IMG/VR virus record: IMGVR_UViG_3300020578_000252
Location: 1-33,508 of that record
From: a virus
Strand: one strand, 5' to 3'
DNA length: 33,508 nt
Shown here: piece after piece, positions 1 to 33,508 of the stretch
How positions within the stretch are numbered: position 1 is the stretch's first letter
Layout: each line of letters opens with the position of its first letter
Notes under the pieces: generated by a model
What the model was told of the DNA's origin: nothing
Database searches by the model: none
Seen by the model: only the letters and a program-made list of their open reading frames with translations
Translations under genes and position numbers: made by a program

Positions 1-417
1 AGAATCAAACTCAAACCTCAAAACTATGCCAGTGTAAACGAAACAAACAAGATTGCTTACGAAGAACAAAGAGTACTGGAAAATATCAGCGTACCCGACG
101 GCGACGATACAGCAAAGCTGGAAGCTTATAAAAAACATCTGGACCGTTTGATTAAACTAAACGCCAAGTTGCTGGTAGACAACACCGAATATATTGAAAT
201 CACCAACACAGGCACAGTGGTTTCAGAACCAGAATATATTGAAGAATTTTATTTCAATTGCGATAGTGAAATTTGTAAAACTATCAGAGAGAAAATGGAA
301 CAGATCAATAAAGAAGGCGCAGTCAAACCTCTAGTAGGATCTTGTAACAGTTGTACCAAAGAATATGATATTGCATTGACTTTTGATTACTCAAGTTTTT
401 TCGGCAAAAGCTCTTAA
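1..417 (+). CDS. gp26-like baseplate hub protein, 5'-truncated by the window
   Basis: The frame is open from base 1 with no start inside the window, so only the last 138 residues are visible; a TTG at 148 is an internal leucine. The end carries a pattern I associate with T4-type gp26 baseplate proteins: paired cysteines (NCDSEIC, then CNSC about 30 residues later, a possible zinc site) and a closing FDYSSFFG motif. The family takes part in assembly of the central hub of the myovirus baseplate. The gene stops with TAA at 415-417, but a slippery heptamer at 396-402 lies just before the stop. Some ribosomes probably shift -1 there and continue into the next frame to 632. The family assignment is from memory of the motif and was not searched. 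Confidence 0.7.
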   Translation, partial: RIKLKPQNYASVNETNKIAYEEQRVLENISVPDGDDTAKLEAYKKHLDRLIKLNAKLLVDNTEYIEITNTGTVVSEPEYIEEFYFNCDSEICKTIREKMEQINKEGAVKPLVGSCNSCTKEYDIALTFDYSSFFGKSS

Positions 418-632
418 CAAAAAACGCCGAAGAAATACTAGGCTTAGTTAAGAGCTACGAAAATCAAATCAAGCAGATCAAAGACGAACTATTGAGATTT
501 TGTTGGTACATGCGCGGCGGTATATCTTATTCCGACGCCATGATGTTGAGCGCAGAAGATAGAAAAATCATCAACGAGATTATCAAAGACAATTTAGAGA
601 CCGCCAAAAAAAGCGGGATGCCATTCTTCTAA
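387..632 (+). CDS. gp51-like baseplate hub assembly protein, reached by -1 frameshift
   Basis: This frame is open from 387 (after a TGA at 384-386) to TAA at 630-632. It reads as a compact conserved protein: LLTKNAEEILG, then FCWYMRGGISYSDAMM, ending KSGMPFF. I recognise this as the short hub-assembly protein that follows gp26-like genes in marine T4-like phages, usually labelled gp51; the label is from memory. There is no ATG, GTG or TTG before the conserved part. The first candidates are TTG at 492 and ATG at 510, which would delete the N-terminal half, and neither has a Shine-Dalgarno sequence. The simplest reading is a fusion to the upstream gene by a -1 shift at 396-402, adding about 76 residues after the slip. 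Independent translation from a non-standard start remains possible. Confidence 0.7.
   Translation, partial: LLKFFRQKLLTKNAEEILGLVKSYENQIKQIKDELLRFCWYMRGGISYSDAMMLSAEDRKIINEIIKDNLETAKKSGMPFF
396..456 (+). promoter_or_regulatory. Programmed -1 ribosomal frameshift signal (slippery site plus stem)
   Basis: In the gp26-like frame the bases at 396-402 read T TTT TTC, a canonical X XXY YYZ heptamer. After a 6-nt spacer (403-408), AGCTCTTAAC at 409-418 is the exact reverse complement of GTTAAGAGCT at 447-456, giving a 10-bp stem with a 28-nt loop. A second, mutually compatible pairing, TTCGGC (400-405) with GCCGAA (426-431), would make a pseudoknot, although its 5' arm overlaps the slippery site. 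The zero-frame stop lies in the 5' arm of the main stem (415-417). Heptamer, spacing and stem match known -1 frameshift sites; function is inferred. Confidence 0.78.
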
Positions 633-684
633 GACTAACTGCGTTAGTCTATTGATTTCGCTTGCGCTCATCAATATTGTTTTT
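632..684 (+). terminator. Tandem hairpins with T-run after the hub genes
   Basis: Immediately at the stop codon, AGACTAAC (632-639) and GTTAGTCT (643-650) form an 8-bp stem with a 3-nt loop. A second stem, TATTGAT (650-656) with ATCAATA (670-676), is followed by TTGTTTTT ending at 684. The second hairpin and T-run resemble an intrinsic terminator for rightward transcription. The position between convergent gene blocks fits. The stems are AT-rich, so efficiency is uncertain. Confidence 0.5.
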
Positions 685-1042
685 AGAGATTTCATCCAGA
701 TTAATTGGTCACTCTTTGCCCAGGGCGGGCAAAAAATATATACGCTTCATCCGAGTAGCATAGTCACTGATATTAGAGCATTACAGAGGCGGTTGTCCTG
801 TACCTCGAGCTCCGTCTTTATACAACGGCGGTTTACAAAATGTATATCAGCACATCTCATAAACGTGTACGATCGCTCGTACGTCTTTTCAGCCTTTATG
901 AATCCTGTTCAAACAACTAAATCGCGGCATTTGCGATCTTCATCCCGAAGGGTAGTAGTTGAGTGCTTGTTGCAGCGACAAGACTTCCATCCCTGTGATC
1001 ATGGATCCAGGTATAGGGCACACGTGATTGGCCTGTGCTAGC
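633..1042. other. Gene-free convergent intergenic region, hairpin-rich
   Basis: About 410 bases lie between the rightward hub genes and the leftward GIY-YIG gene. A 129-codon frame on the plus strand has a composition unlike the neighbouring proteins, no Shine-Dalgarno sequence and no recognisable motif, so I do not call it a gene. Short stems recur along it: TTTGCCC (715-721) with GGGCAAA (727-733); GTACGA (867-872) with TCGTAC (877-882), followed by GTCTTTT; ATCGC (921-925) with GCGAT (933-937); CTTGT (966-970) with ACAAG (978-982); GCACA (1018-1022) with TGTGC (1034-1038). It looks more GC-rich than the flanks. I found no tRNA T-arm. It could hold a structured RNA, terminators for both strands, or decayed sequence. 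Confidence 0.5.
776..828 (+). ncRNA. Candidate compact RNA fold within the intergenic region
   Basis: GAGC (776-779) can pair with GCTC (809-812), enclosing GAGG (786-789) with CCTC (803-806). CCGT (812-815) pairs with ACGG (825-828), sharing base 812 with the first helix. The loop bases GTTGT (792-796) complement ACAAC (822-826), which would make a pseudoknot. These helices are short and the strand is not determined. No promoter was identified. Offered only as a candidate for covariation testing. Confidence 0.2.
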
Positions 1043-1483
1043 CTAACTGCTTAACTTGTTTTTGATATGGGAGCCATGGATACGGCAATTTATTATGCCG
1101 TTGTAGTAATCATCTGATTCTAAGACTTGGTGTCTAAATTGTTCGCGTGCCTCAACATACGAGCACTCTGCTCGTGAATTACAATAAAAAAGTATTTCTC
1201 GTTTAAAATTTTCTGGGCCTAATAATTCTACGTCTTTTTTAAGTTCGTCATTGGAGCCATAATATTCTTGCCAGTCTGAGTCTATTTTGCTTCTAATTTT
1301 CTTTTTCTTTTTATTACCATTTTTTAATTTTACTGTTCGTACTGTGGTTTTTGAAAATTTAGCTAGTTTCTTACCAATGTATTTGCGTCCAGATACGGTA
1401 TTTGTAATCATATACACGAATCCAACGCAATCTTCCGGAAGCACATCAACCGTTTTGTTTTCAAATAGCCACACCATGTACAC
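1043..1483 (-). CDS. Free-standing GIY-YIG family endonuclease
   Basis: The 146-residue protein carries the GIY-YIG nuclease core: GFVYMI at about residues 21-26 (GIY element), KYIGKK at about 34-39 (YIG element), EYYGSND after a basic lysine-rich stretch, and a glutamate in YVEAREQF near residue 113 that fits the metal-binding catalytic position. The asparagine-bearing YYNGIINC segment follows. Such proteins are often mobile homing nucleases in T4-like phages, but this length and motif set are also common as fixed single-domain genes. The start used is GTG at 1483, with ATG at 1477 as an alternative. An AGGA lies near the stop of the upstream radical SAM gene, farther from the start than usual. 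It is the last gene of the leftward block. DNA target unknown. Confidence 0.75.
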   Translation of the reverse strand: MYMVWLFENKTVDVLPEDCVGFVYMITNTVSGRKYIGKKLAKFSKTTVRTVKLKNGNKKKKKIRSKIDSDWQEYYGSNDELKKDVELLGPENFKREILFYCNSRAECSYVEAREQFRHQVLESDDYYNGIINCRIHGSHIKNKLSS

Positions 1484-1497
1484 ATAATTATGATTTC

Positions 1498-2370
1498 CTA
1501 TGGATTTAACATAATTTCTTTACGCCATTGATTTGAAAAATTAGTTTCATTATCAACTATGCTACAGGTTTGTCTACAAATAGAATCAGGAATAACGTTC
1601 CAAGAATCAATAAGTTTATCAAATTGATCTAATTTAGTGCCGCCAAGATTACCATGCCAACAGCAAGGATGAAATATACCTTGACTGGACAGATATACAC
1701 TATTTTCTTCTAATGCCTGGCATCTTATTTTGTTGGATAATTCTATTTTTTCTGGATAATTTTTAGGAGGGCTCAATCCCACTATAGGTATAAAATCATG
1801 TCTTCTGCTGACCTTATACCTTAAAATATAAAATCCTAAATCTTTGGCCAGATTTTCGACTTGCTGAATTTGATGCTCGTTGTGTTCAAATACTATCATT
1901 TCCCAATGAGCACGACCGCCTGCCTTAATAAAAGCAGTTGCATTTTTAATTACCCTATCCCATACAACATTTTTTCTATATATATGATTAGTATCTTTTA
2001 AGCCGTCTATACTAAACACCACGTAATCTTTTTGACGATTAATAATTGTACCTAGAGATTGCCACCATCTAATCGATTGTAAACCTCCGTTGGTATTCAT
2101 GCCTAGAGTAATATCGGGATTAATTTCGCGAAAATAATTACAAATTTCTATAGCATTACCAGCGGCAGGGTCTCCATAATTGCCACACATAAACATTTTA
2201 TCTAAGTTTTTTATAGTATCAGTTGATATTAATCTCTTGATATCACCAACAGAGAGTGTATTTTTTATGTCGGAATTAAAGTTAGGATCACATTCTCTAG
2301 AGCACTGTGGACATGCTGCCTGACAAATGTCTGTTATTTCCAAATGCAATGTTTTAGGTGATGTCAACAT
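1498..2370 (-). CDS. Radical SAM enzyme with extra C-terminal cysteines
   Basis: The protein (290 aa from ATG at 2370) opens with LHLEITDICQAACPQCSREC, whose CxxxCxxC is the radical SAM 4Fe-4S motif. A glycine-rich GNYGDPAAG stretch follows, and then MNTNGG and VFSIDGL, matching later strands of the radical SAM barrel. The C-terminal third has more cysteines (RCQAL, HPCCWHG, ICRQTCS), suggesting an auxiliary cluster of twitch or SPASM type. The substrate is not evident; SPASM relatives modify peptides or other small substrates. I prefer the start at 2370 over an in-frame ATG at 2427 because it leaves only a 17-nt overlap with the end of gp46 and places the conserved fold close to the N-terminus. 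The gene is probably co-translated with gp46. Enzyme class sure, function unknown. Confidence 0.82.
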   Translation of the reverse strand: MLTSPKTLHLEITDICQAACPQCSRECDPNFNSDIKNTLSVGDIKRLISTDTIKNLDKMFMCGNYGDPAAGNAIEICNYFREINPDITLGMNTNGGLQSIRWWQSLGTIINRQKDYVVFSIDGLKDTNHIYRKNVVWDRVIKNATAFIKAGGRAHWEMIVFEHNEHQIQQVENLAKDLGFYILRYKVSRRHDFIPIVGLSPPKNYPEKIELSNKIRCQALEENSVYLSSQGIFHPCCWHGNLGGTKLDQFDKLIDSWNVIPDSICRQTCSIVDNETNFSNQWRKEIMLNP

Positions 2371-4123
2371 CTGTGTTATAACTTGTAAATCCGTTTTCTT
2401 TGATAACATTGAGCACGTTGTTAACACGACCAGCCAGTTCGTCTTTATGGCTAACTAGCCATACACTACGATTACCTTCTCTACTCATTTTCTTAAGGAT
2501 AGCCAAACTGTTTTCTACACCCGAACTGTCCATGCCAGTATCAATAACTTCATCAATGAACAGCAGATTAATAGGTTGATATAAACTTTCCCATACATCT
2601 CTAAATGCCCAACTTAGACTTAGAATTAATCTATTGCGTTCTCCTCTACTGAGATTGTCAAAATCAAGTTCACGTCCTAGTTCCTCAATACTTACAGTTA
2701 GATCGTTTTGAAACTTAACAGTATGCGGTAGTCCAATGCGATCTAGATACTGACTTAGTCTAGCATTTAGATAACTTAAATTTTGGTCAATAATACGTTT
2801 ACGAATAAAACTGTCTTTGTTAGTTAATAGTTTTAACAAGAATTCTTGATGTTCTCGAACATTAGCAAGTTCGTTGATCAAATCATAATTAATTTCTTCT
2901 AACGCCTGTGTTTCCATTTCGCGAATTTGTTCTTCGTATGGATCTGCTTCGGCTTGTTTTGTTGTTAACTGTTGCTTTAGGTTGGCTACAGTATTTCTAT
3001 GATTAATAGCGTCTTCTTTACGATCGTAAAATACTGTAGGAACAGGACCTAAATTACCTATTAATGCCAACGCATCCACATGAGACATTAACTGTTTATC
3101 GTTGGACAAATACTGTAGTGAAGTTTCTTTTAGCGTGTTTCGTTTTTCTTTTGATACCTGTTCGTGCTTGCTATCATGGATCGCCTGTCCGCAAGCATAG
3201 CATTCGTGTTTTTCTAAAGTTTCTATTTCTCGTTTGAGTTTATCTAACGTCTTTAATATTCTAACTTGATCAGTTTCACAGGCAACTTTCCATCGATTAA
3301 TTTCTGCAGCCTTTTTAGTTTTTTCATTATAAGCATCTAATGCGTCATGATTAGCCAGCTCTATCTCAATGTTTAAATCGCCTACAACACTTAATGCACG
3401 TTCAAGATCGGTGATTTCATTTAGTCTTTTAGTATTCCATAGTGTTTGTCTACGGCGAGTAGCTTCAATTTGTTCTTGTATGCGGGTGTTGGCATCCGTT
3501 ACTGCTTTAATACGATATTCCTCAACAGTAATGGCATCTCGGGTTGCTTTAACTTGTTCTTTGAGTGCATCTGCTTTTTCAGATAATACTGTAATACCTA
3601 GCAATTGTTCAATAATAATACGTTGATCGTTGGCTTTTAATGCCAAGAATGGTTCTGTATAGGTGTTTAATGCAACGATATGTTTGAACATATCATGACT
3701 CATCCCAAGCATGCGTTCTATGTAGGCCTGCGTCTCTCTACTGTCTCCTTGACTTTCATCTGTAATCTGTTGTTCTTCGCCTCCAACGTAAAATGCCATT
3801 GTATTTGGACGGCGTCCTCGTTCAATTTTGTAGTCGATGCCGTCTTTTTCGAAATCAATCGTGACCAACATATTCTTACTATTTGTTTTGTTGATAAGAT
3901 TATCTTTTTTAATGTTAGTAAGAGCCGATCCATATAGTGCATAAGATAAAGCATTGATGATTGTAGTTTTACCAGTACCATTTCTGGCCCCTGTGTCATC
4001 GCCACCTAGATCTAAATTTTGTCCTAGTACTAGGGTTAGATCTTTACGATCAAATTGAACTGCTTGTGTAGCATTGCCTACACTCAGAAAGTTTTTTACT
4101 GATAGGTTTTTTATTTTAAACAT
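2354..4123 (-). CDS. 46: gp46-like recombination nuclease ATPase subunit (SbcC/Rad50 family)
   Basis: This 589-residue protein is the ATPase partner of gp47 in the phage Mre11/Rad50-type complex that resects DNA ends for recombination-dependent replication. Walker A is GARNGTGKTT (residues 45-54). Long coiled-coil segments flank a zinc hook, HECYACGQ, near residue 307. The ABC signature LSRGERNRL is near 489, Walker B NLLFIDEVID near 522, and the switch histidine sits in LVSHKDE. T4 gp46 is about 560 aa, so the length is normal. The ATG at 4123 starts MFKIKNLSVKNF, typical of the family. No Shine-Dalgarno sequence is obvious. In T4 gp46 and gp47 are neighbours; here a sulfotransferase-like gene separates them. 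Its end overlaps the radical SAM start by 17 nt. Confidence 0.95.
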   Translation of the reverse strand: MFKIKNLSVKNFLSVGNATQAVQFDRKDLTLVLGQNLDLGGDDTGARNGTGKTTIINALSYALYGSALTNIKKDNLINKTNSKNMLVTIDFEKDGIDYKIERGRRPNTMAFYVGGEEQQITDESQGDSRETQAYIERMLGMSHDMFKHIVALNTYTEPFLALKANDQRIIIEQLLGITVLSEKADALKEQVKATRDAITVEEYRIKAVTDANTRIQEQIEATRRRQTLWNTKRLNEITDLERALSVVGDLNIEIELANHDALDAYNEKTKKAAEINRWKVACETDQVRILKTLDKLKREIETLEKHECYACGQAIHDSKHEQVSKEKRNTLKETSLQYLSNDKQLMSHVDALALIGNLGPVPTVFYDRKEDAINHRNTVANLKQQLTTKQAEADPYEEQIREMETQALEEINYDLINELANVREHQEFLLKLLTNKDSFIRKRIIDQNLSYLNARLSQYLDRIGLPHTVKFQNDLTVSIEELGRELDFDNLSRGERNRLILSLSWAFRDVWESLYQPINLLFIDEVIDTGMDSSGVENSLAILKKMSREGNRSVWLVSHKDELAGRVNNVLNVIKENGFTSYNTDVDIT

Positions 4124-4132
4124 TAATTTTGT

Positions 4133-4157
4133 ATATTATCATTTAAATTCATAATAT
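4133..4157 (-). promoter_or_regulatory. AT-rich hairpin in the gp46 leader
   Basis: ATATTAT (4133-4139) and ATAATAT (4151-4157) are perfect 7-base inverted arms with an 11-base loop, about 10 nt upstream of the gp46 start codon. It lies in the 51-bp gap between the sulfotransferase-like gene and gp46. It could end transcription weakly, stabilise a processed 5' end, or affect gp46 initiation. In such AT-rich DNA it may also be chance. Confidence 0.25.
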
Positions 4158-4174
4158 CGTCTTTTATAATAACT

Positions 4175-5062
4175 TTATTTTCTTAATTTTGCAATAGCCT
4201 TAGTTAGTTCATAAGTGTCTTTAAACCAATTTTTAAAATCCCATACTGGAATTTTTATATTAAATTTTGTTTCTATCCAGTAATTTAAATATCCTTGATC
4301 ATGTAAATCATCAATATAAGTTAAATCAATATTTTTGTTGTTTTTAATTGCTGCTTCTAATAATTTACAATCATAATAAATTTGGAAATAACAAGAATTT
4401 TTATTTTTCCAATCTTCTAAAAATATTTTTAATTTGCTTTCATTAATGATGTTCATCTTTAATTCATTAATTAATGTAATTACAGTATTCAACGGATTAT
4501 TAATTAAAGATTCTAGTTCCAAATTTATATATGAATGATTAGTTTCCCATTTAAATGGCCAATTATGATAGAATAAGGTAAAATTTTCTCTAATAGCATA
4601 TGGTTCGTTGGCATCTTTTGCCCATCCTTCAATTAAATGATTTTTTGTCTCAGATATAAGGTCAGATTGCATGGCTTTGACAACACAGGTTTTATAAACC
4701 ACAGGACGAATTGGAGGAGTTAACGCTATTCTTATAATGGTAGCATTTGGAAAATTTTTTTTTAATTTAGTATAAGAATCATTTTTTATACCATTATCAC
4801 ATAAAACTAAAATTTTTTTATTTGTTATGTTGGAATTTATATTCAAATATGGAATGTAATTTTCAGGATCGTTAAAATAAATTTCTGTATATTTGTTAGT
4901 TTTATGACTATTACCGTTTATGTTAAAATCAAAATCATCGTTACTAACTTTAATCGTTAAATCTGCAAATTCACTTAAGATATAGTAAATGAAATTACCA
5001 AATCCACCAGATGGATATGTAATTACAATGAGGTCCTTGCTTAATGTATTAAATAACCTCAT
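4175..5062 (-). CDS. Sulfotransferase-like P-loop protein (accessory)
   Basis: The 295-residue protein begins with LIVITYPSGGFGNFIYYIL at about residues 10-28. This combines a beta strand with a glycine-rich loop and resembles the 5'-phosphosulfate-binding loop of sulfotransferases. Similar proteins occur in marine phages as cargo genes. A later segment, TIIRIALTPPIRPVVYK, could supply the 3'-phosphate-binding arginine, and INLELESLI follows before an aromatic-rich C-terminus. If it is a sulfotransferase it would move sulfate from PAPS to a glycan or protein; the acceptor is unknown, and a glycosyltransferase or other P-loop fold is possible. The ATG at 5062 overlaps the gp47 stop as ATGA, so translation is coupled to gp47. 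The coding sequence is visibly more AT-rich than gp46 and gp47 on either side, suggesting a separate origin. Confidence 0.5.
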   Translation of the reverse strand: MRLFNTLSKDLIVITYPSGGFGNFIYYILSEFADLTIKVSNDDFDFNINGNSHKTNKYTEIYFNDPENYIPYLNINSNITNKKILVLCDNGIKNDSYTKLKKNFPNATIIRIALTPPIRPVVYKTCVVKAMQSDLISETKNHLIEGWAKDANEPYAIRENFTLFYHNWPFKWETNHSYINLELESLINNPLNTVITLINELKMNIINESKLKIFLEDWKNKNSCYFQIYYDCKLLEAAIKNNKNIDLTYIDDLHDQGYLNYWIETKFNIKIPVWDFKNWFKDTYELTKAIAKLRK

Positions 5063-6078
5063 AGATTTCTATAAATATCCAAAAGTAAATTTTTATTATA
5101 CTGTTCACTTTGAATATTTGTTAATTGATTGGTTACTATAGTATCTACACTTTCAAACATTATGTTTCCTGTAATATCGTAATTGATATCTTCACTCACA
5201 GTCTTTTGCGGTATTAGAGTTATCTCTCTGAGATTGTAAGTGTTAACAAACGTTTCCTTGATAAACGTTGCTTCTTCGTAGCTGATATCTACGTCAAGAT
5301 TCACACGCACATGCATGCCAGGGCTCAATAACTTTTCTGTGTTTGTAAGAACATCACTTAATTGATACACACGATATCTGGGTTGATCTGGCCAAGCATG
5401 ATACTCCGGCTCCGCACCCCATGCAAGCACCATCATACCACGTTCGTCGTCGTGGTTATCTGCATAGTTGTGCGGGAAGCAATTTCCAATGTAAGTAATG
5501 TTTTTTTGTGTTTGTCTCTTGTGAAAGTGGCCGGTAAACACATGCTCAATACCTGTGAAGTCTTCTCGTTTGACATCACCATGGTCAGGCATCTGCACCA
5601 TGGCATTCATATAGAATGTTGGCAGTTCAAAATGCCCAAACATGTATTTGGCTGATAATTTTGGTATGCGTTTGTAATCGTCGCCCACTAACCAAGGGGC
5701 CACAATAACATCACCATCGTGTAACCAATCATTACAAATGACCACATTCGGTAAATGTCGAGCCCACTCAACGCTTTGAACATCCCTTTTGTCCCTATAA
5801 TATAAGTCGTGATTGCCAGGAATGAAATACACACGATCGAAGTTGTCGTTGAGATGTTCCAAAGCACGGAGACTATAGTTAAGAGTGACAATATTGATAC
5901 TAGCACGATTGTTATGCCAATCTCCAAGAAAAAACGCTGTTTCACACCCTTCCTCCCGTGCTTTTGCTGTAAACCATTTTATAAAGTTTAAACAATCTTC
6001 ATTATGTGTTTGACTGTTACTCTTTAATCCAAAATGTATATCTGTGCAGACTGCTGCTTTGCGAAATAAATTACTCAT
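5059..6078 (-). CDS. 47: gp47-like recombination nuclease subunit (SbcD/Mre11 family)
   Basis: This 339-residue metallophosphoesterase is the nuclease subunit that works with gp46. The two-metal site is complete: DIHFG near residue 13, GDWHNN near 52, GNHD near 93, GHFE near 149 and TGHFHKR near 182. T4 gp47 is also 339 aa, so length and architecture match. The ATG at 6078 gives the usual short strand (KAAVCTDIHFG) right after the start. There is no Shine-Dalgarno sequence, but a good sigma70-type promoter lies just upstream, spaced so that the transcript would begin at or very near the start codon. The stop overlaps the next gene's start as ATGA. Confidence 0.95.
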   Translation of the reverse strand: MSNLFRKAAVCTDIHFGLKSNSQTHNEDCLNFIKWFTAKAREEGCETAFFLGDWHNNRASINIVTLNYSLRALEHLNDNFDRVYFIPGNHDLYYRDKRDVQSVEWARHLPNVVICNDWLHDGDVIVAPWLVGDDYKRIPKLSAKYMFGHFELPTFYMNAMVQMPDHGDVKREDFTGIEHVFTGHFHKRQTQKNITYIGNCFPHNYADNHDDERGMMVLAWGAEPEYHAWPDQPRYRVYQLSDVLTNTEKLLSPGMHVRVNLDVDISYEEATFIKETFVNTYNLREITLIPQKTVSEDINYDITGNIMFESVDTIVTNQLTNIQSEQYNKNLLLDIYRNL

Positions 6079-6084
6079 CGTGTT

Positions 6085-6113
6085 AGTATATACTATAGCA
6101 ATTAATAATTCAA
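6085..6113 (-). promoter_or_regulatory. Sigma70-type promoter candidate for gp47
   Basis: On the minus strand TTGAAT (6113-6108) is followed by a 17-bp spacer and TATACT (6090-6085). Both hexamers are close to consensus and the spacing is ideal. The predicted transcription start falls at about 6078, which is the gp47 ATG, implying a leaderless or nearly leaderless message. The -35 box lies inside the 3' end of the SGNH gene. In AT-rich DNA chance matches occur, so this is a candidate only. Confidence 0.45.
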
Positions 6114-6872
6114 CAAGTTATGGCTGTCAATGTGTGCGATCAACTTATCAACCAAAAGTCTGTTAGTTGTGGGACCAGGGTGAATTTGATCATCAGATCG
6201 ATCTAGGGCGCTATCTAAAAACGACGGCGAAGAAAAATTGATCCATTTAGTGGTATCAATTTGCCTAATAAGTTTTTTTATATCTGTGATTTTCTCTAAT
6301 ATGTAGTAGTCGGGTCTATTTTCAAAATCCAGTAGGTGTTTTAGATTATCACTTAGTGAAAAAAGTTGATTGGCCACATATTCTACCTTGATAAAATCTG
6401 ATAATAAATTTTCAAAACCTTTGACAAAAACAAAATTTTGATTTTTGTTGGCAAACACGTTTTCAAGTGCAATGATCTGTATCAGCCATTTTTTGAGCTC
6501 GACATACAGGTTGTTGAAGTAAGCATAATGCAATTTGCTATAGGTTTGTAGTTCTTCGTTGGAATAATTTAAACCTGTAGGATTTCCGTTCAGTATAGTC
6601 CAATCGTCAATATTGTTGTCTGCGTAGTACACACAGCGTCTGCCAATTTGAGACCACATGACTACAACAAGTTGATAATTTTGATCTAGCGCACGTTCTA
6701 TACTTCGTAGAAAGATTTCGTCGTTGTTGAAACCACCAATGGCAATATTATTATAATTGCAATTGTAGTGATGGCTGAGCAAAACAGGCCAATGATATTT
6801 GGCGATGTTTTCGGTGCGGAACCCACTGTTTGCTGTAAACGAACATCCTGCAAACAGTATTTTGTTAGTCAT
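6102..6872 (-). CDS. SGNH/GDSL-type hydrolase-like protein (accessory)
   Basis: The 256-residue protein (ATG at 6872) begins MTNKILFAGCSFTANSG, where GCSFT carries the candidate nucleophile serine of SGNH hydrolase block I. IGGFNND fits the glycine/asparagine blocks. SDDQIHPGPTTN near the C-terminus supplies the D-x-x-H type pair of block V. This family removes acyl groups from sugars or lipids; phage versions are often thought to act on cell-surface polysaccharide, but the substrate here is unknown. I choose 6872 over an in-frame ATG 24 nt upstream because it overlaps the gp55 stop by only 8 nt (ATGACTAA) and places the catalytic strand at the N-terminus. It is therefore coupled to gp55. No signal peptide is visible. 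Confidence 0.68.
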   Translation of the reverse strand: MTNKILFAGCSFTANSGFRTENIAKYHWPVLLSHHYNCNYNNIAIGGFNNDEIFLRSIERALDQNYQLVVVMWSQIGRRCVYYADNNIDDWTILNGNPTGLNYSNEELQTYSKLHYAYFNNLYVELKKWLIQIIALENVFANKNQNFVFVKGFENLLSDFIKVEYVANQLFSLSDNLKHLLDFENRPDYYILEKITDIKKLIRQIDTTKWINFSSPSFLDSALDRSDDQIHPGPTTNRLLVDKLIAHIDSHNLLNY

Positions 6873-7752
6873 CGCTGTAATCACCAGAAGGTGCACCGCC
6901 GCCCCAGGAACCCATGCCCTGTCTGGTGTAACTGGGCGTTAGGCCATTCATTTCAAGAATATCGTCTCGAAGATTCTGGTTGCGCTTTTCAATGTTAAGG
7001 ACTCGAGTAAAGCTATTAGTGATAGCAGCAGTATAATAAGCAAAAGGATTTTGTGATTTGCTTTCATCAAATTGTAGTCCTATCTGTGATAATTGAAGCA
7101 ATGCTTGACTACGCATTTCGTCGTTATAGGTGTAACCACGCCAGTTGCTTCTAGTAGCATAACGTTCACACAGTTTCATAAACATATGCGCTAATTTTTT
7201 AGTCATTGTTCCGTGATCCTTACAAAACTGCCCTTTTTCTAAGTCGCCTTGCCAATGACTCTTGCCAACACAGTAAGGATTACCGGATTCATCTATTCGA
7301 TAATGTTGGAATGGCGGAAAGTTTACTTTGGTGTATTTTGTTACACTTGTAACATCTAAATTGTCATCGTATTCAGTTGCAGGATCATCATCGTCGTCTA
7401 CTATAACTACGGTTTTTGCTTTTTTAGATTTTGCAGTATCAGCAGGAACATGTTCCCAAGTCATTACGCGAAAAACAATGTCAGTGGTAGCCACTTTGCT
7501 GGGCTTCACTGAAAAATCATCTAATCGAAGTTTGACAGTGCTGCTTTCTTGGGCAGCATCATAAGCAGCCCGACCTAGTCGTTCAGCTCGCAATTTACGC
7601 CCTTCTGCAATGTTTTTCTTGTTAATTTTGTCAACGCTGGGCAAAATTATATCATAATAACCGTCTTCGGGTGTTGCAAACGAACAATAAGTCAGTTTGC
7701 TTTTGTGAATTTCTTTAAGAATATCTCTATTGTTAAGATAGTTGTGTTTCAT
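6865..7752 (-). CDS. 55: gp55-like late-transcription sigma factor, N-terminally extended
   Basis: The C-terminal part (about residues 175-270) has the gp55 hallmark around WRGYTYNDEMRSQAL, QLSQIGLQFDE, NPFAYYTAAITNSF and LNIEKRNQNLRDDILE, corresponding to the sigma region 2-like fold that directs host RNA polymerase to phage late promoters. At 295 aa it is much longer than T4 gp55 (185 aa). The first 120 or so residues form an added segment (YLNNRDILKEIHKSK, YYDIILPSVDKIN) followed by an acidic linker (VVIVDDDDDP). The tail is glycine/serine-rich and acidic. An AAGGA precedes the ATG at 7752 at good distance. It is the first gene of the leftward block, divergent from the structural block it should activate. 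Confidence 0.9.
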   Translation of the reverse strand: MKHNYLNNRDILKEIHKSKLTYCSFATPEDGYYDIILPSVDKINKKNIAEGRKLRAERLGRAAYDAAQESSTVKLRLDDFSVKPSKVATTDIVFRVMTWEHVPADTAKSKKAKTVVIVDDDDDPATEYDDNLDVTSVTKYTKVNFPPFQHYRIDESGNPYCVGKSHWQGDLEKGQFCKDHGTMTKKLAHMFMKLCERYATRSNWRGYTYNDEMRSQALLQLSQIGLQFDESKSQNPFAYYTAAITNSFTRVLNIEKRNQNLRDDILEMNGLTPSYTRQGMGSWGGGAPSGDYSDD

Positions 7753-7815
7753 TGGGTTCCTTAAAATACACAGTTAATTTAGCAAATAAATAATAAAAAA
7801 GCAAGAGGAATCTAT
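7753..7815. promoter_or_regulatory. Divergent promoter region between gp55 and the structural block
   Basis: This 63-bp AT-rich gap separates two divergent gene blocks, so it must carry or closely follow promoters in both directions. Rightward it holds a late-promoter-like AATAAATA and an AGAGGA ribosome site (7804-7809). Leftward it holds the AAGGA of gp55. A leftward -10-like TGTGTATTTT is weak. Confidence 0.5.
7785..7792 (+). promoter_or_regulatory. T4-type late promoter candidate (structural block)
   Basis: AATAAATA differs from the T4 late promoter consensus TATAAATA only at the first base. It lies 23 nt before the ATG at 7816, leaving room for a short leader with AGAGGA at 7804-7809. 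The same octamer precedes gp25 and gp6. gp55, the sigma-like factor for such promoters, is encoded next door. Confidence 0.5.
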
Positions 7816-8835
7816 ATGGCAGTAGTACAGCAGGTACAATACAAACAAGATATTGCATTCAATCAGGGCGGCGGTGCAACTGGCCGAGATTTTATGGCTA
7901 AAACAAATCAATCATTTGTGAACGCAATAACTAAAAGCCCAAATAACGGAAACCAAACCACTACAGCAGGCAGCGTTGATCCTGCTGATGCTCGACGAGC
8001 CAAAGCAGGAGTGCAAAAAGGTGGATCACGCACAGCCAAAGCATCAACGCAAGATCCCAAAGTACAATTTGGAACAACAGACGAGTCTGGTAACGATTGG
8101 CGTGTACGCATTAGTATCAATACTAATTCTAAAATTTTGTACAATGATCCTGATATAACATCAAAAGTTTCTGGTTTACTAGCCCCTTTAAGACACACCG
8201 CCGGGTTTATTTTTCCTTATGTGCCTCAAATTACAGTGTCGCATACAGCCAATTACAACTCTACAGCACTCACACATTCCAATTATGCACAATACTTTTA
8301 CGAATCAAGTGCGGTAGCTGCTATAAGTATTTCTGGTGAATTTACTGTTCAAAATGAAGCAGAAGCCAAATATTTTTTGGCAGGCATTTATTTCTTTAGA
8401 GCTTGTACAAAAATGTTTTATGGCTTGAGTGGTGATTATCAAGGAAGCCCTCCGCCTATTGTTTATCTTGATGGTTACGGACAACACTATTTACCGCATG
8501 TGCCTTGTGTAGTCACTAGTTTCAGTCACACAATGCCCAATGATGTGGACTATTTGGAAGTAAACACAACGCAATCAATAACCGAAACAAAAACCAAAGC
8601 CGATAATTCGAGTTCGTACTATCAGCTTCCGGGCCAAGGATCAGGAGCTGGTACAGAGCTAACAACACAAACAATAAATACCGCCTTTAATCGTGTTCCA
8701 ACAGCCAGCACTTTGAGCTTGACATTGCAACCAATTATTAGTAGAACACAGGCAATCAGATTTGATTATCAAAAATTTGCTCGCGGAGAACTGATTCCGG
8801 GCAAAGGAAGTTTGTTCTCTGGGGGATTTTTATAA
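7816..8835 (+). CDS. Baseplate tail-tube cap/initiator protein (gp48- or gp54-like)
   Basis: The 339-residue protein has a flexible, glutamine- and glycine-rich first 80 residues. It then has a domain with QITVSHTANYNSTALTHSNY, an alanine-rich AAISISGEFT segment, and a helix with FLAGIYFFRACTKMFYG. MPNDVDYLEV follows. This pattern is typical of marine T4-like proteins annotated as the tail-tube cap at the top of the baseplate (gp48), a tube-like fold on which the tail tube starts; gp54 is structurally related and cannot be excluded. It is followed by gp53, consistent with a baseplate cluster. The start has AGAGGA at 6 nt spacing and a late promoter candidate upstream. The stop overlaps gp53 as TAATG. 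Confidence 0.6.
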   Translation: MAVVQQVQYKQDIAFNQGGGATGRDFMAKTNQSFVNAITKSPNNGNQTTTAGSVDPADARRAKAGVQKGGSRTAKASTQDPKVQFGTTDESGNDWRVRISINTNSKILYNDPDITSKVSGLLAPLRHTAGFIFPYVPQITVSHTANYNSTALTHSNYAQYFYESSAVAAISISGEFTVQNEAEAKYFLAGIYFFRACTKMFYGLSGDYQGSPPPIVYLDGYGQHYLPHVPCVVTSFSHTMPNDVDYLEVNTTQSITETKTKADNSSSYYQLPGQGSGAGTELTTQTINTAFNRVPTASTLSLTLQPIISRTQAIRFDYQKFARGELIPGKGSLFSGGFL

Positions 8836-9140
8836 TGGCACAAAATCCTTACACCCCGTCTAGTTGTTATTATAGAACCGGCACATTTGGCATTTTTCTT
8901 GATGTAATGACCAATAGGCCTATTACTAAATTATCCGACGATACCTTATACGAAATTGATAGTGTGTATGAATATCGACCTGATCTATTGGCTTCGGATT
9001 TATATGGTGATAGTGCATTATGGTGGGTGTTTGCACAGCGCAATCCAAATGTATTAGTAGACCCTCTTTTTGATTTTATTGCCGGCGCTAGAATTTACAT
9101 TCCCAAAGCAGAAACACTTAAACAAGATTTGGGAGTATAA
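8835..9140 (+). CDS. 53: gp53-like baseplate wedge protein
   Basis: This 101-residue protein matches the compact gp53 family: YEIDSVYEYRPDLLASDLYG, then LWWVFAQRNPN and DFIAGARIYIPKA, a LysM-like wedge component. gp53 links neighbouring wedges to the hub in the T4 baseplate; T4's is longer (196 aa), while short forms are common in marine phages. Its ATG is fused to the previous stop (TAATG), with a G-run ribosome site (8821-8825) inside the previous gene. The next gene starts 3 nt after its stop. Confidence 0.85.
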   Translation: MAQNPYTPSSCYYRTGTFGIFLDVMTNRPITKLSDDTLYEIDSVYEYRPDLLASDLYGDSALWWVFAQRNPNVLVDPLFDFIAGARIYIPKAETLKQDLGV

Positions 9141-9143
9141 CTG

Positions 9144-12098
9144 GTGGCCACAGTTCAAGAATTAGAAAATCAGGTCAAGGCTCTAAACGACGACATTGCT
9201 AGAAGAAGCGGCGGCGGGTCCAAAGCAGCACCAATTAGAAATAAACGCACAAATGATGGTTTATTACCATTGGGCACCGTTCAGTTTTTCATTGACGAAA
9301 ATTTAAAAAAACAAGACATAGCAAAGGCGGCAGGTAATACATTTGGTTTAGAAGATCTACAAAGAAAGTACCGTAATTTAATAAGTGAACAGCTAGCACA
9401 AGAGCGTGCTATTGCTGGGGTTCAAACACAATTATCACAAGCCGAACAAGAATTAGAAACGGCCAGATCAAATCAGGCGCAGCAGGATGCTGCCAAGGGA
9501 CAAATTGCCACAGCACCACCTACCAATGGTGAACAAATAGCCCCTGCTGTAGCAATAACAGCCGAACAAAAACAAACACTAGATCAATCCAAATCTGGTG
9601 AACTGTCGTCCAAAGTTGATCAAAGTCAAGACCCAACTGCGGTCAACCAACAGAGTGCTGCTGGCGGCACGGATCAAAAAAAATCCGAAGCAAATTTCAG
9701 CGGAGATAAAAATCAAAATAGTGCAACATCGGTCACTGGTAATAGTAATGTGTCTGGAAAAACATCAGATTATGCACGATCGTTTAGTGTGGGCTTGCCA
9801 ACAAACAAACTACACGATTATACCAGTTACACCTATAGAATCACCCTGTTTCTTTTAACAAAAAAAGATTTCAATGAGTTGGCAACCAATCCTACAAAAT
9901 TTGTACCTACATTTAGTTTAATAAGCAGTGGCGCTGGCTTTGCTACGCCAGGGTCTATTAAGACAGAGACTACAAGAAAGGTTACACCCTTTGGGGGTTA
10001 TGAAGATGTGTCAACAACACAAACCAAATCTGGTAGACATCCTGATTTTCAAACTGATTTTTTTATTGACAATTTGCAAATGAAAACTGTGGTTGGTTTA
10101 AATGCCAAATCTAAAGCATCTAATGCCATTGATATATCTTTCAACATTACAGAACCCTACGGCCTAAGTCTACTAGATAGATTATTAAGTGCCTCGGAAA
10201 CTTGCGGGGACAAGAATCCCAATTACATGGAGCAACCGTATTTGTTACAAATTGATTTACTGGCCAGTCCCACAGATGAACAGTTGGAAATAACCAAGCA
10301 GACCAACAACGTAATAGACAGTAAAAAAATAGCTATAAAATTGTTAGAGATGAAAATCAAACCGTCGGGCAGTGGAAGCACTTATGCGTTGAATGCCATG
10401 CCTTATAATCATACAGCGTTTAGTTTGACAAATGCAGCCATGCCGGTAGCTATGAGTGTTGAAGCCAGCACAGTAGGAGAGTTTTTTAGCAGCACCGACG
10501 ATCTCGCAAAACTTTTTTCTGGGCAAGCAGCAATTTCTGACGAACGATTAGAAAGCGAATTAGACAAATGGATAAAAGAAAACACTAAGATTTTTGTAAA
10601 TACTAAACCCAGCCCTGAACAAATAGCCAGTCAAAGGAAAGCACTCAAAGACGCTAATATTTACAACAGCAAAAGCCTAGCAGCTGGCTATAACGGCTAT
10701 ATGGACAAAGTTTCAAAAGAACAAAAGTTAAGTCAATTACCTCCTACAAAGATAGCGTTTAATATACCTGACAAAATTATAGCTGAATCACCTATTGTTG
10801 ACGAAACTGCTCAAGCCGGTGACGGCACAATGATTGATCCTAGGCAGACTGCTGGCAAGCCTGACCCACAGTTTAAGAAAAAACAATCATTCACAATCAA
10901 TGCTGGCACCAGCATCATTGATGTGATTGACATGGTTATGGGAAAAAGTGAATATGTTAAAAATCAATTGAACAATCTTAGCAAAACAAACAATAACGAT
11001 ACGGCCGAAAAAAATTATACCAACAATAACGAAAGAACCAAGGATTCAAAAAAAGCAGCGGCACTTAAATGGTACAAAATAGTCCCCACAGTGGCACTGA
11101 ATGATTTTGATGCCGCAAGGAACGCCTACAGTAAAACTATATTGTATACCATTTTGCCATATACCGGTGCAAATGCTTATCACCCAAATTTTCCAAAATC
11201 AACAGCACAAAATATCGCAGACACAGTAGTAAGAGAATACAATTACCTATATACCGGAAAAAATCAAGACATTTTGCGTTTGGATGTAGATTTTGATAGC
11301 ACTTTTTACACTCAATTGACCACTAAAGCTTCCCAAGTGGCTAGATTAGGAACAGACAGAGCAAGCGACGCAGTAGATGTTGACGAAGATCAGTTTAGTG
11401 TAAATGCCAAGGCCCAACAAACCAATCCGCCAAGCACTTATCAAATTATTGGTGCCAATAGAAAAAGCTCCTCATTAAATTCTTCAACTAATCCCAATGA
11501 ACAAGTGGTCAATGATTTAAAGCAAAGCATTTATACCAGTCAACGTGGAGATGCATTAAACATAAAATTACAAATTATAGGAGATCCTGATTTTATTAAA
11601 CAAGATGATATCTTTTTTAATCCAGGTAGCCCAGCTGAATATGCTAAAGTGATGGGATCTAGGTTGAATAATTCTGCAGCTCCTATTACTGAAAACGGGC
11701 AAATATTGTTCGACGCACAGCAAGTATATGTGAAATTGACATTTAAAAATTCAGTAGATATCAATGATAAAATTGGCATAGTCAATAAACAAGATCGATT
11801 GACAAATGGTAGAATGACCGACGGTACATTCAGCGGCATATATAAAGTTCTCACAGTGGATAACGACTTCAGTAGAGGACAGTTTACTCAAACACTGGAT
11901 CTAATCAGAATGCCAGACAGTCTGCCAGAAATTAAATTGCCTGCACCTAAAACAACTCAAACTGGTGTAGTAACGGAAACACAAAGTGCCAAACAAAGTG
12001 AAAGTTTAGACGAATCAAAACGTAGTGCTATAGCTCGAAACCCTGCCGGGGTCGCGCCTACTGGATCGCCTAGACTAGATCCAGGAGCAAATCAATAA
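9144..12098 (+). CDS. Large baseplate hub-like virion protein (984 aa)
   Basis: It starts with GTG at 9144, supported by GGGAG at 9131-9135. Residues 1-22 and about 80-120 have heptad-like patterns (QAEQELETARSN) suggesting coiled coils, followed by a low-complexity Gln/Ser/Ala/Lys segment to about residue 210. From there a structured region includes YRITLFLLTKKDFNE, FQTDFFIDNLQMKTVVGLN and NITEPYGLSLLDRLL, a pattern I know from structural proteins of large marine myoviruses. A later region, VKLTFKNSVDINDKIG to YKVLTVDNDFSRGQFTQTLDL, looks like a hub or LysM-type beta domain. The position directly before the gp5 spike suggests the gp27-like hub role, but no T4 gp27 motif was confirmed. The tail is proline/alanine-rich. 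The stop overlaps gp5 (TAATG). Confidence 0.6.
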   Translation: MATVQELENQVKALNDDIARRSGGGSKAAPIRNKRTNDGLLPLGTVQFFIDENLKKQDIAKAAGNTFGLEDLQRKYRNLISEQLAQERAIAGVQTQLSQAEQELETARSNQAQQDAAKGQIATAPPTNGEQIAPAVAITAEQKQTLDQSKSGELSSKVDQSQDPTAVNQQSAAGGTDQKKSEANFSGDKNQNSATSVTGNSNVSGKTSDYARSFSVGLPTNKLHDYTSYTYRITLFLLTKKDFNELATNPTKFVPTFSLISSGAGFATPGSIKTETTRKVTPFGGYEDVSTTQTKSGRHPDFQTDFFIDNLQMKTVVGLNAKSKASNAIDISFNITEPYGLSLLDRLLSASETCGDKNPNYMEQPYLLQIDLLASPTDEQLEITKQTNNVIDSKKIAIKLLEMKIKPSGSGSTYALNAMPYNHTAFSLTNAAMPVAMSVEASTVGEFFSSTDDLAKLFSGQAAISDERLESELDKWIKENTKIFVNTKPSPEQIASQRKALKDANIYNSKSLAAGYNGYMDKVSKEQKLSQLPPTKIAFNIPDKIIAESPIVDETAQAGDGTMIDPRQTAGKPDPQFKKKQSFTINAGTSIIDVIDMVMGKSEYVKNQLNNLSKTNNNDTAEKNYTNNNERTKDSKKAAALKWYKIVPTVALNDFDAARNAYSKTILYTILPYTGANAYHPNFPKSTAQNIADTVVREYNYLYTGKNQDILRLDVDFDSTFYTQLTTKASQVARLGTDRASDAVDVDEDQFSVNAKAQQTNPPSTYQIIGANRKSSSLNSSTNPNEQVVNDLKQSIYTSQRGDALNIKLQIIGDPDFIKQDDIFFNPGSPAEYAKVMGSRLNNSAAPITENGQILFDAQQVYVKLTFKNSVDINDKIGIVNKQDRLTNGRMTDGTFSGIYKVLTVDNDFSRGQFTQTLDLIRMPDSLPEIKLPAPKTTQTGVVTETQSAKQSESLDESKRSAIARNPAGVAPTGSPRLDPGANQ

Positions 12099-13585
12099 TG
12101 GCCAGTGATAAACAAAGTACAAATAGAATACCAGACTGGGCCGGAACATCAAAATCTTCTGGGGTAAAACTAGATCCTGGGCCGTTCATTGGCATTATAA
12201 AAAACAATGCTGACCCGGCAAGACAAGGTCGTGTGGCAGTGTGGGTTCCTGACATTGGTGGCGATGAGGACGATCCCAATCAATGGTATGTGGTACGATA
12301 TGCAAGTCCATTTTTTGGTAGTACACTGGGATTGCCGGGCTCACCAGATAGTCAAAATGATAATTTTGGCACATCGCAGCAGACATACGGCTTTTGGGCA
12401 GTACCACCTGACATTAACAATCGTGTGTTAATTACATTTGTAATGGGGGATCCTACCAGGGGATATTGGTTTGCTTGTGTTCCTAATATACAGACCATGA
12501 GCATGGTGCCAGGATTAGCAAGACCGCCTGGCGATTTTCCTTATGCAGAAACTAATTCTGACAAATTTTTTGGATCCAACAGAATTACCAGCGATAGTTA
12601 CCTGCCGGTATCAGAACTAGTAACTGAGAATCCACTCATTGACAAAAGTCCTAGTTTTTACAATCTTCCAAAAGTAGTACACATATACCAGGCCAACATT
12701 GTGATCAATCAAGGATTAGATCAGGATCCTGTGCGTGGTACAATCACATCAAGTGCTCAACGTGAAACACCTAGTCAAGTGGTAGGACTCAGTAGTCCCG
12801 GTCGTACCGCTCCCGACACCGCTGATTTTCCTAATTTACAACAATTATTAGATAATCAATCTCTTCCGATAGCAGTAGTGCAACAATTTCCTAATAGAAA
12901 AGGTGGTCATTCTTTAGTACTAGATGACGGAGATATTTTTGGTCAAAATAGATTATTACGATTAAGGAGCAGTGCTGGTCATCAAATAGTAATGCATGAC
13001 ACTGAAGATTTGATGTACATAAGCAACAGTCGCGGAACTGCGTGGATAGAGCTTGCCCCAGATGGTAGTGTAAACATTTTTAGCGCCAGCAATGTAAGTA
13101 TTAGGTCACAGCAGGATTTGAATTTTCATGCTGATAACAATATTAACCTGCACAGCGGCAACACTATCAAGATGTTTGCTGAAAAATATTTTTTGAATCA
13201 GACCCAAAGTTATCAACTATCGGCCTCTAAAAATATTTCTCTTAATGCAGGCAACGTGGGAATAAAAAGCGGAACCAGTTTGTTAATGCAATCAGTAACC
13301 GGAGGATGGAAAACAGCAGCTGATTTGGTGTTAAAAGGTAGAAAAATTTTCTTGAACACTTTGACTCCAGAGTCGCCTTTGACCAATCAGCCGTTGGAAT
13401 TTTATCATCAAAGTAATGTTGCCTACGATAATGAAAGAAAATTATGGAGACCGGTCACAACAAGATTTGAAAGTCTTGCCCCATTCGCCCCCACTCACGA
13501 ACCCTGGACCAGGCAAACAGGCCAACTTAAAAAGAACAACGGTAAGGTTGTGGATCCAATAGCACAAACACCAGGGAAAAAATAA
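12098..13585 (+). CDS. 5: gp5-like central spike protein without lysozyme domain
   Basis: Residues 28-90 form the gp5 OB-fold: PFIGIIKNNADPARQGRVAV, WVPDIGGDEDDPNQWYVVRY and ASPFFGS. From about residue 265 the LLRLRSSAGHQIVMHDTED and GTAWIELAPDGSVNIFS stretches lead into regular short-strand repeats (NINLHSGNTIKM, NISLNAGNVGIKS), the triple-stranded beta-helix of the membrane-piercing needle, as in VgrG-type spikes. T4 gp5 (575 aa) has a lysozyme between these parts; here no lysozyme-like segment is visible, and the middle (about 150-250) is short and proline-rich. AGGAG (12083-12087) serves the ATG, which overlaps the previous stop. The next gene again follows with TAATG. Confidence 0.88.
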   Translation: MASDKQSTNRIPDWAGTSKSSGVKLDPGPFIGIIKNNADPARQGRVAVWVPDIGGDEDDPNQWYVVRYASPFFGSTLGLPGSPDSQNDNFGTSQQTYGFWAVPPDINNRVLITFVMGDPTRGYWFACVPNIQTMSMVPGLARPPGDFPYAETNSDKFFGSNRITSDSYLPVSELVTENPLIDKSPSFYNLPKVVHIYQANIVINQGLDQDPVRGTITSSAQRETPSQVVGLSSPGRTAPDTADFPNLQQLLDNQSLPIAVVQQFPNRKGGHSLVLDDGDIFGQNRLLRLRSSAGHQIVMHDTEDLMYISNSRGTAWIELAPDGSVNIFSASNVSIRSQQDLNFHADNNINLHSGNTIKMFAEKYFLNQTQSYQLSASKNISLNAGNVGIKSGTSLLMQSVTGGWKTAADLVLKGRKIFLNTLTPESPLTNQPLEFYHQSNVAYDNERKLWRPVTTRFESLAPFAPTHEPWTRQTGQLKKNNGKVVDPIAQTPGKK

Positions 13586-14673
13586 TGGCAAATCAAGGAA
13601 TCGTTAATGCAGCAAACAACATAGTAGTCAATCCCGCCGGCAGACAAGTGCTCGATGGGGTAAATTCTCCACGTGGGTTTAGTCTAGACAAAATTAAACC
13701 CAACATAGAGACATTGACCAAATTTGAAACCAAATGTGTTTTAATACAGCTTGGTAATCTAGAAAGTAATATTGATGCAAACACTATCAATATTGGCGTT
13801 CCAAGAATAGGATCGTTCCGTTCAACAATAAATGCAAATGTATTTTTTGCCAACACAGCAGCAATTACCATAACCAATGCTGATCACAGTGACATACTAT
13901 TGGGCATGGTAGCTAACGTACAGTTGCCTAGCACTGGGTCTTTTGGTAGTAATACCATGATTATTAAAAAATCAGCGGGCGGAAACATTACAGCTGGAAA
14001 TTTTGTTCCTGGATTTACCTACACTGTGACCAGTATAGGAACCACGGATTTTGCAAATATAGGAGTGAATACAGATGCAGCCAATGTAGTAATAGGAAAT
14101 GTGTTTGTGGCAACCGCAGTTGGTTCAGGAACCGGAACAGCATTTTTAACCAATAATCAAATTTTATTAGGCAGCAATCATACTGTCAGCGGAGACATCA
14201 CATTTAATGTTTTTCCGCTTAAATTGGGAAAATATCAAAATTCTAATTACTTACTAACTAGATACGGTTATAAAAACTCCGATGGTACATGGGCGACAAA
14301 AGATGGAGTGGATTCCAATGATATTTTCTTGGCTGCAACAGAAGTACAAGACAGTATCATGGGCGGCTTTCTTCAAGATCAGTATCAAGCATTGATTAAA
14401 CAAGGTGCAATTAGACCTAATGATAGCAAAGAAACAGTTGCCGGTATGTTGGCCTTGGCTTACCAATATCAAGATCTGGGCAATCCCCAGCTGAAGAAAA
14501 ATGTTTATAATACCGATGGTTCGGTAAATTTAGAAAATTATTCCATTGCTTCGCGAGCAAATGTTTGGAGAAATACTGGACAAACAGTGGACAGCCAAGG
14601 AAGACCGGGACATATTTACTTTAATGCCGGACGTTATGCAATACGCAATTTGGGCGCAGACGTACCAGAATAA
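13585..14673 (+). CDS. Spike-associated virion protein with a modular Gly/Thr repeat domain (362 aa)
   Basis: I do not recognise a named T4 homologue. The N-terminal third (SPRGFSLDKIKPNIETLTKF, VLIQLGNLESNI) precedes a beta-rich insert at about residues 131-189 (FTYTVTSIGTTDFANIG to GSGTGTAF). A related insert is found in gp6 and in many marine phage structural proteins. The C-terminal third (IFLAATEVQDSIMGGFLQDQ, KETVAGMLALAYQYQDLG, SQGRPGHIYFNAGRYAI) is helical and resembles segments following gp5 in other marine myoviruses. Since gp5 here lacks a lysozyme domain, a peptidoglycan-related role is conceivable, but no catalytic motif is secure. AGGG at 13573-13576 precedes the ATG, fused to the gp5 stop (TAATG). 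Confidence 0.55.
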   Translation: MANQGIVNAANNIVVNPAGRQVLDGVNSPRGFSLDKIKPNIETLTKFETKCVLIQLGNLESNIDANTINIGVPRIGSFRSTINANVFFANTAAITITNADHSDILLGMVANVQLPSTGSFGSNTMIIKKSAGGNITAGNFVPGFTYTVTSIGTTDFANIGVNTDAANVVIGNVFVATAVGSGTGTAFLTNNQILLGSNHTVSGDITFNVFPLKLGKYQNSNYLLTRYGYKNSDGTWATKDGVDSNDIFLAATEVQDSIMGGFLQDQYQALIKQGAIRPNDSKETVAGMLALAYQYQDLGNPQLKKNVYNTDGSVNLENYSIASRANVWRNTGQTVDSQGRPGHIYFNAGRYAIRNLGADVPE

Positions 14674-14676
14674 ATA
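14669..14676 (+). promoter_or_regulatory. Late promoter-like octamer before gp25
   Basis: AATAAATA straddles the end of the 362-aa gene, followed by CAATT and the gp25 ATG at 14682. If used as a late promoter, transcription would begin at or near the start codon, giving a leaderless message. gp25 has no Shine-Dalgarno sequence, which fits. Chance occurrence is possible; another copy lies inside a gene at 8673-8680. Confidence 0.33.
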
Positions 14677-14681
14677 CAATT

Positions 14682-15062
14682 ATGGCTCTTATCAGATATA
14701 AAGGTTTTAGCACGATTGATCAAACAAAAAAATTTCGTTTGACTGATCTAGAACTAATCAAACGAGATTTATTAAATCATTTTGCTATCAGAAAAGGCGA
14801 AAAATTAATGAATTCCAATTTTGGTAGCATTATTTGGAATATCATGTTTGAACCGCTGACTGCTGATGTAAAAGCTTTAGTAGTAGACGATATACAACGA
14901 GTTGTTAACTCCGACCCTAGAATCAGAATAGATAATGTGTTAGTTGATCAGCTTGACATAGGTTTACAAGTACAAGTAGAACTTACTGTTTTGCCTGACA
15001 ATTATAGCGATATTATAAATTTTCAATTTAATAGAGAACTCAATACTGTAGTAGCAGCATAA
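14682..15062 (+). CDS. 25: gp25-like baseplate wedge protein
   Basis: This 126-residue protein is a clear gp25 family member: LTDLELIKRDLLNHFAIRKG, EKLMNSNFGSIIWNIMFEPL with the conserved Glu-Pro, and a closing mixed alpha/beta segment. gp25 forms, with gp6 and gp53, the conserved inner wedge core of contractile injection machines, where it contacts the sheath. T4 gp25 is 132 aa. Its start lacks a ribosome binding site; see the octamer just upstream. It is followed by gp6 after 47 bp. Confidence 0.95.
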   Translation: MALIRYKGFSTIDQTKKFRLTDLELIKRDLLNHFAIRKGEKLMNSNFGSIIWNIMFEPLTADVKALVVDDIQRVVNSDPRIRIDNVLVDQLDIGLQVQVELTVLPDNYSDIINFQFNRELNTVVAA

Positions 15063-15082
15063 AAGTACCAGATTATTTTTGC

Positions 15083-15090
15083 AATAAATA
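15083..15090 (+). promoter_or_regulatory. Late promoter-like octamer before gp6
   Basis: AATAAATA, followed by C, sits 19 nt before the gp6 ATG (15110) in the only clear gap of this part of the structural block. A weak ACAGG ribosome site lies between them. One base differs from the T4 late consensus TATAAATA, as at 7785-7792. Confidence 0.45.
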
Positions 15091-15109
15091 CTAGAACACA
15101 GGTATTGAT

Positions 15110-18100
15110 ATGGCTATTACTACAAGACAAACCAATTTACTAGTCCAACAAGATTGGACCAAAATCTATCAAACTTTCAGAGAAGCTGATTTTCAAAGTT
15201 TTGATTACGAAACTTTGCGTAAATCAATGATAGAATATTTACGAACTTATTATCCAGAAGATTTCAATGATTTTACTGAAAGTTCGGAATACATTGCACT
15301 AATTGATCTAATAGCTTTTTTAGGGCAAAGTTTGGCTTTTAGGGCAGATTTAAATGCCCGTGAAAATTTCATTGATACGGCAGAACGTAGAGATAGTATT
15401 TTAAAACTAGCAAGATTAGTTAGTTATAACCCAAAACGTAGTACTCCTGCAACTGGTTTTTTAAAATTTGACAGTGTAAGTACATCTGAAACTATCTTTG
15501 ATAGCACCGGAATCAATTTAAGCAATATCGTTGTAAACTGGAATGATGCTACCAACGATAACTGGCTAGAGCAATTTACAGCAATTCTAAATGCTTCATT
15601 GGTAGCAACACAAGCCGTTGGCAAACCTGGTGCTACTAAAAGTTTAAGTGGAGTAAAAACCGACGAATATACTGTTGATATTATAAATGGAATTACCCCC
15701 ACATATCCATACACAGCTTCAATAGCAGGAGTCACGTATCCGTTTGAAATTGTGAGTGCTACCAGCAACGGCCAGAATTACATTTACGAGTCAACTCCCA
15801 ATCCCGGCGGCGCATTTAATTTTGTTTATAGAAACGACAATCAAGGAAACGCCAGTAACAACACAGGATACTTTTTCTACTTTAAACAAGGTGAATTGCA
15901 AAGTCTTGATTTTGCAATTACTGAAAGTTTACCAAATAGAGTTGTAAATATCAATTTTGACAACATTAACAACACCGACGTGTGGCTATATGCTGTTACT
16001 TCTAGTGGAACATTGAGCGAAGTTTGGACACAAGTGCCAGCGGTAAACGGAATCAATGTTATCTATAACAACACCGAAGATAGAAACCTCTATAGTGTGG
16101 CCAGCAGAGCAAATGATCAAATTGATTTGGTGTTTGGCGACGGATCCTTTACAAATATTCCTGTTGGCAACTTTAGAATATATTATAGAGTCAGCAATAA
16201 TTTAACTTATAAAGTAACACCAGACGAAATGTCTGGCATAACAATCAATATTCCTTACGTGGGCAGAACAGGCCGAGCAGAAACACTGACTGTGCGAGCA
16301 AGCTTACAGTATACCGTAACCAGTGCTATTTCTCGTGAGAGCCTTGAAGATATAAGAACAAAAGCACCACAACAGTATTATACTCAAAATCGCATGGTAA
16401 CAGGCGAGGATTATAATGTTTTGCCGTACACAACCTTTAACAATATTTTAAAATTAAAAGCAGTTAATCGTACCAGCTCTGGTATAAGCAGGTATCTTGA
16501 CGTGATTGATGCTACAGGAAAATACTCAAGTACAAATATTTTTGCACAAGACGGAATAATTTACAAAGAAGATTATTCAGAGACAGAAAATTTCCAATTT
16601 ACAAGCAGTATTGAAGTAAATGCAATTGCAAGAAACACGTTGAAACCATTGATATCTAGCATCACTACTAGACATTTATATTACAATACCGCCACTAGAA
16701 ATAGTCCTCAAGGAGCTACTATTACAGCTACTAGTATGGTAGCAGGAACAGTATATAAAATTATAAGTGTGGGTTCTACAACATTTACAAATTTTGGAGC
16801 AAGCGAAAATACAGTAGGTACAATTTTTACTGCCACTGCTGCCGGAACAGGCAATGGTACAGTGGCCACTGTGGCCACATGGACCCAGCTCACCAACTCA
16901 AATAGTCGCAGTACTGGCACGTTTAATAGTCCTAGCTACACATTTTTAGTACAAGGCAGTTTGGTAAAATTTGTTGCTCCAGCTGGCAAATATTTTGATG
17001 CACAAAATCAATTACAAACCGGAACTCCTACCACAGAATACCAGAGAACTACAATTTGGGCCAGTATTATTGAATATGATAATCCAGGTTTATCAGCAAC
17101 GGCTACATTGAGTATTGTGGTGCCCACAGGAGCAATAATCGGCGAAATTATCCCGGTATTTGCCAACGATTGGTCCGAAACTTTGATCAACAACATCATA
17201 TTACAGATATTAAGTTATAAAACTTTTGGCCTAAGATACGACATACCCTCAATGAGTTGGCAAATCGTCGAAAGTCAAAATTTAGGGTCAGGGACATTTA
17301 GCTTAACAAACGCCGGCAGCACATCCGGAACCGGATTAGACAATAGTTGGTTTTTGAGTTTGAGTTTTGTCAACGGTGAATACACCACTGTCAGCAGAGG
17401 ATTACATTATTTTTTTGAGAGTCAAAGAGAAACTAGATTTTATTTTGATCCTGATGTCAGAGTGTACGACAGTAGAACAGCAACCACTCTAGTGGACAGT
17501 ATCAAAGTGTTAAGAACTAACACACAACCTGATTCAAGTGACGCATTGTTTTACAGTCAAACATATAGAATCTGGTCCAGAGCTGTTGGTACAGATGGCA
17601 TTGACGATAACAGAAAAATCAAAATCACTTTCCCCGACGATAACTTAGATGAAGTGCCTGATGATCCTGATTTGTTTGTTGACCTAGTGGATCCCGCGGT
17701 CAATGCAGAAAACAAATATGTGTATTTTGTAGAAACAGTTAATCAGTATAATTTCTTACAGTATGACCCAGTAGATCAAACAGAAATTGTAAGTGCTTAT
17801 CAAACAGAAGAAGATATCTTAACAAATATTTCCCTGTACGCATCAGGTACAATTTTTTATGCAACCAACGAAGATATTTTTTACGAGTCACAAGGAGCAA
17901 CAATTGCTGCAATTACAAATTATGTTGCACGTTTTGGGAGACAATACATTCAGTTTCAATACAAGCATAATGCTCCTAACAGTAGAAGAATAGATCCAAG
18001 TCCAAACAACTTAATTGATTTTTATATCTTAACTAAAACCTATTCAACTGACTATTTTTCTTATATCACGGATACCAGTGGTCGAATCCAAGAACCAGTT

Positions 18101-18727
18101 GCTCCTTTGATAGATGAATTGAAAACAGAATTTGGTTCAATTGAACAATACAAGACTATCAGTGACAGTATAATTTACAATCCGGCAGTGTTTAAACCGT
18201 TGTTTGGTAACAAGGCTGATGCTGCATTAAGGGCCACATTCAAAGTAATTAAAAATCCAAATGTCAGTATCAGCGACAACGAAGTTAAGAGCCAAGTTAT
18301 CTCGGCCATTAACACATACTTCGACATTAACAATTGGGATTTTGGGGAAACATTCTATTTCAGTGAATTGAGCGCATATTTACATACAACCTTGGTTCCC
18401 AACGTGAGCAGTATTGTAATTGTGCCTGCAAACTCTGGAAGCCAATTTGGCGCATTATATCAAATCAATGCAGACCCTGATGAAATTTTAGTAAGCGCAG
18501 CAACAGTAGATAACGTACAAATTATTTCTGCTATTACAGCAGCACAACTTAATATAGCATCAGGTGGTGGCGGTGGATCAGGTGGTGGCGGTGGATCAGG
18601 TGGTGGCGGTGGATCAGGTGGTGGCGGTGGATCATCTGGTGGTGGATCGTCTGGTGGCGGTGGATCATCTGGTGGTGGATCGTCTGGTGGTGGATCAGGT
18701 GGTGGCGGTGGTGGAGGATATTATTAA
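15110..18727 (+). CDS. 6: gp6-like baseplate wedge protein with (Gly5Ser)n tail
   Basis: The 1205-residue protein starts with the gp6 signature: LLVQQDWTKIYQTFREADFQ, YLRTYYPEDFNDFTESSEY, and FLGQSLAFRADLNARENFID. A Baseplate_J-type core follows (SREDLE-like SRESLEDIRTKAPQQYYTQN, MVTGEDYNVLPYTTF). In T4 gp6 dimers form the inner ring of the baseplate. It is about twice T4's 660 aa. Additions include a beta-rich insert at about residues 535-588, shared with the 362-aa protein. A C-terminal domain contains FKVIKNPNVSISDNEVKSQV and FYFSELSAYLHTTLVPNV. The last ~55 residues are almost only Gly and Ser, ending in two Tyr. The Gly/Ser DNA also supplies the ribosome site of the next small gene. Confidence 0.9.
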   Translation: MAITTRQTNLLVQQDWTKIYQTFREADFQSFDYETLRKSMIEYLRTYYPEDFNDFTESSEYIALIDLIAFLGQSLAFRADLNARENFIDTAERRDSILKLARLVSYNPKRSTPATGFLKFDSVSTSETIFDSTGINLSNIVVNWNDATNDNWLEQFTAILNASLVATQAVGKPGATKSLSGVKTDEYTVDIINGITPTYPYTASIAGVTYPFEIVSATSNGQNYIYESTPNPGGAFNFVYRNDNQGNASNNTGYFFYFKQGELQSLDFAITESLPNRVVNINFDNINNTDVWLYAVTSSGTLSEVWTQVPAVNGINVIYNNTEDRNLYSVASRANDQIDLVFGDGSFTNIPVGNFRIYYRVSNNLTYKVTPDEMSGITINIPYVGRTGRAETLTVRASLQYTVTSAISRESLEDIRTKAPQQYYTQNRMVTGEDYNVLPYTTFNNILKLKAVNRTSSGISRYLDVIDATGKYSSTNIFAQDGIIYKEDYSETENFQFTSSIEVNAIARNTLKPLISSITTRHLYYNTATRNSPQGATITATSMVAGTVYKIISVGSTTFTNFGASENTVGTIFTATAAGTGNGTVATVATWTQLTNSNSRSTGTFNSPSYTFLVQGSLVKFVAPAGKYFDAQNQLQTGTPTTEYQRTTIWASIIEYDNPGLSATATLSIVVPTGAIIGEIIPVFANDWSETLINNIILQILSYKTFGLRYDIPSMSWQIVESQNLGSGTFSLTNAGSTSGTGLDNSWFLSLSFVNGEYTTVSRGLHYFFESQRETRFYFDPDVRVYDSRTATTLVDSIKVLRTNTQPDSSDALFYSQTYRIWSRAVGTDGIDDNRKIKITFPDDNLDEVPDDPDLFVDLVDPAVNAENKYVYFVETVNQYNFLQYDPVDQTEIVSAYQTEEDILTNISLYASGTIFYATNEDIFYESQGATIAAITNYVARFGRQYIQFQYKHNAPNSRRIDPSPNNLIDFYILTKTYSTDYFSYITDTSGRIQEPVAPLIDELKTEFGSIEQYKTISDSIIYNPAVFKPLFGNKADAALRATFKVIKNPNVSISDNEVKSQVISAINTYFDINNWDFGETFYFSELSAYLHTTLVPNVSSIVIVPANSGSQFGALYQINADPDEILVSAATVDNVQIISAITAAQLNIASGGGGGSGGGGGSGGGGGSGGGGGSSGGGSSGGGGSSGGGSSGGGSGGGGGGGYY
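18563..18718 (+). repeat. Tandem 18-bp Gly-Ser coding repeat at the 3' end of gp6
   Basis: Four perfect head-to-tail copies of GGTGGTGGCGGTGGATCA run from 18563 to 18634, each coding Gly5-Ser. Imperfect 12-18 bp derivatives (Gly3-Ser-Ser, Gly4-Ser-Ser, Gly3-Ser, Gly7) continue to 18718. The codon bias is uniform, suggesting recent slippage expansion. The antisense strand gives a meaningless His/Leu-repeat frame. Confidence 0.92.
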
Positions 18728-18831
18728 TGGCAAATATAGTAAGAGCAAAAGAACCTAGCAATCTTGGGCAGATCAATCTTGATGCAATTGGCACAAAAAA
18801 CACAAACAAGTATTTGAATAATTTTTTATAG
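18727..18831 (+). CDS. Small 34-aa protein between gp6 and the giant structural gene
   Basis: An ATG fused to the gp6 stop (TAATG at 18725-18729) opens a 34-codon frame ending with TAG at 18829-18831. GGAGG at 18713-18717 lies 9 nt before this ATG, one of the best ribosome sites in the window. The stop overlaps AGGA (18830-18833), the ribosome site of the giant gene. The arrangement is thus a tightly coupled three-gene chain. The peptide starts MANIVRAKEPSNLGQ and ends NKYLNNFL; it is soluble, with no membrane segment or cysteine. I do not recognise a family. A minor baseplate component or assembly factor is a guess; it could also be only a translational relay. Confidence 0.6.
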   Translation: MANIVRAKEPSNLGQINLDAIGTKNTNKYLNNFL

Positions 18832-18839
18832 GATTAGTA

Positions 18840-21800
18840 ATGGCAGCTTTTAAGACTTTACAATTTTTACCTGAAATTTTTAGAACCGATACCAATAGAA
18901 AATTTCTAAACGCCACAGTTGACCAATTGGTAAGTGAACCAAACTTAACCAAAGTCAATGGTTATATTGGCAGAAAATTGGCACCTTCGTACAAAACCAC
19001 CGACAGTTATATCACTGAACCCACAAAGGCCAGACAGGACTATCAACTTGAGCCTAGTATTATAATCAAAGATCCTGCCACAAACAAATTAACTTTTGCT
19101 ACTACTTACAACGACATTGTAAACAAAATTAATTTTTACGGCGGATTTGGTAGCAATCAAAATAGATTATTTGATAACGAATACTATTCGTATGATCCGC
19201 AAATTGATCTTGACAAATTTGTTAATTTTGCACAATATTATTGGTTAGAAAACGGTCCCGGAGCAGTCACAATTACTGCTACCACAGTACCTTTAGAGCA
19301 GACATTCACTATCTCTTTTGATATTACAACGCAAACTTACAGATTTAGCGGATACAACAATATACCTAATCCTGTGATAACGCTAGCAAGAGGTGGAAGA
19401 TATACCTTTGTTAGTAACGAACCCGGCAATAAATTTTATATTCAAACCGCACCTGGTTCTTTGGGGGTTGATCCCAGTGTGCCCAATTTATCTACTAGAA
19501 CAGTACTGGGAGTCAGCGGCAACGGCCAAGACGTTGGCGACACAGTTTTTCAAGTACCAGTAGAATCTGCACAAGTGCAATGGTCAAGTATGCCCATTGT
19601 TGATAATGTAAACTTTGCCACTAATTTGAGTTATCAATCATTGCAAGGCTGTTTGGTAACAGAATTAGAAACAGTGCTAGGCGGCCTAGACGGACCAACG
19701 TCAAGTCTTGAGGATGTTTCGATTATATTTGTTAATAATGGTTACATTGACGATATCTATTGGCATAACACAGCAAGAGTGGTTGGCAACACAATTTATC
19801 TAGATCAAGATGTATTAGTGCCGTTCGACGAACGAAACAACATTTATCAAATCAATGTTAAACCTGATGTTGACGGAAATCCTCGAGTTTATCTGACTAA
19901 CAAATTTACAGTATCAAACGAACAAAAAGTCAGAATCATTGCAGGTGCAACCAATGCAGGTAGAGAATTTTATAGTAGGCTAGATATCTATAACGAAGTA
20001 CCAACTATTACCGCACCTTTGAGTTTATTGTATTATCAAAGCGACCAGTCTGACTTGGCCGTAGGCGGAATACAGTTAATTAATCCTGCCGCTGCTGTGA
20101 TTAATCCTGCATTAGAAATAGTAGGACAGAAAAATTATACCAGCCCTGGCGGCATTGTGTTTACTAATGGACTTAAAATAACTTTCGATTCAACCGCAGC
20201 AGAGCCGTATGCAAACAACACATACTATGTCGATGGAGTAGGAACAGCAATAGTGTTGATTTTGGTTAGCAATCTTACATCTCCAGAATTGAACAACGAT
20301 CTATCAACTCCCGATTATTTGACTATCAATCGCGGTGGTGCAGATTTAAACGGATGGACTAGAAGTAATCGATGGTTTCACATTGATGTAATTGAAAAAA
20401 CTGCACAATACAACAATACTGATTTGGTTCTAAACCAGACACTGAGATCTCAGAGACCTATCATTGAATTTAAGCCCAATTTACAACTTTATAATTTTGG
20501 TAGAGAAGGAAAAAATCCAATTGATATCTTGGATGATGTTATTACAAATGCCTACCTACAGGTACAAGGGGTTCTTTGTGAATCAACTACCGAATTAACA
20601 ATCACAGTCGACAGCAACACAGTTACATTAACCAACGGCGACAGAGTTATTTTTAGTCAAGATGATAATCTTGATGTCAGAAATAAGATCTATGATTTTA
20701 GCATTGAATTAATGACGGAAGCTCCTGATCCTTTAGAATACAGAGCGTATATACGTGAATCTGACGACACAACAGTCGACGAAGGACAAACTATTATTGT
20801 AAACTCCGGCGACAATGGACAAAAGCAATGGTATTTTAATGGAAATTCATGGATTCAATCGCAACAAAAAACACAAATTAACCAAGCACCGTTGTTTGAT
20901 ATTATTAATCAAGAAGGTATAAGTTTTGGAGATAATTCTGTTTATCCAGGTACAACATTCATTGGCAGTAAAATATTTTCTTATAAAACAGGATCAGGCA
21001 CCAATGACACAGTATTAGGTTTTCCATTAAGCTATAAAAATTTAATTACTCAGGGTGATATACAATTTGAAAATAACATTGATTTAAACAGCTTTACTTA
21101 TATTATAAGTGCAGGCGTCACTGATACGGTACTAATAAATTCAGGTTTTATACAGAAAAATTTATCAAGAACCACCAGTGCTAGATTAAACACATGGGTT
21201 ATTAATTCTAATTTTAGCAAGCAATATCAAGTTTTTAATTTTACATACGACGGAGCAACAAATTTATTTCCTGTAGATATTCTACCTGACATCAGCGTTG
21301 AGATTCCCAATATCAAAGTTATTATCAATAATATACCAGTTTCGAACGGACAGTTTGGTATTACTAAAGTAGTTGATAAGTTAGCTATTCTAGTAGATTC
21401 AACATTGTTGACTACCGGAGATGTGGTCTTTATTAGCATTTTTAATAGTACAAACACATCATCTCAGGGATTTTATCAAGTTCCTGCGAACTTTGATGTT
21501 AACAGTCTTAATACAGAATTAGAAACGTTAACTTTAGGGCAGATGCGTAATCATCTGATAGTTTATAAAAGTAATAGCCTTGATATTGTTGGAGATGTTC
21601 CTGGTGATAGCAATATCAGAGATCTTGATTTTTTTAATCGAGGTGGAAGCATATTACAACATAGCGCACCTTTAATTTATGCCGGATTATTTCTAAATCA
21701 TCCCGAAATGAATTTTGTAGATGCTGTCAAATTGGCATCTCGCGAATACACACAATTTAAAATTAGATTTTTAGAACTGGCCGCTAATTTAGATCTTGAC

Positions 21801-24800
21801 AGAACTAATATTGCAGAATGTGTAGACATCATAATGTCAAGTTTGAACAGTGTTAAAAATGATAATTTTCCTTGGCACTACAGTGACATGATACCACACA
21901 GAATAGATAACAGGGTAGACTTACCTAGCTATACAGTATTTGATTCTGCTATTAGAGCTTACGAAATAACATCAATATTTCAGGACACTGTGGTAGGTAA
22001 TAAAGCTGTTTTTGTCTATCTAACCAGACAGTTAAACGGTACAAATACTACAACTCTTTTAGTAAAAGGACAAGATTATTATTTTGATCAAACTAGACCT
22101 GCAGTAGTAATTCAAGATACCTTTAATTTGTTATACAATGATATATTAAGCATAATCGAATACAACAACACCGATGGAAGTTATGTGCCCGAGACTCCGA
22201 CCAAGTTAGGGTTGTATCCCAAATACGTTCCAGAGATATTCACCGATAATACTTATAGAACTCCTCGACAAGTGATACAAGGGCATGATGGAAGCTTGAC
22301 ACCAGCATTTGGAGATTTTAGAGACAATATTCTATTAGAATTAGAAAGAAGAATATACAATAATATCAAAGTTGATTATGATCCAGTTAGTTTTAATATC
22401 AACGATTATGTTCCGGGCAAGTGGAGAATATTAGATTATTCTAGACAGGAATTTGACCAACTGTTAAGCCAGAGTTTTTTAAGATGGGCAGGTACCAATA
22501 GAGTAGACTTTACAACCAATAACACGTTTCAAGCATCGGATGCATTTACGTGGAACTATAAAAAATTTAGAGATGTAATCAACGGCGAAAATTTACAAGG
22601 CACCTGGCGTAGCATTTTCAGATATTTCTTTGATACTGATCGTCCACATACGCATCCCTGGGAAATGTTAGGATTCAGTGAAAAACCAGATTACTGGAAT
22701 GACCGTTACGGTCCCGCACCGTACACAGGAGGAAATATTGTACTATGGAGTGATTTGGAGTCAGGTTATATTCATGCAGGAGATCGTGCCGGTATTGATT
22801 TAAGATACAGTAGACCTGGATTGACTTCGGTTATTCCGGTAGACGAGAATGGTAATCTTCGTAGCCCGGCAGAATTTTTAGTCACTGATTTTGATAGCTC
22901 AAATGCAAATACAAGCTTTGCAGTAGGCGACATTGGACCCACTGAACTGGCCTGGCGTAGAAGTAGCGATTTCCCATTTGCTGTACAGTATGCATTGGCT
23001 ATCGGAAAACCAGCCAGATATTTTTCACTACTAGCCGACGTGCAAAAATATAACAGAAATACCATAACTGGACAATTTACTGATACAACAACAAATCAGC
23101 ATTTACAACCAACTGTGCTACGAGTGAACGGTTATGTAGATATAACTGGCACAGTCGAGCGTAGTGCCGGGTATTTAAATTGGATTAGAGATTATATCAA
23201 AAATCTAGGAGTGACCGATGCTGGTACAATTCTAAAAGATAATCTAGCTAGAATATCAGTTCAGTTGGCATATAAAATGGCTGGGTATTCTGATAAAAGA
23301 TTCTTGGAATTACTGGCGGAGCAAGTCAGTCCAAGTAGTATCAATGACAGTGTTGTTATACCTGAAGAGAACTATACTATAGAGTTATATAAGGGTGCTC
23401 CTCTAAACAAAATAACTTATTCGGCTGTTATTGTTGAAAAAACAGTAAATGGGTATACAGTCAGTGGATACAATACAACAAATCCTTATTTTTACATTGT
23501 TCCTAGTTTGCCCAACAACAATGCCTATACCATTGATGTCAGTGGTCAAAGAGGTACAATTTTTAAAGATTTTAAAAATCAAAGACTAACTATTCCGTAC
23601 GGCTTTGAATTCAGCAAAAAACAACAAGTCATTGACTTCCTGGTAAGTTACCAAAGATACCTAATTGCACAAGGTTTTGTTTTTGAAGATAGAGAAAATA
23701 TACTTAACGAAAAGAAAGATTGGATTTTAAGTGCTAAAGAATTCTTACATTGGGCTGCACAAGGATGGAGAATTGGAAATATAATTGTGTTAAGTCCGGT
23801 ATCAACTACATTAAAGGTATTCAATGACCAAGCTATAGTTGACGAAATAACAAATACTGCTAACGGTAGTCGGGTGCTCGACATAAATTTCCAGCCAGTA
23901 AAGAAAAATAATTTTACGATTGTTAGAGATAGTAATTTGTTTACATTTAAATCTCTTAGAGAGCAAACAATAGGATTAGCAGAATTTAATCTGGTTCAAT
24001 ACGAACATTTGTTGCTATTAGATAATACCACTGTGTTTAGAGACGTTGTATATGTACCAGAAACTGGTAATAGACAATATAGATTAAAATTAGTAGGAAC
24101 TAAAACTGGATCCTGGAATGGAAGTTTAGAATTGCCAGGTTATATTTACAGCAGTGACAAAATTGACGAATGGCGTCCTGGTCAAGACTATTTGAAAGGA
24201 TCACTGGTAGTCAATAAAGCAAGATATTACACAGCGTCAGAAAATATATCAGCAGCTGATCAGTTTCAAATCACACTGTGGAAACAGATAGATCAAAGTG
24301 AATTGACCTCGGGAATGGTCAATAATCTAGCCACAAACGCTAAACAAGCAATCACATACTATGACATCAATGATCAACCACTTGACGAAAAAATACAGTT
24401 ATTAAGTAATGGATTGATTGGATTTAGACCACGACAGTATTTTACTAGTCTGGGTATTGATAATGTTACCCAAAGCAAATTTTATCAAGGACTGACAAAA
24501 CAAGGCGGAACAGCAAACGCTATCAATTCGTTGAGAGGCGCACAATTTAAAAATCTCAACACCGAATTAAACTTTTTTGAAAATTGGGCAATCAGAGTCG
24601 GCGAATATGGCGCATTGGATATCAATCAGTTTTACGAATTTATTTTATCAGAATCTGAGTTTGATAATAATCCCGCAGTGTTTCAGCTAACTAACGGAGC
24701 GACTGCTGCACAAACTGATATTTTATCGTTTGCTGAAACTGATGTTTACAAAATCAGTGGTCCTTATACTGCTAATTTTTTAAGAACACAATCTATTACA

Positions 24801-27800
24801 CAACCCAATGAATTTAAACCGTTGCCGGTTGCTGGGTTTGTGAATCTAGATGATGCTGACAGTACAATTTTTGATATAACAGATTATACTCAGTATGCCA
24901 GTATTGTCGATGACATGGCAGTTGGGTATACTGTCTGGACTGCACGCGATTTTGACAAGCAATGGAATATCTATAGAGCCACTGATGTCGCTGGCCTGGC
25001 TTTTATATTGAGATATAATATAGATTCGCAAGCTGAACTTGTGATGAGCGCCGAACACGGACTTGGGGGCGGAGAGCTTATTGCGTTAAAGAATTTTGAC
25101 GAAAGATACAACGGAATTTACCGCGTGGATTTGATTATTGATTCCACTAGATTTTTAATAACCATTTATAATAATTTGCAAGATCTCATTGACGACGAAG
25201 CAGTATTAGGCAATGGTATTGTTTACAAACTTGTAAGTAGTAAATTGTCTACACCTATAGACGTAGTAAATTCAACTCCTAGTAATGGATGGATTGACAA
25301 CGACAAAGTTTGGGTAGAAAATCTCGACAATCAATCCAACTGGGGAGTGTATACAAAAACACAACCGTGGGACTATCAAGATAAAATTGAATTAGGGGAA
25401 AGTCAGTACGCAGGAAACGATCATTTTGGTAAAGCTATTGTAATGGATAACAATGCTTTTTATCTATACAGTGGCGCACCTGACAGTTCCAGCGGTAGAG
25501 TAAGCATTTTTGTCAGAAATATTTATAATGCATGGGATAGTTATGGATTTTTGTGGGGCAATAACCCAGCTTTAGATAGTTTTGGCAAGGTTCTTGCAAC
25601 AGCAACAGTTGGTAGCTCGAACTATCTGATAGTATCTGCCCCGGATTCTGGTACTAAACAAGGTGTAATATATGTTTTCGAAAATCAGACTCTAATGCAA
25701 ATTTTGTCTGACAGTTCCGGCTCGGCTGGAGACGAGTTTGGTGCATCGTTGGCAATGAGTAGCGATGCCAAATACTTGTATGTTGGAGCCCCGGGTGCTA
25801 ACAAAGTCTATTGCTATGCGTTAAATTATCCAAGAGAGCAAACTTCACAAAATATTATAGGATCAACTGGAGTCGACACATTTAATCTAAGTTTTCCGGC
25901 AGCAGATGCCAGCGATATTATTGTCACCTCTCCGTTAAGATCGTCGGAATATTTTCCGGGGATCGATTATACTGTGGCAAGTTCTCCAGATCGGATCATA
26001 TTCACAGTGGCACCACTTAACGGAGAGAGAATAACAATACAAAAGAGAACATATTTTTATAGCTTGTTAGATACTTTACCGTTGGCTTCGGAATCTATTG
26101 CTGGCAGTAGATTCGGCTCTGCAATAGTTTGTAACAATAGCGGGTCAACAATCGCAGTAGGTGCAAGCTCAACCACAGTTGATGGCTTACAAGACGCAGG
26201 TGCTGTTTATGTGTATCATAGAACTGTTACAGAATTTGTAACCAATGGTATTACTAATACGTTTACTTTGCCTGACAACCTGGGTAATATTTTTTACGTT
26301 TATTACAATGGCCTGTTATATATAAATCCCACAAATTATTATGTCATCGGAACCAACATCATTCAGTTCGCAGGATTTGATATACCAGCTGCTGGCAATA
26401 AATTAAAAGTTGAAAGCAATCAATTTATACTAGATCAAACAATCTATCCAGAAACAGTTGGCTTGGCTGGTGGCAGTTTTGGTTCCGGTCTCACAATGTG
26501 TAGTACTGGGTGCAATCTCTACGTGACCAGCCCAACTTATCAAGAATCTAATTACAAATTTGGATTAGCTACTAGATATGTCAATGTGGGCAGAGTATAT
26601 GGTACAGTGACTGGAACAATAGCCAATCCTACTGTCACCATTGGCGAAACTATTATAATCAATGATCGAGTGGTAACTTTTACAGGAACCGGCCTTGCGT
26701 CAGTGATACTTAATATCAATGGTGCCAACATTCCTGGCGTAACAGCGTCAAATGAGAATAACAAATTAAAAATAGATAGTGATGTAGTTGTAGCAGCAAA
26801 CAAGTTGAATATTGTTTCTGGTAATTCTGGGACTCCATTGCAAGATCTTGGAATAGTAGATTATCAGTATGTCCAGGCACTTCGCCATCCGGAATCTCTA
26901 GGTGAAACATTTGGATCAGTGATCAAAGTTGACCAATCTAGCGGAACATTGGCCATTGGCAGCGATGGCGCAGACATTGCAATTTCAGTTGCAATTGATT
27001 CCACATTGGCCATCCCCACAGTGTTTGACAGTGGCGGCACAAAGTTTGTTGATTTGATTACAGACAGCGGCGCTGTTTATGTTTATAATCTCATGAGTAA
27101 TCCTTATGAAGATGTTAACAATCCATCATTGTTTGCGTTTACGCAAAAGTTAACCGGGCCAAGCTTGGATACAGGGTTTAATTTTGGTGCAGCAATTGAA
27201 TTAAAAACAGATTACTTGGTAGTTGGTGTAACCAATGACTATAACATTGTACTCGAAGGCGGCAGCTTGTACTACTTTTACAATCAAGATGCCAAATCTG
27301 GATGGGCATTGACTAGATACAAGGAACCCAGAGTAGACACTGGCGCAGTACACAGTGCCTTCTTGTATAACACTGTTTCTCAAAATATATTAGATTTCTT
27401 TGATTATCTAGATCCAGCAAAAGGAAAATTACTAGGTATAGTAGATCAAGAATTGGATTACAAAGAAGAATACGATCCTGCTAGCTATAATAGAACAAGC
27501 AGAACAGAAACAATCAATAACACAAATTTTTATTGGTCTGACCGTCAGGTAGGACGCACCTGGTGGGATTTGAGCTTGGTCAGTTTTATAGACTACGAGC
27601 AAGATGTCTTGCAGTATAGAGTCAACAATTGGGGAAGTTTGTTCCCCGGAAGCCAGGTAGTAATATACGAATGGATTGAAAGTGATTTCTTGCCTAGTCA
27701 GTATGTGGACTCAGTCGGTGACGGAATCCCTAAATATTCTGATGATACTGCTTATAGTTCAGTAACAGTAGTTGACCCAGCGTCAGGCATAATAAATCAA

Positions 27801-30800
27801 AAGTATTACTATTGGGTATCAGGTAAAACAGGCGTAGATGTCAAACGAGCAGCTCGAACACTGAGCGTAAGATCCTTGGAATTGTATATTACCAATCCCA
27901 AGGATCAGGCGTTGCCTTATCTGGCATTGTTGTCTCCAAATTCTCTAGCAGTTTATAATATCACTAATCAATTGATTGGCGATGATGTTGCAATACATCT
28001 AGACATTGCTGAAGTCAGAAATAGCAATTTGATACACAATGAATGGCAACTGGTGCAGCAAAATGCCGGAGCGGAATCTATACCTCTTAGATTTATCTTA
28101 AAACTCAAAGACAGTATTGCAGGATTTGACGCCAACGGGCTAACAGTTCCAGACCCTTTGCTTAAAGCACAAGATAAGTTAGGAATACTGGATTTACCTA
28201 GACAAACTTTGGTTGCTAATAGAGTAGGTGCATTACAAGAGTATGTAGAAACTCTTAATACAATTTTAGCACAATATCCAATTTTGCTGATTACTACACC
28301 ATCGTCGTTGCTGCTAGAAGATCCAATTCCTGTGTCGGGATTCGATACTCAAACTGCCAGTGTGACAGAATTGAGTTATTTAGATACCAATGCGTTCCCG
28401 GATGGATATAAAGTTTTGATCCCCAGCGACGCTACCTATCAAGGTAAATGGAGCATTTACAGCTTTAATTCAGTTAACGAAACTTTTGAATTATTTAAAC
28501 TACAAAGTTACAAGACTGATTTATTTTGGAGTCCTGTAGAATGGTATGATAGCACATATCAAAACGGTAAAGACGTAAACTATATTATCAACATTTATAG
28601 TGACACACAGGCCCTTACACCGTCTGTTGGCGACTATATCCGTGTACTAGACAACGGCCAGGGAAAATGGGTTCTATACGAAGTGCTGTCAGATGGTACG
28701 TTTAATTTAATTGGTGCCCAAGATGGAACATTTGAAGTCAGTACCGAAGTTTATGATGTAACAGTAGGAGCAGGATACGATAGTGCAGTTTTTGACTCAG
28801 TGGGATTTGACCCTCAAGCAGTGCAAGAATTACAAAACATTTACGATAGTGTATATCAAGAGATACTGATTGGCAATTTGGGTACAGAGTTGAATCGATT
28901 GTTGCTGACTCTGGTAAATTATATCTTTACTGAGCAAAAAAATCCAGACTGGATTTTCAAAACCAGCTTCATTGATGTATATCATAATCTAAGAACTCTG
29001 GAACAGTTTCCAAATTACGTAAAAGACAATCAAAGTTTTTACAACGATTATATAAATGAAGTAAAACCATATAGAACTCAAATCAGAGAATACATACCCA
29101 GCTACTATAAACAAGATTTGGCTAAAGGCGATTGGACTGACTTTGATTTGCCAAGTGCTTATGACGCTAGATACAACACATTTAGAATCCCAGATATTTC
29201 ATTATCTAGTGATGCTGCATTGTTTGATACTGAATTATATTTTGATTGGGCAAATAATTACAAATTAAAAATAACTGATTACATAATTGGAAATGTTGGC
29301 CTAAACTATATACTACCTCCAAACGTCGAAATCACCGGCGGCGGAGGTTCAGGAGCCAGTGCGATTACCACCATAAATGCGAACGGACAAGTAACAGGCA
29401 TCACCGTGATCAGTGCAGGGTCCGGATATACCTCAACACCAAATGTGTTTATAAATGGTGACGGTGTTGGAGCCACTGCATATCCTTTGCTTAAAAATGA
29501 TTTTTATAGCGCACAGGCCAATTTAAGTTACAACTTGGTAAGAAATGTCACAACCACAATTAAATTTGACAGATTTGTTTATTCAAGCAACTTGGTAGTA
29601 TGGCAACCCAACACGGCTTATGCCAATACAGTGATTACTTCAGGGAACGCTCTAGTAGATACAACAAATATTTACATCAGTTCTGGCAACATTGTTGTTT
29701 ACAACAATCAAGCTTATCTTGCTACAAATGCCAATGTAACAACTGAATCAATATTTGATTTCACTAGATTCAGCCAAATTGATAGTGGTAACATTTTATT
29801 AAATGCATTAGATAGAATTGTTGCGTACTATGAGCCTGAAGTGGGAATGCCTGGAAAAACTTTTGCACAGTTGGTTGACGGAGTAGAATATCCAGGAACT
29901 AATATTATTGGACCTGAGTTTAGAACAAATGCATTTGAAATTACCAGTAATATCATTTCGTTTAACTACACTGGTTTGACCATGGATAGCGGCAATGTAG
30001 ATGCAGTGAATTTTCAAACTCTAGGCTTTGAAATTGATCAAAGCATCAGAATTGAATCATTGGTTCCGTTTGATTTCCAAAATAATGGATACTTTAAAAT
30101 TATTAGTGTTGACAGAGATTCAATGACATTGACTGGACAACCGGTAGAAACAACATACAAGCTGCTACTAGATGATCCAATCACTGCTAACACTGGCGAC
30201 TATATTACTCAGGCCAATACCTTGGCTAATGCTTGGGTGCTGCAATCAGTCACTGATTCGCTTTATGTTGACATAATTTATTCTGTGCCAGAGTTTACCG
30301 TATCGTCTAATACGATCAGTATCAACGGTGCAAGCATGTTGGCCAACATTGCTGAAATCAACACAGGCGGCAATGCCAATGTTACTATATCGTATTTAGA
30401 TTTACAAACAGTATTAGATTCAAATATTTACAGCACTTATCTAGATACAGAGCTAGGAACCAGACCACAAGACATCAACATTGTTGGCGGCGCTTATGTT
30501 GATGCCTACGCGAGTCATGCACCTGAAGAATTGATTCCGGGAAGAATGTATGATGCCTTGGAAATGCGTGTGTTTAGTAACACGGTCGGCAATACAGCAA
30601 CATATGGATTCAGAGTGTTCCAGCCAATGAGTGCAAATGTTTTGTATACAAGAATAAGTGCTAATGCAACAACTACACTTTCAGCTAACTTAATTTTAAC
30701 CGACGATGAAATATTAGTCACAAACGCCGGTATATTACCTGAACCAGGCGCTGCATTGGGAAATCCAGGTGTTATTTTTGTCAACGGTGAACGAATTCAT

Positions 30801-32396
30801 TATTATCAAAGATATGACTTTGCAAAAATGTCTACAGCCGTAGCATGGACTGCTAACACACAGATACCTGTAGACACATTAATTGCACTTGATAGCAATG
30901 TTTACCTGACCACAGGTAATGTATATGCCAATGCCAATGTGTACGTTAATTCTGCTAACGTACAATTAATTAAATTAAATTCGTTGCGACAATTACGTCG
31001 TGGTGTAGACGGAACTGGTGCTGCTAACATAATATTAACTGGCAATCTAGTATCAGACAGTAGTGAAGCTCAAATTATTCCAAATGCTCAAATTGCAAGT
31101 TATGCAACTATTAGCGGCAATGTTAATGTAACGTCAAATGTCACTTATAAAGTTATTCTTGGTGAAGCAATTACAGCAAATATAGGCGACTACATTACAC
31201 AATTTGTAAACAATACTGGCAATGCTAAAATTTTATCTAACGTAACTAATAGTAAAGTAATTGCAGTTGATATTGTGTCACCAGGATTTTATGCTAATGC
31301 CAATCTTGATTACACTTTAACTTTAAGCAGCCCAATTAGTGCTAACCGCGGCGATAGTATAGGTCAATTTTTTGAGGGCAATACCTACCTACTAGAGTTG
31401 TCAAGTCCTATCACATCAAACATTGGTGATTATATCACTCAATTCCAAGGAAATACATATAGACTAGAATTATCAAGTCCTATAAGTGCAAACATTGGAG
31501 ATTACATTACACAATTTGTTGGTAACTTATCTAACTTGCAAGTAATAGATGCTAATGTAGTTTCAAACTTTGTTAACGTACAGTTTGTTACCGCAAATGT
31601 AGAAAACTTAAAATTTGCTACTAATACAGGAACCAGAGTCAATATTGCCAACCTCTATAGCAGTGGCGGTAGCGTGTTTAGTCAAACAACTGCAAATATT
31701 GTAAACATTACACTAAAAGGATTTAGTCCTAATGTATACTCTGTTGGTAGTGCAAATTTACGTGTTTCACGTAATGTTATTAACTCAAATGTTATTCCGG
31801 TGACATTTATTACTGGAACAACTTCGGTTATTCAAACAGCAGCCAACATTGGTACTCGAGTGAATATTGCAAATATTCAAGCAGGAACCTTTAATTTCTC
31901 TACTGCTAATATTTCTTCAATTGCACTTGCTCCAAGTGTTCAAAGTAATCTAAGAGTTAGAGCAAATGTTACATCGTCTATAACTGTGCCAGTTGAGTTT
32001 ATTGCTGGAAACTTAAACACACTTAAAACAGCAACTAACAATGCAACAAGAATTGTTAATGTTAGCACATTTACTAATGTAAATGTTGTTTCTATAAGTC
32101 TAGTAGGGTTTGGTAGTAATTTATTTGGTAATGCTGGTACAAGAATTAATCTAGTTAGTGCAACATCAGGAGTTAGCAGTTTAGTTGCTAATATAGTTTC
32201 ATTTCAACCACTTGGACAAATAACATTTACAAACAATGTTGAATATCCTAGAATCTTACTTTCAAACGGTAATGTAGTGCTTACAAGCACCACAATAACT
32301 AGAAGTAACATATGGGAGCAATTTAGCACAACACTAGAAAACAGCACAACTGTAGCTGCACAGTTCATTAGAGCGGAGCCTAGTTATACACCATGA
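18840..32396 (+). CDS. Giant 4518-aa virion structural protein with FG-GAP propeller and C-terminal repeats
   Basis: The start (ATG 18840, AGGA at 6 nt) gives MAAFKTLQFLPEIFRTDTNR, NGYIGRKLAPSYKTTDSYI and YYSYDPQIDLDKFVNFAQYY, an N-terminus I recognise from very large baseplate-region proteins of marine myoviruses. Residues about 185-245 form a beta domain (FYIQTAPGSLGVDP, GVSGNGQDVGDTVFQVP). A conserved central part holds FNINDYVPGKWRILDYSRQE and FFDTDRPHTHPWEMLGF near residues 1190-1280. Residues about 2190-2815 carry seven FG-GAP-like motifs, consistent with a seven-bladed propeller. A glycine-rich GGGGSGASAITTI, SAGSGYTSTPNVFI motif lies near 3500. The C-terminal ~450 residues are repeats rich in Asn, Thr, Val, Ser. 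The size and position suggest a peripheral baseplate or fibre-attachment component, perhaps replacing gp7/gp10; that is inference. The stop overlaps the next gene (ATGA). Confidence 0.85.
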   Translation: MAAFKTLQFLPEIFRTDTNRKFLNATVDQLVSEPNLTKVNGYIGRKLAPSYKTTDSYITEPTKARQDYQLEPSIIIKDPATNKLTFATTYNDIVNKINFYGGFGSNQNRLFDNEYYSYDPQIDLDKFVNFAQYYWLENGPGAVTITATTVPLEQTFTISFDITTQTYRFSGYNNIPNPVITLARGGRYTFVSNEPGNKFYIQTAPGSLGVDPSVPNLSTRTVLGVSGNGQDVGDTVFQVPVESAQVQWSSMPIVDNVNFATNLSYQSLQGCLVTELETVLGGLDGPTSSLEDVSIIFVNNGYIDDIYWHNTARVVGNTIYLDQDVLVPFDERNNIYQINVKPDVDGNPRVYLTNKFTVSNEQKVRIIAGATNAGREFYSRLDIYNEVPTITAPLSLLYYQSDQSDLAVGGIQLINPAAAVINPALEIVGQKNYTSPGGIVFTNGLKITFDSTAAEPYANNTYYVDGVGTAIVLILVSNLTSPELNNDLSTPDYLTINRGGADLNGWTRSNRWFHIDVIEKTAQYNNTDLVLNQTLRSQRPIIEFKPNLQLYNFGREGKNPIDILDDVITNAYLQVQGVLCESTTELTITVDSNTVTLTNGDRVIFSQDDNLDVRNKIYDFSIELMTEAPDPLEYRAYIRESDDTTVDEGQTIIVNSGDNGQKQWYFNGNSWIQSQQKTQINQAPLFDIINQEGISFGDNSVYPGTTFIGSKIFSYKTGSGTNDTVLGFPLSYKNLITQGDIQFENNIDLNSFTYIISAGVTDTVLINSGFIQKNLSRTTSARLNTWVINSNFSKQYQVFNFTYDGATNLFPVDILPDISVEIPNIKVIINNIPVSNGQFGITKVVDKLAILVDSTLLTTGDVVFISIFNSTNTSSQGFYQVPANFDVNSLNTELETLTLGQMRNHLIVYKSNSLDIVGDVPGDSNIRDLDFFNRGGSILQHSAPLIYAGLFLNHPEMNFVDAVKLASREYTQFKIRFLELAANLDLDRTNIAECVDIIMSSLNSVKNDNFPWHYSDMIPHRIDNRVDLPSYTVFDSAIRAYEITSIFQDTVVGNKAVFVYLTRQLNGTNTTTLLVKGQDYYFDQTRPAVVIQDTFNLLYNDILSIIEYNNTDGSYVPETPTKLGLYPKYVPEIFTDNTYRTPRQVIQGHDGSLTPAFGDFRDNILLELERRIYNNIKVDYDPVSFNINDYVPGKWRILDYSRQEFDQLLSQSFLRWAGTNRVDFTTNNTFQASDAFTWNYKKFRDVINGENLQGTWRSIFRYFFDTDRPHTHPWEMLGFSEKPDYWNDRYGPAPYTGGNIVLWSDLESGYIHAGDRAGIDLRYSRPGLTSVIPVDENGNLRSPAEFLVTDFDSSNANTSFAVGDIGPTELAWRRSSDFPFAVQYALAIGKPARYFSLLADVQKYNRNTITGQFTDTTTNQHLQPTVLRVNGYVDITGTVERSAGYLNWIRDYIKNLGVTDAGTILKDNLARISVQLAYKMAGYSDKRFLELLAEQVSPSSINDSVVIPEENYTIELYKGAPLNKITYSAVIVEKTVNGYTVSGYNTTNPYFYIVPSLPNNNAYTIDVSGQRGTIFKDFKNQRLTIPYGFEFSKKQQVIDFLVSYQRYLIAQGFVFEDRENILNEKKDWILSAKEFLHWAAQGWRIGNIIVLSPVSTTLKVFNDQAIVDEITNTANGSRVLDINFQPVKKNNFTIVRDSNLFTFKSLREQTIGLAEFNLVQYEHLLLLDNTTVFRDVVYVPETGNRQYRLKLVGTKTGSWNGSLELPGYIYSSDKIDEWRPGQDYLKGSLVVNKARYYTASENISAADQFQITLWKQIDQSELTSGMVNNLATNAKQAITYYDINDQPLDEKIQLLSNGLIGFRPRQYFTSLGIDNVTQSKFYQGLTKQGGTANAINSLRGAQFKNLNTELNFFENWAIRVGEYGALDINQFYEFILSESEFDNNPAVFQLTNGATAAQTDILSFAETDVYKISGPYTANFLRTQSITQPNEFKPLPVAGFVNLDDADSTIFDITDYTQYASIVDDMAVGYTVWTARDFDKQWNIYRATDVAGLAFILRYNIDSQAELVMSAEHGLGGGELIALKNFDERYNGIYRVDLIIDSTRFLITIYNNLQDLIDDEAVLGNGIVYKLVSSKLSTPIDVVNSTPSNGWIDNDKVWVENLDNQSNWGVYTKTQPWDYQDKIELGESQYAGNDHFGKAIVMDNNAFYLYSGAPDSSSGRVSIFVRNIYNAWDSYGFLWGNNPALDSFGKVLATATVGSSNYLIVSAPDSGTKQGVIYVFENQTLMQILSDSSGSAGDEFGASLAMSSDAKYLYVGAPGANKVYCYALNYPREQTSQNIIGSTGVDTFNLSFPAADASDIIVTSPLRSSEYFPGIDYTVASSPDRIIFTVAPLNGERITIQKRTYFYSLLDTLPLASESIAGSRFGSAIVCNNSGSTIAVGASSTTVDGLQDAGAVYVYHRTVTEFVTNGITNTFTLPDNLGNIFYVYYNGLLYINPTNYYVIGTNIIQFAGFDIPAAGNKLKVESNQFILDQTIYPETVGLAGGSFGSGLTMCSTGCNLYVTSPTYQESNYKFGLATRYVNVGRVYGTVTGTIANPTVTIGETIIINDRVVTFTGTGLASVILNINGANIPGVTASNENNKLKIDSDVVVAANKLNIVSGNSGTPLQDLGIVDYQYVQALRHPESLGETFGSVIKVDQSSGTLAIGSDGADIAISVAIDSTLAIPTVFDSGGTKFVDLITDSGAVYVYNLMSNPYEDVNNPSLFAFTQKLTGPSLDTGFNFGAAIELKTDYLVVGVTNDYNIVLEGGSLYYFYNQDAKSGWALTRYKEPRVDTGAVHSAFLYNTVSQNILDFFDYLDPAKGKLLGIVDQELDYKEEYDPASYNRTSRTETINNTNFYWSDRQVGRTWWDLSLVSFIDYEQDVLQYRVNNWGSLFPGSQVVIYEWIESDFLPSQYVDSVGDGIPKYSDDTAYSSVTVVDPASGIINQKYYYWVSGKTGVDVKRAARTLSVRSLELYITNPKDQALPYLALLSPNSLAVYNITNQLIGDDVAIHLDIAEVRNSNLIHNEWQLVQQNAGAESIPLRFILKLKDSIAGFDANGLTVPDPLLKAQDKLGILDLPRQTLVANRVGALQEYVETLNTILAQYPILLITTPSSLLLEDPIPVSGFDTQTASVTELSYLDTNAFPDGYKVLIPSDATYQGKWSIYSFNSVNETFELFKLQSYKTDLFWSPVEWYDSTYQNGKDVNYIINIYSDTQALTPSVGDYIRVLDNGQGKWVLYEVLSDGTFNLIGAQDGTFEVSTEVYDVTVGAGYDSAVFDSVGFDPQAVQELQNIYDSVYQEILIGNLGTELNRLLLTLVNYIFTEQKNPDWIFKTSFIDVYHNLRTLEQFPNYVKDNQSFYNDYINEVKPYRTQIREYIPSYYKQDLAKGDWTDFDLPSAYDARYNTFRIPDISLSSDAALFDTELYFDWANNYKLKITDYIIGNVGLNYILPPNVEITGGGGSGASAITTINANGQVTGITVISAGSGYTSTPNVFINGDGVGATAYPLLKNDFYSAQANLSYNLVRNVTTTIKFDRFVYSSNLVVWQPNTAYANTVITSGNALVDTTNIYISSGNIVVYNNQAYLATNANVTTESIFDFTRFSQIDSGNILLNALDRIVAYYEPEVGMPGKTFAQLVDGVEYPGTNIIGPEFRTNAFEITSNIISFNYTGLTMDSGNVDAVNFQTLGFEIDQSIRIESLVPFDFQNNGYFKIISVDRDSMTLTGQPVETTYKLLLDDPITANTGDYITQANTLANAWVLQSVTDSLYVDIIYSVPEFTVSSNTISINGASMLANIAEINTGGNANVTISYLDLQTVLDSNIYSTYLDTELGTRPQDINIVGGAYVDAYASHAPEELIPGRMYDALEMRVFSNTVGNTATYGFRVFQPMSANVLYTRISANATTTLSANLILTDDEILVTNAGILPEPGAALGNPGVIFVNGERIHYYQRYDFAKMSTAVAWTANTQIPVDTLIALDSNVYLTTGNVYANANVYVNSANVQLIKLNSLRQLRRGVDGTGAANIILTGNLVSDSSEAQIIPNAQIASYATISGNVNVTSNVTYKVILGEAITANIGDYITQFVNNTGNAKILSNVTNSKVIAVDIVSPGFYANANLDYTLTLSSPISANRGDSIGQFFEGNTYLLELSSPITSNIGDYITQFQGNTYRLELSSPISANIGDYITQFVGNLSNLQVIDANVVSNFVNVQFVTANVENLKFATNTGTRVNIANLYSSGGSVFSQTTANIVNITLKGFSPNVYSVGSANLRVSRNVINSNVIPVTFITGTTSVIQTAANIGTRVNIANIQAGTFNFSTANISSIALAPSVQSNLRVRANVTSSITVPVEFIAGNLNTLKTATNNATRIVNVSTFTNVNVVSISLVGFGSNLFGNAGTRINLVSATSGVSSLVANIVSFQPLGQITFTNNVEYPRILLSNGNVVLTSTTITRSNIWEQFSTTLENSTTVAAQFIRAEPSYTP
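25393..27285 (+). repeat. Seven FG-GAP-like protein repeats (beta-propeller region)
   Basis: Within the giant protein, seven blade-start motifs occur in order: DHFGKAIV (near 25420), DSFGKVLA (25574), DEFGASLA (25732), SRFGSAIV (26107), GSFGSGLT (26476), ETFGSVIK (26907) and FNFGAAIE (27179). Most are followed by a strand ending in GAP-like text (YSGAPDSS, VSAPDSG, VGAPGANK, VGASST, VTSPTY) and then an aromatic strand (VSIFVR, VIYVFE, VYVYHR, VYVYNL, LYYFYN). Blades 3-6 are separated by insertions. Seven units fit a closed integrin-alpha-like propeller. Confidence 0.7.
30157..31530 (+). repeat. Five copies of a Pro-Ile-x-Ala-Asn-x-Gly-Asp-Tyr motif
   Basis: The giant protein repeats YKLLLDDPITANTGDYITQ (near 30157), YKVILGEAITANIGDYITQF (near 31147), YTLTLSSPISANRGDSIGQF (near 31312), YLLELSSPITSNIGDYITQF (near 31387) and YRLELSSPISANIGDYITQF (near 31459). 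The last three are in tandem with a 24-25 residue period. The DNA of the last two is also very similar, suggesting recent duplication. Confidence 0.8.
31566..32200 (+). repeat. C-terminal 63-76 residue repeats of the giant protein
   Basis: Three units begin VQFVTANVENLKFATNTGTR (near 31578), VTFITGTTSVIQTAANIGTR (near 31800) and VEFIAGNLNTLKTATNNATR (near 31992). Each continues into VNIAN- or IVNVS-type strands, and then SIALAP, ITLKGF or ISLVGF strands. They are diverged in DNA but clearly related in protein, and rich in Asn, Thr, Val and Ser as in beta-structured fibre segments. Confidence 0.65.
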
Positions 32397-33097
32397 ACAA
32401 CAGCCAACTAAATAGTAATATGGATAAAAATATGGAAGATTTACAAGAAAATTCTATGGACAAAGACACCAAACCCAATGAAACCGGAGGCATCCATGTG
32501 CAGGGACATATCAAAATCTTTGACCCCAAATCCGGCGAAATTTATGTGGACAAGCGGAACGCTATTCATTACGAAAATATTAGCGAGGCCATTGCTTACA
32601 CTTTGGCAAATAAGGGCCAAAATTATATCTATGAAATGCATTTTGGCAACGGTGGAACCAGCATAGACCCTACTGGTATTATTAACTATCTGCCGCCCAA
32701 TGTAAACACTGGCAACAGTAACTTATACAATCCCACATTTGCCAAAATTGTAGATAATACCAGCGCACTAAATGCTGACCCCACTAGAAATAAAATGGAA
32801 ATTAGGCACGTTCCTGGTAGAGTTTATACAGATATAGTAATAAGCTGTCTATTAGATTACGGCGAACCTACAGGCCAAAGTGCCTTTGATAACAGCACTA
32901 ACTTAGAAGACACCTACACCTTTGATGAATTAGGTTTGAAGGCTAGAAGCACAGACGGTAGTTCGGGATTAACTACTACTGGAAAACTTTTAACGCACGT
33001 TATTTTTCATCCGGTGCAAAAAAGCTTGAACAGATTGATTCAAATTGATTACACAGTTAGAATTCAAACATTAACAAATTTTAGTAGTATAGGATAA
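32393..33097 (+). CDS. Virion structural protein, baseplate/fibre region (234 aa)
   Basis: The ATG overlaps the giant gene's stop (ATGA at 32393-32396), so it is likely translated by coupling; its own GGAG is 14 nt away. An ATG ten codons in (32420) is the alternative start. After an Asn/Asp-rich leader of about 33 residues come HVQGHIKIFDPKSGEIYVDK, RNAIHYENISEAIAYTLA and MHFGNGGTSIDPTGIINYLP, a set common to small structural proteins beside the giant gene in marine T4-like phages. The C-terminus (LLTHVIFHPVQKSLNRLIQI) is a beta-rich segment. I do not assign a T4 gene number. A role joining fibres to the baseplate is inference from position. Confidence 0.6.
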   Translation: MNNSQLNSNMDKNMEDLQENSMDKDTKPNETGGIHVQGHIKIFDPKSGEIYVDKRNAIHYENISEAIAYTLANKGQNYIYEMHFGNGGTSIDPTGIINYLPPNVNTGNSNLYNPTFAKIVDNTSALNADPTRNKMEIRHVPGRVYTDIVISCLLDYGEPTGQSAFDNSTNLEDTYTFDELGLKARSTDGSSGLTTTGKLLTHVIFHPVQKSLNRLIQIDYTVRIQTLTNFSSIG

Positions 33098-33102
33098 ACA
33101 CA

Positions 33103-33508
33103 ATGAGTTATTTTGTAAACAAAACCGACGGATCAGTGATTGTAGTTTTAGATGGTACCAAAGATACTACCAGCACCAGTCTCACACTGTTTGGGCGGTT
33201 GGTACAAAATTACGGCGATCAAACCAATGAAAATTTTGTTCACTTACTAGAAAACTTTGCATTTGGTAGTGCGCCAGCCAATCCAATTCATGGACAACTA
33301 TGGTTTGATACAAGTATTAACAATCTTAAAAATTACACCACTGATAATATCTGGGTTGTAGTAGGCAGTGAGATTACAGGTAATCTTGATGTATCGGGCA
33401 ATGTGCATTTTGGGCCATACAATTTTGCTTTCAAAGATCTTGATGGAAATGTTCAGATAACCAATAGTGCTAATGTAGGCAATGTCAGTTTTTACACCAA
33501 CGTAAACG
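33103..33508 (+). CDS. Fibre-like structural protein, cut off by the window end
   Basis: The ATG at 33103 has AGGA at 33091-33094 (8 nt spacing). The frame stays open for 135 codons to the end, so the C-terminus is missing. It contains FGRLVQNYGDQTNENFVHLL, ENFAFGSAPANPIHGQLWFD and a tryptophan-valine strand, then LDVSGNVHFG, which begins the short beta repeats typical of tail-fibre shafts. I know this N-terminal module (NYG, LLENFA, GQLWFD) from marine myovirus fibre or structural proteins. It probably anchors a long fibre to the baseplate. Length and tip are unknown. Confidence 0.7.
   Translation, partial: MSYFVNKTDGSVIVVLDGTKDTTSTSLTLFGRLVQNYGDQTNENFVHLLENFAFGSAPANPIHGQLWFDTSINNLKNYTTDNIWVVVGSEITGNLDVSGNVHFGPYNFAFKDLDGNVQITNSANVGNVSFYTNVN

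Follow-up and report, generated by a model that had tools for sequence, protein, structure and literature searches.

A predicted programmed −1 frameshift between the short and long forms of a gp26/gp51-type tail assembly chaperone in T4-related jumbo phages and cyanophages

The gp26/gp51-type locus

The stretch of DNA analyzed here (the window) is the 33,508-nt viral sequence IMGVR_UViG_3300020578_000252, the plus strand of which begins within the 3′ part of a gp26-like ORF (ORF1) whose 5′ end lies beyond the window edge. ORF1, the putative short form (TAC-N) of a tail assembly chaperone (TAC), is open in frame 1 over positions 1–417 and closes with the stop codon of the unshifted product, a TAA at 415–417; in an identical relative (L001), the complete ORF1 comprises 282 amino acids. 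A second frame, −1 with respect to ORF1, occupies positions 387–632 of the same strand (open over 387–629, with a stop codon at 630–632), overlaps ORF1 by 31 nt and encodes a predicted gp51-type C-terminal extension. Within this overlap lies the slippery heptamer T_TTT_TTC at 396–402—its 0-frame codons are AGT TTT TTC, so both phenylalanine tRNAs would be able to re-pair one base back. Coding after such a shift would run from 402 to 629, adding 76 amino acids. The probable stimulatory stem has its 5′ arm (AGCUCUUAAC), which holds the ORF1 stop codon, at 409–418, and its 3′ arm (GUUAAGAGCU) at 447–456. The original prediction had described a gp51-like frame without a start, yet open across the end of the gp26-like gene, together with a T-TTT-TTC in the correct phase and an exact 10-bp stem six bases past it, and all three features were confirmed. 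No ATG, GTG or TTG occurs in the −1 frame before position 492, and the earliest candidates—the TTG at 492 and an ATG at 510—are placed far within the conserved part of this frame, which starts at the heptamer.

Scanning the truncated fragments available in the window against Pfam and PHROG gave no matches, and the identity of the proteins was established from complete relatives and family profiles. The complete ORF1 of L001 matched PF12322 (T4_baseplate) with an E-value of 2e-18 and 67.3 bits (cut-off 24.5), and the fused form of the same relative matched phrog_150 (8.2e-21); PF12322 also matches both gp26 (9e-64) and gp51 (4e-52) of phage T4. In profile–profile alignments with hhalign, the fused protein matched the gp51 family over most of its length (E about 1e-6), with the −1 part aligning on the gp51 C-terminus, and an E-value of 1.2e-6 was obtained against T4 gp26 alone. 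The single T4 gp51 sequence was matched only weakly, whereas the gp51 family alignment gave a clear match. Moreover, an AlphaFold model of ORF1 (pLDDT 82.5) matched T4-like hub assembly proteins in BFVD; a search of the PDB with this model returned no significant match, the TAC gp13 of HK97 (2ob9) being a weak one (prob 0.25, TMt 0.44). Taken together, the PF12322, profile and fold matches indicate that ORF1 is the counterpart of gp26 and that the predicted shift product is the counterpart of gp51.

Profile searches identified no tape measure gene next to the locus. Upstream of the chaperone gene and divergent from it lies a long ORF of 690–800 amino acids without a significant Pfam or PHROG match (minus-strand positions 207–2528 in L001, 1106–3502 in L056 and 3–2078 in L051). 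In phage RaK2, the annotation of this ORF notes similarity to a tape measure protein, and the ORF is a candidate for the tape measure gene in these phages.

Conservation of the junction

To examine the junction in other phages, the fused 210-residue protein was used as the first-pass query against viral contigs, which retrieved 52 relatives with identities between 39% and 100%. The −1 relation between the two frames was present in all 52 (in L032, the first ORF is lost at the contig end), as was a TTTTTTC within the ORF overlap, which spans 31–97 nt. We also inspected 18 named jumbo phages: Atu_ph07, GAP32, CBB, Serratia BF, Kaldavass, Hallingskeid, XbC2, XaC1, 121Q, RaK2, Munch, PA5oct, PAC2, Phosso, Vibrio 2.275.O, SCTP-2, RAS14 and XacN1. 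Each of the 18 carries an in-phase heptamer followed by a −1 extension of 69–80 amino acids, with T_TTT_TTT replacing T_TTT_TTC in Stenotrophomonas phage RAS14 (L068) and Xanthomonas phage XacN1 (L069). In the records of these named phages, the extension is either unannotated or appears as a separate hypothetical gene with an internal start.

One of the two heptamers was found at 71 of 71 junctions, which we grouped into 26 clusters at a threshold of 70% amino-acid identity. The base preceding the two phenylalanine codons is a T in all 26 clusters, while the codon to which it belongs varies between Ser, Asn, His, Arg, Tyr, Asp and Ala. Likewise, the first phenylalanine codon is always TTT at the junction, as compared with 139 of the 236 phenylalanine codons elsewhere in the same genes. 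An invariant T despite a varying codon, together with an invariant TTT, indicates that the heptamer is not a chance occurrence.

Additional searches were performed with ORF1-type proteins only, i.e., blind to the shift, in order to avoid any bias from the fused-protein query. One query was built from 14 aligned jumbo-type ORF1 proteins and the other was the gp26 protein of cyanophage S-PM2, and the best 80 matches of each search were retained—these sets are family samples rather than exhaustive collections, and some of the jumbo loci lie on contigs already recovered in the first pass. One of the resulting 160 loci extended past the end of its contig, and the remaining 159 (79 jumbo-like and 80 cyanophage-like) all contained an in-phase TTTTTTC positioned 3 or 6 codons ahead of the ORF1 stop. 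Excluding cases cut by a contig end, the −1 frame in these sets was 76–77 amino acids long in jumbo-like loci and 59–66 amino acids long in cyanophage-like loci. S-PM2 itself illustrates the arrangement: its annotated gp26 gene ends in TCT TTT TTC GCA TAA, placing the heptamer at the gp26/gp51 junction. The gp51 annotated there, of 57 residues, is read in the −1 frame, and the junction is followed by a long perfect hairpin. A 1167-amino-acid ORF is located directly after gp51 in this phage. The frameshift site is hence not confined to the phage in which it was proposed, as cyanophages and jumbo phages infecting many hosts have an equivalent junction; each of the related phage sequences analyzed, more than 200 in all, carried the in-phase site, some jumbo contigs being shared between searches.

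This recurrence bears on the simplest objection, namely that a continuous gene was broken by a T lost or gained during sequencing or assembly. The site is a homopolymer, where such errors could arise, but the same −1 relation recurs in more than 200 contigs and in isolate genomes, with the ORF1 stop only a few codons past the heptamer. We therefore assign this explanation a negligible probability. For the window itself, a single-base error in the T-run at 396–401—a concern voiced with the original prediction—is ruled out by the 52 relatives and the isolate genomes.

The −1 frame evolves as a protein. Past the ORF1 stop, variable columns among the 27 closest relatives were distributed as 26, 14 and 54 over codon positions 1, 2 and 3 of the −1 frame, and pN/pS values for this frame ranged from 0.10 to 0.22 in the same set. 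The residues encoded at and right after the heptamer (FFR..LL) are conserved in most lineages. A rival reading is that the second ORF is a separate gene with its own, possibly non-canonical or internal, start, coupled to termination of ORF1, and annotations in GAP32, 121Q, XbC2, BF and other phages do propose a separate small ORF with an internal or overlapping start. In a few relatives (Atu_ph07, Phosso, 121Q and S-PM2), an ATG is indeed found close to the ORF1 stop. However, the window offers no start before 492, and the −1 ORFs of PA5oct and PAC2 lack any ATG, GTG or TTG. The conservation of FFR..LL across most lineages covers a segment encoded at and immediately after the heptamer, and a separately initiated gene has no need of an in-phase heptamer, yet the heptamer is invariant. 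Additionally, T4 gp51 corresponds to the full-length fusion, which implies that the isolated C-terminal piece is not a functional unit in T4. An independent start for the second ORF was rejected on the grounds that the window has no usable start and the PA5oct −1 ORF has none at all; we regard this possibility as very unlikely.

A stem downstream of the heptamer

The region downstream of the heptamer in the window (403–470) folds at −15.8 kcal/mol, corresponding to z = −3.85 relative to dinucleotide shuffles, and the 6-nt spacer ahead of the 10-bp stem falls within the 5–9 nt typical of stimulatory structures. In most jumbo lineages, the strongest helix starts 5–7 nt past the heptamer, with loops ranging from 11 to about 75 nt and with varying arm sequences; in phage XacN1, for instance, the usual 6-nt spacing precedes a perfect stem of 11 bp. 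The helix was stronger than in synonymous-codon shuffles, with a combined P of 7e-9 for the 26 clusters and, in the later sets, of 2e-26 for 57 jumbo representatives and 0.004 for 12 cyanophage representatives—values that overstate independence, since the representatives are related.

We then analyzed covariation in the largest geometric class, a related long-loop group of 38 representatives sharing less than 80% identity. Class membership was decided on the three outer pairs, and only the inner seven pairs were scored, with the first T of the heptamer taken as position 0. In this class, 87% of the cells were paired, as compared with 31–59% in slid controls. Compensatory cells numbered 29 against a permutation mean of 12.5 and 1–8 in the slid controls, and none of 2000 permutations reached the observed pairing or compensatory value. 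Pair 17/76, for example, is T-A in 20 representatives, C-G in 17 and broken in one; at pair 20/73, 27 representatives have G-C and 8 have A-T. The comparison across related phages suggested along with the original prediction thus yielded a conserved heptamer, a near-fixed stem spacing and compensatory stem changes. No clear stem was detected in Hallingskeid, Munch, BF, L047 and L052, where it is weak or absent; in such lineages, the heptamer may work by itself or together with a different stimulator.

The original prediction had further proposed a pseudoknot, in which a second helix would pair positions 400–405 with 426–431. This complementarity is present in the window, but the helix was recovered at just 3 of the 33 unique junctions in the first set and at 3 of 122 in the larger one—a pattern that leaves the pseudoknot unsupported, and it was discarded. 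Instead, the downstream structure is probably a simple stem at near-fixed spacing, predicted to act as the stimulator.

A fused product could also originate one step earlier, if RNA polymerase rather than the ribosome slipped on the T-run to yield a fused mRNA. The invariant run of six Ts, extended to seven in two relatives, is compatible with this possibility. However, six Ts are a short run for bacterial transcriptional slippage, and the conserved phase, the short spacer and the compensating stem fit tandem slippage by the ribosome, making the polymerase explanation very unlikely.

Proposed mechanism and relation to known chaperone genes

On the comparative data, the locus is very probably a single TAC gene of a T4-related jumbo phage, which would produce a short and a long form through programmed −1 frameshifting. 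Given that the site occurs in each of the more than 200 related sequences, the predicted frameshift effect is almost certainly real. The data establish that heptamer, frame and spacing are conserved, that the stem covaries, that the −1 frame is under selection as protein and that the products are homologous to gp26 and gp51; from these results we infer a ribosomal shift in vivo, its efficiency and the chaperone role. The original prediction of a programmed −1 frameshift joining a gp26-like ORF to a gp51-like frame is supported in this respect. It had, however, described the event as the joining of two hub genes, and here only the joining stands—the evidence fits one TAC gene with a short and a long form, an isoform architecture displayed at the ORF level by all relatives.

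In the proposed mechanism, most ribosomes would stop at 415–417 and release the short, gp26-like protein, while a minority, paused by the stem six bases downstream, would slip back one base at T_TTT_TTC. The long form would then take its last 76 residues, after the two phenylalanines, from the −1 frame, making it the counterpart of full-length T4 gp51 as the short form would be that of T4 gp26. Such a mechanism would hold the proportion of long to short chaperone at a constant low value, as for G and GT of phage lambda (PMC5009743). By analogy with that pair, the short form may serve to coat the tape measure protein, with recruitment of the tube protein falling to the long form. Neither would need to be part of the virion, as both lambda products are absent from the particle (PMC5009743). 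T4 gp26 and gp51 are described as hub assembly chaperones, gp51 being absent from the particle (PMC3004832).

Frameshifted TAC genes are already known and constitute a classic case. In G/GT of lambda and E/E′ of P2, a −1 frameshift likewise operates within tail assembly chaperone genes; the locus described here differs in encoding another protein family (PF12322, with Zn-ribbon-like Cys motifs), in its heptamer T_TTT_TTC followed by a conserved stem and in belonging to a T4-related phage. Judging by its title and by citations, a 2022 study by Vladimirov, Gautam and Davidson reportedly identified the TAC genes of T4-like phages, its title stressing a mechanism other than frameshifting. We call gp26/gp51-type proteins TACs on the basis of that study, as relayed by papers citing it. 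According to one such paper, poly-T slippery sequences are known in T4-like TAC-N genes (PMC12846349, citing Vladimirov et al. 2022), and the TAC genes of Vandenendeviridae and Andersonviridae contain a conserved GTTTTT frameshift (PMC12846349, 2025). Those genes share with the present locus a −1 shift at a poly-T stretch, its placement at the end of TAC-N and a second ORF mis-annotated as separate; they belong to other families and use another motif, and a covarying stem is absent from the portions of the description accessible to us (PMC12846349). Against this background, what is added here seems to be the breadth of the phenomenon (jumbo phages and cyanophages), the compensatory changes in the stem and evidence by which many annotations of the second ORF as a separate gene can be corrected.

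T4 gp26 and gp51 are homologous to ORF1 and to the fusion, respectively (PF12322; profile–profile E about 1e-6). Unlike the locus in the window, T4 encodes the two forms in separate, divergently oriented full-length genes, and its gene 26, which ends in GAG TTC TTT GAG TTA CTA TAA at the corresponding position, has no slippery heptamer. In some T4-like phages, a short gene is accompanied by a long fused one (PMC10885494). An older survey noted that gp51 proteins of cyanophages and marine vibriophages are missing about 200 N-terminal residues present in other gp51 proteins (PMC3037559), and this shortening would be explained if they are frameshift extensions. We consider it likely that the −1 shift is both ancestral and general in the T4 superfamily, including jumbo phages and cyanophages, and that the two-gene state of T4 and enteric T-even phages derives from a duplication that replaced the shift. 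Were this reading true, the annotated gp51 of many cyanophage and jumbo genomes would be no gene of its own. The frameshift interpretation of the locus resolves the puzzling tiny gp51 or hypothetical ORFs without a good start into one recoded chaperone gene across a large phage group, and provides frameshift sites that have strong comparative support and are open to testing. With it, the two-gene state of T4 offers a natural experiment on why a fixed frameshift ratio might be traded for separately regulated genes.

Several further observations concern the surroundings of the gene. Rfam model RF01718 (Polynucleobacter-1 RNA) strongly matched the minus strand of the window at 911–1043 (117.5 bits, E 1.7e-26), and 12 of the 17 related phage contigs that were scanned carry this RNA downstream of the chaperone gene—at an equivalent place in L001, L003, L005, L007, L009, L016, L022, L026, L028 and L042, and nearby in L049 and L051. 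Named for a bacterium, this RNA seems to be conserved within the jumbo-phage group studied here. It is adjoined in several relatives by a conserved small ORF with the motif GFVYxITN...YIGKKLAKFSKTT, which resembles a GIY-YIG nuclease and is located on the minus strand at 1043–1483 in the window, 4039–4476 in L026, 4846–5289 in L022, 4653–5096 in L051 and 4654–5091 in L049. Finally, on the plus strand of the window, a long glycine/serine tract with GGGGGSGGG repeats forms the end of a gp6-like ORF (18564–18727), and a single ORF of 4518 amino acids with repeated motifs near its C-terminus spans positions 18840–32396 in the tail/baseplate region.
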